DNA from: Reyranella aquatilis
GTDB lineage: Bacteria; Pseudomonadota; Alphaproteobacteria; Reyranellales; Reyranellaceae
Direction of reading: 5' to 3'
DNA length: 64,000 bases
NCBI RefSeq assembly: GCF_020880995.1
Contig: NZ_JAJISD010000003.1
Location: 124,001 to 188,000 of the forward strand
Shown here in pieces: positions 1 to 64,000 of the stretch. The position numbers and the translations under genes are program-made. The notes beneath the pieces were generated by a model. It did no database searches. It was not told the DNA's origin and saw only the letters and a program-made list of their open reading frames with translations. Numbering within the stretch: position 1 is the stretch's first letter; the number at the start of each line of letters is the position of its first letter.

Positions 1-61
1 CGTGCGCTTGTCGAGCCGGCAGCATGTCCTATAAAGAGGCATTCCAACAGATGGCTTTCAT

Positions 62-778
62 TTGCCGCGCACGATCCTGAGCCTGTGTCTCCTGCTGTGG
101 GTGTGGCCAGGAATTGGCCGTGCCGGCCCGGTGGACGACGGCCTCGAGGCCTATAAGCGGGGCGACCATGGGGCCGCTTCAGCCCTGTGGAGGCCGTTGG
201 CCGAGAAGGGCAACGCATCGGCAGAATTCTATCTCGGCCTTCTCTATCGTAACGGCCAGGGCGTGCCGCGTAACGAAGCCGAAGCGAACGCCTGGCTCCG
301 CAAGTCGGCAGACCAGGGATATCCGCCCGCTCAATACTTCGTTGCTGTGTTGACGAAGCAGCCGACAGAGGCCTTCGATTGGTACAAGAAGGCTGCGGAG
401 CAGGACTATGCGGCCGCCCAGTTTAGGGTCGGTGAGATCTATGACTTTGGCGTGTTGGCTCCCCGCGATCGGGCTGAATCTCTCAGACTGTGGCGCATGG
501 CGGCTGAACGCGGCTACGGGCCGGCGATCAGTCGCATGGGGATGCTGTATGTGACCGGAGACCTGCCGACGGACAAGGTACAAGCCTTCAAGTGGCTTAC
601 CTTGGCCTTGATGCAACCGGATTCGAACTTCGGTGAACTGAGCCGCCCCGCGGTGACCATGCTTCGCAACTCAGTCGGTCAGAGCATGACGCCCGAGCAG
701 ATTGCCGAAGCCCAACAGGAGGCAAAGGATTGGCAGCCGACCCCCGAAGCATGGGTGGAGAAATGGCGCACGCGATGA
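62..778 (+). CDS. Exported Sel1-repeat (TPR-like) protein
   Basis: Protein of 238 residues with an N-terminal signal peptide (hydrophobic core SLCLLLWVW, likely cut after GRA). It is followed by Sel1-type helical repeats from about residue 30 to 190, for example AEFYLGLLYRNGQGVPRN, AQFRVGEIYDFG and AISRMGMLYVTG. The C-terminal MTPEQIAEAQQEAKDW helix is common in alphaproteobacterial Sel1 proteins. Such repeats mediate protein-protein contacts in the envelope; the partner cannot be told from sequence. The start is a TTG at 62 because no in-frame ATG precedes the signal peptide. Its stop overlaps the ribosome-binding site of rmuC, so the two genes are probably co-transcribed. Confidence 0.8.
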   Translation: MPRTILSLCLLLWVWPGIGRAGPVDDGLEAYKRGDHGAASALWRPLAEKGNASAEFYLGLLYRNGQGVPRNEAEANAWLRKSADQGYPPAQYFVAVLTKQPTEAFDWYKKAAEQDYAAAQFRVGEIYDFGVLAPRDRAESLRLWRMAAERGYGPAISRMGMLYVTGDLPTDKVQAFKWLTLALMQPDSNFGELSRPAVTMLRNSVGQSMTPEQIAEAQQEAKDWQPTPEAWVEKWRTR

Positions 779-785
779 GGGCTGC

Positions 786-1838
786 ATGGACACTCTGACA
801 ATCGCTCTACTTGCCGCCGTCATCGTGCTGGTGGTTCTCGTCGCTGTGATCGTGATGCGCCAGGGCGGCGGCAACCGCGAGGCCGAGCAGCGGATGCAGC
901 AGCAGCTGGCCCTGGCGCTGAGCCAGCAGGCCGAGACCGTGCAGCGGGTCGAGAAGTCGCTGCGCGAGCAGGAGCAGGCTCTGGCCAAGGTCGTCACCGA
1001 GCGGCTGGACCGGACCGAGAAGGCCACGGGCCAGATCGTCACCGACCTCCGTGAGCGGCTGGTCCGCATCGACGAGGCGCAGAAGAAGATCGGCGAGCTG
1101 TCGACCCAGGTCGTCAGCCTGCAGGAGGTCCTGTCCAACAAGCAGGCGCGCGGCGCGTTCGGCGAGGTCCAGCTCAACGACCTGGTCCAGAGCGCCCTGC
1201 CGCCCTCGGCCTACGATTTCCAGGTGACACTCTCGACCGGCGTGCGCGCCGACTGCCTGCTGAAGCTGCCCAACCCGCCGGGCCCGATCGCCATCGACGC
1301 CAAGTTCCCGCTCGAGAGCTACAGCCTGCTGCGAGCGGTGCCGGCCGGCGATGCGGCGGCGCTGCTGGCCGCCCAGCGCGGCTTCCAGCAGGCCATTCGC
1401 AAGCACATCGCCGACATCCGCGGCAAATACATCGTGCCGGGCGAGACCGCCGAATCGGCGCTGATGTTCCTGCCCTCGGAAGCCGTCTACGGGGAGCTGC
1501 ACGCCAACTTCACCGGGCTGGTCGAGGAATCCTACAGGGCGCGTGTCTGGATCGTGTCGCCCACGACCATGATGGCGACCCTGAACACGGTGCGCGCCGT
1601 GCTGAAGGACGTGCGCATGCGCGAGCAGGCCGGCGAGATCCAGAAGATGGTGGGCTTGATCCTGGGCGACGTGAAGCGGCTCGACGACCGGGTCGACAAT
1701 CTCAAGAAGCACTTCGCCCAGACCGAGAAGGACCTGCGCGAGATCGACACCTCGACCACGGCGATCACCCGCCGCGGCGAACGCATCCTCGCCGTCGATC
1801 TCGGCGAGGAACCGACGGCGCTGCCGCCGAAGGTTTAA
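786..1838 (+). CDS. rmuC: DNA recombination protein RmuC
   Basis: Protein of 350 residues with one N-terminal membrane anchor (about residues 3-25, TLTIALLAAVIVLVVLVAVIV). A long Gln/Glu-rich coiled coil covers residues 30-115, and the conserved RmuC domain about 125-330 (for example AIDAKFPLESY, FLPSEAVYGEL, WIVSPTTMMATL). RmuC limits inversion recombination at short inverted repeats and resembles nuclease-fold proteins. The ATG at 786 is chosen because GAGGG lies 4 bases upstream and the anchor follows at once; a longer in-frame extension back to 702 overlaps the previous gene and is not family-like. A large inverted-repeat element follows the stop. Confidence 0.93.
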   Translation: MDTLTIALLAAVIVLVVLVAVIVMRQGGGNREAEQRMQQQLALALSQQAETVQRVEKSLREQEQALAKVVTERLDRTEKATGQIVTDLRERLVRIDEAQKKIGELSTQVVSLQEVLSNKQARGAFGEVQLNDLVQSALPPSAYDFQVTLSTGVRADCLLKLPNPPGPIAIDAKFPLESYSLLRAVPAGDAAALLAAQRGFQQAIRKHIADIRGKYIVPGETAESALMFLPSEAVYGELHANFTGLVEESYRARVWIVSPTTMMATLNTVRAVLKDVRMREQAGEIQKMVGLILGDVKRLDDRVDNLKKHFAQTEKDLREIDTSTTAITRRGERILAVDLGEEPTALPPKV

Positions 1839-1853
1839 AGCGGACAACAAGTT

Positions 1854-1982
1854 CCGTCGTCTCGACCGGAGCCGAGCGAAGCTCGGCGTAGTTTAGAGAC
1901 CTTTTTTTCGCGATCGGCCGGCTTTTAGTGGAGAGAGAGGATCTCTCCACTCCGCACCTTCGGTGCTCCGGTCGAGATGACG
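1854..1982. repeat. Dispersed inverted-repeat element, copy 1
   Basis: About 129 bp between the convergent rmuC and htpX. The ends are inverted copies: CGTCTCGACCGGAGC near 1858-1872 pairs with GCTCCGGTCGAGATG at 1965-1979. Inside are small hairpins: CGAGC/GCTCG at 1874-1886, GTGGAGAGA/TCTCTCCAC at 1929-1951, and GCACC/GGTGC at 1955-1967. A T-run (TTTTTTT) lies near 1902. A second copy with nearly the same ends and internal sequence sits at 9822-9948, also between convergent genes. It may serve as a bidirectional terminator or be a small non-autonomous mobile palindrome. Confidence 0.8.
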
Positions 1983-2005
1983 GGTGTTATGAAGGGCTGG
2001 TTGAC

Positions 2006-2995
2006 CTAACCCCAGGGGCCGCGGCGCGGGCTCTGCGCCGTCGGCGCATTACCCCACGGGCCGCGGGGCGGCGCGGAATCGCCCCAGGGGCCGCCGCCGG
2101 GCGCCGAGGCGGGCTGCGGCCGCGACGGGGCGTAGCTCTGATAGCCCTGACCGCCCATCGCCTGCAGGCGCGCGATGCGCTCCTCCATCGGCGGGTGGGT
2201 CGAGAACAGGCTCGACATGCCGCCGGCCGCGGCCAGCGGATTGGCGATGTACATGTGCGCGGTGGCCGGATTGCGCTCGGCCGCCTCGTTGTGGAGCTGC
2301 TGGGTGCCGGCATGCAGCTTGGCCAGCGCCGAAGCGAGCCACTGCGGCTGGCCGCAGATCTCCGCGCCCATCCGGTCGGCCTCGTATTCGCGGCCGCGGC
2401 TGATCGCCATCTGCACCAGCATGGCGGCCATCGGCGCCAGGATCATCGCGGCGATGGCGACGATCGGGTTGACCAGCGGCCGGCCCTCGGAATCGCGGCC
2501 GCCGCCCATCAGGCCGCCGAAGCTCGCCAGCATGCCGATGGCGCCCGACAGGGTCGCGGCCACGGTCATGATCAGCGTGTCGCGGTGGCGGACATGGGCC
2601 AGCTCGTGCGCCATCACGCCCGCGACCTCCTCGCGGCTGAGGTGGCGCAGCAGGCCGGTGGTGGCGGCCACGGCGGCATGCTCGGGATCGCGCCCCGTGG
2701 CGAAGGCGTTGGGCTGCTCCTCGTCGATCAGGTAGACGCGCGGCATCGGCAGGCCGGCGCGCTGCGTCAGCTCATGGACGATGTTGAACAGCTCGGGCGC
2801 GTTCTCCGGCCCGACTTCCTGGGCGTTGGCCATGCGCAGGACCATCTGGTCGCTGTTCCAGTAGGCAAACAGGTTCATGCCCAGTGCGGCGACGAAGGCG
2901 ATCACGAGGCCGGTCTGGCCTCCCATCAGGTAACCGGCCACGAGGAAGAAGCCCGTCAGCGCGGCGAGCAGGAGGGCGGTCTTGAAGTAATTCAT
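2006..2995 (-). CDS. htpX: Membrane zinc metalloprotease HtpX (M48B)
   Basis: Protein of 329 residues. Two N-terminal membrane segments (about 6-25 and 28-46) precede the zinc motif HELAH (residues 130-134) and a second pair of membrane segments. The third ligand lies in [12 protein letters not shown]. HtpX degrades misfolded membrane proteins in the inner membrane together with FtsH. The ATG giving [10 protein letters not shown] is preferred over an upstream TTG that adds seven residues, as HtpX proteins usually begin this way. The C-terminal tail is unusual: Pro/Gly-rich with three GPWG motifs, ending in GPWG. It is convergent with rmuC. Confidence 0.94.
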
Positions 2996-3054
2996 GCCGG
3001 GTAAGTTGGTCTGCAAAAGTGGCGAATCAAGGTAGGGACAGGCATCATGCGGCC

Positions 3055-3222
3055 ATGACCGACACCAGCAAGCCCACCCCGCCGGAGCCGCCGAAGGCCG
3101 ATCCGGCCCCCCCTCCCGTCCCCGAGAAGCCGAAGAAGGTCGAGGAGATCGGCGGCCCGCCCGGCCCCGAACCCACCCGCTACGGCGACTGGCAGTTCAA
3201 CGGCAAGGTGACCGACTTCTAG
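3055..3222 (+). CDS. DUF1674 protein, SDHAF4-like succinate dehydrogenase assembly factor
   Basis: Small protein of 55 residues. A Pro/Lys-rich N-terminal half leads to the conserved DUF1674 C-terminus [25 protein letters not shown], essentially the whole diagnostic motif. The mitochondrial family member SDHAF4 binds the flavinylated SdhA subunit and protects it before complex II is assembled; bacterial members are presumed to act likewise in the cytoplasm. The start MTDTSKP is chosen over a GTG at 3019 that adds twelve unrelated residues. It diverges from htpX, and no sdh genes are nearby. Confidence 0.85.
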
Positions 3223-3285
3223 CCGCCCGGCGATGGCACGAAGCCTGCCTCGCCCGCTCGATACGAAGGACTGCGAGTAAAGCCC

Positions 3286-4629
3286 ATGGACAAAGCCCGC
3301 ATCTTCCACCCCGACTTCAAGGCGCAGCCCTGGTGGTGGGAGGCGTGGACGCCCAACAATGCGTTGAGCGTCGACCCGCCGGCGAAGACCGACGTGGTGA
3401 TCGTCGGGGCGGGCTATGGCGGCCTGTCCACGGCGCTGGAGCTGAGGCGCAACGGCATCGACTGCGTGGTGCTGGAACGCGGCGTGTTCGGCATCGGCGC
3501 CTCGACGCGCAACGGCGGCATGCTCTCGGGCGGCACCAACATCGCCAAGGGGCTGGGCGGCAAGAACCCCAAGGTCGAGGCCGAGTTCGAGGCCAACAAG
3601 GCGGCGTTCCTGGGCAGCGGCGCCGACTCGCTGCAGACGCTGATCGACATCATCCATCGCGAGAAGATCGACTGCGGCCTGATCACCAACGGCCGTTTCA
3701 CCGGCGCCTGGACGCCGAAGCACTACGACGACCAGGCGCGCAAGGTCGAGATGTTCAACAAGTACGCCAATGTCGGCGCCGAGATGATCCCGCGTGAGCG
3801 GGTGCGCGAGATGATGGCGTCCGACTACTACTATGGCGGCATGTACGTCCGGGCCGGCGGAAACCTCCATCCGGCGCGCTACTACAAGGGCCTGCTCGAG
3901 GCCGCGCACAACCAGGGCGCCGTGCTGTGCGGCGAGGTCGAGGCCGAGCGGATCGAGAAGACGAAGGACGCGAAGGGGGGCAGCGGCTGGCGCGTGCTGA
4001 CCGCCAAGGGCCCGATCACCTGCAAGGAAGTGGTGATCGCGACCAACGGCTATACCGGCGACCTGACGCCGAAGCTGAAGATGCGCGTCGTGCCGGTGGC
4101 CAGCCACATCATCGCCACCGAGGAACTGCCGATGCCCGCGACGGATCTCATTCCGCTGCAGCGCTCGATCGGCGACACCAAGCGCGTGCTGACCTATTAC
4201 CGGCCCTCACCCGACGGCAAGCAGATGATCTTCGGCGGCCGCGCCCGCTTCACCGCCGCGCCGCCGGAAGTCAGCGCGCCGATCCTCTACCAGTACATGA
4301 TCGACCGCTTCCCGCAGCTGAAGGGCATCCGCATCACCCATGTCTGGACGGGCAACGTCGCCTTCGCGCTCGATTCGATGTCGCACATGGGACAGGACGA
4401 CGGCATGCACTACCTGCTGGCCTGCAACGGCAGCGGCGTCGCCATGATGACCTATCTCGGCACCCAGACGGCGAAGAAAATCGCCGGCGGCTCCAACGCG
4501 CCGGTCAACGCCTTCGACGGCCGCCACTTCCCCGAGCACCCGCTCTACAACGGCGATCCGTCGCTCTACCTGCCGCTGATCGGAGCGCTCTACCGCACGC
4601 AGGACTGGCTCGACCGCAAGCTTGCATGA
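3286..4629 (+). CDS. FAD-dependent oxidoreductase, D-amino-acid oxidase/PuuB-like
   Basis: Protein of 447 residues of the DAO superfamily. The Rossmann FAD motif VVIVGAGYGGLSTALELRR lies near residue 37, preceded by the WWWEAWTPNN segment typical of gamma-glutamylputrescine oxidase-like enzymes. The C-terminal part holds the second FAD-contacting region (VWTGNVAFALDSMSHMG ... ACNGSGVAMMTYLG). It should oxidise an amine or amino acid with release of hydrogen peroxide or electron transfer; the substrate is not evident. Its stop overlaps the ATG of the threonine ammonia-lyase gene (ATGA), so the two are translationally coupled and probably serve one amino-acid catabolic route. Confidence 0.85.
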   Translation: MDKARIFHPDFKAQPWWWEAWTPNNALSVDPPAKTDVVIVGAGYGGLSTALELRRNGIDCVVLERGVFGIGASTRNGGMLSGGTNIAKGLGGKNPKVEAEFEANKAAFLGSGADSLQTLIDIIHREKIDCGLITNGRFTGAWTPKHYDDQARKVEMFNKYANVGAEMIPRERVREMMASDYYYGGMYVRAGGNLHPARYYKGLLEAAHNQGAVLCGEVEAERIEKTKDAKGGSGWRVLTAKGPITCKEVVIATNGYTGDLTPKLKMRVVPVASHIIATEELPMPATDLIPLQRSIGDTKRVLTYYRPSPDGKQMIFGGRARFTAAPPEVSAPILYQYMIDRFPQLKGIRITHVWTGNVAFALDSMSHMGQDDGMHYLLACNGSGVAMMTYLGTQTAKKIAGGSNAPVNAFDGRHFPEHPLYNGDPSLYLPLIGALYRTQDWLDRKLA

Positions 4630-5867
4630 ACGCTCCGCTCGCCGAATCCCTCCCCGTTTCTCTCGCCGACGTCCGCGCCGCCGCCGCGCGCATCGAGGGC
4701 GCGGTCGTGCACACGCCCTGCCTGCGCAGCGAGACGCTGTCGCGCATCGCGAAGGCCGACGTCTGGGTGAAGTTCGAGAACCTGCAGTTCACCGCCTCCT
4801 TCAAGGAACGCGGCGCGCTGAACACGCTGCTGCAGCTGGGCGACGACGAGCGACGCCGCGGCGTCATCGCCATGTCGGCCGGCAACCACGCTCAGGGCGT
4901 CGCCTATCACGCCGGGCGGCTCGGCATTCCCGCCACCATCGTGATGCCGTCCTTCACGCCCAACACCAAGGTGAAGCACACGCGCGACCATGGCGCGCGC
5001 GTCGTGCTGAAGGGCGACACGCTGTCGGAGGCCGCGACCGAAGCCCATCGCCTCGCCGACGCGGAGAAGCTGGTCTTCGTCCATCCCTACGACGATCCGC
5101 GGATCATCGCCGGACAGGGCACGATCGCGCTCGAGATGCTGCAGGATGCGCCGGAGATCGACACGCTGGTCGTCCCGGTCGGCGGTGGCGGCATGCTGGC
5201 GGGCTGCGCCGTGGCGGCCCGCGGCCTCAAGCCCGACGTCAGGATGATCGGCGTCGAATCGGCGGGCTACTCGGCGATGCGTCAGCTTCTGGCCGGCGAG
5301 ACGGTGACGGTGGGCGGCGACACGATCGCAGAAGGCATCGCCGTGCGCGACATCGGCCAGGTGCCGCTGGCCATCGCCCGCTCCCTGGTCGATCGGGTGC
5401 TGGCGGTCGACGAGGTGGCGATCGAGCGTGCCATCGCGCTGTTTCTCGAGGTCGAGAAGACCGTGGCGGAAGGTGCGGGCGCGGCCGGTCTCGCCGCCCT
5501 GCTCGCCCATCCCGAGGTCTTCGCCGGCCGCAAGGTCGGGCTGGTCCTGTGCGGCGGCAACATCGACACCCGCCTGCTGGCCTCGGTCCTGCTGCGCGGC
5601 CTGGTCCGCGACGGCCGCATCGTGCGGCTGCGGCTGATGATCGGCGACCTGCCCGGCCAGCTCGCGCGCGTCGCCGGCCTGATCGGCGGCGCCGGCGGCA
5701 ACATCGTCGAAGTGCAGCACCAGCGCCTGTTCGGCAGCGTGGTCGCCAAGTCCACCGAGCTCGACGTCACGGTCGAGACCCGCGACCGCGACCACGCCCG
5801 CGAACTGGTCGGAGCGCTGCAGGCCGAAGGCTTCAAGGTGCGCGTCCTCGAGGGGGCGGACGCTTAG
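4626..5867 (+). CDS. ilvA: Threonine ammonia-lyase (PLP-dependent, with ACT domain)
   Basis: Protein of 413 residues that deaminates threonine (and usually serine) to 2-oxobutyrate and ammonia. The PLP lysine is K60 in TASFKERGA; the phosphate-binding glycine loop is VPVGGGGMLAG. A single C-terminal ACT domain (about 330-405, RLRLMIGDLPGQLARV) gives the short catabolic/biosynthetic hybrid type found in many alphaproteobacteria. The start at 4626 is fixed by the 4-bp overlap with the FAD oxidoreductase gene and by the N-terminus SLADVRAAAARIEGAVVHTP. The gene is convergent with 5871-6356, only 3 bp apart. Whether it is a dedicated isoleucine-pathway enzyme is uncertain. Confidence 0.9.
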   Translation: MNAPLAESLPVSLADVRAAAARIEGAVVHTPCLRSETLSRIAKADVWVKFENLQFTASFKERGALNTLLQLGDDERRRGVIAMSAGNHAQGVAYHAGRLGIPATIVMPSFTPNTKVKHTRDHGARVVLKGDTLSEAATEAHRLADAEKLVFVHPYDDPRIIAGQGTIALEMLQDAPEIDTLVVPVGGGGMLAGCAVAARGLKPDVRMIGVESAGYSAMRQLLAGETVTVGGDTIAEGIAVRDIGQVPLAIARSLVDRVLAVDEVAIERAIALFLEVEKTVAEGAGAAGLAALLAHPEVFAGRKVGLVLCGGNIDTRLLASVLLRGLVRDGRIVRLRLMIGDLPGQLARVAGLIGGAGGNIVEVQHQRLFGSVVAKSTELDVTVETRDRDHARELVGALQAEGFKVRVLEGADA

Positions 5868-5870
5868 GTC

Positions 5871-6356
5871 TCACCAGAGGTCGGGCTTCGCCACCATCAG
5901 CAGGAAGACGAACACCAGAGCAGAGAAGGCAGGCCAACCGAGCGCGAACCAAAGCTTCATGTCGCGCTCATAGGCCGCGGGCAAGGGCGTGCGAGTCGCA
6001 ACAGCGCACGCCGCCATGTCCCTCACCCGGATCTGGAGCAGCACGACCGGCACCCAGCACACGAAAGCCAACAGGTAGAGCAGGTAGGCCGCCACCAGCC
6101 AGGACGACATCGGATCGAGGCCGGTATTCAGGACCAAGGCGAGACCGGTTGCGGGCTGCACGACGCCGGCAGGCAACGTGAACATCCAGTCCGCAAGCAC
6201 GACGTTGCGTGATACCACCGCGATGCCGGCAACATCGCCGCGTCGATGGGCCATCCACATCTGAAACGCCGTGCCGATTCCCGTTCCGAACAGGACCGTG
6301 CTGCTCAGGATATGCAGCCATTTCAGCCAGAGATAAGCGTCGATACCGGCACTCAT
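5871..6356 (-). CDS. DUF2269-type integral membrane protein
   Basis: Protein of 161 residues with about four membrane helices. It has the family signature near the N-terminus (LKWLHILSSTVLFGTGIGTAFQMW) and the central WMFTLPAGVVQPATGLAL. The conserved His in WLHIL recalls small haem- or metal-associated membrane proteins, but the function of the family is unknown. The ATG at 6356 overlaps the stop of the SDR-DoxX gene by 4 bp, so it is the second gene of a two-gene operon. It is convergent with the threonine ammonia-lyase gene. Confidence 0.8.
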   Translation of the reverse strand: MSAGIDAYLWLKWLHILSSTVLFGTGIGTAFQMWMAHRRGDVAGIAVVSRNVVLADWMFTLPAGVVQPATGLALVLNTGLDPMSSWLVAAYLLYLLAFVCWVPVVLLQIRVRDMAACAVATRTPLPAAYERDMKLWFALGWPAFSALVFVFLLMVAKPDLW

Positions 6357-7648
6357 CGTTCTTCCTCGAGGATCGCCCAAACGCAGATCGCCGCGAGGAT
6401 CGGGAGGTTCTTGAGAAGGGCTCCGAAGGGATCGAGCCACAGGGTAGGCACCAGTGCGCCAAGCAGGATGGTGTAGCCACCAACGACCGTTAGTTGCAGC
6501 GCGGCAAGCATTCGTGGTCGCCAACGGAACAGCAGGGCTGCCGCGATCAGAAAGTCGACGACGGAGAAGGCGATTGCGAGCGGACGCGCTGGCAGACCGA
6601 GAGCAGCGAAGGCATCAGCGACATCGGCGTAGGCCGACACGGGCGCCAGCAGACCGGCAAGCGCGGACCCGACCCAGAGAAGAATCAACGCCGCACGCAG
6701 CACAGGGCGCAGGAAATAGAGACGCGCGTGCCAGAGATCTTGGGTCTGCGCCGGCCGACGCGAGAGAGCCGCCTCCAGCGTACGTGGCACGAATCCTATC
6801 TGGTCTGCGAAGGCCGCGGCTGCAGCGCCTCCGGCATTGCCATACCGAAGCTGTTCGAGGCTCGCGGTCCCCAACGGCCCGCCGCCGCCAAGGTCGGCGA
6901 TGCGGGCCGACAGGGCCATGACGGGAAAGGGAATCGGCACTGTCAACGCGGGCTGCAGCCCAAGCCATGATCGATACCGACGCACGAGATCCCGCAGGCT
7001 CACGATCTCGGGCCCGGCGGGATCCAGTGTCAAACCGGCGAAGTGATCGCTTTCGACGACCCGCACGACGGACTCCACCAGATCGTCGATGTGCAGGGGC
7101 CGAAACGACGTGGAGCCATCGCCGACCATCGGCGTGACGAGAGGCAGGCCCGCGAGGCCTCGCAGCGCCGAGGTGCCGCCGTAGCTGCCTTCTCCATAGA
7201 TCAGTGACGGCCGCAGGACGGTCCAGTCGAGCGGTAGTGTCCGCAGATGATCGTCGGCCTTCTTCTTGGTCAGCGCATAAACCGTTCCCGCTTCTGCGTC
7301 AGCGCTGATCGCCGAAATCTGGACGACGCGACGCACGCCAGCGGCCACGCACGCATCGAACAGCGCAATCGGTGCCTTGGCATGGATCGCCTCGATGTTC
7401 TGCCCTCGGCCGGCGTGAAGCACACCGGCGCAGTTGATGACAGCGTCAATTCCAGAGAGGCGGGGCGTCCAGTCGGTTATCGAAGTATCCCGATTGAAGT
7501 CGATGGCGATGGCGTCGACTCCGGGAAACCTGCCGCGCAGGGCGCCAGGGTTACGTACAGCGCCGACGATCTCATGACCTCGGGCCGCGAGCCCGGCGAG
7601 CAATTGCCCCCCAATGAATCCGTTCGCGCCTGTCAGCAGAATTCGCAC
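6353..7648 (-). CDS. SDR-family NAD(P)-binding protein fused to a DoxX-like membrane domain
   Basis: Protein of 431 residues in two parts. Residues 1 to about 290 form an atypical short-chain dehydrogenase/epimerase: the motif LLTGANGFIGGQL is at the N-terminus, INCAGVLHAG follows, and a YALTKKK segment occupies the YxxxK position. Residues from about 300 carry four membrane helices of DoxX type (RPVLRAALILLWVGSALAGLL ... NLPILAAICVWAI). The fusion probably tethers a NAD(P)H-dependent reductase to the inner membrane; this architecture recurs in proteobacteria, but the substrate is unknown. It is followed with a 4-bp overlap by the DUF2269 membrane protein. Confidence 0.85.
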   Translation of the reverse strand: MRILLTGANGFIGGQLLAGLAARGHEIVGAVRNPGALRGRFPGVDAIAIDFNRDTSITDWTPRLSGIDAVINCAGVLHAGRGQNIEAIHAKAPIALFDACVAAGVRRVVQISAISADAEAGTVYALTKKKADDHLRTLPLDWTVLRPSLIYGEGSYGGTSALRGLAGLPLVTPMVGDGSTSFRPLHIDDLVESVVRVVESDHFAGLTLDPAGPEIVSLRDLVRRYRSWLGLQPALTVPIPFPVMALSARIADLGGGGPLGTASLEQLRYGNAGGAAAAAFADQIGFVPRTLEAALSRRPAQTQDLWHARLYFLRPVLRAALILLWVGSALAGLLAPVSAYADVADAFAALGLPARPLAIAFSVVDFLIAAALLFRWRPRMLAALQLTVVGGYTILLGALVPTLWLDPFGALLKNLPILAAICVWAILEEER

Positions 7649-7723
7649 CGCATGAACCTAGCAAACCCTCGCCACTTTGGCGCGATGAGCCGGCGTCTCC
7701 GCGAACCGATCGCAGCTATCGGA

Positions 7724-8020
7724 CTATTTCAGCGCCGAGACGACGGTACCGGCCACGGCATCGGTGACACCGAGACCGTTGCCGAGGTCTTCGAGCGTGT
7801 CGCGGAAGGAGTTGAGGGTGGCGATCATGGCCGGCCGCGCCGCGATGCAGGTTTCCATGTCGGGCCACTCGGCAATCAGGCAGTAGGCGCGGTCGCCGGT
7901 CCTGATGATGTTCGCATGCACCAGGCCCGGCCATGCCTGGGCGATGGCTTTATGGGCGTCCAGGAATTCCTGATCGCGACCGGGCTTCACGCGAAAGCGC
8001 ACCGTATTGAACGCAGGCAT
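7724..8020 (-). CDS. Dimeric alpha/beta-barrel (ABM-like) protein
   Basis: Protein of 98 residues resembling the antibiotic-biosynthesis-monooxygenase/stress-response ferredoxin-like fold: an N-terminal strand FNTVRFRVKPGRDQEFLDAHKA, a central strand ANIIRTGDRAYCLIAEW and a terminal helix. Members range from small monooxygenases to detoxifying enzymes, so only the fold is claimed. The start is set by a strong GGGAGGG ribosome-binding site 5 bases before the ATG at 8020; an upstream in-frame start adds twelve residues and lacks such a site. The gene is monocistronic and diverges from purH. Confidence 0.7.
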   Translation of the reverse strand: MPAFNTVRFRVKPGRDQEFLDAHKAIAQAWPGLVHANIIRTGDRAYCLIAEWPDMETCIAARPAMIATLNSFRDTLEDLGNGLGVTDAVAGTVVSALK

Positions 8021-8197
8021 CGTTCCCTCCCTGTCAGGTCCCGAAACAATGCGCATGCATAGTGCGTTAGCGCAATGGCGGAGCCGCCTTCCGAGGGACC
8101 GTGTCGGGTCGGCCGAGCCATCCGAGCGTTAAAAAAGGCCCAAATGACACAGGGCTGGACGTAGCGGTATCCGCCCGCGCGCCCTAAAAGACCGGCC

Positions 8198-9811
8198 ATG
8201 TCCGCCTCGACCCAATACGTTCCCTCGCCCACGCCCGACCTGGCCCGCATCCAGCGCGCGTTGATCTCCGTCTCCGACAAGGAGGGCCTGGTTGAGCTGG
8301 GCAAGGCGCTGGCGGCGCACGGGGTGGAAATCCTGTCGACCGGCGGGTCGGCCAAGTCGCTGCGCGACGCCGGCCTGAAGGTGGTCGAAGTGAGCGACCA
8401 TACCGGCTTTCCCGAGATCATGGACGGGCGGGTGAAGACGCTGCAGCCCTCGATCCACGGCGGCATCCTCGCCCGCCGCACCGACGCCGGGCACCAGAAG
8501 GCGATGAGCGATCACAGGATCGCGGGCATCGATCTGGTGGTGGTGAACCTCTACCCGTTCGAGGCGACCGTCGCGCGCGGCGCCGACTTCCCGACCTGCG
8601 TCGAGAACATCGACATCGGCGGCCCGGCGCTGATCCGCGCCTCGGCCAAGAACCACGACTTCGTGACGGTCGTGGTCGATCCCAAGGACTATGCCTCGGT
8701 GCTGCAGGAGCTCGACGCCCACAAGGGCGCCACGACCCTCGCGCTGCGCCGCAAGCTCGCGGCCAAGGCCTATGCCCGCACGGCGTCCTACGATTCCGCC
8801 ATCGCCAACTGGTTCGCGGCCCAGCAGGGCGAGACCTTCCCCGAGCGGCTGACCCTGTCGGCGGAGCGCGTGCAGACGCTGCGCTACGGCGAGAACCCGC
8901 ACCAGAAGGCCGCCTTCTACTCTGACGGCAGCAAGCGGCCCGGTGTCGCCACGGCGCGCATGATCCAGGGCAAGGAGCTGTCCTACAACAATATCGGCGA
9001 CACCGAGGCGGCCTACGAGTGCGTCGCTGAGTTCGCCGAATCGGCGATCGTCGTGGTGAAGCACGCCAATCCCTGCGGCGTGGCGGTCGATGCCGACCAG
9101 TTCAAGGCCTATCAGAAGGCCTACGCCTGCGATCCGGTCTCGATCTTCGGCGGCATCGTCGCGGTCAACCGCACGCTCGAAGCGAAGGTCGCGGCGGAGC
9201 TGGTGAAGCTGTTCCTCGAAGTGGTGATCGCGCCCGACGCGACGCCGGAGGCGCTGGCGATCCTCGCCACCAAGAAGAACGTGCGCGTGCTGCTGGCCGG
9301 CGCCCTGCCCGATCCCTCGACCGCCGGCATGACGCTGAAGAGCGTGGCCGGTGGCTATCTCTTCCAGACGCGCGACAACGGACATCTCACGAAGGCCGAC
9401 CTCAGGGTCGTGACTAGGCGGTCGCCGACGCCGAAGGAGCTCGACGACCTGCTGTTCGCCTTCACCGTCTGCAAGCACGTGAAGTCGAACGCCATCGTCT
9501 ATGCCAAGGACGGCGCCACGGTGGGCGTCGGCGCCGGCCAGATGAACCGCCGCGACAGCTCGCGCATCGCCGCCATCCGCGCCGCCGAATCGGGCGAGGC
9601 CGCAGGCCTCGCGGTGAGCCCGGCGGTCGGCAGCGTCGTTGCGTCGGATGCCTTCTTCCCGTTTGCCGACGGCCTACTCGCTGCGGCGGAAGCCGGCGCG
9701 ACCGCGATCATCCAGCCCGGCGGCTCGATGCGCGACAAGGAAGTGATCGACGCGGCCGACGAGAAGGGCCTCGCGATGGTCTTCACCGGGATGCGGCACT
9801 TCCGGCACTAA
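8198..9811 (+). CDS. purH: Bifunctional AICAR formyltransferase/IMP cyclohydrolase
   Basis: Protein of 537 residues, full length for the family. It performs the last two steps of purine synthesis, turning AICAR to FAICAR and then IMP. The N-terminal IMP cyclohydrolase (MGS-like) domain shows [24 protein letters not shown] and [17 protein letters not shown]. The formyltransferase domain contains [23 protein letters not shown] and the C-terminal [18 protein letters not shown]. The ATG has no Shine-Dalgarno sequence; a TAAAAG hexamer ends 7 bases upstream, so a leaderless transcript is possible. The purine gene purT follows in convergent orientation. Confidence 0.97.
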
Positions 9812-9821
9812 GAAAAAAAGG

Positions 9822-9948
9822 CCGTCGTCTCGACCGGAGCCGAGCGAAGCTCGGCGAAGCGGAGAGACCTTCTCTCTACGATTTGACGGCTTTTGGTGGA
9901 GAGAAGGTCTCTCCACTCCGCGCTGCGCGCTCCGGTCGAGACAACGGG
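9822..9948. repeat. Dispersed inverted-repeat element, copy 2
   Basis: About 127 bp between convergent purH and purT. The left end CGTCTCGACCGGAGC (9826-9840) and right end GCTCCGGTCGAGAC (9929-9942) are inverted copies. The inner GAGCGAAGCTCGGCG, GGAGAGACCTT, GACGGCTTTTGGTGGAGAGA and TCTCTCCACTCCGC blocks match copy 1 at 1854-1982 in the same order. The two copies share both ends and most of the middle, so they are a real repeat family and not two independent terminators. Confidence 0.82.
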
Positions 9949-9968
9949 TTTTACTTTCTTGGGCGCGC

Positions 9969-11159
9969 CTACCCGACCTTGATCTGCTTTGCAGACGCTA
10001 TCGCCTTGCGGCGGGCGTCCTTGACCGTGCGCCCCGTGGCCAGGGCGACGGCCATGCGGCGGTGACCCTTCACCTCCGGCTTGCCGAAGATGCGGACCGA
10101 CGTGCCCGGAGCGGCCAATGCCTTGGCGATGCCGGTGTAGGTGGGATCCTCGAGATTGCCGTCGCCCAGGACGGGCACCGAGGCGCCCGGCTGGCAGGTG
10201 ATCTGCGGGATCGGCAGGCCGAGGATGGCGCGGACGTGCAGCTCCATCTCGCTCATGTTCTGCGAGACCATCGTGACCATGCCGGTGTCGTGCGGGCGCG
10301 GCGAGAGTTCGGAGAACCAGACCTTGTCGCCCTTTACGAACATCTCGACGCCGAACAGGCCGCGGCCCTTGGCGCCGCACAGCTCGTTCACGACCTTCTT
10401 CGCGATGTCGCGCGCCTTGCGGAGCGCGGTCTTAGACATCGCGTGCGGCTGCCAGCTCTCGCGATAGTCGCCGTCGACCTGGATGTGGCCGATCGGCTCG
10501 CAGAAGCCGAAGCCGCCGTCGTGGCGCACGGTGAGCAGCGTGATCTCGTAGTCGAAGTCGATGGCACCCTCGACGATCACCAGACCGGTGCTGGCGCGCG
10601 TGCCCTCCATCGCGATCTTCCAGCTCTTCGCCACATCGGCGGGCTTGCGCGCGACGCTCTGGCCGTGACCGGACGACGACATGGTGGGCTTGATGAAGCA
10701 GGGGAAGCCAACGGCTTCGGCGCCCGCCTGCAGCTCCTCGAGGCTGGCGGCGAAGCGGTAGGGAGAGGTCGGCAGCCTGAGCTTCTCGGCCGCGAGCTTG
10801 CGGATGCCGCGGCGATCCATGGTGAGCTGGGCGGCGCGCGCCGTCGGGATGACGGTCCAGCCCTCCTTCTCCAGCTCGACCAGCGTGTCCGTGGCAATGG
10901 CCTCGATCTCGGGGACGATGAAGTCGGGCTTCACCGTCTCGACGACATGGCGCAGCGCCCCGCCGTCGCGCATGTCAAACACGTAGGAGCTGTTGGCGAC
11001 CAGCATGGCCGGCGCGTCGGCGTAACGGTCGCAGGCGATGACCTCGATGCCGAAGCGCATCGCCTCGATGACCACTTCCTTGCCGAGTTCACCGGAGCCC
11101 AGCATCATCAGCTTGATTGCAGACCGCTTGAGCGGCGTGCCGAATTTCCTGATCTTCAT
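9969..11159 (-). CDS. purT: Formate-dependent phosphoribosylglycinamide formyltransferase (GAR transformylase 2)
   Basis: Protein of 396 residues of the ATP-grasp superfamily. It makes formyl-GAR from GAR, ATP and formate, replacing the folate-dependent PurN step. Visible signatures are [21 protein letters not shown] at the N-terminus, [15 protein letters not shown] in the ATP-grasp region and [28 protein letters not shown] with metal-binding Glu and Asn/Asp-equivalent residues. The start MKIRKFG is chosen over a 24-residue upstream extension that lacks family similarity. It follows the lipid-kinase gene on the same strand with a 40-bp gap and meets purH tail to tail. Confidence 0.95.
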
Positions 11160-11199
11160 TGGCCGACCATAGCAGAAAGCCGGACCGCTTCCGCGCCCT

Positions 11200-12141
11200 C
11201 TATGGCATCGGCTCGACCGCGCCCACGGCAAAACCGCGCGGCAGGACGTCTATGTCGAGCGGCAACCGGCCGATCGTCTCCCCGTCCAGATCGACCAGCA
11301 TCTCGATCTCGGACACAAATCGGAACGACCGGCCGCGGCTCGTGCGCACCTTCGGGTGACCGACATGCGACCCGTCGGCCAGCCGCGGCATCACACCCAG
11401 CAGGGCGCCGAGCCGGGACACGTCGCCGATCTCCACGAGATCGAGCAGCCCGTCGTCGAAGGCCGCTCCCGGTGCCAGGCGCAGGCCGCCGCCGCCGTTT
11501 TCGGTGTTGGCGATCAGGGCAGTGAACAAGGGTCGGGTTCCCCGCTCGATCCCATCGACGGTGATCGCAACGCCACAGGAGCGGTATCCCAGGATGACGG
11601 CGGGCGTCATCAGCATGTAGGCCACGCCGCCGAGCTTCTTGGCCCAGCGCGACTGCGACGTGCGCTGGCTCACGAGAGCGGCAGCGCCCAGCGCCGCCAT
11701 CAGATAGCCGAAGCGCTCGACTGGACGGCCATCGGCGCCGACGCAACGGACGCGCACCAGATCGATCGCCCGCCGCCCCGTCGCCGCCGCCGCGTCATAC
11801 GCCTTCGACGGATCGGCGCCATGCCCGAGCGCCCGGCAGAGTTCGTTGGCCGTGCCGGCAGGAATCGGGCAGAGGACCGAGTCGGGGGCGAGAAGCCGGC
11901 CTGACGGATCGAGCAGGCCGTTCAGAGTCTCGTTCACCGTGCCGTCGCCGCCGACCGCGACGAACCGGCGGGCGCCGCCCATCAGAGCATCCCGGGCGAG
12001 TCGCGTGGCGTGACCGGGCGCTTGCGTGAACTGTGGCTCGAACGGCCCCAGGCGCTTCTCGAGTTCGGCCTTGATCGCCGGCCAGCGCTGGCCCGCCCCG
12101 CCCTTGTGCGCGTAGCGGTTGACGATCACCGAAGTCTTCAT
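11200..12141 (-). CDS. Diacylglycerol/lipid kinase family protein (YegS-like)
   Basis: Protein of 313 residues of the DAGK catalytic superfamily. It has the nucleotide-binding motif [16 protein letters not shown] near residue 62 and the [15 protein letters not shown] motif typical of YegS/BmrU-type lipid kinases. A C-terminal beta-sandwich holds LVEIGD and VDLDGETIG. It should phosphorylate a diacylglycerol- or sphingosine-like lipid at the inner membrane; the exact lipid is unknown. The ATG at 12141 is preferred to a TTG three codons upstream. Its position just before purT suggests co-transcription, with no obvious functional link. Confidence 0.88.
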
Positions 12142-12279
12142 GACACGCAATAAGAGGGCAGAGGTGCGTCACAGACAATGGGACTGCGGAACTTTCTCGC
12201 TTTCCCGCTGTAATATTGCGGGGATATCAACCCTTCCGAACTTCGTTCCCTGCGGGCCTCTCGGTTACCTCCGCGGGAA

Positions 12280-12308
12280 TTGACACCAGTCGGCGCGGCA
12301 ACCATGTG
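12280..12308 (+). promoter_or_regulatory. Possible sigma-70 promoter of the RND efflux operon
   Basis: A perfect TTGACA (12280-12285) is followed after 17 bases by CATGTG (12303-12308), which is a weak -10. The predicted transcript would start about 35 bases before the TTG start codon at 12350. Alphaproteobacterial promoters often have a good -35 and a poor -10, so this is plausible but unproven. Confidence 0.35.
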
Positions 12309-12349
12309 TCGATGTCGCGACGCAGAATCGTTCGCGGGGGAGTTCCGAG

Positions 12350-13495
12350 TTGTCCGTACGCCGCCGCCTGCTGGCTCTTGCCGGCCTTTGCCTCTTCTCG
12401 CTTTCGACCGCAGCGCTCGCGCAGGGTGGGCCCCCGGCCATGCCGGTCGGCGTTGCCGAACCGATCTCCAAGCGCGTGACCCAGTGGGACGAGTATTCCG
12501 GTCGCTTCGAAGCGGTCGCATCGGTGGAGGTGCGCGCGCGCGTCTCGGGCTTCATCGACAAGATCGACTTCCGCGACGGCCAGATCGTGAAGGTCGGTGA
12601 TCCGCTCTTCACCATCGACAAGCGGCCCTACGAGATCGCCGTCGAATCGGCCGAAGCCGACGTCGCACGCAACAAGGCGCAGGTCGAGCTGGCGGAACTG
12701 CAGGTCAATCGCGGCGCGTCCCTGATCGCCTCGCGCACCATCACCGAGGCCGAGCAGGACTCGCGCAAGTCGACGCTCGCCGTCGCCCGCGCCCAGCTCA
12801 AGTCGGCCGAGGCCGCGCTGCGCAACGCCCAGCTCAACCTCGAATGGACCAACGTCACGGCGCCGATCGCCGGCCGCATCTCGGACCGCAAGGTCGATGC
12901 CGGCAACCTGATCTCGGGCGGCCAGACCGGCGCCACGCTGCTCGCGACGATCGTGACGCTCGATCCCATCCGCTTCGTCTTCGACATCTCGGAAGCCGAC
13001 CATCTCCGCTACAGCCGCCTGATCCTGTCGGGCGCGCTCGCCTCTTCGCGCGACGGCGCCAATCCCGTCCGCATCCGGCTTTCCGACGAAACCGACTGGA
13101 AGCGCACCGGCAAGGTCGACTTCGTCGACAACGCGATGACCGCGCGCTCGGGCACGATCCGCGTCCGCGCTTTGGTCGACAACAAGGACCAGCTCCTGAC
13201 GCCCGGCATCTTCGGCCGCCTGCAGCTGTTCGGCGGCGAGTACGACGCGCTGCTGATTCCCGACTCCGCCATCATCTCCGACCAGGCGCGCAAGATCGTG
13301 TTCGTCGTCGGCCCGGGCGACGTCGTCCAGGCCAAGCCCGTGACCCTGGGCACGATCGTCGACGGCCTGCGCGTGATTCGCTCCGGCCTCGAGCCCACCG
13401 ACAAGGTGGTGCTCGACGGCCTCGCCAACCCCATGGTCCGGCCTGGCGCCAAGGTCGTGCCCCAGAAGGCCGAGATCACCGCCAAGGCCAGGTAA
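12350..13495 (+). CDS. RND efflux periplasmic adaptor (AcrA/MexA family)
   Basis: Protein of 381 residues. A signal peptide (about 1-24, ending AALAQ) is followed by the membrane-fusion architecture: the biotinyl-lipoyl half-motif VSGFIDKIDFRDGQIVKVGDPLF, a long alpha-hairpin (about 98-165), the second lipoyl half NVTAPIAGRISDRKVD, and a beta-barrel/MP domain. It bridges the inner-membrane pump and an outer-membrane channel. The TTG start has GGGGGAG 6 bases upstream, which decides it over internal ATGs that would cut the signal peptide. It is nine bases upstream of the pump gene; no outer-membrane factor or local regulator is adjacent. Confidence 0.93.
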   Translation: MSVRRRLLALAGLCLFSLSTAALAQGGPPAMPVGVAEPISKRVTQWDEYSGRFEAVASVEVRARVSGFIDKIDFRDGQIVKVGDPLFTIDKRPYEIAVESAEADVARNKAQVELAELQVNRGASLIASRTITEAEQDSRKSTLAVARAQLKSAEAALRNAQLNLEWTNVTAPIAGRISDRKVDAGNLISGGQTGATLLATIVTLDPIRFVFDISEADHLRYSRLILSGALASSRDGANPVRIRLSDETDWKRTGKVDFVDNAMTARSGTIRVRALVDNKDQLLTPGIFGRLQLFGGEYDALLIPDSAIISDQARKIVFVVGPGDVVQAKPVTLGTIVDGLRVIRSGLEPTDKVVLDGLANPMVRPGAKVVPQKAEITAKAR

Positions 13496-13504
13496 GGGCC
13501 CGTC

Positions 13505-16500
13505 ATGCGTTTTTCCCATTTCTTCATCGACCGGCCGATCTTCGCGTCGGTCCTCTCGGTCATCATCGTGATCGTGGGCTTCATCGCCCAGCGCGGTCTT
13601 CCCGTCGCGGAGTACCCCGAGATCGCGCCCCCGACCGTCAACATCACCGCGACCTACCCCGGCGCGTCCGCCGAGGTGATCGCCGAGACCGTCGCCACGC
13701 CGATCGAGCTCGAGGTCAACGGCGTCGACGACATGCTCTACATCCAGTCGCAGTCGACCGGTGACGGGCGCCTCTCGATCAACGTCGTGTTCAAGCCGGG
13801 CGTCGACATCGACCAGGCCCAGGTGCTGGTGCAGAACCGCGTCGCGGTCGCCCAGCCGCGCCTGCCTGAGGACGTGCAACGCCTCGGCATCGTCGTCCGC
13901 AAGGCCTCGCCCGACCTGATGATGGTCGTGCACATGGTCTCGCCGGACGGCAGCCGCGACCAGCAGTACATCTCCAACTACGCCACACTCTACGTGAAGG
14001 ATGTGCTGACTCGCGTAGACGGCGTCGGCAACGTTCTGGTGTTCGGCGGTCGCGACTACTCGATGCGCATCTGGCTCGATCCGGCCCGCGTCGCCGCGCG
14101 CAACCTCACTGCCGGCGAGGTCGTGCTGGCACTGCGGGCGGCGAACCTCCAGGTCGCCGCGGGCGCGGTCAACCAGGCGCCGGCGGTCTCGCCGGGCGGG
14201 TTCACCCTGTCGGTGCGCACGCTGGGGCGGCTGAGTTCGCCCGACCAGTTCGAGAACATCGTGATCCGCGCCGAGCCCGACGGATCGGTGACGCGCCTGC
14301 GCGACATCGCCCGCGTCGAGCTGGGCGCGCAGGACTACACGCTGAACGCCTACCTCAACAACAAGACGGCCACCGCGCTCGGCATCTTCCAGCGGCCGGG
14401 ATCCAACGCGCTCTCGACCTCGGACGCCATCATCGCGGAGATGGAGCGGCTGAAGAAGGGCTTCCCGTCCGGCCTCGACTACACGATCGTCTACAATCCC
14501 ACGACCTTCATCCAGGCCTCCGTCGACGCCGTCATCACCACGCTGTTCGAGGCCGTGATCCTCGTCGTCATCGTGGTGATCCTGTTCCTCCAGACCTGGC
14601 GTGCCGCGATCATCCCGATCCTCGCCATCCCGGTCTCGCTGATCGGCTCGTTCGCCGTCATGGCGGCGACGGGCATCTCCTTCAACACGCTGTCGCTGTT
14701 CGGCCTGGTGCTGGCGATCGGCATCGTGGTCGACGACGCCATCGTGGTCGTCGAGAACATCGAGCGCTACCTCGCGCAGGGCATGTCGCCCAAGGAAGCG
14801 GCGCACAAGACGATGGACGAGGTCGGTGGCGCGCTGATCGCGATCTCGCTGGTGCTGATCGCGGTGTTCCTGCCGACCGCCTTCATCACCGGCCTGCAGG
14901 GCACCTTCTACAAGCAGTTCGCCATCACCATCGCCGCCTCGACCGCGATCTCGGCCTTCGTGTCGCTGACGCTGTCGCCCGCGATGGCGGCGCTGCTCCT
15001 GAAGTCGCATGCCCTGTCGCATGTGGAGAAGGCGAAACCCGGCCTGATGGAGCGGTTGGCCTCGCCGGTCCATTGGTTCTTCCGCTGGTTCAACCGCGGC
15101 TTCGAGGCGCTGTCGAACTTCTACGGTCGCGTCACGGCGCGGCTGATCCGCATGGGCTTCATCATGCTGGCGATCTACGCCGGGCTGCTGGCCCTCACCC
15201 AGAATCGGCTGGCCTCGACCCCGACCGGGCTGGTCCCACAGCTCGACCGCTCCTACCTGATCGCGGCCATGCAGCTTCCCGCCGGTTCGACGCTCGAGCG
15301 GTCGGACGCGCTGGTGCGCAAGGCGAGCGAGATCATCACCTCGCGCCCCGGCGTCGCGAACGCCGTCTCCTTCGTCGGCTTCGACGGCGCGACATTCACC
15401 AACGCACCCAATACGGGCGTGATCTTCGTCACCCTGAAGCCCTTCAAGGACCGGCCGGGTCTGACCAAGGATATGATCCTGGCCGATCTGCGCGGGCAGA
15501 TGTTCGCCCTGCGCGAGGCCTTCGTGTTCGTCCTCGAGCCGCCTTCGGTGCCCGGCATCGGCACCGGCGGCGGCCTCAAGGGTTACGTGCAGGACCGCGC
15601 GGCGCGCGGGCTGACGGCCCTAGAGGGCGCCACCTGGGCGCTTGCCGGGGCGGCGGGACAGGCGCCCGGCCTGACCCAGGCCTTCACGCTCTACAACACG
15701 CGCACGCCGCAGATCTTCGCCGACATCGACCGGACCAAGGCCGAGCAGCTCGGCGTGCCGATCGCCCGGGTGTTCGAGACGCTGTCGGCCTACATGGGCT
15801 CGGCCTACGTCAACGACTTCAACATCCTCGGCCGCACCTACCGCGTGACGGTGCAGGCCGACAATCCCTATCGCCTCACCCTGCGCGACGTCGAGAATCT
15901 CAAGACGCGCAGCGTCAGCGGCGAAATGGTGCCGATCGGCGCGGTGGCGACCTTCGAGGACATCACCGGCCCTTACCGCGTCGCCCGCTACAACCTCTAT
16001 CCCGCGGCGGAGGTGCAAGTCGCCCTGCAGCGCGGATATTCGTCGGGCCAGGGCATCGCCACCATGGAAGCACTGGCGGAAAAGGTACTGCCCTCGGGCT
16101 TCGGCTTCGAATGGACCGAGATCGCGCTGCAGGAGAAGCTCGCCGGCAACACCGCGATCCTAGCCTTCGGGCTGGCGGTGCTGTTCGTCTTCCTGCTGCT
16201 GGCGGCGCTCTACGAGAGCTGGCTGCTGCCGCTTGCGGTCATCCTGATCGTGCCGATGTGCATCCTCGCGGCCATGATCGGCGTGAACATCCGCGGCCTC
16301 GATCGCAACGTCCTGGTCGAGATCGGCCTCGTCGTGCTGGTCGGTCTCGCGGCCAAGAACGCCATCCTGATCGTGGAGTTCGCCAAGCAGGCACACGAGG
16401 CGGGCATGAACCGCTTCGATGCGGCGGTCACAGCCTCGAAGACGCGCCTGCGGCCAATCCTGATGACCTCGCTGGCCTTCATCCTGGGCGTCGTGCCGCT

Positions 16501-16690
16501 GGTCATCAGCACCGGCGCCGGCGCGGAGATGCGCCAGTCGCTGGGCACGGCCGTGTTCTCGGGCATGCTGGGCGTGACGATCTTCGGCCTGATCTTCACG
16601 CCGGTCTTCTACGTGCTCTCGGTCGGCCTGGCCGAACTGCGCTTCAAGTGGCGCAAGCAGGACATCAAGCCGGAGTTCAGGCCGGAGTAG
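13505..16690 (+). CDS. RND multidrug efflux permease (AcrB/MexF, HAE-1 type)
   Basis: Protein of 1061 residues, normal length for a hydrophobe/amphiphile efflux pump. The start MRFSHFFIDRPIFASVLSVIIVIVG is diagnostic. The proton-relay motif GIVVDDAIVVVENIER in TM4 (with the DD pair) and the second-half GLAAKNAILIVEFAKQ with its lysine in TM10 are present. It exports drugs or lipophilic compounds from periplasm and inner membrane using proton motive force, with the adaptor encoded just upstream. The 3' end overlaps the MFS gene on the other strand by 14 bp. Confidence 0.96.
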   Translation: MRFSHFFIDRPIFASVLSVIIVIVGFIAQRGLPVAEYPEIAPPTVNITATYPGASAEVIAETVATPIELEVNGVDDMLYIQSQSTGDGRLSINVVFKPGVDIDQAQVLVQNRVAVAQPRLPEDVQRLGIVVRKASPDLMMVVHMVSPDGSRDQQYISNYATLYVKDVLTRVDGVGNVLVFGGRDYSMRIWLDPARVAARNLTAGEVVLALRAANLQVAAGAVNQAPAVSPGGFTLSVRTLGRLSSPDQFENIVIRAEPDGSVTRLRDIARVELGAQDYTLNAYLNNKTATALGIFQRPGSNALSTSDAIIAEMERLKKGFPSGLDYTIVYNPTTFIQASVDAVITTLFEAVILVVIVVILFLQTWRAAIIPILAIPVSLIGSFAVMAATGISFNTLSLFGLVLAIGIVVDDAIVVVENIERYLAQGMSPKEAAHKTMDEVGGALIAISLVLIAVFLPTAFITGLQGTFYKQFAITIAASTAISAFVSLTLSPAMAALLLKSHALSHVEKAKPGLMERLASPVHWFFRWFNRGFEALSNFYGRVTARLIRMGFIMLAIYAGLLALTQNRLASTPTGLVPQLDRSYLIAAMQLPAGSTLERSDALVRKASEIITSRPGVANAVSFVGFDGATFTNAPNTGVIFVTLKPFKDRPGLTKDMILADLRGQMFALREAFVFVLEPPSVPGIGTGGGLKGYVQDRAARGLTALEGATWALAGAAGQAPGLTQAFTLYNTRTPQIFADIDRTKAEQLGVPIARVFETLSAYMGSAYVNDFNILGRTYRVTVQADNPYRLTLRDVENLKTRSVSGEMVPIGAVATFEDITGPYRVARYNLYPAAEVQVALQRGYSSGQGIATMEALAEKVLPSGFGFEWTEIALQEKLAGNTAILAFGLAVLFVFLLLAALYESWLLPLAVILIVPMCILAAMIGVNIRGLDRNVLVEIGLVVLVGLAAKNAILIVEFAKQAHEAGMNRFDAAVTASKTRLRPILMTSLAFILGVVPLVISTGAGAEMRQSLGTAVFSGMLGVTIFGLIFTPVFYVLSVGLAELRFKWRKQDIKPEFRPE

Positions 16691-17912
16691 GCCTGAAGGG
16701 TGCGGGTGGCGGTCGCATGAGGGCGAACGTCACCTGCACGAGACCGGCGGCGAGGCCCAGCCCGACGCCGAGGCGCCAGGCGAGATCGTAGGAGCCCAGC
16801 GCGTCGAACAGCAGGCCCCCGCCCAGGGCGCCGACGAAGCTGCCGACCTGGTGGCTCATGAACGCCACGCCCTGGATCATCGCCTGCCAGCGCAGGCCGA
16901 ACATCTCGACCACCGATCCCGCGACCAGCGGGCCGACCCCCAGCCACAGGAAGCCCATGGCCGAGGCGAAGACCAGCGTGCTGGCCGGCGTCGGCGGCAT
17001 CACGAAGTAGCAGGCCAGCACGATCGAGCGGGCGATGTAGATGCCGCCCAGCAGGCCGAGCTTGGACCAATGGCCGCCCGCCCAGCCGAAGAAGAGGCTG
17101 CCGAACACGTTGAACAGCGCGATCGCGCCCAGGGCACCGGCGCTGAGCGAGGGGTCCATGCCGCAGATCGCGAGATAGGAGGGCAGGTGCGTGGTGATGA
17201 ACAGGAGCTGCATGCCGCAGACGAAGTAGGCCGCCGTCATGACCAGGAACGACGGATTGCGCAGCGCCGCCAAAAGCGCCACGCGCGGCGAAACGGCGCT
17301 GATGTCACCTGCAGCGGGGGTGGGCGGCGTCAGGCGGTCGACCCGGCCGGCGATCCAGGCAGCCGGCAGCATGAAGACGACGAGCGCCAGGAAACCCAGT
17401 AGGCCGGCGCGCCAGCCCAGTTCGGTCGTCAGCATCTGGCCAAGGGGCGCCGACAGCAGCGCCCCCAGCGAGCCGGTGGCGGTGATGGCGCCCAGGACGA
17501 CGCTGCGCAGCCGCGCCGGCACCGAGCGCGCGCCTACCGCCAGCGAGATCGCGGACGCGGTACAGGCGAGCGCCAGCCCGATCAGCACGCCGCCGCCCAG
17601 CATCACGCCCGTCAGGCCGTCTGCCCGGGCAAACAGGGCAAGACCCGCGACATAGAAGGCGGCGCCGGTCGTCATGACAGGGCGGAAGCCCAGCCGCACC
17701 GCCAGCGCGCCCGCCACCGGCTGGAGGAAGCCCCAGGCGAGGTTCTGGACCGACATGGCCAGGGCGAAGTCGGAGACCGTCAGTGCGATGTCGCGGGTCA
17801 GCGCCGGCATGACGAGGCCGAAGCTCTGGCGCACCCCCATGCCGAGGCTGAGCATCACCGAGGCGCCGATCAGGATGGGCATGACCGGCCGCAATTCCTT
17901 TAGGATGGTCAT
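16677..17912 (-). CDS. MFS transporter, likely TetR-controlled efflux pump
   Basis: Protein of 411 residues with twelve predicted membrane helices. It resembles the oxalate/formate-antiporter-like or CynX-type major facilitator group (MGVRQSFGLVMPALTRDIALTVSDFALAMSVQNLAWG at the N-terminus). The helix 2-3 loop reads VAGALAVRLGFRP. Its substrate is unknown. A palindromic operator lies 19 bp upstream of the ATG and a TetR regulator is divergent, so repression with induction by the exported compound is likely. The C-terminal codons overlap the RND pump gene. Confidence 0.85.
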   Translation of the reverse strand: MTILKELRPVMPILIGASVMLSLGMGVRQSFGLVMPALTRDIALTVSDFALAMSVQNLAWGFLQPVAGALAVRLGFRPVMTTGAAFYVAGLALFARADGLTGVMLGGGVLIGLALACTASAISLAVGARSVPARLRSVVLGAITATGSLGALLSAPLGQMLTTELGWRAGLLGFLALVVFMLPAAWIAGRVDRLTPPTPAAGDISAVSPRVALLAALRNPSFLVMTAAYFVCGMQLLFITTHLPSYLAICGMDPSLSAGALGAIALFNVFGSLFFGWAGGHWSKLGLLGGIYIARSIVLACYFVMPPTPASTLVFASAMGFLWLGVGPLVAGSVVEMFGLRWQAMIQGVAFMSHQVGSFVGALGGGLLFDALGSYDLAWRLGVGLGLAAGLVQVTFALMRPPPAPFRPTPA

Positions 17913-17930
17913 GGCGCGCCTCCCCTTGAT

Positions 17931-17946
17931 TACACAGACCTGTGTA
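17931..17946. promoter_or_regulatory. TetR operator palindrome
   Basis: A perfect inverted repeat: TACACAG, a 2-bp centre AC, then CTGTGTA. It is placed between the divergent MFS (ATG at 17912) and TetR (ATG at 17980) genes. Its size, symmetry and location are those of TetR-family operators that control both genes. Confidence 0.75.
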
Positions 17947-17979
17947 CCTTAAGGTCGGCGCCAGCGGGGTCAAGGCATC

Positions 17980-18585
17980 ATGGCAAGAGCAGCCGGCAGG
18001 GCAGCGATGCAGGAGCGCATCCTCGAGACGGCGGACCGGCTGTTCTACGGCCAGGGCATCCGCGCCGTCGGCGTCGACACGATCGCGGCCGAGATCGGCA
18101 TCAGCAAGCGCACGCTCTACAATCACTTCCCGTCGAAGGACGACTTGATCGTGGCCTACCTGACACGGCGGCTGAAACCCGCGCCGCCGTCCGACCGGCC
18201 GCCGATGGAACAGATCCTGGGCGCCTTCGACCGGCTGGAGCGTACCATTGCGACCGGCGTGTTCCGCGGCTGCCCCTTCGTCAACGCCGTGGCCGAACTC
18301 AAGGAGCCGGCGCACGCCGCCAACAGGATCGCTCTGGCGTTCAAGGAGCAGCGGCGCGCGTGGTTCGAAGCGTTGCTGAGACAGCTCGGCATTGAGGATG
18401 CCGAATCGCTGTCGCTGCAGCTGCAGATCCTGATCGACGGCGCCATCGCCGCCGCCATCGTGCGCGGCGATCCGAAGGTCGCGGCTGCCGCGCGCGAGGC
18501 AGCGGCGGTGTTGCTGGAGGCGGCGCGTGTCGAAACGAAATCTTCGAGAAAAAAGCCCCGTCGCCCTGAGCGAGGTGAAGCGTAG
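17980..18585 (+). CDS. TetR/AcrR family transcriptional regulator
   Basis: Protein of 201 residues. The N-terminal helix-turn-helix is clear (ERILETADRLFYGQGIRAVGVDTIAAEIGISKRTLYNHFPSKDDL in sequence, about residues 12-57). A C-terminal ligand-binding domain follows (FRGCPFVNAVAEL ... LQILIDGAIAAAIV), like the TetR_C group with a CPF motif. It is divergent from an MFS transporter with a perfect operator between them. The last about ten codons (KPRRPERGEA) are read from the left arm of an inverted-repeat element starting at 18556, so the C-terminus may have been remodelled by that insertion. Confidence 0.92.
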   Translation: MARAAGRAAMQERILETADRLFYGQGIRAVGVDTIAAEIGISKRTLYNHFPSKDDLIVAYLTRRLKPAPPSDRPPMEQILGAFDRLERTIATGVFRGCPFVNAVAELKEPAHAANRIALAFKEQRRAWFEALLRQLGIEDAESLSLQLQILIDGAIAAAIVRGDPKVAAAAREAAAVLLEAARVETKSSRKKPRRPERGEA

Positions 18586-18659
18586 TCGAAGGGCCCTTAC
18601 CGATTCGATCGACCGTGCGCGGGAAAGGAGCTGCCTCGGCTGCGCTCGGGACGACGGGG
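18556..18659. repeat. Inverted-repeat element of a second type
   Basis: About 104 bp with inverted ends CCCCGTCGCCCTGAGC (18556-18571) and GCTCGGGACGACGGGG (18644-18659), 14 of 16 positions paired. It contains the block GAAGCGTAGTCGAAGGGC. The left arm supplies the last codons and the stop of the TetR gene. The CCGTCG...CGACGG outer bases recall the 1854 and 9822 elements, but the interior differs. Confidence 0.65.
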
Positions 18660-18666
18660 TTTCTCT

Positions 18667-19176
18667 TCAGGTCGGATCGGGCCGCAGCACGCGGTGCAGG
18701 TCGAGCACCGGTGGCTTGTAGCCGAGTTGCGAGAGCAGCGTGTGGACCTGGGCGCGGTGGTGGGTCTGGTGATTGAAGAAGTGCGGCAGGATCACCGACC
18801 ACGGATCCTCGGTGTCGAAGCCCGAATTGTTGACGTAGCGAACGCTGCCGTGTTCGAAGCCCTCGGGCAGGTTCGCGAAGAACTGCTCGATGTGCCGGTC
18901 CAGGCGCTCGCGCTCGGCGCGGAGGGCGTCGAATTCCTCGAACTGGGTGGCGCCGAGGCCGGTCGAGACGTGCGAGCCGCCCTCGAACCGCGCCATCCAG
19001 ATGCGGTCACCCAGCAGCAGATGGTTCAGCGTGCCGTGCACGCTGCCGAAGAAGGCGCCGAGGTCCCGGCGGTATTCCGCGCCGGACAGCCCGGCGCAGG
19101 CCGCATAGAGGGTCTGGTTGGCCAGCCGGTTGTAGCGGGCGTACTGGGCCCAGGGGCCGGCGGGCGTGTCGGCCAT
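18667..19176 (-). CDS. DinB family protein
   Basis: Protein of 169 residues with a DinB four-helix fold. The metal-site histidines are in SVHGTLNHLLLGDRIWM (His in HLLLGD context) and FFNHQTHHRAQVHTLLSQLG, the HxxxH/HH cluster typical of the family. DinB proteins are nickel/zinc-binding and related to thiol-dependent transferases such as bacillithiol or mycothiol enzymes; the activity here is unknown. The ATG at 19176 is chosen because the preceding DUF1127-like gene ends 8 bp upstream. The two form an operon divergent from a LysR regulator. Confidence 0.85.
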   Translation of the reverse strand: MADTPAGPWAQYARYNRLANQTLYAACAGLSGAEYRRDLGAFFGSVHGTLNHLLLGDRIWMARFEGGSHVSTGLGATQFEEFDALRAERERLDRHIEQFFANLPEGFEHGSVRYVNNSGFDTEDPWSVILPHFFNHQTHHRAQVHTLLSQLGYKPPVLDLHRVLRPDPT

Positions 19177-19183
19177 GTCCGTC

Positions 19184-19315
19184 CTAGCGGGCGGCTGCCG
19201 AGACCCAGCGGACCAGGCCACGCATGAGACCGGCGACGGCGGCACCCCGCATGCGCAGCGCGCGGGCCTCGAAGGCCTGACGTTCGGCGATGGTGGGATA
19301 AGGCGTCGTAAACAT
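19184..19315 (-). CDS. DUF1127-like microprotein
   Basis: A 43-residue reading frame (MFTTPYPTIAERQAFEARALRMRG at the start, ending GLVRWVSAAAR) with a strong ribosome-binding site, GGAGG six bases before the ATG. It is strongly basic, with an amphipathic helix and the IAERxA...R...GLxRxL/V pattern common in alphaproteobacterial DUF1127/YjiS-like small proteins. Related microproteins bind RNA or affect phosphate and carbon uptake, but the family role is poorly known. It is the first gene of an operon with the DinB gene (8-bp gap) and faces a LysR gene across a shared operator. Confidence 0.72.
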   Translation of the reverse strand: MFTTPYPTIAERQAFEARALRMRGAAVAGLMRGLVRWVSAAAR

Positions 19316-19383
19316 TGAAAGACCTCCAAGGGAATGAAACGAACCTAATTCCTTTCTTGAAGGCGGATAATACGGAGTGTTTG

Positions 19384-19401
19384 ACTATCACTTGTGAAAG
19401 T
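19384..19401. promoter_or_regulatory. Candidate LysR operator
   Basis: Imperfect 18-bp palindrome ACTATCACTTGTGAAAGT (14 of 18 symmetric, perfect TCAC-TT-GTGA core) in the 103-bp gap between the divergent LysR gene and the microprotein-DinB operon. It begins 18 bp before the LysR ATG, and a TTGACT -35-like hexamer overlaps its left end. Position and symmetry fit autoregulation plus control of the divergent operon. Confidence 0.55.
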
Positions 19402-19418
19402 ATTTCATTAATGGCGCA

Positions 19419-20357
19419 ATGATCGATCATGCGAGCGAGATGGCGGCCTTCGTCCGGGTCGTTGATTCCAAAGGCTTTTCGGCCGCGGCGCCCAGCCTCG
19501 GTCTGACCCCCTCGGCGGTCAGCAAGCTGGTCACCCGGCTGGAAACCCGGCTGGGCGTGCGGCTGCTGCAGCGCACGACCCGAGCGCTCAGCCTGACCGA
19601 GGAGGGCGAGGCCTTCTATGCGACGGCGCGGCGGATCGTGGGCGAGATCGAGACGCTGGAGAACCAGATCAGCGGCCAGAGCGGCACGCCGCACGGGCTG
19701 CTGAAGGTCACGACCTCGCTGGCCTTCTCGACCCACCAGCTCGCGCCGGTGATCGCGGAGTTCCTCGAGCGCTATCCGCTGCTGCAGCTCGAGCTGATGC
19801 CGACCGACCGCGTGGTCGACATGATCGAGGAAGGCGTCGACATCGCCATCCGCATCGGGCGCCTGGCCGACACCAGCTTCATGGCGCGCAAGATCGGCGA
19901 GGACGTGCGGCTGGTCTGTGCCTCGCCCGCCTACCTGGCGACGCGGCGCGCCCCCCAGCGGCCTGAGGAGCTGATCCGCCACAACTGCATCGTTTCGCGC
20001 GACCGCACCTATCTCAACCGCTGGCCGTTCCGCATCGACGGCGAGGTGCGCGAAATCGAGGTCGCCGGCCGCGTCGCCGTCACCGAGGGCGAGGCGCAGA
20101 TGCGGCTGGCGCTCCAGGGACTCGGGATCGTGCGCCTGACGCGCCTCACGGTTGCGACCGCCATCAAGAACGGAGAGCTGGTTTCGCTGCTGGAAGAGTT
20201 CCGCGGCGAGCAGCCGATCCCGATTCACGCCGTCTATCCACACCGCCGCCATCTCGCCCCCAAGGTGACGGCCTTCATCGACTTCATCGCCGAGAAGTTC
20301 TCGCCGCCGCCGTGGGAGGTGCTAGGCTCCATCCCAAGCAAGGACGCCAAACCGTAG
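19419..20357 (+). CDS. LysR family transcriptional regulator (CrgA/PecT-like group)
   Basis: Protein of 312 residues. A winged helix-turn-helix occupies residues 1-65 (MAAFVRVVDSKGFSAAAPSLGLTPSAVSKLVTRLE), followed by an effector domain (DLRLG-type strand GVDIAIRIGRLADTS). This is the common LTTR group that often regulates a divergent oxidoreductase. Here the divergent genes are a DUF1127-like microprotein and a DinB protein, with an 18-bp palindrome between them. Three same-strand genes follow at short distances (9, 14 and 5 bp), so LysR may head that operon too. Confidence 0.92.
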   Translation: MIDHASEMAAFVRVVDSKGFSAAAPSLGLTPSAVSKLVTRLETRLGVRLLQRTTRALSLTEEGEAFYATARRIVGEIETLENQISGQSGTPHGLLKVTTSLAFSTHQLAPVIAEFLERYPLLQLELMPTDRVVDMIEEGVDIAIRIGRLADTSFMARKIGEDVRLVCASPAYLATRRAPQRPEELIRHNCIVSRDRTYLNRWPFRIDGEVREIEVAGRVAVTEGEAQMRLALQGLGIVRLTRLTVATAIKNGELVSLLEEFRGEQPIPIHAVYPHRRHLAPKVTAFIDFIAEKFSPPPWEVLGSIPSKDAKP

Positions 20358-20366
20358 GGAGAGACA

Positions 20367-20726
20367 ATGGACGCCGAAACGGATCTTTTCGTGCAGGCCT
20401 TCTGGGTCAAGTGCCGCGACGTCATTCGCCCCGAGCTGGACGAAGCCGTCGATGCGCTGCGCGGCGCCGGCCACGAGGCCAACATTTCGACGCAGGAATT
20501 CTCGCCCGACAAGAAGGACCAGCCCGAGGGCTCGCCCCAGCTCGTGCTCACGATTCATCCGGCCGGATCCGCGGCACGCGAGCTTCGCTATCGCGGCGAC
20601 GTACCGACGCGCGAGATTGAAGTCACCGCGACCGGCTGCAAGACCGCGCGCTCCGATCTCTCACTCGTCACCGACGCCAGCGTGAAGAACGACATCGCGC
20701 TCTGCTTCGGTTCGTTGCTCAAGTAA
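20367..20726 (+). CDS. Hypothetical protein in LysR operon
   Basis: Protein of 119 residues not assigned to a family. It is acidic at the N-terminus (DAETDLFVQAFWVKCRDVIRPELDEAVDALRGAGH), followed by beta-rich sequence (PQLVLTIHPAGSA, TREIEVTATG). There is no signal peptide or membrane segment. A GGGAGAG site lies just before the ATG, and the gap to the LysR gene is 9 bp. It may be a small cytosolic accessory protein. Start and frame are well supported by spacing to both neighbours. Confidence 0.6.
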   Translation: MDAETDLFVQAFWVKCRDVIRPELDEAVDALRGAGHEANISTQEFSPDKKDQPEGSPQLVLTIHPAGSAARELRYRGDVPTREIEVTATGCKTARSDLSLVTDASVKNDIALCFGSLLK

Positions 20727-20740
20727 TCGGGGAGGATTCC

Positions 20741-21109
20741 ATGGCCGACGCCATCGACGACCTTTTCCGCCGCTTCGGCAAGGCTTTCAACAAGGCCGAT
20801 GTCGACGCGATCGCCGACTGCGTGACCGAAGACTTCGAATGGCGCCTCAATACCGGCGGTTCGCCGACCGGTCGCGTCCTCAAGGGCAAGGAGGCGCTAC
20901 GCGCGCACTTCGCCGACAAGAGCACGGCGCATCGCGAGGTGCGGTTCTCCGAGGCGAGCATCCATCGCGCCGGCGACAAGCTGTTCGGCACCTTCCGCGC
21001 CACCGGCATCGACCATGCCGGCAAACCCTTCGATCGCTACGGCATCGACCTCTACGAGGTGAAGGACGGAAAGATCACGCTCAAGGACAGCTACATGAAG
21101 GCCGAGTGA
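20741..21109 (+). CDS. NTF2-like/SnoaL-like protein
   Basis: Protein of 122 residues with the cone-shaped NTF2-like fold. It opens with helix IDDLFRRFGKAFNKADVDAIADCVTEDFEWRL, then RVLKGKEALRAHFAD and the terminal strands FDRYGIDLYEVKDGKITLKDSY. The family includes isomerases, hydratases and polyketide cyclases, so only the fold is claimed. GGGGAGG precedes the ATG. It lies between a hypothetical gene and an enoyl-CoA hydratase (5-bp gap), which suggests a role on an acyl or aromatic intermediate. Confidence 0.8.
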   Translation: MADAIDDLFRRFGKAFNKADVDAIADCVTEDFEWRLNTGGSPTGRVLKGKEALRAHFADKSTAHREVRFSEASIHRAGDKLFGTFRATGIDHAGKPFDRYGIDLYEVKDGKITLKDSYMKAE

Positions 21110-21114
21110 TCTCG

Positions 21115-21906
21115 ATGTCGAACGATACCGTCCTCTGGGAGATCGACCGCCGCGGCGTGGCCACCGTCACGCTGAACCGTCCGAAGGTGAACAACGCCTA
21201 CAACGGCGATCTCATCCAGGGCCTGCACGACGCGATGGATTCTCTGGGGGCCGAGAGCAACCTGCGCATCGTCGTGCTGCGCGGCAATGGCAGGCACTTC
21301 CAGGCCGGCGCCGATCTGTCGTGGATCACCGCCGTCGCCAAGCAGTCGCCGGCCGAGAACGAGAAGGTCAGCCGTCTCACCGCCGAAGCCGTGAAGCGGC
21401 TCGACACCTGCCCGGTGCCGACGCTGGCGCTGATCCAGGGCGGATGCTTCGGCGGCGGCACCGGCATCGCCGCGGCCTGCGACGTGGTCGTGGCGCAGGA
21501 GGACGCACTCTTCTCCATCAGCGAGACGCGCTGGGGCCTGATGGCAGGCATCATCCTGCCGCAGCTCTGCCAGGCGATCGGCCTGCGCCAGACGCGGCGC
21601 TACGCGCTGACCGGCGAACGCTTCGGCGCCCACGAGGCGCGCCGCCTCGGCCTGGTGCACGAGGTCTGCCCGGTCGGTGGCCTGGCCGAAGCCGGCGAGA
21701 AGATCGTCGAGTCCGTCCTGATGAACGCGCCGCGTGCGACCACCGCGACCAAACTGCGTTCGCTCGCCTCGGCCCGAGCCTTCATCGACGACGGCGAACT
21801 TCGCGACCTGATCGACGAACACGCCCGCACCCGCCAGCAGGACGAAGCCACCGAAGGCCTCGCCAGCTTCACGGAGAAGCGCAAGCCTGCGTGGTATCCG
21901 GGGTAA
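21115..21906 (+). CDS. Enoyl-CoA hydratase/isomerase family protein
   Basis: Protein of 263 residues of the crotonase superfamily. VTLNRPKVNNAYNGDLIQGL is followed by the oxyanion-hole segments GNGRHFQAGADLSW and QGGCFGGGTGIAAACDVVVAQEDALFSISETRWGL (split here). The second catalytic Glu position is in the SISETRWG segment. It would hydrate or isomerise an acyl-CoA in the cytoplasm; this group includes methylglutaconyl-CoA hydratase-like enzymes. It is the last gene of the LysR-hypothetical-SnoaL operon and is followed by a 141-bp gap containing hairpins. Confidence 0.88.
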   Translation: MSNDTVLWEIDRRGVATVTLNRPKVNNAYNGDLIQGLHDAMDSLGAESNLRIVVLRGNGRHFQAGADLSWITAVAKQSPAENEKVSRLTAEAVKRLDTCPVPTLALIQGGCFGGGTGIAAACDVVVAQEDALFSISETRWGLMAGIILPQLCQAIGLRQTRRYALTGERFGAHEARRLGLVHEVCPVGGLAEAGEKIVESVLMNAPRATTATKLRSLASARAFIDDGELRDLIDEHARTRQQDEATEGLASFTEKRKPAWYPG

Positions 21907-21919
21907 AACCCGTCGTCTC

Positions 21920-22003
21920 CAGCACAGTGCAGACGAAAGCTATCCATCCCTTGTGACCCTGAGCACCGCGAAGGATCTCGCGGCAACCACGGAGTCCTGT
22001 GCT
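21920..22003. repeat. Hairpin-rich intergenic repeat-like segment
   Basis: Between two convergent genes. AGCACAG (21921-21927) pairs with CTGTGCT (21997-22003), enclosing a perfect hairpin CCGCGA-AGGATC-TCGCGG at 21966-21983. The block CCCTGAGCACCGCGAAGGAT resembles small palindromic repeats common in alphaproteobacteria, and the adjoining CCCGTCGTCTC echoes the ends of the 1854 and 9822 elements. It likely acts as a terminator region. Confidence 0.45.
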
Positions 22004-22047
22004 CAGTCCGTCAGGTCCTTCACTTGCGCCCAGGACACCGGTGTTGA

Positions 22048-23184
22048 CTACTCGGCCGCCTGCTTCTGGGCCGTGCGGTCCGGGGTCAGTGTGTAGGTTG
22101 TGAACTGGCGGTTCAGCGCCGGCATCGGGCAGGCTTCGAGATGGCCCTCGGCCGGGCGCATCAGGATCATCGCGGTCGTCGCCGTCGACACGCCGCGGGA
22201 ATTGAGGCGCGGCGGACGGCACACCGAATGGGGCGTGCCCCAGTCGTCGAAGAAGGCCTGGCGGAAATCTTCCAGTGTGAGCTTGCCGCGCTTCGGGGAA
22301 AGCTGGTCGCGCACGCGCTTGTCGCGATAGATCGAGTCCGGGGTCTCGGCGAGACCCGTGTCCTTCACCTTGGCGCGCGCCGAATCGGCGATCCAGTGAT
22401 TGGCGTGGACGTAGAGGCCGCGGTCGGGCGCGATCCAGAAGGTCTCGTCGGGCGCGCACTCGAAGCCGAAGGCCTCGCCGCCGCAGTGGCTGACCGCCAT
22501 ATGGTTCGAGCCGGGCTTGGGCGTCGAGACGATGGTCTGCACCGCATTGGCGAGATGGGCGGCCTCCAGCACCTTGCGGCGGATGAACGGCAGCGGCACG
22601 CCGGGCCCGCGCTGATAGTCGCGCTCGCATTCCAGCGCATTGGCGGTGAGGCCGACGCCGGCCGAGTTGAGGCCCGAGCGCGCGAGGCCGCCCGCTTCGG
22701 TGAAGGTGAGAATATCGGGCCCGTCGTCGCGGCGGATGCGCAGTACCACGCCGGTCTCGGCGCATTCCGACCGCCAGTCCCAGTTCTGGCCATGCAGCAA
22801 GACGCCGTCGGCGCTGGCCTCCGGCAGAGCGAGCGCGGCGGTGCAACCGTCAGAGAAATGCTTGGCGGCCTGCTGCTTGCGCGCCGCGACGACCATCTCG
22901 GTGCGGGCGTTCATCAGCACGACGGCGGCGAAGGGCTCGTTGGCGCCCTCGGCGATGCCGCGCATCTCCTCGACATAGGCCGGATCGAACTTCTCGATCA
23001 GCGGCACCATCGCCTCGGCGCGGCGCTCCAGTTCCTTCCAGTCGACGCCCGACTTGAGCAGCGACTCGGCGTACATCTTCGCACCGCGCTTCAGGCGATC
23101 GGCGGCCGCCTGGCCGTGGATCCGACCCCGCTCCCGGGGACCGCCGGACAGATCGATCAGCGGGAAGGGAGCGTAGTCGGTCAT
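22048..23184 (-). CDS. C45 family peptidase/acyltransferase (Ntn hydrolase)
   Basis: Protein of 378 residues resembling acyl-CoA:6-aminopenicillanate acyltransferase-type Ntn hydrolases. The probable self-cleavage site and nucleophile is Cys114 in SDGCTAALAL, and GQNWDWRSE matches the family's (G/A)QNWDW block. Substrates in the family are amides or acyl groups on amines; the natural substrate here is unknown. It follows the two subunits of a thiamine-diphosphate enzyme (9-bp gap) under a divergent LysR regulator, so it should process a precursor or product of that decarboxylase-like step. Confidence 0.85.
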   Translation of the reverse strand: MTDYAPFPLIDLSGGPRERGRIHGQAAADRLKRGAKMYAESLLKSGVDWKELERRAEAMVPLIEKFDPAYVEEMRGIAEGANEPFAAVVLMNARTEMVVAARKQQAAKHFSDGCTAALALPEASADGVLLHGQNWDWRSECAETGVVLRIRRDDGPDILTFTEAGGLARSGLNSAGVGLTANALECERDYQRGPGVPLPFIRRKVLEAAHLANAVQTIVSTPKPGSNHMAVSHCGGEAFGFECAPDETFWIAPDRGLYVHANHWIADSARAKVKDTGLAETPDSIYRDKRVRDQLSPKRGKLTLEDFRQAFFDDWGTPHSVCRPPRLNSRGVSTATTAMILMRPAEGHLEACPMPALNRQFTTYTLTPDRTAQKQAAE

Positions 23185-23193
23185 GGCAGCCTC

Positions 23194-23820
23194 TTACGGA
23201 TGACCCAGCAGGGCCTGGCGGAAACGGTCCTTGAGATGCGCGCCGTCCTGGGGCGGCATCACGAACTCCAGCTTCTCTACCATGACCTTCACGAGCCGGA
23301 ACACCGGACCCTTCTTGCTGCGGACATCCTTCACCAGATCCGCGACCTCGCTCGAGTCGCGTACCGTCGTTGCGTCGGGAATGCCGCAACCGCGCGCGAT
23401 CATGGCGAGGTCCGTGCCAGCGCCGGAATCGGTCGGGCCGTTGTTGCGCGGGCTGGTGTGGGTGGCCTGGTTGCCGGTCTCGCCGAACTTCTCGTTGTCG
23501 AGCACGACGATCGCCAGGTTCTCCGGCATCTGCGTCGCCACGGTGGCGAGCGAGCCCAGGCTCATCAGCATGTCGCCGTCGCCGGTGATGACCAGCACGC
23601 GCTTGGTCGGCTGCGCCATGGCGAGGCCGAGGCCCATGCCGACCGGCGCGCCCATCGAGCCCCAGAGCGGCATGTTGAGCGGACGGTCGCCGGCGGCGGT
23701 GATGTCCCAATTCGACGAGCCGAGGCCCGCGATGACCAGGAGATTGTCGTCGGCGCCCTCGAGAAGCTGCTTGACCAGCGGGCGGCGCTGCAGGGTGGCA
23801 GCTGACTTGTTGGTGCTCAT
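23194..23820 (-). CDS. Thiamine-diphosphate enzyme, PP-domain subunit (sulfopyruvate/phosphonopyruvate decarboxylase beta-like)
   Basis: Protein of 208 residues carrying only the TPP pyrophosphate-binding domain. The cofactor/Mg motif starts at VLVITGDGDMLMSLGSLAT and ends about 25 residues later at VVLDNEKFGETGNQ. The partner PYR-domain subunit is encoded 1 bp upstream, so the active enzyme should be a heteromer such as ComDE sulfopyruvate decarboxylase or Ppd. No phosphonate or coenzyme M genes lie near, so the 2-oxo acid used is open. Confidence 0.85.
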   Translation of the reverse strand: MSTNKSAATLQRRPLVKQLLEGADDNLLVIAGLGSSNWDITAAGDRPLNMPLWGSMGAPVGMGLGLAMAQPTKRVLVITGDGDMLMSLGSLATVATQMPENLAIVVLDNEKFGETGNQATHTSPRNNGPTDSGAGTDLAMIARGCGIPDATTVRDSSEVADLVKDVRSKKGPVFRLVKVMVEKLEFVMPPQDGAHLKDRFRQALLGHP

Positions 23821-23821
23821 C

Positions 23822-24355
23822 CTACTTCTTCCCGAAATTCTTGATGCCGATCAGCTTCTGACGCAGCAGCACGGCGACGGCCTGGCCGCCGTTGAAGGCC
23901 GAGCGCGCGGCGGCGTCGACCGTGGCCTTCACCTCGTCGGCGGTCTCGACCGAGTAGAGCAGCACGCCCATCGCCTCGAGCACCTTCGGCGTGCCCTGGC
24001 CCATCGGATACTGCCAGGAATTGAACTCGCCCCAGTCGCCGCGCATCGTGATCAGGGTCAGGAACGGGAAGCGCAGCGTCTTGGGCATGCCCATCAGGTT
24101 GATGGTATTGCCGACGCCCGAACTCTGCATCAGCAGCACCGAGCGCTGGCCGCCCAGCCAGGCGCCGGCGGCGAGCGGGATGCCCTCCTCCTCGGTCGTG
24201 AGCGCCAGGGTGCGGATCGAATTCGACCGCTGGCAGGCCTCGATCAGCCGCCCGTGGCCGGCGTCGGGGACGTGATAGACCTGCTTGATGTCGTGGTCCT
24301 GGAAGACCTCGAAAATCTGGTCGCGCCAGTCTGGCTGCGTCGGTGCGGCGGTCAT
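23822..24355 (-). CDS. Thiamine-diphosphate enzyme, PYR-domain subunit (alpha-like)
   Basis: Protein of 177 residues carrying only the N-terminal TPP PYR domain: VYHVPDAGHGRLIEAC, then the cofactor-activating glutamate region ALTTEEEGIPLAAGAWLGG and LMQSSGVGNTINLM. It lacks the central and PP domains, which are supplied by the next gene. This split layout is known for sulfopyruvate and phosphonopyruvate decarboxylases. It is the first gene of a three-gene operon, divergent from a LysR gene with an AT-rich palindrome between them. Confidence 0.85.
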   Translation of the reverse strand: MTAAPTQPDWRDQIFEVFQDHDIKQVYHVPDAGHGRLIEACQRSNSIRTLALTTEEEGIPLAAGAWLGGQRSVLLMQSSGVGNTINLMGMPKTLRFPFLTLITMRGDWGEFNSWQYPMGQGTPKVLEAMGVLLYSVETADEVKATVDAAARSAFNGGQAVAVLLRQKLIGIKNFGKK

Positions 24356-24436
24356 GTTTCTCCCAATCCGGCTCAGGTTCGGCCGGGACCTTAGCTATAA
24401 CGCCAGCGAAACTCGATGACCGTTGGGAATGAACAG

Positions 24437-24453
24437 ATATAACTATATTATAT
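24437..24453. promoter_or_regulatory. Candidate LysR operator
   Basis: AT-rich inverted repeat ATATAA-CTATA-TTATAT, 8 bp before the LysR ATG at 24461 and 82 bp upstream of the divergent TPP-enzyme operon. It stands out from the GC-rich surroundings. The 17-bp size and T-N11-A spacing fit a LysR-type site, or it may also form the -10 region of the regulator. Confidence 0.5.
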
Positions 24454-24460
24454 AGCTCCG

Positions 24461-25393
24461 ATGGAGCTTTCCCAACTTCGCACCCTGATCCACGTCGCCG
24501 ACCTCGGCAGCCTGAGCAAGGCGGCCGACCGGATCGGAATCGCCCAGCCCGCACTCAGCCGCCAGATCCGGATGCTGGAGGAGGAACTGTCGGTCCGCCT
24601 GTTCACGCGGCACGGCCGCGGCATGGTCCTGACGGAAAAGGGACGCGAGATCCTCGAACATGCCACGCGGGTCATGGCCGAACTGGAGGAGATTCGCGCA
24701 ACCGCCTCCGATCTCGACACGCCCCTGCGCGGCCGCATCGCCCTCGGCTTTCCGCCGACCGTGGCCGACATCCTCTCGGTGCCGCTGGTGACGGCGTTCG
24801 GAAGGACACATCCGCAGGTCGAGCTTCGGCTGGTCGGCGCCTACACCGGACACCTGATCGATTGGCTGCACCGCGGCGAGATCGACGTCGCCATCCTCTA
24901 CGATCCGCTGTCGGCCCGATCGCTGCGGACCGAGCCCCTGTTGCTCGAGAAACTGTTCCTGATCGGCCCGACCGGATCGGGGCTTTCCGGCGACCGCTCG
25001 ATCCCGTTCGGCGATCTCGACGGCAAGCGCGTCCTGCTGCCCAGCACGCGTCACGGGTTGCGAACCATCGTGGAGCAATGCGCGATCGAGGCCGGGATCC
25101 GGCTCCAGATCGCCGTGGAGGCGGATTCCTATGCCACGCTGAAGGACCTGGTCCGTCACGGCCATGGCTGGACGATCCTGCCGCTGTCGCCCATCCACGA
25201 AGACATCGCGGCGGGCCGGCTGCTTGCGGCACCTCTCATCGATCCGGCGCCGGTCCGGCAGCTGGTCCTGTCCTATCCGGCGGATCGACCGGTTTCCCGC
25301 CTCACCCGTTTCGCCGGCGACAAGATCGCCGAGATCGTGGCCGACCAGGTCGAACGGAAGATCTGGCCGGGGCAGCTGCTCAGAAGCGCTTGA
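24461..25393 (+). CDS. LysR family transcriptional regulator (Cbl/NAC-like group)
   Basis: Protein of 310 residues. The N-terminal helix-turn-helix is MELSQLRTLIHVADLGSLSKAADRIGIAQPALSRQIRMLEEEL (about residues 1-60), and the effector-binding domain starts near residue 90 (LRGRIALGFPPTVADIL). It resembles regulators of aromatic or organic-acid catabolism such as those near NAC. The divergent operon encodes a split TPP enzyme and an Ntn hydrolase, its likely targets. The 3' end overlaps hemJ on the opposite strand by 14 bp. Confidence 0.92.
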   Translation: MELSQLRTLIHVADLGSLSKAADRIGIAQPALSRQIRMLEEELSVRLFTRHGRGMVLTEKGREILEHATRVMAELEEIRATASDLDTPLRGRIALGFPPTVADILSVPLVTAFGRTHPQVELRLVGAYTGHLIDWLHRGEIDVAILYDPLSARSLRTEPLLLEKLFLIGPTGSGLSGDRSIPFGDLDGKRVLLPSTRHGLRTIVEQCAIEAGIRLQIAVEADSYATLKDLVRHGHGWTILPLSPIHEDIAAGRLLAAPLIDPAPVRQLVLSYPADRPVSRLTRFAGDKIAEIVADQVERKIWPGQLLRSA

Positions 25394-25805
25394 GCACCAC
25401 GAGGAAGACAATGCCGATCATCAGCAGCGTCGGCACCTCGTTCCACCAGCGATAATAGTTGGCGGGTCGGACGTTCCGGTCCGCCGCGAAAGCCGTGCGC
25501 CAGCGCCCGTACAGGTGGTGGATCACGGTGAGGCCACAGACCAGGGTGAACTTCGCGTGCCACCAGCCGGCATGCCACCACTCGCCCTGCCAGGTCAGGG
25601 CCAGGCCGAAGATCCAGGTGAGGATCATCGCCGGGTTCATGATGCCCCTGAAGAGACGGCGCTCCATCACCTTGAAGGTCTCGCTCTGTACCGATCCCTT
25701 CTCGGCATCGGCGTGATAGACGAACAGGCGCGGCAGATAGAGCAGGCCCGCCATCCAGGCGATGACCGAGATGATGTGCAGCGACTTCAGCACCTCGTAG
25801 AGCAT
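25380..25805 (-). CDS. hemJ: Protoporphyrinogen IX oxidase HemJ
   Basis: Integral membrane protein of 141 residues with four helices. It shows the conserved HIISVIAWMAGLLYLPRLFVYH (His and Arg/Tyr of the family) and the basic segment HLYGRWRTAFA. HemJ oxidises protoporphyrinogen IX to protoporphyrin IX in haem synthesis and itself binds haem. The ATG at 25805 overlaps the hemH stop by one base (TGATG), so hemE-hemH-hemJ form one operon ordered by consecutive pathway use. The coding 3' end overlaps the LysR gene on the other strand. Confidence 0.92.
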   Translation of the reverse strand: MLYEVLKSLHIISVIAWMAGLLYLPRLFVYHADAEKGSVQSETFKVMERRLFRGIMNPAMILTWIFGLALTWQGEWWHAGWWHAKFTLVCGLTVIHHLYGRWRTAFAADRNVRPANYYRWWNEVPTLLMIGIVFLVVLKRF

Positions 25806-26836
25806 CACGAGGCTCCGGCGATCAACGGACAGCCGAGGTGGTTGCCGCTGCAGGGCATCGAGCGCGCACCATGGCAGACTGGGACATGCGGCTCCGCCAT
25901 GAGGGCGCGCACGCGATCGGCAAGACCCGCGATGAAGGCCGGGTGCGTCCCCACCGTGGGAACGCGGACATAGGCCGGCACGCCGTTCTTCTCGGCGAGA
26001 TGGCGATACTCGATGTCGAGTTCAACCAGCGTCTCGGAATGCTCCGACACGAAGGCCAGCGGATAGAGCACCACCGCCTTGCCGTCGCTGCCGGCGCGCT
26101 GGATCTCGACATCGGTCGAAGGGCCGATCCATTTCAGCGGCCCGACGCGGCTCTGGTAGCAGACCGACCAGTCGAGCCCGCCGATCCGGTCGGCGATCGC
26201 CTTGGCGGTGCGCTCGACCTGGGACTGGTAGGGATCGCCGGCCTTGATGACCTTCTCAGGCAGGCCGTGGGCCGAGAACAGCACGCGCACCGGCCGATCG
26301 CCGGCATCGGCCAGTCCCTGCTTCACCAGGTCGGCAGATGCCTGGACGAACCCGTTCTCGTCCGGATAGCAGCACAGGGTCTGGGTCGGAACGGTGAGCT
26401 TGGCCTTCGCCGCTTCCTCTTTCCACGCCTTGACCGAAGAGGCCGTGGTGGTCGTGGAGAATTGCGGGTAGAGCGGCAGGAGCACGATGCGGTCGGGCGC
26501 GAACCGTTTCACGGAGCGCACCACCGCCTCGGTCATCGGATGCCAGTAGCGCATGCAGACGTAGCCGCGCCATTCGTGCCCCGGTCCCAACGCCTCTTCC
26601 AGGGCCCGCGCCTGCGCCTCGGTTTGTCCGAGGATCGGCGAACTGCCGCCGATCTGCGCGTAGATCGCCTGCGCCTTGGGTGCGCGGCGGCTGGAGATGA
26701 AGCGTGCCAGCGGCAGCCGGAAGAACGACGGCAGCGTGATGATCGCCGGATCGCTGAACAGGTTGCGCAGGAAAGGCTGCACGGCCTCGGGCGAATCGGG
26801 ACCGCCGAGATTGAAGAGGACAATGGCGATTTTCAT
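25805..26836 (-). CDS. hemH: Ferrochelatase
   Basis: Protein of 343 residues that inserts ferrous iron into protoporphyrin IX. It shows VLFNLGGPDSPEAVQPFLRNLF at the N-terminus, LPLYPQFSTTTTAS, the catalytic histidine region FSAHGLPEKVI and the glutamate region AFVSEHSETLVELD. Three cysteines at the C-terminus (in CHGARSMPCSGNHLGC) plus a mid-protein Cys in WSVCYQSRVG could bind a [2Fe-2S] cluster, as known for some bacterial ferrochelatases. Its ribosome-binding site GGGGAGG is buried in a perfect palindrome just downstream of hemE. Confidence 0.96.
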   Translation of the reverse strand: MKIAIVLFNLGGPDSPEAVQPFLRNLFSDPAIITLPSFFRLPLARFISSRRAPKAQAIYAQIGGSSPILGQTEAQARALEEALGPGHEWRGYVCMRYWHPMTEAVVRSVKRFAPDRIVLLPLYPQFSTTTTASSVKAWKEEAAKAKLTVPTQTLCCYPDENGFVQASADLVKQGLADAGDRPVRVLFSAHGLPEKVIKAGDPYQSQVERTAKAIADRIGGLDWSVCYQSRVGPLKWIGPSTDVEIQRAGSDGKAVVLYPLAFVSEHSETLVELDIEYRHLAEKNGVPAYVRVPTVGTHPAFIAGLADRVRALMAEPHVPVCHGARSMPCSGNHLGCPLIAGAS

Positions 26837-26846
26837 GCCGCCACTA

Positions 26847-26868
26847 CCTCCCCATTCGAATGGGGAGG
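26847..26868 (-). promoter_or_regulatory. Palindrome covering the hemH ribosome-binding site
   Basis: A 22-bp perfect palindrome in the 33-bp hemE-hemH gap: 9-bp arms CCTCCCCAT and ATGGGGAGG around TCGA. In the hem transcript the right arm contains the hemH Shine-Dalgarno GGGGAGG, 10 bases before the ATG, so the hairpin would hide it. It could tune hemH translation relative to hemE or protect the 3' end of hemE mRNA. Confidence 0.55.
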
Positions 26869-26869
26869 A

Positions 26870-27910
26870 TCATGACGAAGGCTTCCAGTTGCGGACGATC
26901 TCGACCAGCCGCGCGACATGGTCGGGCGGAGTCTGCGGCACGACCCCATGGCCGAGATTGAACACGTAGGAACCGTGGCCGAGCTTGTCGAGAATGCGCG
27001 TGGCCTCGCGCTCCATCGCCTCGCCGCCGGCGACCAGCATGATCGGGTCGAGATTGCCCTGCACGCAGATGTGCGGCTGGATCTCCTTGGCAGCCCAGTG
27101 CGCGCCGATGCCGGTGTCGAGCGACAGGGCACTGAAGGTCTCGGGCAGGCGATACATCAGCGCCGCCGGACCGACGGCGCGCGGGAAGGCAAGGATCGGC
27201 ACGTGTGGATGACGCACCCGCAGGCCCTTGGCGATCCGAACCATCGGATCGAGCGACCAGTGGAAGAGCTGTTCCTCCGGAAGCACGCCCGCCCAGGAAT
27301 CGAAAAGCTGGACGGCATCGGCGCCCGCGTCGACCTGATGCCCGAGATGATCGACGACCGCGTCGATGAGCAGATCGATCAGCAGCTTGAAGGACTCGGG
27401 ATGGGCATAGGCCCACTTCTTCACCTTGCCGAATTCCTTGCTGCCGCCGCCTTCGATCATGTAGCAGGCGAGCGTGAACGGTGCGCCGGCGAACCCGAGC
27501 AGCGCGGTTTCCCTGGGCAGCTCCGCGCGGGTCCGGCGGATCGCCTCGTAGACCGGCGCCAAGTGCTCCTGCAGCCGCGCCCGGGACAGGCGTCCGAACT
27601 GCGAGGGGTCGGTCAGTGCCTCGAGCTTCGGCCCCTCGCCCTCCGCGAACCAGACCTTCTGGCCGAGCGCGTCCGGCACCACGAGGATGTCCGAGAAGAT
27701 GATCGCCGCGTCGAGCCCGAACCGGCGGATGGGCTGCAGCGTCACCTCGACGGCCTTGTCGGGCGTGTAGCAGAATTCCAGGAACGAGCGCGTGGTCGAG
27801 CGCACGGCACGATACTCGGGCAGGTACCGACCCGCCTGTCGCATCAGCCAGATCGGTGGCGTCGGATGCCTCTTTCCGGCCAGCGTCTCCAGGAATTTTC
27901 CGCCGCTCAA
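26870..27910 (-). CDS. hemE: Uroporphyrinogen decarboxylase
   Basis: Protein of 346 residues that decarboxylates uroporphyrinogen III to coproporphyrinogen III. It carries the family signature PPIWLMRQAGRYLPEYR near residue 20, the aspartate-containing AAIIFSDILVVPDALG, and GFAGAPFTLACYMIEG. The start is TTG at 27910 with GAGGGA about 7 bases upstream; a nearby ATG is out of frame. It is the first gene of hemE-hemH-hemJ and faces ppsR across the candidate origin, the arrangement seen next to the Caulobacter origin. Confidence 0.97.
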   Translation of the reverse strand: MSGGKFLETLAGKRHPTPPIWLMRQAGRYLPEYRAVRSTTRSFLEFCYTPDKAVEVTLQPIRRFGLDAAIIFSDILVVPDALGQKVWFAEGEGPKLEALTDPSQFGRLSRARLQEHLAPVYEAIRRTRAELPRETALLGFAGAPFTLACYMIEGGGSKEFGKVKKWAYAHPESFKLLIDLLIDAVVDHLGHQVDAGADAVQLFDSWAGVLPEEQLFHWSLDPMVRIAKGLRVRHPHVPILAFPRAVGPAALMYRLPETFSALSLDTGIGAHWAAKEIQPHICVQGNLDPIMLVAGGEAMEREATRILDKLGHGSYVFNLGHGVVPQTPPDHVARLVEIVRNWKPSS

Positions 27911-28232
27911 GTCTCGTCCCTCATGCTTCCTTCTACTCTATTCATAATAGGTTGTAGCAGTAGTAGAGCCTGTGGCACGTGGGGATGCGCCCTATTGGTC
28001 ATCGGTCCCCAGGCGGCTGTGGATCGGACGGTCCCGATTCCACGCGATTCCAAACCCTGATTCCCGACTCCCAGATCATTCGTCCCGAAGTGTACGCAGG
28101 GGACGATAGATCGGACGGCATGGGCGAGTCGTGGCCGGAATCGTGCCGGTTCGAGCAAAAGCCCCGATTGTCCCCGCAATGCTCACGGCAATCCCGCGTT
28201 TCTCCCGGCGTCGCCGTGGGGTAAAACGGGCC
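27911..28232. other. hemE-ppsR intergenic region, candidate chromosomal origin (oriC)
   Basis: No convincing gene is seen in these 322 bp. The hemE-flanking end is relatively AT-rich (about 27928-27966). Six GANTC sites, the CcrM methylation target, lie at 28036, 28046, 28059, 28066, 28126 and 28138, far above expectation for this base composition. TGTGGATCG at 28018 (reverse CGATCCACA) is one base from the Caulobacter G-type DnaA box TGATCCACA. In Caulobacter and relatives the origin lies between hemE and the ppsR-family gene. No cluster of consensus TTATCCACA boxes is visible, which lowers confidence. Confidence 0.5.
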
Positions 28233-29066
28233 GTGGCCAACCGGAATTTTCACGTCCATCTCGTGTCCGATTCGACCGGCGAGACCGTGTCGAGCGTCGC
28301 ACGCGCCTGTCTCGTCCAGTACGAGGGCATCTTCGTGCAGGAACATGTCTGGTCGCTGGTGCGGTCGCCGGCGCAGATGGAGAAGGTCATGCAGGCGGTC
28401 GAGCGCGACCGCGGCCCCGTCCTATACACGCTGGTCGACCCGGAATTGCGCGACGTGGTGCGCGATCATTGCCGGCGCCTCCAGCTTCCCTGTGTCGGGG
28501 TGCTCGACCAGGCGATGAGCGTGCTGGCGGTGCATTTCCACTCCAAGAGCGAGCAGTGGCCGGGCCGCCAGCATCAGCTGGACGAGGGCTACTTCGACCG
28601 GATCGACGCCATGCACTACACGCTGGCGCACGATGACGGCCAGTCCACCCACGATCTCGACGATGCCGACGTCATTCTGGTCGGGCCGTCGCGAACCTCC
28701 AAGACCCCGACCTGCGTCTATCTCGCCAATCGCGGGGTGCGGGCGGCCAACGTGCCGCTGGTGCCGCAGGTGCCGCCGCCGGTCGAGCTGGAGGAGGCCA
28801 AGCGGCCGCTGGTGGTCGGCTTGATCACCGATCCCGAGCGGCTGGTGCAGATCCGGGTCAACCGGCTGAGGCTGATGCAGCAGGACACCGAGACGGACTA
28901 CACCGACATGGACACGGTCCAGAGCGAGATCCAGGAGGCCCGCCGTCTGTACGCCCGCCGCAAGTGGGCGACCATCGACGTCACGCGCCGCTCGATCGAG
29001 GAGACCGCGGCTGCGATCCTGCAGATGCTGGCCACACGCCGGGAGCAGCGCCTGCAATCCACCTGA
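28233..29066 (+). CDS. ppsR: Pyruvate, phosphate dikinase/PEP synthase regulatory protein (PpsR/DUF299)
   Basis: Protein of about 277 residues, the usual family length. It is a bifunctional ADP-dependent kinase and phosphate-dependent pyrophosphorylase that inactivates and reactivates PPDK or PEP synthase. The N-terminal FHVHLVSDSTGETVSSVARA and P-loop GPSRTSKTPTCVYLANRG are diagnostic. The GTG at 28233 puts the start just before the conserved block; an ATG at 28179 would add 18 residues and cannot be excluded. It is divergent from hemE as in many alphaproteobacterial origin regions, but maf-aroE-coaE, which often follow it, are absent. Confidence 0.93.
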   Translation: MANRNFHVHLVSDSTGETVSSVARACLVQYEGIFVQEHVWSLVRSPAQMEKVMQAVERDRGPVLYTLVDPELRDVVRDHCRRLQLPCVGVLDQAMSVLAVHFHSKSEQWPGRQHQLDEGYFDRIDAMHYTLAHDDGQSTHDLDDADVILVGPSRTSKTPTCVYLANRGVRAANVPLVPQVPPPVELEEAKRPLVVGLITDPERLVQIRVNRLRLMQQDTETDYTDMDTVQSEIQEARRLYARRKWATIDVTRRSIEETAAAILQMLATRREQRLQST

Positions 29067-29084
29067 ACGAAGCGGGAGGTCACC

Positions 29085-29492
29085 ATGAAGGCAGTCCTCG
29101 TTGCGTTGAGTTTGGTCTTGTCGGGAACGGTGGCGCTTGCCGCCAACGGGATCGACGTCAGTCGCGGCAACGATTCCAACGTCTACGGCAACTGCGTGCC
29201 CAGCCTGATCGTGGAGAACCGGTCGGGCGAGACGATCGACTATCTCCAGGTCGACGTGGTCCTGGCTTTGCGCGATGGCCGTCAGCGCACGGTCGAGCTC
29301 AAATCCGGATACCGGGAGGGGGTTCCCGCTCCCATTGCCCCCGGGGCCCGGACCATGCTTCGCCAGCATCTCGACACCTCCCGTGCGTTGGGCGTGCCCT
29401 GTGGCGAGGTGGCCGAGCGGCGGGTTTCACGGACGATCTGTGAAACGGCGCGTGGCACGGGGTGTGCATCTTCGGTTAGTGTGCAACCCTGA
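29085..29492 (+). CDS. Small exported protein of unknown function
   Basis: Protein of 135 residues with a clear signal peptide (MKAVLVALSLVLSGTVALA, cut before ANG). The mature part has four cysteines and predicted beta strands (PSLIVENRSGETIDYLQVDVVLALRDG), suggesting a small disulfide-bonded periplasmic beta domain. The family is not recognised. A GGGAGG site precedes the ATG and the gene begins 18 bp after ppsR, so co-transcription is possible. A GTTTCAC-N9-GTGAAAC inverted repeat lies inside it at 29424-29446. Confidence 0.7.
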   Translation: MKAVLVALSLVLSGTVALAANGIDVSRGNDSNVYGNCVPSLIVENRSGETIDYLQVDVVLALRDGRQRTVELKSGYREGVPAPIAPGARTMLRQHLDTSRALGVPCGEVAERRVSRTICETARGTGCASSVSVQP

Positions 29493-29514
29493 GCATTCGA
29501 GCCGAGGCATCTCC

Positions 29515-30483
29515 ATGAATTTTCGTCGTAGGACCGTGCTGGGCGCCGTGGGTGCCTCGTTTCTCGCCGCGCCGGCCCTTGCTCAGGACTATCCGAACAA
29601 GCCGCTGAAGATGATCGTGCCCTACCCGCCGGGCGGTGGCACGGACGGGCTCGGCCGCATCACCGCGCAGTTCCTCTCGGAGAAGCTCGGCCAGCAGATC
29701 GTCATCCAGAATGTCGGCGGCGCCTCCGGCACCATCGGTTCCGAGATGGTCCGGCGCGCCGATCCGGACGGCTACACCATCCTGTTCAACGCCAGCCTGT
29801 TCGTACTGGGCAAGACGGTGGTCCCGTCCTGCCCCTACGATCCGCAGACGGACTTCCGCGCCATCGCCCAGGCGGGCGAGGCGCCGCTGGTCTTGCTGGC
29901 GAACAACAATGTGCCGGGCGACGACTATGCAAGCACCATGGCGGCCGTGGCCAAGGACCCGAAGAAGTTCTTTGTCGCCATTTCTTCCGGCGGTTCGGCC
30001 GGACACATCGCGATGCTCGCATGGCTGAAGCGGATCGGGCTTCCGCTCGACCAGATCCTCTACAAGGGCACCGCGCCGGCCAATACCGACTTGATGGCCG
30101 GCAGCGTCCAGTTCTTCATGGACCCCTGGACGGCACTGCTGCCGCTCGCGACGTCGGGACGGGCCAAGGGTCTGTTCGTGACCTCGAAGGAGCGCACGCC
30201 CCTTGCTCCGAATATCCCGACCAGCGCCGAAGTCGGCCTGAAGGATTTCAACCTCAGCTCCTGGTACGGCGTCTGGGCGCCCAAGGACACGCCCGAGCCG
30301 ATCGTCGCCCGGCTCGCCGCCGGCATGGCGGCGGTTTCAAGCGACAAGGCCTTCATCGAAAAGACCACGTCGCTCGGCATCGTCCCGACCGCCCGCGGCC
30401 CGAAGGACTTCGCCGCCTTCATCAAGCAGGAGGTCGAAACCAACACCGCGCTCCTGAAGGAAGCGAACTTCAAGCCGGAGTGA
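29515..30483 (+). CDS. Tripartite tricarboxylate transporter substrate-binding protein (TctC/Bug family)
   Basis: Protein of 322 residues with a twin-arginine-like signal peptide (NFRRRTVLGAVGASFLAAPALA) and the Bug fold: YPNKPLKMIVPYPPGGGTDGLGR at the N-terminus, the ligand-anchoring IQNVGGASGTIGSEMVRRADPDGYT, and GSAGHIAMLAWL. It should bind a carboxylate in the periplasm. No TctA/TctB membrane genes lie beside it, so it is an orphan, as is frequent in these bacteria. It is convergent with glnD across a long imperfect hairpin. Confidence 0.88.
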   Translation: MNFRRRTVLGAVGASFLAAPALAQDYPNKPLKMIVPYPPGGGTDGLGRITAQFLSEKLGQQIVIQNVGGASGTIGSEMVRRADPDGYTILFNASLFVLGKTVVPSCPYDPQTDFRAIAQAGEAPLVLLANNNVPGDDYASTMAAVAKDPKKFFVAISSGGSAGHIAMLAWLKRIGLPLDQILYKGTAPANTDLMAGSVQFFMDPWTALLPLATSGRAKGLFVTSKERTPLAPNIPTSAEVGLKDFNLSSWYGVWAPKDTPEPIVARLAAGMAAVSSDKAFIEKTTSLGIVPTARGPKDFAAFIKQEVETNTALLKEANFKPE

Positions 30484-30495
30484 CGGCTGTTGGGG

Positions 30496-30558
30496 GCGTG
30501 CCACTCTGGGACGCGTCTAGTTTTTCCGAGACGATGATCGCGCCCCGGAGTGGCGCGC
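30496..30558. terminator. Bidirectional terminator-like long stem between tctC-like gene and glnD
   Basis: Two 20-base arms, at 30496-30515 and 30539-30558, are inverted copies with 17 of 20 positions paired, separated by 23 bases containing TTTTT. The location between convergent stops suits a bidirectional terminator. Part of it (GTGGCGCGC) recurs in the hairpin behind ku at 41791. Confidence 0.5.
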
Positions 30559-30566
30559 GCACATCT

Positions 30567-33359
30567 CTATTCGGCCGCCTTCGCCACCGGATCGAAGCGG
30601 GTGTCGAAGTCGCGGATGGCGGCTTCGACGGTGGTCGAGATCTGCTTCAGCTTGTCGGCATTCACGACCTTCAGGCCGAACAGGTCCTTGACGTAGAACA
30701 CGTCGACGGCACGTTCGCCGTAGGTCGTGACATGGGCAGTGGCGATCTGCAGGTTGAGACGCGTCAGGGCGCGCGTGACGACGTGCAGGAAGCCCGGCCG
30801 GTCGCGGCCGTTGACCTCGATCACGGTGAAGGTGTCCGACGCGTTGTTGTCGATCAGCACGCGCGGCTCGACGGTGAAGACGCGGTCGCGCTTGGGCCAG
30901 GAGCCGCGCTGGCTATCGAGTTCCTTCTGGATGTCGAGCCGGTTGGACAGGGCCAACTCGACGCGGGCGGCGAGTCGCGCCAGCCGTTGCGGCCCGTCGA
31001 ACGGCTTGCCCTCCAGGTCCTGGATCCAGAAGGTGTCGAGCGCCATGCCGTTGGCTAGGGTGAAGATCTTGGCATCGACGATGTTGGCGCCGCTGATCGC
31101 CATGGCGCCGGCGAGACGCGCGAACAGGCCGTGCGTGTCGAGCGTGTAGATCGTGACCTCGGTGACCGAACGCGCATCGTCGATGCGATGCTCGATGGCG
31201 AGAGGCTGTTTCGCACGCTCGGCCCCGCGCACCAGTTCGGCCTGGCGGACCAGCGTGTCGATCGGGAAGGACAGCCAGTAAGAGGCGTAGCCGCGAGCGA
31301 AATGCTCCTCTTTGTCGGTTTCGCTCCAGCCGGGCAGCTGTTTGGAAATCTCGCCCTGGATATGCTTGATGCGCTCGGCACGGCCGCCGGTCAGCGTGCC
31401 GCCAGACAGGACCTGCTCCGTGGCACCGTAGAGCTGGCGCAGTAGCGCCGCCTTCCAGTTGTTCCAGACGTTCGGTCCGACCGCGCGGATGTCGCACACC
31501 GTCAGGACCAGCAGCAGCCGCAGGCGCTCGGGCGACTGGATCAGGGCCGCGAAGGTCTCGATGGTCTTGGGATCCATAAGGTCGCGCTGAAAGGCGGTGC
31601 CCGACATGGCGAGATGGTAGCGGACCAGCCACGCCACGGTTTCGGTCTCGGCGGCCGTCAGGCCGAGGCGTGGGCCGAGCTGCATCGCCACATCGGCGCC
31701 CAGCACCGAATGGTCGCCGCCGCGCCCCTTGGCGATGTCGTGCAGCAGCACCGCGAGATAGAGGACGGGGCGCGACAGGATCTTGTGCACCACGTCGGCC
31801 GACAGCGGATGGTCTTCCTTCAGAACACCCGACTCGATCTTCGAGAGGATGCCGATGGCGCGGATCGTGTGCTCGTCGACCGTATACGTGTGATACATGT
31901 CGTGCTGCGTCTGCGCGACGACGCGGCCGAAATCGGGCACGAAGCGGCCGAACACGCCGGCCTCGTTGAGCCGCCGCAGCGTCGTCTCCGGATCGTGGCG
32001 CGACGTCAGCATTTCCATGAAGAGGCGGTTGGCCTCGGGATCGTTCCTCAGCCGGTCGACGAGGCGGATGTTCTGCGTGATCAGGCGCAGGGTCGCGGGA
32101 TGGATGTCGAGATCGTTTTCCTGCGCGACGTGGAACAGGCGCAGGATCGCGACCGGATCCCGGTTGAAGGTATCCGGCGCTGCCACCGCGAGGCGCTCGC
32201 CATCGAGCCGGAACCCTTCGAGCTCGCGTGGCCGCAACGTCTGCCAAAGCGCAGCGAGCTTGGGCTTGCGACGCCGGCTGTCCTCGAGCGCGGCGACGAA
32301 GATGCGTGTCAGATCGCCGACCGTCTTGGCATGCAGGTAGTAGTGCTTGGTGAAGCGTTCGACTCCGCGGCTGCCCGGCCGGTCCTGGTAGCCAAGGCGC
32401 GCGGCGATCTCGCGCTGCAGGTCGAACGACAGGCGATCGTCGGCCCGGTTCGTCAGATAGTGGATGTGGCAGCGGACGGTCGAAAAGAAGCGCTCGGCCC
32501 GCTCGAAGTGGCGTGCCTCTTCCCGCGTCAGCACGCCCTTGGCGACGAGTTCGCCGGGCTCGCTGACGCGATAGAGATACTTGGCGATCCAGAACAGCAG
32601 GTGCAGGTCGCGCAGCCCCCCCTTGCCTTCCTTCACGTTGGGTTCGACGACGTAGCGCGAATCTCCCATGCGGTGATGTCGCTGGTCGCGCTCGGCGAGC
32701 TTGGCATCGACGAAGTCGCGACCGTCGCCGATGTAGAATTTCTGTGCGAAGCCGCGCTGCAGTTCGTCGAACAGCGCGCGATCGCCCCAGAGATAGCGCG
32801 CTTCCAGCAGCGCCGTGCGGATCGTCTGGTCGCGTTCGGCGTAGCGCAGACTCTCCTCGACCGTTCGCGTCGCGTGGCCGACCTTCAAGCCGAGGTCCCA
32901 CAGCAGGTAGAGCATGAACTCGACGATCTGCTCGCCGCGCGGCGTTTGCTTGTAGGGGCGCAGGAACAGGAGATCGATGTCGGACAGCGGCGCCAATTCG
33001 CCCCGGCCGTAACCGCCCGTCGCCACCAGCCCCAGCCGCTCGGCGGCGCTGGGATTGGCGGCGGGATAGGCGTGTTGGTCGGCGAAATCGAACAGGACCC
33101 GGATGATCTGATCCATCAGATAGGAGGTGGCCGCCAGTACTGCCGGCCCGTCGTTCTTCAACGGGCCCGGCTCCTCGAAGCGGCGGCGGATCTCCGCCCG
33201 GCCGGCGGTCAGGGCATCCCGCAGCAGGGCGAGCACCGGCGCACGCGGCGGCTCGCCACCAGGGGGCATGTCCTCGGCCAGACGGGCAAGGCTCTCCTCG
33301 AGCTTGCGGCGCCGGACGATGACACGGCGGTCGGGGATGTTGTCATAGGGCTGGGCCAT
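30567..33359 (-). CDS. glnD: [Protein-PII] uridylyltransferase/uridylyl-removing enzyme
   Basis: Protein of 930 residues, the nitrogen sensor that uridylylates PII proteins in nitrogen limitation and removes UMP when glutamine is high. Domains in order: nucleotidyltransferase with GGYGRGELAPLSDIDLLFL (about 115-133, metal Asp127 and Asp129), the GlnD linker with VKEGKGGLRDLHLLFW, an HD domain with AVLLHDIAKGRGGDHS (about 540), and two C-terminal ACT domains (about 735-800 and 850-920) that sense glutamine. It is complete and monocistronic here. Confidence 0.97.
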   Translation of the reverse strand: MAQPYDNIPDRRVIVRRRKLEESLARLAEDMPPGGEPPRAPVLALLRDALTAGRAEIRRRFEEPGPLKNDGPAVLAATSYLMDQIIRVLFDFADQHAYPAANPSAAERLGLVATGGYGRGELAPLSDIDLLFLRPYKQTPRGEQIVEFMLYLLWDLGLKVGHATRTVEESLRYAERDQTIRTALLEARYLWGDRALFDELQRGFAQKFYIGDGRDFVDAKLAERDQRHHRMGDSRYVVEPNVKEGKGGLRDLHLLFWIAKYLYRVSEPGELVAKGVLTREEARHFERAERFFSTVRCHIHYLTNRADDRLSFDLQREIAARLGYQDRPGSRGVERFTKHYYLHAKTVGDLTRIFVAALEDSRRRKPKLAALWQTLRPRELEGFRLDGERLAVAAPDTFNRDPVAILRLFHVAQENDLDIHPATLRLITQNIRLVDRLRNDPEANRLFMEMLTSRHDPETTLRRLNEAGVFGRFVPDFGRVVAQTQHDMYHTYTVDEHTIRAIGILSKIESGVLKEDHPLSADVVHKILSRPVLYLAVLLHDIAKGRGGDHSVLGADVAMQLGPRLGLTAAETETVAWLVRYHLAMSGTAFQRDLMDPKTIETFAALIQSPERLRLLLVLTVCDIRAVGPNVWNNWKAALLRQLYGATEQVLSGGTLTGGRAERIKHIQGEISKQLPGWSETDKEEHFARGYASYWLSFPIDTLVRQAELVRGAERAKQPLAIEHRIDDARSVTEVTIYTLDTHGLFARLAGAMAISGANIVDAKIFTLANGMALDTFWIQDLEGKPFDGPQRLARLAARVELALSNRLDIQKELDSQRGSWPKRDRVFTVEPRVLIDNNASDTFTVIEVNGRDRPGFLHVVTRALTRLNLQIATAHVTTYGERAVDVFYVKDLFGLKVVNADKLKQISTTVEAAIRDFDTRFDPVAKAAE

Positions 33360-33402
33360 GGCCGGCGGATACTACAGGGCGCCGCTGCCCTAAAGTAGGG
33401 CC

Positions 33403-34308
33403 ATGCGCTCGCTTCCGACCCGGCCTCCGATCCTCGCGGTTTTCACGAAGAACCGCGTAAATCCTGCCTATGACGCCGCGCGGCTGGCCGTGGACAGGGT
33501 CGCGGCGCAGGCCGGCGCTCTCACGGCGCACTACGTGCCCGCGACGCCCGACCATGTCGGCGAGCAAAAGGCGCTGGTGGCGGAGGCGCTGGCCGGGCGA
33601 CCGGATGCGGTCCTTTTCAACCCGACCGACGATGTCGCCATGGTGGAGGATGTCGCGCGAATCACCGCGGCCGGAATCCCGGTCGGCGTGTTTATCAACC
33701 GCATGGCTGTGCCCGTCGTGACCTTCGTGGGCTCCGACGACATCCGGGTGGGCGAGACTATCGCCCGCGCCCTGTTCCGGGGGCTGGGAGGCACCGGCAA
33801 GATCGTGGCGCTGGACGGCACGCCGGGCGCCCGTACCGCACGGGACCGGACCGAGGGTCTGAAGCGGGCGCTGGCAGACCATCCCGGCATCGAGCTGGTG
33901 GGATCTCGGGTCGGCTACCTGCAGGAGGCGCCCGCGCGGACCGCGATGGCCGGGTTGCTGCGGGCCCATCCGCGGATCGACGGTGTCTGGACGGCCAACG
34001 ACGTCATGGCCTTCGGGGCGCTCAAGGCCCTGGAGGAAGCCGGGCGGACCGCAACTGTCGTCGGCATCAACGGGCTGCCGGCAGCGATCGATCACATCGA
34101 ACGCGGGACCATGCTGGCCAGCGTCGACTTCAGCGCCTTCAACATCGCGTCCATCGCCGCCCAGGCCGTCCTTCGTCATCTTGCCGGCCAGCCCGTACCG
34201 GGCGAGATCATGGTGCCGGCGGAGTTGATCGAGCGGTCGAATTGTCACCGCTGGAAAGTGCCCTTCGAGCGGCGCCCCATCCCGAATTGGACCGATTTCG
34301 TGCGATAA
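33403..34308 (+). CDS. Sugar-binding-type (RbsB/LacI-like) substrate-binding protein without signal peptide
   Basis: Protein of 301 residues with the periplasmic-binding-protein-like I fold. It opens PPILAVFTKNRVNPAYDAARLAVDRVAAQ, then DAVLFNPTDDVAMVEDVARITAAGIPVG, FVGSDDIRVGETIARAL and GVWTANDVMAFGALKALEEAG. Such proteins normally have a signal peptide and sit beside an ABC permease and ATPase; neither is visible here. It may be a cytosolic sensor or a degenerate binding protein. Its ATG is close to a TAAAGT hexamer with no Shine-Dalgarno sequence, and its TAA overlaps the next start (TAATG). Confidence 0.75.
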   Translation: MRSLPTRPPILAVFTKNRVNPAYDAARLAVDRVAAQAGALTAHYVPATPDHVGEQKALVAEALAGRPDAVLFNPTDDVAMVEDVARITAAGIPVGVFINRMAVPVVTFVGSDDIRVGETIARALFRGLGGTGKIVALDGTPGARTARDRTEGLKRALADHPGIELVGSRVGYLQEAPARTAMAGLLRAHPRIDGVWTANDVMAFGALKALEEAGRTATVVGINGLPAAIDHIERGTMLASVDFSAFNIASIAAQAVLRHLAGQPVPGEIMVPAELIERSNCHRWKVPFERRPIPNWTDFVR

Positions 34309-34673
34309 TGCCGAGAATCATGTCGTTCAAAGTCATCCTCGCGACGGTCGCAGCCCTGCTGGGGTCGGTGGCGATCATCTCACCGGCCGCGGCCCAGGGC
34401 GCTCGTCCAGCGTCGCCGGCCGCGCCTGCCACAGCCGGGCAGATCGATATCAACAGCGCCAGCCGCGACGATCTCATGTCGCTCGACGGGATTGGCGAGG
34501 TGCGCGCCGACGCGATCATCCGGGCGCGTCCCTTCAAGGCCAAGACCGAACTGGTCGAGCGGCGGCTCATCCCCGAAGCGGTGTACGAGAAGATCGCCGA
34601 CAAGGTGATGGCGCGTCCGCCGGCCGCGCCCGCGCCGGCGCGCCCCGCGCAACCCGCACCACGGCGGACGTGA
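34308..34673 (+). CDS. Exported ComEA-like helix-hairpin-helix protein
   Basis: Protein of about 121 residues. A signal peptide (to about residue 30, SVAIISPAAAQG) is followed by a helix-hairpin-helix segment: IDINSASRDDLMSLDGIGEVRADAIIRARPFKAKTELVERRLIPEAVYEKI (in pieces), as in ComEA and the PsbU/T2SK-like HhH proteins that bind DNA. A Pro/Ala-rich tail follows. The ATG at 34308 is coupled to the previous stop (TAATG); an in-frame ATG at 34320 is equally possible and keeps the signal peptide. The end overlaps mnmE (GTGA). Confidence 0.8.
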   Translation: MPRIMSFKVILATVAALLGSVAIISPAAAQGARPASPAAPATAGQIDINSASRDDLMSLDGIGEVRADAIIRARPFKAKTELVERRLIPEAVYEKIADKVMARPPAAPAPARPAQPAPRRT

Positions 34674-36010
34674 ACGACGCCACGATCTACGCGCTGGGCA
34701 CGCCGACGCCCACGCGCGCGCATCCCGGTGCGCTCGCGGTCATCCGGATGAGCGGACCGCGCGCCGGCGACGCACTGGAACGGCTCACGCGCAAGCCCCT
34801 GCCGACGCCGCGCCGCATGGCATTGCGCACCCTGCTCGATCCCTCGACCGGCGAGGCTTTCGACAAGGGCCTGGTCGTGTGGTTCGCCGAACCGAACACC
34901 GAGACCGGCGAGCCGATGGTCGAACTACATCTGCATGGCGGCCGTGCGGTGGTCGGGGCCGCGCTTGACGCCATCGCCCATCTCGGCTTCTGCCGGCTCG
35001 CGGAGCCCGGCGAGTTCACACGCCGCGCCTTTGAGAATGGCAAGCTCGACCTGACCGAGGCCGAGGGGATCGCCGACCTGGTGGCGGCGGAGACGGCGGC
35101 GCAGCGGCGGCAGGCGCTGCAGCAGATGGATGGCGCGCTGCACCGTCTTTACGAGGACTGGCGGTCCCGCGGCCTGCGCGCGCTGGCGCACCTCGAAGCC
35201 GCCATCGATTTTCCCGACGAGGATTTGCCCGAGGGCCTGGCGGGCGAAGTGCGGGTCGCCATCGCCGCCCTGCAGGCCGAGATTGCGAGCCACTTGGCGG
35301 ACCGGCGCGGCGAGCGCCTGCGCGACGGCCTGTCGATCGCGATCATCGGCCCGCCCAATGCCGGCAAATCCTCGCTGCTCAATCTCCTCGCGCGACGCGA
35401 GGCGGCGATCGTGTCGGAAACGGCCGGCACCACGCGCGACGTGATCGAGGTGCATCTCGATCTCGGCGGCTGGCCGGTCGTGCTGGCCGACACAGCGGGG
35501 CTGCGCGAATCGACCGACGCCATCGAGCAGGAGGGCGTGCGCCGCGCCCGCGCCCGCGCCGCCGCCGCCGACCTGCGGGTGCTGGTGCTCGATGCGTCCG
35601 GCGACTGGCGTGGCCAAATGCGCGCCATCGTCGGCGCCACCGAACGCTGGAATCCGGCGCTCGACATCGTCGTGGTGAACAAGACCGACCTCGCCGCCGT
35701 CACCGACGACGGTGTCGTCGCCCTGTCGACGACCGGCGGCGTGGGCCTGGCCGACTTGCTGAACCGGCTGGAACGGTCGGCCGAGGCCTCGATGCAGGAC
35801 GGCGCCGGCGCGCCGCTCACCCGCACCCGCCATCGCGAGGCGCTGGTCGAATGCCGGGCGTCCCTGGAACGCGCGCTGTCCGCGCCCGAAGTCGCCCTAG
35901 CGGCCGAGGATGTCCGGTTGGCCATGCGCGCGATCGGCCGGATCACCGGCACCGTCCGGATCGACGAGTTGCTCGACGTGATCTTCCGGGACTTCTGTAT
36001 CGGCAAGTAA
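34670..36010 (+). CDS. mnmE: tRNA uridine-5-carboxymethylaminomethyl(34) synthesis GTPase MnmE
   Basis: Protein of 446 residues that with MnmG makes the (c)mnm5 modification of wobble U34 in tRNAs. An N-terminal formyl-THF-binding domain (ATPTPT-like start and IRMSGPRAGDALERL) is followed by a helical domain containing the G domain with GPPNAGKSSLLN (about 227), and the C-terminal FCIGK whose cysteine is needed for the modification. The GTG start overlaps the ComEA-like stop by 4 bp. mnmG lies 10 kb away, separated by the katE-ligD-ku and B12 genes, whereas in many relatives the two are adjacent. Confidence 0.97.
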   Translation: MNDATIYALGTPTPTRAHPGALAVIRMSGPRAGDALERLTRKPLPTPRRMALRTLLDPSTGEAFDKGLVVWFAEPNTETGEPMVELHLHGGRAVVGAALDAIAHLGFCRLAEPGEFTRRAFENGKLDLTEAEGIADLVAAETAAQRRQALQQMDGALHRLYEDWRSRGLRALAHLEAAIDFPDEDLPEGLAGEVRVAIAALQAEIASHLADRRGERLRDGLSIAIIGPPNAGKSSLLNLLARREAAIVSETAGTTRDVIEVHLDLGGWPVVLADTAGLRESTDAIEQEGVRRARARAAAADLRVLVLDASGDWRGQMRAIVGATERWNPALDIVVVNKTDLAAVTDDGVVALSTTGGVGLADLLNRLERSAEASMQDGAGAPLTRTRHREALVECRASLERALSAPEVALAAEDVRLAMRAIGRITGTVRIDELLDVIFRDFCIGK

Positions 36011-36045
36011 GCCCGCACGGTCTCACCCCTCGCTTCACGAGCCTT

Positions 36046-36070
36046 GCAACGAACTGGGCGCGGCCACGTT
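36046..36070 (+). promoter_or_regulatory. Candidate EcfG-type (general stress response) promoter of katE-ligD-ku
   Basis: GCAAC (36046-36050), a 16-base spacer and CGTT (36067-36070), one mismatch from the alphaproteobacterial consensus GGAAC-N16/17-CGTT. It ends 32 bases before the katE ATG. Catalase and Ku/LigD genes are known members of such regulons, for example RpoE2 in Sinorhizobium. Confidence 0.5.
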
Positions 36071-36102
36071 CAGGTCGCGGCCGGAATCGCGAAAAAGTGA
36101 GG

Positions 36103-38208
<2,106 letters not shown>

Positions 38209-38211
38209 TCC

Positions 38212-40866
38212 ATGCGGAAGGACAGCCTTGCCTCCTATCGCGCCAAGCGCGATTTCACCCGGACGGAGGAGCCGTCGGGCAAGGCGTCCGTCCCCAAATC
38301 GAAGCAGCTGCGTTTCGTCATCCAGCGGCATGACGCAACGCGGCTGCATTACGATTTCCGTCTCGAGCTCGATGGCACCTTCAAATCATGGGCGGTGACC
38401 AAGGGTCCGTCGCTCGACCCCACGGTCAAGCGGCTGGCCGTCGAGGTCGAGGACCATCCGCTCGACTATGGCGATTTCGAAGGCACGATTCCCGAGGGCC
38501 AGTATGGCGGCGGCACCGTCCAGCTCTGGGATCGTGGCTACTGGACTCCCGAAGGCGACCCGCATGAGGGGCTGAAGCGTGGCGACCTCAAGTTTACCCT
38601 GGCCGGCGAACGGCTCGAGGGAAGCTGGGTCCTCGTACGCATGAAGTGGGACCGCAAGGGTGGAAACAAGGGCGCCAAGGCGGGCGGTCGCACGAACTGG
38701 CTGCTCATCAAGCATCGTGATCGGGCGGCTTACGAAGGCGACGGCGACAGGCTTCTGAAGGATCCCAAGTCGATCGCATCGGGCCGCACACTAAAGGAGA
38801 TAGCGCTCGGCACGGGCAAGGCGCCCAAGCCTTTCATGTCGGGCAAGAGGCGCGGCGCGGGTGCGGTGTGGCAGAGCGACGAGAAGGATGGCGGCGACAC
38901 GGCGTCGGCGCCGCGGCGCAAGGCCAAGGCGAAGAAGATCGCGGCGATGCCTCGGTTCGTCGAACCGCAGCTCGCCAAGTTGGTCGAGCGCGCGCCCGGT
39001 GGCGCCGGCTGGGCGCATGAGGTGAAGTTCGACGGCTATCGGCTACAGCTTCGCGTCGAGAAGGGCGAGGCCACGCTGCGCACCCGCAAGGGCCTCGACT
39101 GGACGCGGAAATTCGAGGCGATCGCCAAGCAGGCGGTGACGTTGCCGGACTGCATCCTCGATGGCGAGGCGGTGGCGCTGGACAGCCATGGCGCGCCGGA
39201 CTTCGCGGCGCTGCAGGCCGCGCTTTCCGACGACAAGTCCGAGGATCTGATCTTCTTCGCCTTCGACCTGCTGTTCCTCGAAGGCGAAGACTTGCGACCC
39301 CTGCCGCTGTCGGAACGCAAGGCCCGCCTCAAGTCCTTACTCGACGGGATGAAAGGCAGGCATCCGGGACTGCGCTACGTCGATCATTTCGAGACCGGCG
39401 GCGATGCGGTGCTGCAATCGGCCTGCCGCATGCATCTCGAGGGCATCGTCTCCAAGGAGCTGGATGCGCCCTACAAGTCGGGCCGCGGCAATAGCTGGAC
39501 CAAGGCCAAGTGCCGCGCCGGGCACGAGGTGGTGATCGGCGGCTGGACCAGCGAGGGCCGCCGGCTACGTTCGCTGCTGGCGGGCGTCCATCGTGGCGAG
39601 GGCAAGCAGCGCAAGCTGGTCTATGTCGGCCGGGTCGGCACCGGCTTCGGCGAGAGCGTGATGCGCTCGCTGGTGCCGAAGCTGCGCGCGGTGGAGAGCA
39701 AGACCAGCCCCTTCGCCGCAGGCGCCAGTCCGCCGAAGGAAGCCAACATGCATTGGGCCCGGCCCGATCTGGTGGCCGAGATCGAGTTCGCCGGCTGGAC
39801 CGGCGCCGGCAACGTGCGCCAGGCGGCCTTCAAGGGGCTGCGCGTCGACAAGCCGGCCGAGGAGGTCGAGGCGGAAGTCGCCGCGAAGCCGGCGAAGACA
39901 AAGATGGCCAGGCCTGCGCCGCGCCAGGTGGCCGGACGCCGGAAAGGCACGGCCACGCCGTCGGATCGGGCCATCGTAATGGGTGTGTCGATCTCCCATC
40001 CCGATAAGCCGCTCTGGCCCGACGAGAAGCCGCCCGTCACCAAGCTCGAGCTGGCGAAATACTACGAGGCGATCGGCGACTGGATGATCGATCATATTGC
40101 CGGCCGCCCCTGCTCCATCGTGCGGACGCCCGACGGGATCGACGGCAAGCAGAAATTCTTCCAGCGCCACGCCATGCCGGGCTCTTCGCACCTCCTGTCC
40201 GAAGTGAAAGTGAGCGGAGACAGGAAGCCATATCTCCAGATCGATCGGGTGGAGGGTCTCGCGGCGGTGGCGCAGATGGGCGCCACGGAACTGCATCCGT
40301 GGAACTGCCAGCCGGGCCAGCCGGAGCGGCCGGGCCGTCTGGTGTTCGATCTCGATCCGGCGCCCGACGTGAAGTTCACTTCCGTGATCGCGGGCGCCCG
40401 CGAGGTCGCCGCGCGCCTGCGGAAGCTCGGCCTGGTGCCCTTCTGCAAGACGACGGGAGGCAAGGGGCTGCATGTCGTGGTGCCGCTTAAGGACGATGTG
40501 AAGTCGCCGGACTGGGACACGGCCAAGACTTTCGCGCGCGAGATCTGCCGGCGGGTCGCCGAGGACGAGCCCGGACTTTATGTTATCAAAATGTCGAAGG
40601 CCGAGCGGACGGGCCGGATCTTCCTCGACTATCTCCGCAACGACCGGACCGCCACCGCGGTCGCACCCCTGTCCTCGCGCGCGCGCCCGGGCGCGCCGGT
40701 ATCGATGCCCATCGAGTGGACGCAGGTGAAGGCCGGTCTCGATCCGATGAAGTACACCGTGCGCACTGCGCCGGCGCTGCTGAGGAAAAGCAAGCCGTGG
40801 AAGGACTATGCGACATCGGCGAAGCCCCTGCGCGCCGCCATCGAGAAGCTCGTGAAGTCGGAGTAA
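38212..40866 (+). CDS. ligD: ATP-dependent DNA ligase D (NHEJ)
   Basis: Protein of 884 residues with all three LigD modules in the order phosphoesterase-ligase-polymerase. The 3'-phosphoesterase spans about 35-180 ([30 protein letters not shown]). The ATP ligase spans about 245-530, with nucleotidylated K272 in EVKFDGYR and C-terminal OB domain. The primase-polymerase starts near 585 ([10 protein letters not shown]) with the metal-binding LVFDLDP. It processes and seals double-strand breaks together with Ku. It is encoded between katE and ku, which argues for a stress or stationary-phase repair operon. Confidence 0.97.
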
Positions 40867-40870
40867 AGAC

Positions 40871-41782
40871 ATGGCCAAGCAGAAAGCGATGCGACCGACC
40901 TGGGAGGGCCATTTGCGCCTCTCGCTCGTCACCTGCCCCGTCGCGCTCTACACCGCGACAGAGCACAGCGCCGACATCCATTTCAATCTCATCAACCCGA
41001 AGACCAACAACCGCATCCGTATGCAGACGGTCGATGCGGGCACCGGCGATCCCGTCGATCGCGCCGACCTGGTGAAGGGCTTTGCGGTCTCGAAGAACAA
41101 GTATGTGCTGCTGGACAAGGACGAGCTCGACGCGGTGCGCCTGGAATCGACGCGCATTCTCGACATCGAGGAATTCGTCGACGCGTCCGAGATCGATCGC
41201 ATCTACTGGGGCGAGCCTTATTATCTCGCACCTTCGGGGAAGACCGGCATCGAAGCCTATTCTGTGATCCGCGCCGCCATGGCGAAGCAGGAGAAGGTGG
41301 CGCTTGGCCGCGTCGTCATGCACCAGCGCGAGCGCATCTGCGCGCTGGAGCCGCGCGACAAGGGCATCCTGCTCACGACCTTGCGCAGCCACGACGAGAT
41401 TCGCGCGACATCGCAGGTGTTCGACCGCAGCCTGCCCAAGCCCGACGGCCGCATGCTGCAGATCGCGGAGAAGATCATCGAGCAGCAGGATGCCAAGTTC
41501 GATCCGTCGCGCTTCACGGATCGCTACGAAGACGCGTTGCGCGAGTTGATCGCGAAGAAGAAGAAGGGCCAGCCCGTCGTCTCCGAGGCGCCGGAGCAGG
41601 ACGAGGAGAAGGTGGTCGATCTCATGGAGGCCTTGAAGAAGAGCCTCAAGGGCGGTGGCGGTCCCTCGCGGGACAAGGCCGATCGCTTTCTCGAGGCGCA
41701 CGGTCGACAGAAGGCGAAGCCGGCCGCAAAGGCCAAGACGCGGGCGCGCAAGAAGACAACATCGCGCAAGCGCGCGGCTTAG
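40871..41782 (+). CDS. ku: Non-homologous end-joining protein Ku
   Basis: Protein of 303 residues, the bacterial Ku homodimer that binds DNA ends and recruits LigD. The core beta-barrel starts at WEGHLRLSLVTCPVALYTATE; further marks are NPKTNNRIRMQTVDAGTGDPV, YYLAPSGKTGIEAY and LGRVVMHQRERICAL. The C-terminus is Lys/Arg-rich (KTRARKKTTSRKRAA), as in other rhizobial-type Ku proteins, and should aid DNA binding. It begins 4 bp after ligD. A perfect 9-bp hairpin follows the stop. Confidence 0.97.
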   Translation: MAKQKAMRPTWEGHLRLSLVTCPVALYTATEHSADIHFNLINPKTNNRIRMQTVDAGTGDPVDRADLVKGFAVSKNKYVLLDKDELDAVRLESTRILDIEEFVDASEIDRIYWGEPYYLAPSGKTGIEAYSVIRAAMAKQEKVALGRVVMHQRERICALEPRDKGILLTTLRSHDEIRATSQVFDRSLPKPDGRMLQIAEKIIEQQDAKFDPSRFTDRYEDALRELIAKKKKGQPVVSEAPEQDEEKVVDLMEALKKSLKGGGGPSRDKADRFLEAHGRQKAKPAAKAKTRARKKTTSRKRAA

Positions 41783-41790
41783 AGTTGTTG

Positions 41791-41815
41791 GAGCGCGCCC
41801 TCCAGTGGCGCGCTC
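41791..41815. terminator. Hairpin between ku and btuD (bidirectional terminator)
   Basis: Perfect 9-bp stem GAGCGCGCC/GGCGCGCTC with a 7-base loop, 8 bp behind the ku stop and 5 bp from the convergent btuD stop. There is no long T tract, so it may be Rho-assisted or simply an mRNA 3' end stabiliser. Confidence 0.55.
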
Positions 41816-41820
41816 GATCG

Positions 41821-42600
41821 CTACTGTCGCCGCTCCCAGGCGACGGGCTGCATGACGCCGTCGACCAGGACATGGTGGAAGCCGACGCCGTAGGCGGCAT
41901 CGATGACATCTGCCGCAAGGGCGGCGGCAGGCGGGCCGTCGGCGGCAACGACTCTATTGGCGAGGACGATCACACGATCGGCGAAGCGAGCCGCCAGGCC
42001 GAGATCGTGCAGCACCACGATCACGCAGGCGCCGCGGGCGGCTTCGGCCCGCAGGATTTCCATTGCCTGCAAGGCGAAGGCCGGGTCGAGACTGGCGACC
42101 GGCTCGTCGGCCAGCAGCACGGGCGCTTCGGTCGCCAGGGCGCGGGCCATCATGATGCGGGCCCGTTCACCCTGGGAAAGCGTATCGATCGAGCGATGCG
42201 CCAGGGCGCTGCCATCGACCCGGTGCAGCGCGCGCTCGACGGCCTGCGTGTCGGCGGCCCGGGCGGGTCGGCTGAGATCGGCGCCATGCGGCAGCCGGCC
42301 GAGCGCCACCACGTCGTGCGCCCGCAGCGGCCAGTAGGCCGATGCGGCTTGCGCGAGAAACGAGATTCGGCGGCCGCGCGCACCCGGATCGATCCCCGCC
42401 AGCGGCGCGCCCTCCAGTTCGACCCGGCCCATGGCGGGCTGGTCCAGTCCCGCAAGATGGCGCAGCAGGGTCGTCTTGCCCGCCCCGTTCGGGCCGACGA
42501 TCGCGGTGACCTCGCCGCATGCGAAGGCGAGATCCAGGCCCGAGAGGATTTCCTGCTCTCCCCGCCGGCTGACCAGGCCGCGGACTTCGATCGCGCTCAT
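41821..42600 (-). CDS. btuD: ABC transporter ATP-binding protein, cobalamin (BtuD-like)
   Basis: Protein of 259 residues. Walker A is VGPNGAGKTTLLRHL (about 35-49), the signature is LSQGERARIMMARAL, Walker B is VLLADEPVASLDP, and the switch His is in VIVVLHDLGLAARFAD. It drives the FecCD/BtuC-type permease encoded just upstream (ATGA overlap). The cobalamin riboswitch ahead of the operon supports vitamin B12 rather than haem or siderophore import. A much longer frame continues upstream of the ATG but runs antisense-like through the permease gene and is not coding. Confidence 0.92.
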   Translation of the reverse strand: MSAIEVRGLVSRRGEQEILSGLDLAFACGEVTAIVGPNGAGKTTLLRHLAGLDQPAMGRVELEGAPLAGIDPGARGRRISFLAQAASAYWPLRAHDVVALGRLPHGADLSRPARAADTQAVERALHRVDGSALAHRSIDTLSQGERARIMMARALATEAPVLLADEPVASLDPAFALQAMEILRAEAARGACVIVVLHDLGLAARFADRVIVLANRVVAADGPPAAALAADVIDAAYGVGFHHVLVDGVMQPVAWERRQ

Positions 42601-43553
42601 GCGGCAAGCCAGGCGGCGCGGGCCCTGCGGACGGCGCGCACCAGGAACGGCGCGCCGACCAGCGAGGTGACGACACCAAGCTGGAGTTCGTAGGCCGTCG
42701 GCAGGAGGCGCACCGCGATGTCGGCCACCAGGACCAGGGCGGCGCCGACCAGCATCGAGGGCACGAGCGTCGCGCCGGGCCGGAAATCGACCCGTGCGCG
42801 CACGAGGTGCGGTGCGATCAGGCCGACGAAGCCGATTACGCCGGCGACCGAGGTGGCGGCGCCGACCATGAGCCCGACGCCGAGTGTGAGCCTCAGCCCG
42901 AGCGAGCGTGTGTCGACGCCCAGGCTGCGCGCGGTGTCCTCGCCCAGCGACAGCGCATCGAGCCAGCGACCCGCGCCCAGCACGATCGCCGCCCCGGCGA
43001 TCATGAACGGCGCAGCGATGGCGAGGTAGCGCAGGTCTCGGTCGACGATCGAGCCGGCCAGCCAGAGCGAGATCTCCTGATAGGCGAAGGGGTTGGGCGA
43101 CAGGGCCAGCACCAGCGAGATCAGGGCGGCGGCGATGGCGTTGATGGCGACGCCCATCAGCAGCAGCGACACCGTGCCGGTGCCCGACCGGACCGCGCTC
43201 ATCAGCAGGGCGACCGCGATGCCGGCGCCCGCGATCCCGGCCAGCGGCAAGGCCAGCGCAAAGGCGGCGGCCAGGCCGCTGTAGAAGGCGCAGACTGCCG
43301 CGAAGCCGGCGCAGGCGGAGACACCGATCACGCCGGGCTCGGCCAGCGGGTTGCGCAGCCAGCCCTGCAGCACCGCGCCGCTGAGGCCGAGTGCGCCGCC
43401 GATCAGCAGGCCGAGGGTGGCGCGCGGCACGCGCAGTTCCCAGACGATCGCCCAGCCGACCTCGTTTCCCAGCCGCCAGGGCCACCAGGCCGGGCCGACG
43501 GCGAGCGACAGCAGATAGAGCCCGGTCACCAGCAGGATCAGCCACCGGTTCAC
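42597..43553 (-). CDS. btuC: Cobalamin ABC transporter permease (FecCD/BtuC family)
   Basis: Protein of 318 residues with about ten membrane helices. The marks are RVPRATLGLLIGGALGLSGAVLQGWLRNPLAEPGVIGVSACAG (in pieces), the coupling-helix region VAGVIGFVGLIAPHLVRARV, and LPTAYELQLGVVTSLVGAPFL. The GTG start overlaps the stop of the binding-protein gene by 4 bp (GTGA), and its own stop overlaps btuD. B12 specificity is inferred from the riboswitch; the protein family alone also fits haem and siderophores. Confidence 0.9.
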   Translation of the reverse strand: MNRWLILLVTGLYLLSLAVGPAWWPWRLGNEVGWAIVWELRVPRATLGLLIGGALGLSGAVLQGWLRNPLAEPGVIGVSACAGFAAVCAFYSGLAAAFALALPLAGIAGAGIAVALLMSAVRSGTGTVSLLLMGVAINAIAAALISLVLALSPNPFAYQEISLWLAGSIVDRDLRYLAIAAPFMIAGAAIVLGAGRWLDALSLGEDTARSLGVDTRSLGLRLTLGVGLMVGAATSVAGVIGFVGLIAPHLVRARVDFRPGATLVPSMLVGAALVLVADIAVRLLPTAYELQLGVVTSLVGAPFLVRAVRRARAAWLAA

Positions 43554-44374
43554 GGTCGCGCCTCCGCCAGAAGACGGATCGCGTCGAAATTCTCGGGTCC
43601 GGCGCAGAGAGTGAGCTTCTTCGGCAGGGACAACAGCCGGCTCTGCCCGGCCAGCGCCGCCAGGGCGTGATGGTCGACGAATTCGGTGGCGCGCGCCGGG
43701 CTGGCGTTGGCCGCGCCGTCGAGGACGAGCAGGCCAGGCTGGTTGGCCAGTACCTGTTCCAGGGACAGTCGGCCATAGGCCGGCACCCCGAGTTCGGCCG
43801 CGAGGTTGCGGAAGCCCGCGAGACGAAGAATTTCGTCCATCAGGCTGCCCTTGCCGGCCGTGCCGCGATTGGCATCCAGCACGATCGCGGTTCCGACCGG
43901 GGCGCCGGCCCAGGCAAGCAGGCGCTTCTGCTGGCGCATGTCGGCGATCAGTACCTGTCCGATTTCCGCGCGGCCCAGCGCGACGGCGATGCGGTCCACG
44001 ATCGTCTCGGCGTCGTCGATCGAGGCGCCCCACGGCACTTCGAGGATGCGGATGCCGGCGCCGCGCAGCAGGCGCTTCGGCGTGGCGTGCGAATCGCGGT
44101 CGAAGATCACCAGATCCGGCCGCAGGGCGAGGATCGATTCGACGGTCGCCCGCACGGTGGGGATGAAAGCCGCGCGATCCGCCAGCACCGAGATGCGGGG
44201 ATCGCGCGCGAGATAGCTCACACCGACGAGCTGACCGGGCGCGGCGAGACGCATCGCGATCTGGTCGAGGCAGAGATTGACCGTCACGACGCGTTGTGGC
44301 GCCTGTGCGGCGGCGTTGCCGGTGGCGAGCAGCCCGGCACAAAGTACACAGATCAGTGTACGGACGACGCTCAT
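43550..44374 (-). CDS. btuF: Cobalamin ABC transporter substrate-binding protein (BtuF-like)
   Basis: Protein of 274 residues with a signal peptide (about 1-23, LICVLCAGLLATGNAAAQ) and the class III binding-protein fold: PQRVVTVNLCLDQIAMRLAAPGQLVGVSYLARD, ALRPDLVIFDRDSH, and a long linking helix. It delivers the corrinoid to the BtuCD complex. The ATG at 44374 overlaps the carbon-nitrogen hydrolase stop by 4 bp. Together the four genes form one tightly coupled operon under the riboswitch. Confidence 0.88.
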   Translation of the reverse strand: MSVVRTLICVLCAGLLATGNAAAQAPQRVVTVNLCLDQIAMRLAAPGQLVGVSYLARDPRISVLADRAAFIPTVRATVESILALRPDLVIFDRDSHATPKRLLRGAGIRILEVPWGASIDDAETIVDRIAVALGRAEIGQVLIADMRQQKRLLAWAGAPVGTAIVLDANRGTAGKGSLMDEILRLAGFRNLAAELGVPAYGRLSLEQVLANQPGLLVLDGAANASPARATEFVDHHALAALAGQSRLLSLPKKLTLCAGPENFDAIRLLAEARP

Positions 44375-45219
44375 GCGCGAGGGACCGTCTCGACGCGCCA
44401 GTTGGCCAGCCGGCGCGCGTCCGGCGCCCAGTCGACCAGGGCGAGCCCCGGCTGGGGGAAAGCGTGCGAAAAGGCGATCGCACCGCTTACCGCGGCGACC
44501 GAACAGGCGGCATCGAAGTCCAGCGCGTCGCATCCCGTGCGGTTGCAGACGAGGACAGGCCGGCCCGTGGTCGAGGAGGCGCGCTCCCATTCGCCGCTCG
44601 GACCGTGGAGGCCGGGCGCCCAGGCGGCCGACGAAAGGAGAAGGTCGATGCCTTGCGCGGCGGTCTCGTCGACCAGCCGTGGCGAATACATGTCGGCGCA
44701 GACGAAGAACCCGACGCGGCCGATGCCGTCGACGGCGATCACCGTCGGTCGATCGCCCGGCGTCGACCAGGATTCCGACCCAACGCGCAATGCGTTGATC
44801 TTGCGATGCCGGCCTGTCAGGCGGCCGTCGGGCGCGAACACGATCATGCTGTTGAACAGCGCATCGGACGTCGCCTCTGGCGTCCCCAGCACCAGCGTGG
44901 CGCCGATGTCGCGCGCCAGTGCGCCGGCCCAGGCGAACAGGTCGGCCTGGCCTTCGGCGATCCAGCCGGTCCCGATGAGGTCGCGAAAGCCGTAGCCGCT
45001 GACGGCCAGCTCCGGCGTGACGACGAGACGTGCGTCGCGGGCGGCGGCCTGACGGGCGCCCTGCTCGATGGAATGGCGGTTGGCCGCGATCTCGCCGGGT
45101 CGCGGCGCCAGATGGAGGAGCGCGATCGTGCGGGTCGAGGCGGCGATGGCGTCGGTCACGGCGGACAAGGCTACGCCACCGGCCAGGACTTGCAGCAAGT
45201 TTCGACGGATCGGCGTCAT
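44371..45219 (-). CDS. Exported carbon-nitrogen hydrolase (nitrilase superfamily) in B12 operon
   Basis: Protein of 282 residues. A Tat-like signal (IRRNLLQVLAGGVALSAV ... AIAAS, about 1-28) is followed by a nitrilase-fold domain with the full triad: Glu70 in VTPELAVSGYG, Lys140 in GRHRKINAL and Cys174 in VGFFVCADMY. Members hydrolyse amides or nitriles. It is the first gene after the cobalamin riboswitch and is coupled to the BtuF-like gene, so a corrinoid-related amide is the natural guess for its substrate. That function is inference. The ATG at 45219 has GGGGGAG upstream; a longer N-terminus is rejected. Confidence 0.88.
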   Translation of the reverse strand: MTPIRRNLLQVLAGGVALSAVTDAIAASTRTIALLHLAPRPGEIAANRHSIEQGARQAAARDARLVVTPELAVSGYGFRDLIGTGWIAEGQADLFAWAGALARDIGATLVLGTPEATSDALFNSMIVFAPDGRLTGRHRKINALRVGSESWSTPGDRPTVIAVDGIGRVGFFVCADMYSPRLVDETAAQGIDLLLSSAAWAPGLHGPSGEWERASSTTGRPVLVCNRTGCDALDFDAACSVAAVSGAIAFSHAFPQPGLALVDWAPDARRLANWRVETVPRA

Positions 45220-45309
45220 CGACGGATCTCCCCCACGGCTCGCACTCGGCGCGTCACCGCTCGGTTGACCGTCCCGCTGGATCATCCCGTCCATCGGAAG
45301 AGCGACGCT

Positions 45310-45470
45310 ATCGCCGGCAGGTCTTCTGGCTCGCGGGTCAAAGCTCCTGCCCGTCTTCCCGGACTTGCGTCCAGTGACATGTGGGCTCTCGCTCGCCGCT
45401 CACAGCTGCGGGTACAGCTGCCGATTGGCCTCCGGGGAGGCGGCACGGCATTCCCTGTTCGCCTCCGGTT
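45310..45470 (-). promoter_or_regulatory. Cobalamin (AdoCbl) riboswitch
   Basis: Read on the minus strand, the order of conserved blocks is right: GAACAGGGAATGCCGTG, then GCTGTACCCGCAGCTGTGAG, the B12-box-type CCACATGTCACTGG, GGGAAGACGGG and finally GAGCCAGAAGACCTGCC (45313-45329). It ends about 90 bases before the exported hydrolase start and should repress the hydrolase-btuFCD operon when cobalamin is plentiful. The remaining 45471-45600 holds no gene and must contain the promoters of both divergent units. Confidence 0.92.
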
Positions 45471-45600
45471 AGGGAGGACCGTCGATCCCAACCCCGTAAG
45501 GCAAGCGCCTTCCGACCGTCAAGGCGGGACGCCGATCGACTTGAGCGCGCCGGAGCCGATTTCCAGCGGTCGGCGCCGGCGCGTGCGATAGACTGGCGGC

Positions 45601-46221
45601 ATGACCCGGATTTTGCTGACCCGCCACGGTCACGTCGACGGCATCCGGCCCGCCCGTTTCCGCGGCCGTGCGGAACTGCCGCTGACGGCGCGCGGACTGG
45701 CGCAGGCCGACGCCTTGGCCAAGCGCATCGCTCGGCAATGGAAGCCGGCTGCCGTCTACACCAGCGCGATGCAGCGATGCATCATGACCGGTAACCGGGT
45801 TGCAGAGGCATGCGGGATTCCCGCAGAGGTATATCAGGGTTTGGGCGACATCGACTACGGCGCGTGGCAGATGCGCACGCATGAGGAGGTCGAGAAGGAA
45901 GCGCCGGATGCCTATCGGCTGTGGCGACAGGCGCCGCATCTGGTGCGCTTTCCCGGCGGGGAATCCTTGCAGGACGTCGTGGCGCGGACGTCGGACGCTT
46001 TGCGTCTCATGATGGCGCGGCACCGCGAGGAGACGGTGGTGCTGGTCGGTCATGACAGCGTGAACCGGGCGCTGCTGCTGCAGCTTCTCGACCAGCCGCT
46101 CTCGGCCTACTGGAAGCTGGCGCAGGATCCGTGCGGCCTCAGCGAGATCGAGATCTTCGCGGGAGGGGATGTGCGGGTCGGCTTCCTGAATGACACGAGC
46201 CATCTCGAGGGAATCGTCTAG
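45601..46221 (+). CDS. Histidine phosphatase family protein (CobC/phosphoglycerate-mutase-like)
   Basis: Protein of 206 residues with the phospho-accepting histidine motif LLTRHGHVDG (His9), the Arg in TSAMQRCIMTG, and the second His in VVLVGHDSVNRALLLQLLD. The sequence resembles alpha-ribazole phosphatase/GpmB-type members. It is divergent from the B12-uptake operon, so a role in cobalamin nucleotide-loop assembly (CobC) is possible but not shown. No Shine-Dalgarno site is present; TAGACT ends six bases before the ATG. Confidence 0.85.
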   Translation: MTRILLTRHGHVDGIRPARFRGRAELPLTARGLAQADALAKRIARQWKPAAVYTSAMQRCIMTGNRVAEACGIPAEVYQGLGDIDYGAWQMRTHEEVEKEAPDAYRLWRQAPHLVRFPGGESLQDVVARTSDALRLMMARHREETVVLVGHDSVNRALLLQLLDQPLSAYWKLAQDPCGLSEIEIFAGGDVRVGFLNDTSHLEGIV

Positions 46222-46254
46222 GCCGGCCTGAGGATAACTGGACCATGGCCGACC

Positions 46255-46275
46255 GGGCGGCGTAAAAGGCCGCCC
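46255..46275 (+). promoter_or_regulatory. Hairpin touching the mnmG start codon
   Basis: A perfect 7-bp GC stem, GGGCGGC / GCCGCCC, around the loop GTAAAAG ends at the base before the mnmG ATG, where a ribosome-binding site would be expected. No Shine-Dalgarno sequence exists. Either the leader is structured, or TAAAAG is a -10 element and the transcript is leaderless. Confidence 0.4.
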
Positions 46276-48135
46276 ATGCGGGCCTTTTCATACGACGTGA
46301 TCGTGGTGGGCGGTGGCCATGCCGGCTGTGAGGCCGCGGCAGCAGCCGCGCGGATGGGCGCGCGCACCCTTTTGCTCACCCACCGGGTCGAGACGATCGG
46401 CGAGATGTCGTGCAATCCGGCGATCGGCGGATTGGGCAAGGGCCATCTGGTCCGCGAGATCGATGCGCTGGACGGCATCATGGGCCGGGCCATCGACCGG
46501 GGCGGTATCCAGTTCCGCACCCTCAACCTCTCCAAGGGCCCTGCGGTGCGCGGACCGCGCGCCCAGGCCGACCGCAAGCTGTACAGGCAGGCCGTTCAGG
46601 ACCTGCTGGCCGAGCAGGCCGGGCTGGAAATCCGCGCCGAGTCGGTTGCAGACATAATTCTGGATACACGTGGCGCGTGTGCCGGCGTGGTCACGGAGTC
46701 TGGTGCGGAAATCGGCGCTGGGCGTGTGATCCTGACGACAGGCACGTTCCTGCGCGGCCTGATCCACATGGGGGAAACCAAGATTCCCGCCGGTCGCGTC
46801 CGCGGCGACGGGGTCGAGGAGCCTTCCACGGCGCTGGCCCGCACGCTGGATCGGCTGGGCTTCAAGCTGGGGCGGCTGAAGACCGGCACGCCGGCGCGGC
46901 TCGACGGTCGGACGATCGACTATGGTGCGCTCGAGCGGCAGGACGGCGACGACCCGCCCCGGCCGTTTTCGTATCTGACGCAGAGGATCACAACGCCGCA
47001 GATCCCCTGCCATATCACGACGACCACCGCTGCGACCCACGAGATCATCCGCGCCAATCTTCATCGGGCGCCGATGTATTCCGGCCAGATCGAGAGCGTG
47101 GGTCCGCGCTACTGTCCGTCGATCGAGGACAAGGTCGTGCGTTTCGGCCAACGAGACCGACACCAGATCTTCCTGGAACCGGAAGGACTGGACGACTTCA
47201 CCGTCTATCCGAACGGCATCTCGACCTCGCTGCCCAAGGAGGTCCAGCTGGCGATGCTGCAGACCATTCCGGGTCTGGAGCGGACCGAGATGATCCGGCC
47301 GGGCTATGCCATCGAGTACGACCATATCGATCCGCGCGAACTCCAGGCCACCCTCGAAACCCGCCGCGTCCCCGGCCTCTACATGGCCGGTCAGATCAAC
47401 GGCACCACCGGATATGAGGAAGCGGCAGCCCAGGGGCTTGTCGCCGGCGTCAATGCGGCGGCATCCAAGCCGTTCGTTGTCGACCGCGCAGATGGCTATA
47501 TCGGCGTTCTGGTCGACGACCTGGTCTCTCTGGGCGTCACCGAGCCCTATCGCATGTTCACGTCCCGAGCGGAGTATCGCCTGTGGCTGCGCGCCGACAA
47601 TGCCGACCAGCGCCTCACGCGGCGCGGACTGGACGCCGGGTGCGTGGGTGCCGAACGCGCTGCGATGTTTCACGTGAAACATGAGACCCTGGAGGCGGCG
47701 CGGGCTCTGGCGCAAGGTCTGAAGATCACCCCCTCCGCCCTGGCCAAGCGCGGCGTTGCAATCAACCAGGATGGTGTTCCCCGGTCGGCGCTGGATCTCC
47801 TGGCCTACGCCGAAATCGACTGGGACCGGGTCGTCGGCCTCTGGCCCGAACTCGCGGCGATCTCGCCGGAGGTCGCGGAGCAACTGACGATCGATTCGCG
47901 CTATGAGGGATACCTCTCCCGTCAGCGGGGCGACATCGCCGCCTATCGGCGCGACGAAGCTTTGGCACTCCCGACCGATCTGGACTATGGCGCCATCGGT
48001 AGTCTCTCGACCGAAGTCCGCCAGAAGCTGGAAGCCAACCGACCGGCTACCCTCGGCCAAGCCGCCCGCATTTCAGGCGTCACCCCGGCCGCCTTGGTCG
48101 CTCTCCTGAAGCATGTCCGCCGGCGCGCCGCCTGA
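46276..48135 (+). CDS. mnmG: tRNA uridine-5-carboxymethylaminomethyl(34) synthesis enzyme MnmG
   Basis: Protein of 619 residues that works with MnmE on wobble U34. It has the FAD motif [19 protein letters not shown] at the N-terminus and the GidA signatures [28 protein letters not shown] and [16 protein letters not shown] (each in part). The C-terminal MnmE/tRNA-interacting helical domain is complete. A parS site is embedded at 47666-47681 and is translated as MFHVKH without disturbing the protein. The rsmG start overlaps its 3' end. Confidence 0.97.
47666..47681. promoter_or_regulatory. parS centromere site 1 (inside mnmG)
   Basis: Exact 16-bp palindrome TGTTTCACGTGAAACA, the universal chromosomal parS bound by ParB; the symmetry extends one base on each side. 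It lies inside the mnmG coding region, 1.9 kb upstream of parB. Confidence 0.95.
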
Positions 48136-48772
48136 CATGGACCCGCTCGCGGATGTTTCACGTGAAACACGAGCCCGGCTGGAAACTCTCGTCGAGACTC
48201 TGGAGCGATGGCAGAAGGCCATCAACCTGGTGGGACGAAACACCCTGGAGGGCGCCTGGAAGCGCCACATCCTGGATTCTGCCCAGGTCGTGCGTCAAAT
48301 CCCTGCCGAGGCCAAGACCCTCGCCGATCTCGGAAGCGGAGGTGGCTTTCCGGGCCTTGTGATCGCCGCAATGCGTCCCGACCTCGACATCACCCTCATC
48401 GAATCCGATGCCCGGAAAGCGGCCTTCCTCGGCGAAGCGAGCCGGAAAATGGGTCTGGAGAAACTTCCTCGGCTCGTGATCAAGCGCATCGAGGTCGCCG
48501 AACCCGTCCGGGCGGAAATCGTCACGGCGCGTGCGCTGGCACCGCTGGCACAATTACTGGCCTGGGCGGACCGCCACAGATTGGATACCGGTATTTGTCT
48601 GTTCCATAAGGGCAAAGAGTGGCAGGCAGAGGTGGACGAGGCCAGGAAGAGATGGGATTTTACCTGCGAAGCCATTGCAAGCGTGACCGATCGTGATGCC
48701 GTCATCCTCCGAATCGGCCCCTACGGCCCCACAGATCTTCGCGATCGCCAACCAGAAGGGCGGGGTCGGTAA
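48113..48772 (+). CDS. rsmG: 16S rRNA (guanine(527)-N7)-methyltransferase
   Basis: Protein of 219 residues, the SAM-dependent methylase of G527 in 16S rRNA. SAM motif I is [17 protein letters not shown], followed by [21 protein letters not shown] and the [13 protein letters not shown] region. The ATG at 48113 overlaps mnmG by 23 bp; an ATG at 48137, just after the mnmG stop, is an alternative. A parS site is translated near residue 14 as DVSRET. The 3' end overlaps parA by 77 bp, a larger overlap than usual. Confidence 0.96.
48154..48169. promoter_or_regulatory. parS centromere site 2 (5' end of rsmG)
   Basis: A second exact TGTTTCACGTGAAACA, 488 bp after the first and in a different reading frame of its host gene (read as SRET rather than FHVKH). 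Two close sites next to parAB are typical of alphaproteobacterial origin-proximal parS clusters. Confidence 0.95.
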
Positions 48773-49529
48773 GACCACGACGGCGATCAACCTCGCGACC
48801 GCTCTGGCGGCGGTCGGTGAGAAGGTCCTTTTGATAGACCTTGATCCCCAGGGAAACGCCTCCACGGGACTAGGGATATCCCGTAGTGAGCGCTCACCTG
48901 GTTCCTACGAATTCTTGCTGGGCCTGAACCCGCTCGATTCTTCGGTGCGCGCGACGCAGATTCCGGGCCTCGACGTCATGCCGGCGGCCGGCCAGCTCGC
49001 CGGGGCCGAGATCGAACTGATCGACCTGGAGCGCCGCGAGCATCGCCTGGCCGAGTCGCTGGCCGCACCGGGCAACGACGCCCGCCATCGCTGGACGATC
49101 GTCCTGATCGATTGTCCGCCCTCCCTCGGTCTCGTCACGCTCAACGCCCTGGTCGCCGTCGATGCGGTGCTGGTCCCGCTGCAGGCGGAGTTCCTGGCCC
49201 TCGAAGGCATCGGCGCGCTCGGCAACACGATCGAGCGGGTCAAGAAGCGACTCAATCCCAAGTTGCATATCTTCGGCGTCGTCCTGACCATGGTCGACCG
49301 CCGCATGACTCTCAGCCAGCAGGTCGTGGCTGACGTGCGCGCTCACTATGGCGAGCTGGTCTTCGGCACGACGATCCCGCGCAACGTCCGCATCGCCGAG
49401 GCGCCCTCGCATGGCATGCCGGTGCTGATCTACGACAATGCCTGCGCCGGATCGCAGGCCTACATCCTGCTGGCGAGCGAGTTCATCCGCCGCCGGCGCC
49501 TCGCAGCAGAACAGGCGATTGTCCCATGA
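48696..49529 (+). CDS. parA: Chromosome partitioning ATPase ParA (Soj)
   Basis: Protein of 277 residues with the deviant Walker A motif [39 protein letters not shown], and IVLIDCPPSLGLVTLNAL for the Walker B/switch region. ATP-bound dimers coat the nucleoid and move ParB-parS complexes. The ATG at 48696 is preceded by an in-frame GTG; either begins inside rsmG. The stop overlaps parB (ATGA). Confidence 0.96.
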   Translation: MPSSSESAPTAPQIFAIANQKGGVGKTTTAINLATALAAVGEKVLLIDLDPQGNASTGLGISRSERSPGSYEFLLGLNPLDSSVRATQIPGLDVMPAAGQLAGAEIELIDLERREHRLAESLAAPGNDARHRWTIVLIDCPPSLGLVTLNALVAVDAVLVPLQAEFLALEGIGALGNTIERVKKRLNPKLHIFGVVLTMVDRRMTLSQQVVADVRAHYGELVFGTTIPRNVRIAEAPSHGMPVLIYDNACAGSQAYILLASEFIRRRRLAAEQAIVP

Positions 49530-50536
49530 GCCAGCCCCCGAAACCGCGCGGTCTCGGCCGCGGCCTGTCCGCCCTCCTCGGCGATGACGAAGTCGCCTCC
49601 GCCGTCACGCCGACCGCGCCCGCCCCGCCCGCGGCGGTGCCGACCGCGTCGTCTTCGGCGCCAACGGTCTCGGCGCCGGCCGCATCGGCCGACGGCGGCG
49701 AGCCGGCCCGGGCCGCGGCCAACCGCACGCCGATCACCCTGCCGATCGGCCAGCTCAAGCCCGGCAAGATGCAGCCGCGCACCAGCTTCGAGGGCATCGA
49801 GGCGCTGGTCGAATCGGTCAAGGAATATGGTCTTCTACAACCCATCCTTGTGCGCCCGCTGCGCGACGCGGCCGATTCCTACGAGATCATCGCCGGCGAA
49901 CGGCGCTGGCGGGCGGCGCAGAAGGCCCAGCTCCATGATGTGCCGGTCGTCATCCGCACGATCGACGATCTGGATGCCCTGCAGATCGGCCTGGTTGAAA
50001 ACCTGCAGCGCTCCGACCTCACCGCCATCGACGAGGCGCAGGGCTACAAGCGCCTGATCGACGAGTACAAGCACACCCAGGAAGACATTGCGCGGATGAT
50101 GGGCCGCAGCCGCCCGCATGTCGCCAATACGATCCGCCTGCTCGACCTGCCGCCCGCAGTCCAAGAGATGGTACGGGACGGACAGCTCACTGCCGGTCTG
50201 GGACGTGCCCTGATCGGGGTGCCCGATCCGCTGGCCATGGCGAAACAGGCGGTCGCGGAAAAGCTCTCGGTGCGCGATCTGGAGCGGCTGGCGGGCGACA
50301 CCAAGAAAAAGGCCAAGGGCCTTGCCGGCGGCGGGGCAGGCAAGGGCAAGCCCGGCGCGGCCGGCGGCTCGCCCAAGACGGCCGATACGCGCGCGCTTGA
50401 GAAGCGGCTGGAGGAGGCGCTGGGCCTGAAGGTTGATCTCACGCTGCGCGGCCTCGGCGAGCAGAGCGTTCTCACCTTGGAAATCCGCGACTTCGACCAG
50501 CTCGACACGGTGGTCGACAAGCTCACGCGGCGCTAG
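49526..50536 (+). CDS. parB: Chromosome partitioning protein ParB (Spo0J)
   Basis: Protein of 336 residues. The N-terminal ParA-interacting segment PPKPRGLGRGLSALLGDD is followed by a 55-residue Ala/Pro-rich linker. Then come the CTPase/ParB domain (LPIGQLKPGKMQPRTSF ... YEIIAGERRWRAAQKAQLHDVPVVI ... LVENLQRSDLTAIDEAQGY, in pieces), a helix-turn-helix (DIARMMGRSRPHVANTIRLLDLP) and the C-terminal dimer domain. It binds the two parS sites just upstream. The operon ends here; the next gene is convergent 9 bp away. Confidence 0.97.
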   Translation: MSQPPKPRGLGRGLSALLGDDEVASAVTPTAPAPPAAVPTASSSAPTVSAPAASADGGEPARAAANRTPITLPIGQLKPGKMQPRTSFEGIEALVESVKEYGLLQPILVRPLRDAADSYEIIAGERRWRAAQKAQLHDVPVVIRTIDDLDALQIGLVENLQRSDLTAIDEAQGYKRLIDEYKHTQEDIARMMGRSRPHVANTIRLLDLPPAVQEMVRDGQLTAGLGRALIGVPDPLAMAKQAVAEKLSVRDLERLAGDTKKKAKGLAGGGAGKGKPGAAGGSPKTADTRALEKRLEEALGLKVDLTLRGLGEQSVLTLEIRDFDQLDTVVDKLTRR

Positions 50537-50545
50537 CGCGTCCTG

Positions 50546-51028
50546 TCAGTTCGACCAGCCCGCGCCCATCGCGCGATTGCCGGCGGCGACCGCCGCCCGT
50601 CCCTGATCAGGGGCCACCTCGGTCGTGCGGCAGCGTGGGTTGAGCGGAAGGCCCGGCCAGATCACGGCCTCGACGAAGCGCGTCTCTCCCGGCGCGAGAT
50701 TGACCGTGGCGGCCAGTGCCGGGTCCTGCGTCAGCGGCGCATAGCTCTGGATGCTGCAGGCAACGACATGCGGGCCCGGCGCGACATCGACCCGGATCCA
50801 CGTCCTGTCCGCCAGCGCGCCGACCGGCTGCTGGTTGTCGGCGATGTTGAAGATCGCCTCGGTTCCCAGCATCGAGCTTCGATAGACGTAGAGGGCCGAA
50901 CGGCCGGGCGGCGGCGGATCCAATCGCTTGCCTTCCGCGTCGGCGCCCGTCCCCGCCATCGGCACGGTGGCACATCCCGCGAGGAGAGACGCGACCGTCA
51001 GCAAGAGTCCCAGCGTGCGCACGCGCAT
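50546..51028 (-). CDS. Predicted lipoprotein (DUF2846-like)
   Basis: Protein of 160 residues with a lipoprotein signal, lipobox LLAGC at about residues 15-19, and one beta-rich domain (RSALYVYRSSMLGTEAIFNI, TWIRVDVAPGPHVVAC) resembling DUF2846-type envelope lipoproteins. Function unknown. Start choice: AAGGAG abuts the ATG at 51028 directly, but is ideally spaced (6 bases) for a GTG at 51022, so the true protein may be two residues shorter. It lies convergent to parB and divergent from the encapsulin operon. Confidence 0.8.
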   Translation of the reverse strand: MRVRTLGLLLTVASLLAGCATVPMAGTGADAEGKRLDPPPPGRSALYVYRSSMLGTEAIFNIADNQQPVGALADRTWIRVDVAPGPHVVACSIQSYAPLTQDPALAATVNLAPGETRFVEAVIWPGLPLNPRCRTTEVAPDQGRAAVAAGNRAMGAGWSN

Positions 51029-51052
51029 CTCCTTCGAAGGTTGTCGGGGGAT

Positions 51053-51078
51053 GGAACGCGTTCGGACGTCGGCACGTT
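51053..51078 (+). promoter_or_regulatory. Candidate EcfG-type promoter of the encapsulin operon
   Basis: Exact consensus GGAAC (51053-51057), 17-base spacer, CGTT (51075-51078), as recognised by general-stress sigma factors of alphaproteobacteria. Transcription would start about 60 bases before the encapsulated ferritin ATG. Confidence 0.6.
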
Positions 51079-51147
51079 GCGCTGCTCATACCGCGATGGC
51101 GTCATCGCGCGCGGGAACTTTCACCGTGTCCCGGCGTTTGCCTGCTC

Positions 51148-51531
51148 ATGGCAAGTGAAACGCTGCACGAAGACCCCGATAAGCTCGGCGCCGAGGTGAT
51201 CGATCGCCATCGCGCCATCGCCTCCATCATGGAAGAACTCGAGGCGGTCGACTGGTACGACCAGCGCGCCAAGGCGACTTCCAATTCGGAGCTGCGATCC
51301 ATCCTCGAACACAATCGCGACGAGGAAAAGGAGCACGCGGCCATGACGCTCGAATGGCTGCGCCGCAACGATCCCAAGATGGACGAGCATCTCCGAACCT
51401 TCCTGTTCAAGGACGGCCCGGTCACCCAGATCGAGGCCAGCATGATGGGCAAGGAAGACGGTGGTGAAGCCAAGCAGGATTCCGACGGCAGCCTCGGGAT
51501 CGGCAGTCTCCGTCAGGTGAACAAGAAATGA
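51148..51531 (+). CDS. Encapsulated ferritin-like protein (EncFtn), encapsulin cargo
   Basis: Protein of 127 residues. It matches the Rhodospirillum rubrum EncFtn pattern: RHRAIASIMEELEAVDWYDQR followed by HNRDEEKEHAAMTLEWLRRND. The ferroxidase ligands correspond to Glu30, Tyr37, Glu60 and His63. EncFtn forms an annular decamer that oxidises ferrous iron and feeds mineral into the encapsulin shell. The C-terminal targeting peptide DGSLGIGSLR (about 112-121) docks it to the shell interior. The stop overlaps the encapsulin ATG (ATGA). Confidence 0.95.
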   Translation: MASETLHEDPDKLGAEVIDRHRAIASIMEELEAVDWYDQRAKATSNSELRSILEHNRDEEKEHAAMTLEWLRRNDPKMDEHLRTFLFKDGPVTQIEASMMGKEDGGEAKQDSDGSLGIGSLRQVNKK

Positions 51532-52355
51532 AGAATCATCTTTTCCGCGATCGCGCGCCCATCACACCGGCCGGCTGGGAAGAAATCGAGACCGAAGCCC
51601 GCCGGACGCTGCGCGCGATGCTTGCGGCGCGTCGCGTCGTCGACTTCAAGGGTCCGCTGGGCTGGGGCGCTTCCGACGTAGAGCTCGGCCGGGCCGATCC
51701 GATCGCCTCGCCGCCCGGCGGCGAGAACGTGCGCGCTCTCTTGCGCCGCATCCAGCCGCTCGTCGAACTGCGCATTCCCTTCGAAGTGAGTCGCGCCGAA
51801 CTCGACGCCATCGACCGCGGCGCGCGTGACCCGGATCTCGATTCGGTGACGGATGCGGCGCGCGAGATCGCCATTGCCGAGGACCGCGCGATCTTCCACG
51901 GCTACCAGGCGGCGCAGATCACCGGCATCTGCGAAGCGCAGAGCGGCCAGTCCGTTGCGCTCGGAACTAGCCACGCCGACTATCCCGATGCCGTCGCCGC
52001 GGCGTTGAAGAAGCTGCGCGACGAGGGCGTCGACGGCCCGTTCGCGATGGTGCTGAGCGAGCAACTCTACAAGGACCTGACCTCGCGCACCGATGGCGGC
52101 TATCCGATCCTCAGCCACGTGCAGCGACTGATCGACGGTCATGTCTATGCGGCGCCGGGCCTCGACGGCGGCCTGGTAATCTCGCTGCGCGGCGGCGATT
52201 TCGAACTGACGGTCGGTCAGGACTTCTCGATCGGCTATCTCGATCACGATGCCGAGCGCGTGCGGCTCTACATCGAGGAGAGTTTCACCTTCCTCGTCCT
52301 GTCGCCGCAGGCTGCCATTCCGCTGGTTGCCGGTACCGGCAAGACCCCGCGTTAG
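51528..52355 (+). CDS. Encapsulin nanocompartment shell protein (family 1)
   Basis: Protein of 275 residues with the HK97-type fold of bacterial encapsulins: MKNHLFRDRAPITPAGWEEIETEARRTLR at the N-terminus (cargo-binding helix), RVVDFKGPLGWG, ALDSVTDA-like DLDSVTDAAREIAIAEDRAIFHGY, and a C-terminal GQDFSIGYLDHDAERVRLYIEESFTFLVLSP (each in part). It self-assembles into a protein shell that stores iron with the EncFtn cargo. It is translationally coupled to the cargo gene and overlaps holA on the other strand by 4 bp. Confidence 0.96.
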   Translation: MKNHLFRDRAPITPAGWEEIETEARRTLRAMLAARRVVDFKGPLGWGASDVELGRADPIASPPGGENVRALLRRIQPLVELRIPFEVSRAELDAIDRGARDPDLDSVTDAAREIAIAEDRAIFHGYQAAQITGICEAQSGQSVALGTSHADYPDAVAAALKKLRDEGVDGPFAMVLSEQLYKDLTSRTDGGYPILSHVQRLIDGHVYAAPGLDGGLVISLRGGDFELTVGQDFSIGYLDHDAERVRLYIEESFTFLVLSPQAAIPLVAGTGKTPR

Positions 52356-53395
52356 CGGCGCGCCTTCGCCGACCGCGCGGCTTGGCTGAGGCGGAGACAC
52401 AGCCGGCGGGCAATCGCCTCGTCGGGCAGGCCCGTTCGCTTGCACTCGATCTCGGCCTCGAGAATGGCCGTGAGCGCCGAACTCAGCCGCGTGAGCGGCC
52501 AAGCGCGCACATGGCGCTCGAACCGCTGTCGCACCGGTCCGCCGCGCGGCAGCCCCCTCGCCTTGAACATCGCGCCTTCGAGGTTGCCGCCCTTGGCCGC
52601 GTGTCCCGAGACGAGATGCAGCTGGTCGGCGTGTCGCTGCAGGGAGCGCACCAGCTGGATAGGATTGCCGCCTTCGGCGAAGACGCGGTCGAGAGCCCGG
52701 TCCAGACCGACCAGATCGCCGTCGAACGTCGCGGCGATCACGTCGTCGATGCCGATGGACGCGGTGTCGCCCAGAACGGCCATCGCATCTTCCAGGGAGA
52801 TCGTCCTGCCGCTGTCGGTGCCCTTGTAGAGAAGCAGCTTGTCGATTTCGCCGCGCGTCTGACCGCGATCGCCGCCCAGCCGCTCGACGATCCACTCCAG
52901 TGCGTCGGGCTCGACGGTCATGCCCTGCGCGCGGGCGGCACTTTCGACCAAGCCTTCCAGTGCGGCGTCGTTGTCCATGTAACAGGGCAAGGCGGCCAGC
53001 GTGGCCTCGGTTTCCGCGAGGGTGCGCAGATTGGAGCGCGGCGTCAGGTTGCCCGCCTCGACGATAATGAGCGCATCGCCGGCGCTGGCCGCCACGAGAT
53101 TCTCGAGAGCGGCGGCCGATTCCTCTCCCGCCGGCCGGACGCGGATCACGCGCCGGCCACCCATCATGGACATCGCGCCGAATTCGTCCGCGAGCCGCGC
53201 CGGATCCTGCTTCAGCGCGTCGCCGGCGATGTCGACGACGCGGAACGGGTCCTTGAGGTCCTCGCAGACGGTCTTGGCCAGCGCCACGGCCCGCTCCGCA
53301 ACCAGCCCGTCGTCGTTGCCGTACACGACGACGCCCCGGATCCGCGGATCCGGCTTCTTCAGGAACGCTTCGACCTGGCGGGCTTCGATCTTCAC
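52352..53395 (-). CDS. holA: DNA polymerase III subunit delta
   Basis: Protein of 347 residues, the clamp-loader wrench that opens the beta clamp. The AAA+-like N-terminal domain shows VVVYGNDDGLVAERAVALAKTV and MSMMGGRRVIRVRPAGEE, with the delta-type GDRGQTRGEIDKLLLYKG and AEGGNPIQLVRSLQRHADQL further on. It normally lies between leuS-lptE and parB in alphaproteobacteria. Here an encapsulin module sits between it and parB, and a 55-residue basic protein precedes it where lptE is expected. Confidence 0.94.
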   Translation of the reverse strand: MKIEARQVEAFLKKPDPRIRGVVVYGNDDGLVAERAVALAKTVCEDLKDPFRVVDIAGDALKQDPARLADEFGAMSMMGGRRVIRVRPAGEESAAALENLVAASAGDALIIVEAGNLTPRSNLRTLAETEATLAALPCYMDNDAALEGLVESAARAQGMTVEPDALEWIVERLGGDRGQTRGEIDKLLLYKGTDSGRTISLEDAMAVLGDTASIGIDDVIAATFDGDLVGLDRALDRVFAEGGNPIQLVRSLQRHADQLHLVSGHAAKGGNLEGAMFKARGLPRGGPVRQRFERHVRAWPLTRLSSALTAILEAEIECKRTGLPDEAIARRLCLRLSQAARSAKARR

Positions 53396-53430
53396 CGCGC
53401 CTCTATAGCATGGGCGGCGCTTCGGTAGGG

Positions 53431-53598
53431 TCAGCCCTTGTCGGCCCCCGATTCGCCGTCGTTCGATCCGGAACCGCCCTCGCCCAGCTTCGCGCGCTCG
53501 CGCGCGGCGCGCTTGGCTTCGGCCTTCTCGGCGACCTTGATGGCCTTGAGACGCTCGCGTTCGCGACGCTCGAAGTCGTAGTTCGGCTTGCGTGCCAT
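53431..53598 (-). CDS. Small highly charged protein between leuS and holA
   Basis: A 55-residue frame: MARKPNYDFERRERERLKAI, then a Lys/Arg/Ala/Glu-rich helix, ending in a Gly/Ser/Asp tail. AGGGAGGG precedes the ATG by 6 bases. The MxRKPNYxFERRxRE opening recurs in small uncharacterised alphaproteobacterial proteins, according to memory of such sequences and not a search. It follows leuS on the same strand (28-bp gap) and precedes holA, so it is probably co-transcribed with both. Function unknown. Confidence 0.7.
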   Translation of the reverse strand: MARKPNYDFERRERERLKAIKVAEKAEAKRAARERAKLGEGGSGSNDGESGADKG

Positions 53599-53626
53599 GT
53601 GCTGGCCCTCCCTGGCTCTGCGGCCC

Positions 53627-56224
53627 CTAGACCACGACGTTTACGATGCGATTGGGCACCACGATCACCCGCTTCGGCGTCTTGCCGTCGAGTCCGCGCA
53701 CCAGTTCGGGCAGCGCCAGCGCGGCGGCTTCCGCCAGGTCCTTGGGCGCATCCTTGGCGAGCGCGATGGTGCCGCGCAGCTTGCCGTTCAACTGCACGGC
53801 GACCGTGACCGTATCGTCGACCAGCAGCGCATCCTCGGCCAGCGGCCACGGCGCATCGGCCAGCAGGCTCTTGTGGCCGAGCGCGTGCCAGAGTTCCTCC
53901 GCGAGATGCGGCGTCATCGGGCCGATCAGGCGCACGAAGATCTCCAGCGCCTCGCGCAACGCCCAGCGTGTCGACTCGTCGGTGGCCTTCACCGCGTCGA
54001 TTGTGTTGGCGAACTCGTAGAGACGCGCCACCGCCTTGTTGAAGTGGAAGGCCTCGATGTCGGCGGAGATGCCGGCGATCGACTTGTGCGCGGCGCGGCG
54101 CAGCGCGGTCGCGGCGTCGGAGAAGGTCGCGGGCCTGGCCGTGCCGATCGCCGGCAGCGTTTCGATCGCCTGCGAGGCGATGCGGAACAGGCGCTGCTGG
54201 AAGCGCCAGGCGCCGGTGACGCCGGCCTCGGTCCATTCGAGGTCGCGCTCGGGCGGACTGTCGGACAGCATGAACCAGCGTGCGGTGTCGGCGCCGTAGT
54301 CGCGGATGATCTCGTCCGGATCGACCACGTTCTTCTTCGACTTGGACATCTTCTCCGAGCGGCCGACCTCGACCGGGCTCTTGTCGGAGAGGCGCACGAC
54401 CTTGCCGCCGTCGACGCGCTCGATCTCCTCGGGCGTCAGCCACGTCCCGTCGCTCGCGCGATAGGTCTCATGGCAGACCATGCCCTGGGTGAACAGGCCG
54501 TCGAACGGCTCGTCGCGGCTGGTCATCTGGACCTCGCGCATCGCGCGGGTCCAGAAGCGCGAATAGAGCAGGTGCAGGATCGCGTGCTCGACGCCGCCGA
54601 TGTATTGATCGACCGGCATCCAGTACTGGTTCTCCTCGCGGTCGAACGGCGCGGTCTCGAGACCCGGCGAGGTGAAGCGGTCGAAGTACCAGCTCGAATC
54701 GATGAAGGTGTCGAACGTGTCGGTCTCGCGACGCGCGGGCTTGCCGCAGGTCGGGCACGGGACGTGTTTCCACGTCGGATGTCGGTCGAGCGGATTGCCC
54801 GGGCGATCGAAGGTCACGTCGTCGGGCAGCTGCACCGGCAGGTCCTTGTCCGGCACCGGCACGACGCCGCAGCTCTCGCAATGGATCGCCGGAATCGGGC
54901 AGCCCCAGTAGCGCTGGCGGGAGACCAGCCAGTCGCGCAGGCGATACTGCGTCGTGCCCTTGCCGACGCCCATCTCCTCGAGACGCGCGATGACCTTGGC
55001 CTTCGCCTCCTCGACGCCCAGCCCGTCAAGGAACCCGGAGTTCACGATCAGGCCGTCCTCGACATAGGGCGCGGCCGCGATGTCGAGCTTCTCGCCATTG
55101 GCCGGCGCCACCACCTGCAGGATCGGCAGGCCGTACTTGGTCGCGAATTCATGGTCGCGCTCGTCATGGCCGGGGCAGCCGAAGATCGCGCCGGTGCCGT
55201 ATTCCATCAGCACGAAGTTGGCGGCGAAAACCGGCACGGTCTTGCCCGAGATCAGCGGATGCTTCGCCAGCAGCGGCAGCTTGTAGCCCTGCTTCTCGGC
55301 GGTCTCGACTTCGGCGGCCGCGGTGCCGGTCTTGCGGCATTCGGCAACGAAGTGCTGCAGGCCGGGGTCGGTCGAGGCCAGGCCCTGGACCAGCGGATGC
55401 TCGGCCGACAGCGCCATGAACGAGGCGCCGAACAGCGTGTCGGGACGGGTCGTGAAGATTTCGAGCTGGCCATGGTCGGCGCCCGAGGCGTCGGTCAGTT
55501 CCCAGAAGACGCGCGCGCCGCGGCTCTTGCCGATCCAGTTCGCCTGCATCAGGCGCACCTTCTCAGGCCAGCGGTCGAGAGTGTCGAGGCGGCTCAGCAG
55601 CTCGTCGGCGAAGTGGGTGATCTTGAGGTTCCACTGGGTGAGCTTGCGCCGCTCCACGGGGGCGCCGGTGCGCCAGCCCTTGCCCTCGATCACCTGCTCG
55701 TTGGCCAGCACCGTGTTGTCGACGGGATCCCAGTTGACCCAGGCCTCCTTGCGGTAGGCGAGACCGGCCTTCCAGAAGTCGAGAAACATCTTCTGCTGGT
55801 GGCGGTAATAGCTCGGGTCGCAGGTCGCCAGCTCACGGCTCCAGTCGAGGGACAGGCCCATCGACTTCAGCTGCTTCTTCATCGTGGCGATGTTCTCGTA
55901 GGTCCACTTCTTCGGATGGACCTTCTTCTCCATGGCCGCATTCTCGGCCGGCAGGCCGAACGCGTCCCAGCCCATCGGATGCAGGACGTTGAAGCCCTTG
56001 GCGCGCTTGTAGCGGGCGATCACGTCGCCCTGCGTGTAGTTGCGCACGTGGCCCATGTGGATGCGCCCCGACGGATAGGGGAACATCTCGAGCACGTAGT
56101 ATTTCGGCCGTGCCTTATCCATCGCGGCCTTGAAGGTCTGGCGCTCTTCCCAGACTTTCTGCCACTTGCTCTCGGTTTCGCTGAAATTATAGCGCACGGT
56201 CGGTGCGACGGGCGTGGACGACAC
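53627..56224 (-). CDS. leuS: Leucine-tRNA ligase
   Basis: Protein of 865 residues, full length. Class I motifs are present: the HIGH-type [13 protein letters not shown] near residue 50 and KMSKS in [17 protein letters not shown]. The CP1 editing domain contains the threonine-rich ITHFADELL ... [18 protein letters not shown] region. The GTG at 56224 has GGAAGG 6 bases upstream. Its leader carries a tandem 13-bp repeat. Downstream on the same strand are the small basic protein and holA. Confidence 0.97.
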
Positions 56225-56231
56225 GGAGACC

Positions 56232-56261
56232 TTCCCGAAAAAAGGATGTTCCCGAAAAAAG
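56232..56261. repeat. Tandem 13-bp repeat in the leuS leader
   Basis: TTCCCGAAAAAAG occurs at 56232-56244 and again at 56249-56261 (period 17 bp), just upstream of the leuS start on the minus strand. In the transcript each unit reads CTTTTTTCGGGAA. Its role is unknown; a regulatory protein site or a slippery leader are possibilities. Confidence 0.6.
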
Positions 56262-56415
56262 CCGGGGGCTGCAGCGGATGCCCGCTACGGCCCCTCCCGT
56301 CAAGCTTTTGGCAGAAATGGCCGGTCTCGTCAGCGCGCCCGACCGCAGCGGCCCGGCCGCGTCGGAATGGTGCGCACCGAAAGCGACAAGGATACTCCGG
56401 CGGCGGCCGCACCCC

Positions 56416-59400
56416 TCAGTCTGGCCCGGGCAGGGTCCGGACGACTCGCGACCATTCCGCCAGAACCGCCGCGGCGTCGGAGCTGCTGCCGGATTGCTCC
56501 AGGGCGGCCGCCAGATCCCCCAGGCGCAGCGCCCCTGCCGCACGCGCAGCACCCTTGAGCTTATGCGCAAGGTCGGTAAGTCGGCCGGCGTCATCCGCCG
56601 CCGCCTCGATTTCCGCTACGACCGCGCCACCCGCGCTGCGAAAACGCCGCAGCACGCGATCGATCATGACCTGGTTCTCACCGAACATCTGGGTCACCAC
56701 GGACCGGTCGATGGGTTCGTCGGGGGCCCCACTTCCGTCGCCCGGGGAATTCGCATCGGGCGCGCGCATCCAGCGTTCCACCGCCTCTCGCAGCCTGTCG
56801 AGGGTCAGAGGCTTGGTGAGGTATCCGTCCATGCCGGCCGCCAGGCACTTCTCGGCCTCGCCTTTCAGGGCGTTCGCGGTCAGGGCGACGATGGGCGTGT
56901 GGCGGCCGGTGGTATTGGTCGCCTCCTCCGCGCGGATCTGGCGCGTCAGCTCGAAGCCGTCCATGTCGGGCATGTGGATGTCGGTCAGGATCAGCGAATA
57001 GACCTGCGTACGCCACTTGGTGAGGCCCTCGATGCCGTCCGCGGCGGTATCGACCGCCACGCCGAGGATCTCGAGCTGGCCGGTGAGGACCTCGAGGTTG
57101 ATCGGATAGTCGTCGATCGCCAGCACGCGGCCATCGGCGATTTCGACGGAGGGTGCGGGCTTCGGAACGGCTTCGACGACCGAACCCTCGGCGCGGGCAA
57201 GATCGAGCGTGACGGTGAAGGTCGATCCCCGGCCCGGCGTGCTTTCGACCGTCACACCGCCGCCCATGAGCTCCGCCAGCCGGCGCACGATCGACAGACC
57301 CAGGCCCGTTCCGCCGAACCGGCGGGTCGTCGAACTGTCGGCCTGGGAGAACGGCTGGAACAGCCGTGAGGCCTGCTCCTCCGTCAGACCGATGCCGGTG
57401 TCGGCTACCGACAGGGCCAGTCGCACGCGCTCGTTTGTCTCCGAAACGGTCCGGACCTGGACGCGGATTTCACCGACCTCGGTGAACTTGATGGCATTGC
57501 CGATCAGATTGAAGAGGATCTGGCGAACACGCGTGGCATCGCCCCTGAGGCGATCGGGCGTCCCCGGTTCGATCAGCGTGCTGACGGCAAGACCCCGACT
57601 CTCGGCCTGAACGGACAGCGTCTCGCTGATTCCCTCGACGACGGCTCTGAGCTGGAAGGGCGCCTCCTCGAGTTCCATGCGCCCGGCCTCGATCTTGGAG
57701 AAGTCGAGCACGTCGTCGATGATGCGCAGGAGCGCCGCCGCCGACGTGCGCACCGTGCGCACGAGACGCTTCTGGCGTTCGTCGAGCGGTTCCCGCTCCA
57801 GAAGTTCCGCCGTGCCGATCACGCCGTTCATCGGCGTGCGGATCTCGTGGCTGATGGTGGCGAGAAAGGTCGATTTGGCCTGGTTGGCGGCTTCCGCGGC
57901 ATCGCGTGCCAGTTCGAGTTCCGACTGCCGCCGCTTGAGTTCGGTGATGTTGCGGTAGAGAGCCAGCGTGCTGCCGTCCTTCAACGGTATATGGGTGTAC
58001 TCGATGTGGCGACCACCCGGCAGCTCGCGCTCGAAGCGGCTTCCATTGGGATCGAAGATCAGCTTCATCCGGTCCTCGATCGACAGAACCTTGCCGTCCA
58101 TGATCATGACATCGCCGCCGTCGACCTCCGCCTGCAGGAGATCGACGATCTTCTTGCCCTGACCGAACGACTCCGAGGGGAAACCGAAGATCTTGCGCGC
58201 CCCCCTGCTGAAGAGGGCAAGCCGCCGCTCGGCATCGAACAGGGCCACGCCGTCGGTCATGCCGTCCAGCACCGTGCTCATGAGCTTGCGCGCCGCTGCC
58301 GTCCTGTCGCGTTCGAGTTCGATCTCGATCTGTCGCCGCTTCAGTTCGGTAATGTTGCGGTATATGCCTAGCGTCCGGCCGTCTCCCACCGGCCGGTAGA
58401 TGAACTCGCAGTGCGTGCCCGATGGGAGCGTGCGCTCGAACTGACAGCCGGCGGGATCAAGAATTCGGGCAATGCGCTCTTCGACACCGAGTACCCGGCC
58501 ATCGACCACGACCGCGTCGCCCGCCGCAATCTGCGTTCGCACTAGGTCCTGAAGCGTTAGTTTGCGGGTCTCCTCCTCCGAGATTCCGAATGAGTTCTTG
58601 AACTCCTGCCTCACGGCGCTGTTCATCATTGCAATGCGGCCATCCGGCATGAACAGGCTGAACCCATCAGTCAGGGCTTCCAGAATGGTCGTTGTTAGCT
58701 TGTGGGCCGCGTCCAGCTCGTCGCGGGCCTGTTCGAGCTCAGCTTGTCGGCGGCGAAGAGCGGTGACGTCGCGCACGAGCGCCATTGTGTTGCCCTTGCC
58801 GACCGGCTTGAAGGCAAACTCCACATGGCGCCCCGAAGGCAAGAGACGGTCGGAGCGGCTGCCCTTGGGATCGAGACACAGGGCCAATCGCTGCTCGAGC
58901 GTCAGCGGCGTGCCGTCCTCCGCATAAAGATGATCGCCGACGGCGATCTGGGCGCGGATGATATCGTCCAGCCGGACGGGATCCGGTATCGCTTCCGGCT
59001 TTAGCCCCAGGCTCTGGGCGGAGAATTCCCGGTTGGTGTAGATCAGCCGGCGCTCCGGGTCGAACACGGTTACGCCCAGTGGCAGGCCCTTGAGGATGTC
59101 CGACATCAGGTTGCGCGTCGCATTGACTTCCTCCTGCGCCTTCGCGAGTTCGCTCTGCTTCTGGGCGAGTGCGGTGATGTCGCGATAGACGCACAGCGTC
59201 CGGTTGGCGCCGACCGGCATGAACAGGAACTCGACGTGACGTCCGGAGGGGAGCGTGCGCTCGAAGCGGGTGCCGCCTGGTGCGAGGACACGCCTGACGC
59301 GCTCGTCGACCGTGAGCGCTCGTCCTTCGACGAACACACGATCGCCGGCTTCCTCCTGGGCCCGAACGATCTCCGTCAGCAGGGTGCCGGGCCGGATGAT

Positions 59401-61227
59401 GAGTCCGGCATAGCCGAACAACTCGGACATCATCTTGTTGGCGTACAGGACCTGCTGGCCCTCGAGCAGGCCGACGCCGTCTGGCATGGCGTCCAGAACC
59501 GCGCCCATCAGCTGCTGGCCAGCTTCCATCCTGTCGAGGGTCCGCTCCAGCGCGACCTGGCGCTGCTTCATCTCGGTAATGTCGCGATAGATGCCGAGAC
59601 GGCGGCCGTCGCTCAGGCGACGATAGAAGCGTTCGACATGCCGGCCCGAACGCAGGACGCGCTCGGTCCGCCCGCCTTCGACGATGCGGGCGAGCCGCTC
59701 TTCGACCGACATCGCCTGGCCGTCGGCAAAGACCCGGTCCCCCGCGGCATGCTGAAGATCGAGAAGCTCCGCCAGGGTCCTTCCGGCAATCGACGACGGC
59801 GTCGACACGCCGAAGTAGTTGCAGATCGCCTGGTTCGCATAGAGCAACCGCAACCCGTCATCGAACAGGACGAGCCCGTCCGTCATGTTGTCGAGCACCT
59901 CGCTCAGCAACGCGCGGGCCTCGAGTGTCTCTGCATGAGCCGCCGCAAGGGCGGCTTCGCGGCGCTTGCTCTCGGTAACGTCGCGATAGTGGCCCGCGGT
60001 CCGACCGTCCTTGAGTCGTTCGAAGCGATACTCAATATGACGGCCGGAAGGCAGTTGGCGCTCGTAGACCGCGGGCTCGCCGGAAAGGATGCGCTGCGCG
60101 CGCTGCTCCGCGGAGAGGGCAACGCCTCCCACGATCACGCGATCGCCGGCGGCCTCGATGATCTCGAGAGCCTTGACGATCTCCATGCCGCAGGGCTCCA
60201 GGCCCTCGGCGAAGTCGAAGAGCGCCGCCAGCGCCGGGTTGCAGTACAGGATGCGGCCTTCGCCAAACAGCGCGACACCGTCCTTCATGCTGCCCAGCAC
60301 GGCTTCCATCAGGCCACGCGCCTCCTGCGTCGCGGCATGGGACCGCTCGAGTTCCTCTTCCCGATGCTTCAGTTCAGTGACGTCGCGATAGATGCCGAGC
60401 GTCCGGCCATCGCCCACTGGTTGGAAGGTGAACTCGACATGTCGTCCCGTGGCCAATTGCCGGACGAACCGGTTCCCGCCGGGCTTGAGTGCGAGTTCGA
60501 CGCGCGCATCGGCGGAGAGTGTTTCGCCGTCTTCCGCAAGCCGTTCGCCGGCGTCGATACGCGCACGCGCGATCTCCTCCATCGACATGCCCACCCGGAT
60601 CGGCTCCTTGCCAGGCAGGATCATGTGTTGATGAAGGGCATTGTTGACGTAGGCGAGCCGGCGATCGGCATCGAACAGCGCCACCCCGTCGGTCATCGTG
60701 TCGAGGATCGTGCTTGTCAGCCGGTGCGCGTCCGCGAGTTGGTCCCGGGCTTCCTTCAGCTCGGACTGCCGCCGCTTGTGATCGGTGATGTCGCGACAGA
60801 CGCAGAGCGTCGTTCCTCCATCGAGGGGCCGGAACAGGATCTCGCCGTGCCGGCCGTTCGGCAGCGCGCGCTCGAAGCGGCTGCCCTCCGGGACGAAGAT
60901 CTGCGCCATGCGCTCGTCGATCGACAACACGTTTCCGTCGACGACAATGCTCTCGCCTGCGGCCTGCCGGGCCAGCAGCATATCCTCGGCTTTCGTGCCC
61001 GGTGGCACGGGCCCGATGCCGAGGAATTCCTGCGCCGCGCGGTTGATGTGAACGACCCGGCGGTCGGCATCGAACAGCGCGATACCGTCCGACATGCCAT
61101 TGCACATGGATTCCATCAGCGTTTCGAGGGCGCCGAGCCGTTCGCGGGCCTGCCGCAACTCGGCCTGGAGGGCCGCGACGTCGTGCCCCTTCGCGTCGTC
61201 GTCGACTTGTTCGCGGGTATTGGACAT
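56416..61227 (-). CDS. Soluble hybrid histidine kinase with eight tandem PAS domains, HATPase, REC and HPt
   Basis: Protein of 1603 residues with no membrane segment. After a short coiled coil come eight PAS repeats (about 36 to 1105) with a period near 134 residues. Each has a DGxxLF-like opening (at 47, 180, 316, 450, 583, 717, 853 and 992), an LPSGRH(V/I)E strand and a closing YRDxTExK. Then follow HisKA (His1127 in [13 protein letters not shown]), HATPase ([25 protein letters not shown]), a receiver (Asp1416 in [12 protein letters not shown], Lys1472) and HPt (His1555 in LAHKLKGAA). It should run a cytosolic phosphorelay. The output partner could be the OmpR-type regulator at 62405. Confidence 0.95.
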
Positions 61228-61468
61228 GACTTATTCTAGACGCCCGGACGTTTCCGGCCTGTAACGCGAGCCCCGGGAAATGTTTCGTGGGTTTCGCGAG
61301 CCCTGATCCCATCGACAGCCGGCCCGTCCCCCGGGGCCGGCGTGTGCGGCGCAACCTGCGAAACCAAAGGGCCGGGTCGCGCAGTCTTCGGGAAACCGGG
61401 GACATGCATTGTCCTCCCATCGACGGACGGCATCCCGCCGCCCGCCACACCCAAGGGGAGAGACTTTC

Positions 61469-61741
61469 ATGTTTACCAAGTTCGCCATCGCCGCCGCCGC
61501 CACTGCCCTTCTCGCCGCCGCCGTCGCCGTGCCGGCCAGTGCCCAGATGCTGCCGAAGCAGCCGACGACGTCTGCCAACAGCACACCGACCCCGAAGCCC
61601 GCGCCCCCGGTGTCGCTGCCTTCGCAGCAGCCGACCGGCTCGATGAACATGCCCCGCGTACCGCAGCAGCAGCCCGCGCCGCGTCCGGCCCCGGCGCCGC
61701 GCCCGGTGCCCAGCTCCTCGTCGCAGCTGCCGACGCGCTGA
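61469..61741 (+). CDS. Small secreted proline-rich protein
   Basis: Protein of 90 residues. A signal peptide (MFTKFAIAAAATALLAAAVAVPASA, cut before QML) is followed by a low-complexity Pro/Ser/Gln/Thr tail (TPTPKPAPPVSLPSQQPT, PAPRPAPAPRPVPSSSS). AGGGGAG lies 8 bases before the ATG. No family is recognised; it may be a cell-wall-associated or intrinsically disordered periplasmic protein. It diverges from the eight-PAS kinase and ends in a strong terminator. Confidence 0.65.
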   Translation: MFTKFAIAAAATALLAAAVAVPASAQMLPKQPTTSANSTPTPKPAPPVSLPSQQPTGSMNMPRVPQQQPAPRPAPAPRPVPSSSSQLPTR

Positions 61742-61777
61742 CAGGCCCGGGCAGTAGCTTCCCAGGAAGAGCCAACG

Positions 61778-61809
61778 ACGGCGCCCCTCGCGGGCGCCGT
61801 TTTCTTTTG
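61778..61809 (+). terminator. Intrinsic terminator after the proline-rich protein gene
   Basis: A 9-bp stem ACGGCGCCC/GGGCGCCGT with loop CTCGC, followed at once by TTTTCTTTT. It is the clearest Rho-independent terminator in the window. Confidence 0.9.
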
Positions 61810-61917
61810 GTCGCAGAAGATCGAGTCACCGACGAAACAAAACAACGGACTCGCGCAATCGTCGGGATACCGCGCCCGGGCACGCTGGTGGCGTCCGAAG
61901 AATGAAGGATCACGCGG

Positions 61918-62364
61918 ATGTTTCGTGCTCTGGCTCTCTTCCTTGCCTTGCTCTCCCTGTCCGGCCAGGCGCGTGCCTTCAGCCCCGAAGGCGCGACGGC
62001 GACGGTCACCGATTTCGGCGGTCGTCATGGGTTTGCGATCGGCCTCTCGGGGTCCGATACGACGCTGGCCGAGAAGCCGGCCGACGATCGCTTAACGATG
62101 ACCCGGCTGGCGACGATCGGGGCGTCGTGGTCGCGGGGTGCCTTCTATGTCGGGGTTTCGGCCGGCCACATGGACTACGCGCAATACATCGTCCCGAGGT
62201 ACGCTGTCGGATCGGCAAAGCTCGCCAGCGTCTCGATCGGCCACTCAATCGCCGATGTCTCCGGTGGAACGCTCGCGATCGGGGTGGGCGCTCACCGTTA
62301 CTACTTCGACCAGGCCTCGATCGGACTCGTCACGGGAAGCCTGCGTTGGTCGCGACCGTTTTGA
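61918..62364 (+). CDS. Hypothetical exported protein, possible small beta-barrel
   Basis: Protein of 148 residues with a signal peptide (MFRALALFLALLSLSGQARA, cut before FSP). The mature part has alternating, Gly-rich strands (GFAIGLSGSDTTL, TIGASWSRGAFYVGVSAGHMDY, SVSIGHSIADVSG, LAIGVGAHRYYF) and ends in aromatic WSRPF, as outer-membrane barrels often do. The family is not recognised. It lies between the secreted Pro-rich protein and the response regulator; a hairpin follows the stop. Confidence 0.6.
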   Translation: MFRALALFLALLSLSGQARAFSPEGATATVTDFGGRHGFAIGLSGSDTTLAEKPADDRLTMTRLATIGASWSRGAFYVGVSAGHMDYAQYIVPRYAVGSAKLASVSIGHSIADVSGGTLAIGVGAHRYYFDQASIGLVTGSLRWSRPF

Positions 62365-62374
62365 TGTACTTTCA

Positions 62375-62394
62375 TACCGCGCTTTCTTGCGGTA
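62375..62394 (+). promoter_or_regulatory. Short inverted repeat before the response-regulator gene
   Basis: TACCGC and GCGGTA flank an 8-base loop GCTTTCTT in the 40-bp gap between the barrel-like gene and the response regulator. It may be a weak terminator or an operator for autoregulation. Confidence 0.35.
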
Positions 62395-62404
62395 ACTTAT
62401 TGCA

Positions 62405-63127
62405 GTGGTTAGGCCAAAAGATCAGCGCCCGCACGTCATCGTCGTCGAAGACGAGGATTTTCAACGCGAGACGTTGCTCGATTTTCTGAACGAGAATCAC
62501 TTCCGCACTTCGGGCGTGGATTCGGGCGCGGCGTTGCGCAAACTCGTCGAGAAGGATCCGCCCGCGCTCGTCCTGCTGGATCTCCGCCTGCCCGGCAGCG
62601 AGGACGGCTTTGCCTTGGCGCGTTTCCTGCGGGAGCGCAGCCGCAAGACCGGCATCATCATGCTCACGGCGAGTGGCGACACGATCGACCAGGTGGTCGG
62701 GCTGGAAACCGGAGCCGACGACTATGTCGCCAAGCCCTACGAGCCGCGCGCACTGCTGGCGCGCATCAAGGCGGTGCTGCGCCGGGCCGGCGGAGCCGAG
62801 GCGGCAACGACCGGGGAGCGGGTGCGCATGGGCAAGTGCCTGCTCGACCTGCAATCGCGGCGGCTGGTGGCGCTGACCGGGGAGGAGATCCCCCTGCGTT
62901 CAGGCGAGTACGAGCTGCTGAAACTGTTCGCGGAGAATCCCAACCGGCCGCTCAGCCGCGACTGGCTGCTCGAGACCACCAGCCATCGCGAGATGGAGGC
63001 GTTCGACCGCGCGATCGACATCCGGATCCTGCGAATCAGGCGCAAGATCGAAGTCGATCCGGCGCGACCGACCTCGATTCGGACCGTGCGCAGCGCAGGC
63101 TACATGTTCGTGCCGCCGGACGACTGA
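62405..63127 (+). CDS. OmpR/PhoB-type response regulator
   Basis: Protein of 240 residues. The N-terminal receiver has the acidic pair VVEDEDFQRE, phospho-acceptor Asp in LVLLDLRLPGSEDG, Thr in IIMLTASGD and Lys in DYVAKPYEPR. A C-terminal winged-helix DNA-binding domain follows (EIPLRSGEYELLKLFAENPNRPLSRDWLL ... TIRTVRSAGYMFVPP, in part). The start is GTG at 62405. No cognate kinase is adjacent on the same strand; the hybrid kinase 1.2 kb away on the other strand is the nearest candidate. Confidence 0.93.
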   Translation: MVRPKDQRPHVIVVEDEDFQRETLLDFLNENHFRTSGVDSGAALRKLVEKDPPALVLLDLRLPGSEDGFALARFLRERSRKTGIIMLTASGDTIDQVVGLETGADDYVAKPYEPRALLARIKAVLRRAGGAEAATTGERVRMGKCLLDLQSRRLVALTGEEIPLRSGEYELLKLFAENPNRPLSRDWLLETTSHREMEAFDRAIDIRILRIRRKIEVDPARPTSIRTVRSAGYMFVPPDD

Positions 63128-63216
63128 CCTGGTCGTCCGGGAAACGACGGACGTCGGCTTGGGGAAGACCTTTACCCGGTGAAGGCCACGCCGGCTGGAC
63201 CGGAAGAGCGAACGGC

Positions 63217-63798
63217 TCAGGAGCCGCCGGCGATGCGAAGCTGCCGGGCGCGCGTCAGGATGGCGTTCTCGATGTCGATGTTGGTCCGCGGGTCGACCTG
63301 CGCGTCGACCCAGTTGCCGCCCTTGGGGCTGGTCTGCTGCTTGAACACCGAGACCCGGACGCCATCGGCGCGCAGGTCGCGATCGAGGATGGTGACCTGA
63401 ACCTTCATGCGCTCGTTTGGCGTCTCCGACGGCGTGTACCAGTCGGTGATGATGACGCCGCCGAACGGATCGGCCGACACCAGCGGGATGAAGTTGATCG
63501 TGTCGAGCGACGCGCGCCACAGATAGGCGTTCACCGCCACGCCGGTCCCGGAATTGTCTTCCTTGGCCTGGGACTTGGAGCCGAACAGACCGCCGGGACC
63601 GAATAGGCTACCCTGCTCTTGCGTGCGACCGCCGAGGCCGGTACGCACATCCGACTTGGAACGATTGCCCGAGGGGCCGGTCGCCCGTTCGTAGTTGGTC
63701 GTGTCGTCTGTGCAGGCCGTCAGACCGGCCAGGGAGACCCCGGCGAGAAGGACGGCCGCTGCGGACGCTAGGCGGAAAATTCTCGACGAACCCGACAT
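63217..63798 (-). CDS. DUF3576 domain lipoprotein
   Basis: Protein of 193 residues. The signal segment ends at LTACTDD (lipobox-like Cys), followed by a disordered Gly/Ser/Gln-rich stretch. The conserved DUF3576 domain comes next: VAVNAYLWRASLDTINFIPLVSADPFGGVIITDWYTPSETPNERMKVQVTI (in pieces). The function is unknown. DUF3576 genes are often next to leuS in alphaproteobacteria; here 7 kb of kinase and regulator genes separate them. The ATG at 63798 is preferred to a longer frame that starts within the upstream gap. Confidence 0.85.
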   Translation of the reverse strand: MSGSSRIFRLASAAAVLLAGVSLAGLTACTDDTTNYERATGPSGNRSKSDVRTGLGGRTQEQGSLFGPGGLFGSKSQAKEDNSGTGVAVNAYLWRASLDTINFIPLVSADPFGGVIITDWYTPSETPNERMKVQVTILDRDLRADGVRVSVFKQQTSPKGGNWVDAQVDPRTNIDIENAILTRARQLRIAGGS

Positions 63799-63934
63799 AT
63801 GAAGGCGCCTTATGTTCCAGGCCGCAGACGCGGAGCGGCGGCAGCGGCGGACCATAGGCCCAACAGCTAGTGAACTGCAAGCGGCGGAATAAGGCAAAAT
63901 AACAAGTCCTTCGACAAAATCCACAAGGGAGGAC

Positions 63935-64000
63935 GTGTGGGTCTTTGAGAAAAACTTATTGCTGTGCCTTCATCGCGCGAGGGTGGATGCCACCGGGAAA
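63935..64000 (+). CDS. Possible 5' end of a gene running off the window
   Basis: An open frame beginning GTG TGG GTC TTT GAG AAA, with GGGAGGA just upstream, stays open to the window edge (22 codons). It is too short to assign a family. The rest of the gap from 63799 holds nothing else that can be supported. Confidence 0.3.
   Translation, partial: MWVFEKNLLLCLHRARVDATGK

Follow-up and report, generated by a model that had tools for sequence, protein, structure and literature searches.

The hemE-ppsR intergenic region of Reyranella is very probably the chromosomal replication origin and holds weak DnaA-type sites and a conserved set of GANTC motifs

The locus considered here raises the question of whether the short region between hemE and a ppsR-family gene is the place where replication of the Reyranella chromosome starts and, if so, what the GANTC motifs that crowd it might do there. 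A reading made from the sequence alone (the sequence-only reading) had proposed this region as the origin. The window, as we use the term, is the whole stretch of 64,000 nucleotides of Reyranella aquatilis DNA that was analysed, and the region and its relevant neighbours lie within it as follows.

27911-28232, no strand: proposed oriC, the hemE-ppsR intergenic region (conserved length; GC-skew and KOPS-type switch in the relative G023)
26870-27910, minus strand: hemE, left neighbour (TIGR01464, E 4.1e-120)
28233-29066, plus strand: ppsR family (kinase/pyrophosphorylase), right neighbour (NF003742, E 1.6e-100; PF03618)
47666-47681, no strand: parS, perfect palindrome, inside mnmG
48154-48169, no strand: parS, perfect palindrome, near the start of rsmG
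48693-50536, plus strand: parA and parB

Among the named genes, direction diverges from the gap as had been described, with hemE, hemH and hemJ pointing left and ppsR, mnmE, mnmG, rsmG, parA and parB pointing right. The parS locus that had been placed about 20 kb away consists of the two perfect palindromes listed above, at 19.4 and 19.9 kb from the gap and just upstream of parA and parB. Allowing at most one mismatch, one or two parS sites per genome were found in five of five Reyranella genomes, each 11-20 kb from the gap, and dnaA lies 121-150 kb from the gap in the four of these genomes that carry both on one contig; in the window's own genome, dnaA is on a different contig from the gap. 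Genes for LigD and Ku (bacterial end-joining) are located at 38212-41782 of the window, about 10 kb from the proposed origin. The gene pair itself is widespread: a ppsR match was obtained in 99 of 143 genomes of the class Alphaproteobacteria, and in the loci taken from 89 of the 98 non-own genomes with a match, hemE stands divergently beside ppsR in 82; for the remaining seven, the stretch fetched contains no match to hemE. A search of positions 27700-28400 for structured RNA gave no Rfam match up to an E-value of 1; in Caulobacter, the non-coding RNA CcnA is described as located at the origin (PMC8959179).

The cluster of six GANTC motifs in 107 bp on which the proposal drew was recovered in full (28036-28142, with starts at 28036, 28046, 28059, 28066, 28126 and 28138), and a seventh motif follows at 28269, within ppsR. 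GANTC is depleted in the 64-kb window (135 sites versus 337.8 expected from dinucleotide shuffles), and the density over the 400 kb scanned of the 475-kb contig (688 sites) corresponds to 0.18 sites per 107 bp, lower than the figure of about 0.3 given in the sequence-only reading. Within these 400 kb the gap holds the tightest group of six sites, with a Poisson probability of about 5e-8 per stretch and about 3e-4 across the 400 kb, while the next separate cluster needs 280 bp for six. Using approximate gene calls, which trim the gap to 220 bp, we obtained a density of 22.7 sites per kb in the gap versus an intergenic mean of 2.1; by the same approximate calls, the next-densest gap with at least three sites reaches 4.7 per kb. 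The second densest cluster in the 400 kb, with its six sites in 280 bp, begins at position 328505 of contig C22 (L022 from 8505), upstream of a ribonucleotide reductase open reading frame (L022:8891-10801). The start of this called reading frame contains CTATCCACA and TGTGGACAA (L022 8896-8916), two near-consensus DnaA boxes with one mismatch each, and the boxes of the proposed origin are all further from the consensus than these.

In order to see which parts of the gap are maintained, we compared it across the genus. From 90 loci, 58 distinct Reyranella gaps were retained after dropping 27 duplicates, two loci without both genes and three from outside the genus (ppsR identity below 80%). The length of the gap is nearly constant at 321-346 bp, that of the window being 322 bp. 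Mean column conservation over the 58 gaps amounts to 0.65 in unmarked columns (a mean that leaves out the conserved block at 28190-28206), 0.95 in the trios, 0.79-0.94 in the seven box-like sites and 0.82 in the GANTC columns, of which sites 1 and 2 reach 0.74 and 0.58. From hemE to ppsR, the order is an AT-rich stretch, trios, a 4-bp spacer, boxes 1 and 2, box 3, box 4, GANTC sites 1-4, box 5, GANTC sites 5 and 6, box 6, a conserved block and box 7, at the following positions.

27935-27950, plus strand: AT-rich stretch, candidate unwinding region (mean column conservation 0.81 versus 0.65 unmarked)
27951-27966, plus strand: DnaA-trio-like repeats GTTGTAGCAGTAGTAG (conservation 0.95; GTAGTAGCAGTAGTAG in 34 of 58 gaps)
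27971-27979, minus strand: box 1, degenerate DnaA box CGTGCCACA, 4-bp spacer from the trios (conservation 0.79; four mismatches to TTATCCACA)
27980-27988, minus strand: box 2, W-box type GCATCCCCA, abutting box 1 (TGGGGATGC in 43 of 58)
28003-28011, plus strand: box 3, W-box type CGGTCCCCA (conservation 0.81; the four commonest forms all have the core TCCCCA)
28018-28026, minus strand: box 4, G-box-like CGATCCACA, in other gaps CGGTCCACA ([CT]G[AG]TCCACA in 46 of 58 versus 0.4 in shuffles)
28036-28040, no strand: GANTC site 1 (GANTC in 22 of 58)
28046-28050, no strand: GANTC site 2 (GANTC in 8 of 58)
28059-28063, no strand: GANTC site 3, core (GANTC in 47 of 58)
28066-28070, no strand: GANTC site 4, core (GANTC in 54 of 58; centre T 30, C 24)
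28098-28106, minus strand: box 5, weak DnaA-box-like TCGTCCCCT (conservation 0.81)
28126-28130, no strand: GANTC site 5, core (GANTC in 42 of 58)
28138-28142, no strand: GANTC site 6, core (GANTC in 48 of 58)
28168-28176, plus strand: box 6, weak DnaA-box-like TTGTCCCCG (conservation 0.94)
28190-28206, plus strand: conserved block AATCCCGCGTTTCTCCC, no match to box, trio or GANTC (conservation 0.92 in 58 gaps)
28217-28225, minus strand: box 7, weak DnaA-box-like TTTACCCCA (TGGGGTAAA in 36 of 58)

The AT-richer edge that had been noticed is on the hemE side, where the first two 60-bp segments have AT fractions of 0.55 and 0.52 versus 0.33-0.45 elsewhere in the gap. The near-match to the G-type DnaA box reported at 28018 is indeed present as CGATCCACA on the minus strand, but one-mismatch matches in the window occur close to chance (12 versus 9.7), and DnaA-box matches counted within the window by itself do not reach significance; box 4 carries weight because it is conserved across the relatives, not through the window counts. 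At the level of the genus, the core TCCACA occurs in all 58 gaps (70 occurrences versus 6.3 in shuffles) and the W-box core TCCCCA in 56 (111 versus 20.0), the G-box and W-box forms being those given in PMC4285127 and PMC4468827. The consensus TTATCCMCA was found in none of the 58 gaps, and neither TTATCCACA nor TGATCCACA occurs in any of them; 81 gaps of the class set (DnaA-box and trio counts there leave out only G002) contain 63 perfect TTATCCMCA boxes versus 0.4 in shuffles. The DnaA-box cluster at the Reyranella gap consists of weak boxes only. This absence of consensus boxes is no argument against an origin, because the boxes of Caulobacter are weak as well, and mutations that strengthen them can, according to PMC4468827, lower replication. 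In five of five Reyranella genomes (L056, L340-L343), DnaA carries the signature GNRDHTTV instead of the commoner GGRDHTTV. We considered this change as a cause of the weak boxes and set it aside: outside the genus, 3 of 28 loci have the same signature.

The trio sequence TAGCAGTAGTAG has a single occurrence in 400 kb when both strands are searched. A strict search, which demands the middle adenine in every trio, detects trios in 49 of the 58 Reyranella gaps in the forward orientation and in 3 in reverse, and in the class set in 8 forward and 7 reverse of 82. Two earlier patterns returned nothing in 400 kb; they missed the gap of the window itself because one of its trios is TTG. With a looser pattern, written after the sequences had been inspected, trios appear in 32 of 81 class gaps forward and 2 reverse versus 0.25 in shuffles, a class-level claim that is therefore post hoc and on which we do not rely. 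A trio-plus-box pattern, likewise written after inspection, is found in 52 of the 58 Reyranella gaps forward and in none in reverse. The orientation of a basal unwinding system (BUS) is known from B. subtilis. The arrangement of such a system is given in PMC8287927 as boxes followed by about 4 bp of GC-rich sequence and then trios, the distance from trios to the better box peaking at 10-13 bp. The Reyranella gap resembles this in having three or more TAG/CAG trios separated by a 4-bp spacer from a tandem pair of box-like sites, with box 1 at 4 bp and box 2 at 13 bp, and at least three DnaA-trios lie within 16 bp of a box (TAGCAGTAGTAG, AGCC, box 1). It departs from the rule stated in PMC8287927 that the first box has at most two mismatches, since box 1 has four and box 2 three mismatches to TTATCCACA, and we call the gap BUS-like because this published rule fails.

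Conservation extends to the GANTC motifs. Disregarding kinship, the 58 gaps contain 283 GANTC versus 92.4 in shuffles, and seven palindromes of like composition occur 5-66 times. At least three motifs are present in 55 of the 58 gaps, one gap has two and two have one. The four core sites 3-6 are kept in 47, 54, 42 and 48 gaps (again ignoring kinship), whereas for an arbitrary position the share of gaps that keep its four letters has a median of 21% and a mean of 34%. The centre base of site 4 varies (T 30, C 24) between constant outer letters, the pattern to be expected from selection on the GANTC palindrome itself. These numbers leave next to no room for the view that the cluster arose by chance in a single genome: both the upkeep of sites 3-6 and the excess of 283 observed over 92.4 expected motifs, kinship ignored, stand against it, although sites 1 and 2, poorly retained (22 and 8 of 58), would agree with it and may be chance features. 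The genome of the window encodes a CcrM-type methylase with PF01555 and RAMA domains (closest solved relative CcrMI, E 3.4e-163), and combines this enzyme with GANTC sites in its proposed origin. The gaps low in GANTC are L047, L058 and L171, with one, one and two sites. L058 (G002) and L047 (G049) keep most of the origin anatomy with a single GANTC, and each genome has a RAMA domain; five GANTC are present in the hemE-ppsR gap of another family member, L059 (G003), whose genome gave no RAMA match. Across the class, counted over 80 gaps (the 82 without the congener G002 and the family member G003), the 70 RAMA-positive genomes have 194 GANTC versus 132.6 in shuffles (controls 41-108), and the 10 RAMA-negative genomes have 27 versus 19.1 (controls 7-16). 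The idea that the excess tracks CcrM across the class was dropped, as RAMA-negative genomes resemble RAMA-positive ones in a test that may miss methylases without the domain; the modest class-wide excess, alike with or without RAMA, does not prove that methylation plays a role. What is less ordinary about the gap is its all-weak-box design and its in-register GANTC quartet.

To place the origin by strand asymmetry, we turned to the relative G023, a Reyranella genome in a single contig of 5,792,259 bp, of which 40 windows of 20 kb were sampled. GC skew and the polarity of the KOPS-type motif GGGNAGGG flip sign at 4.95-5.075 Mb and at 2.05-2.175 Mb, and at 5.075 Mb GGGNAGGG occurs in both polarities (1:1); the optima of ORF strand and T-A skew differ from the GC-skew/KOPS optimum. 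The hemE-ppsR gap of this genome lies at 4.98696-4.98729 Mb, with its antipode at 2.091 Mb. When the origin is fixed at the gap and the terminus at the antipode, GC skew has the expected sign in 39 of 40 windows, and the two arms have GGGNAGGG counts of 45:7 and 4:53. The cumulative-skew minimum within 4.93-5.07 Mb is at 4,989,509, 2.2 kb from the gap, and the change-point interval of 4.975-4.992 Mb (within 3.84 deviance units) contains the gap. The skew change point, which on the sequence-only reading should not map next to dnaA or parB, falls on the gap instead.

In many bacteria, dnaA and parS are found near the origin, and it might be argued that the origin lies at dnaA or at parAB/parS, hemE and ppsR being merely a conserved gene pair. 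The proximity of parS (11-20 kb) speaks for such a reading, as does the common origin-proximity of dnaA, here at 121-150 kb, and the bootstrap of the G023 skew minimum gives a wider interval of 4.967-5.058 Mb, which excludes dnaA (4.842 Mb) but runs past parS (5.003 Mb). Both loci nevertheless lie outside the change-point interval, the sampled windows flanking dnaA (4.785 and 4.930 Mb) both have negative GC skew, and the conserved DnaA-type array sits in the hemE-ppsR gap. An origin at dnaA or parS is not favoured by the G023 skew, and we regard it as very improbable. The single-contig genome G002 has weak local skew: the minimum in the 280 kb from 1.86 to 2.14 Mb is at 1,891,807, 107 kb from its gap, the best GC-skew origin at 1.56-1.63 Mb scores 0.344 versus 0.330 at the gap (20 of 34 windows), and the gap is among the tied KOPS optima (20 of 34 windows). 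Its skew is compatible with an origin at the gap and not decisive. On the contig of the window, the cumulative-skew minimum over 400 kb is 66 kb to the left of the gap; mean skew is -0.0072 over the 152 kb to the left and +0.0074 over the 248 kb to the right, and KOPS counts are 5:19 on the left and 11:10 on the right, where the arm is unskewed. The asymmetry of G002 and of this contig fits an origin in the region, without pinpointing the gap.

The conserved anatomy of the gap and the place of the strand-composition switch are direct observations. Together, the skew switch in G023 and the origin-type parts found throughout the genus support the proposal that the hemE-ppsR gap is the chromosomal origin, and we conclude that it very probably is. 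Binding by DnaA, unwinding and methylation, as well as whatever effect methylation may have, are inferred. The joint explanation, in which the 322-bp gap would be an origin with DnaA on weak sites, trio-guided opening and CcrM-methylated GANTC, seems to us highly probable on the comparative evidence. DnaA would load on the weak array, in which the G-box-like site at 28018 is joined by several W-box-like ones, and would extend from the weak tandem pair (27971-27988) onto the hemE-side trios (27951-27966). Guided by the trios, it would open the AT-rich stretch beside hemE; a pair of divergent forks would depart, with early segregation of the parS sites, which lie at a distance of 19.4-19.9 kb. 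CcrM would methylate the GANTC sites, which are flanked by the G-box-like site on one side and the ppsR-side boxes on the other; firing of the origin would leave these GANTC sites hemimethylated. The comparison supports the assignment of the gap to the alphaproteobacterial DnaA-type origins at hemE-ppsR, a kind already known; by title, the literature on Reyranella and oriC yielded no earlier description of a Reyranella origin.

The second neighbour of the Caulobacter crescentus origin, Cori, is a gene that we take to be of the ppsR family. The Reyranella gap is like Cori in its position at hemE, in carrying G-boxes and W-boxes of the TCCCCA type where E. coli has its consensus box and in bearing several GANTC (PMC4285127, PMC4468827, PMC8959179, PMC3973325), and a GANTC-bearing origin is not new, because several GANTC are described in the Caulobacter origin (PMC3973325). 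It is unlike Cori in that the four GANTC stand in fixed register within Reyranella, and in that TGATCCACA and TTATCCACA are missing and the G-box-like form is CGATCCACA or CGGTCCACA. Five CtrA sites are given for Cori (PMC8959179), whereas the double site TTAA-N7-TTAA is found in none of the 58 Reyranella gaps, in which TTAA occurs 14 times altogether; TTAA-N6-8-TTAA is present in 15 of 82 gaps of the class set. Because of this absence, CtrA control of the Caulobacter type appears unlikely for the Reyranella origin. With E. coli oriC and its Dam/SeqA system, the gap shares methylation sites clustered amid an array of DnaA boxes (PMC2865523), and differs in using GANTC and CcrM instead of GATC and Dam, CcrM being described as dispensable for initiation control in Caulobacter (PMC3973325).

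Since four sites are held in register, we think that the hemimethylated state of the GANTC sites most likely matters, be it for transcription of hemE or ppsR or for the loading of DnaA. The conserved motifs may serve transcription from a CcrM/GcrA-regulated hemE or ppsR promoter and not initiation, in which case the gap may still be the origin. We give this possibility a little less than an even chance. It would agree with the enrichment of GANTC in intergenic DNA of most alphaproteobacterial chromosomes and the action of GcrA at methylated GANTC promoters (both stated in PMC8116508), with the position of the next densest cluster of the contig upstream of a ribonucleotide reductase gene, and with the account in PMC3973325 that deletion of ccrM in Caulobacter leaves initiation control intact; the location of the core sites within the box array is equally consistent with a role in initiation. 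Alternatively, the array could gate initiation in a Dam/SeqA-like manner, full methylation by CcrM licensing the origin and hemimethylation blocking re-firing, which we consider unlikely. The retention of sites 3-6 (47, 54, 42 and 48 of 58 versus the median of 21%), with the centre base of site 4 free, speaks for a gate, as do a 2008 model and a 2010 introduction that require full methylation of the Caulobacter origin for firing (PMC2217572, PMC2865523) and the extra chromosomes described after CcrM over-expression in Caulobacter (PMC3973325). It is opposed by the single GANTC site in two congeners, by the normal initiation control described for Caulobacter without ccrM (PMC3973325) and by PMC11514494, which reports for the DnaA-dependent ori1 of Agrobacterium no significant effect of CcrM depletion or excess and, for ori2, that CcrM does have effects. 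Somewhat more doubtful still is an epigenetic gate particular to Reyranella that works without CtrA double sites or strong boxes, whereby loading of DnaA on the weak-box array would depend on methylation of the GANTC quartet and late CcrM activity would license the next round.

The published statements, in the parts relevant here, conflict on whether GANTC methylation controls firing, with PMC2217572 and PMC2865523 for it and PMC3973325 against. The Reyranella gap is well bounded, strongly conserved and 322 bp long, with only weak DnaA-type sites, no double CtrA site and a CcrM-bearing host. With four GANTC in register in most of the 58 relatives, it would offer a natural testbed for the methylation dispute in a new organism.
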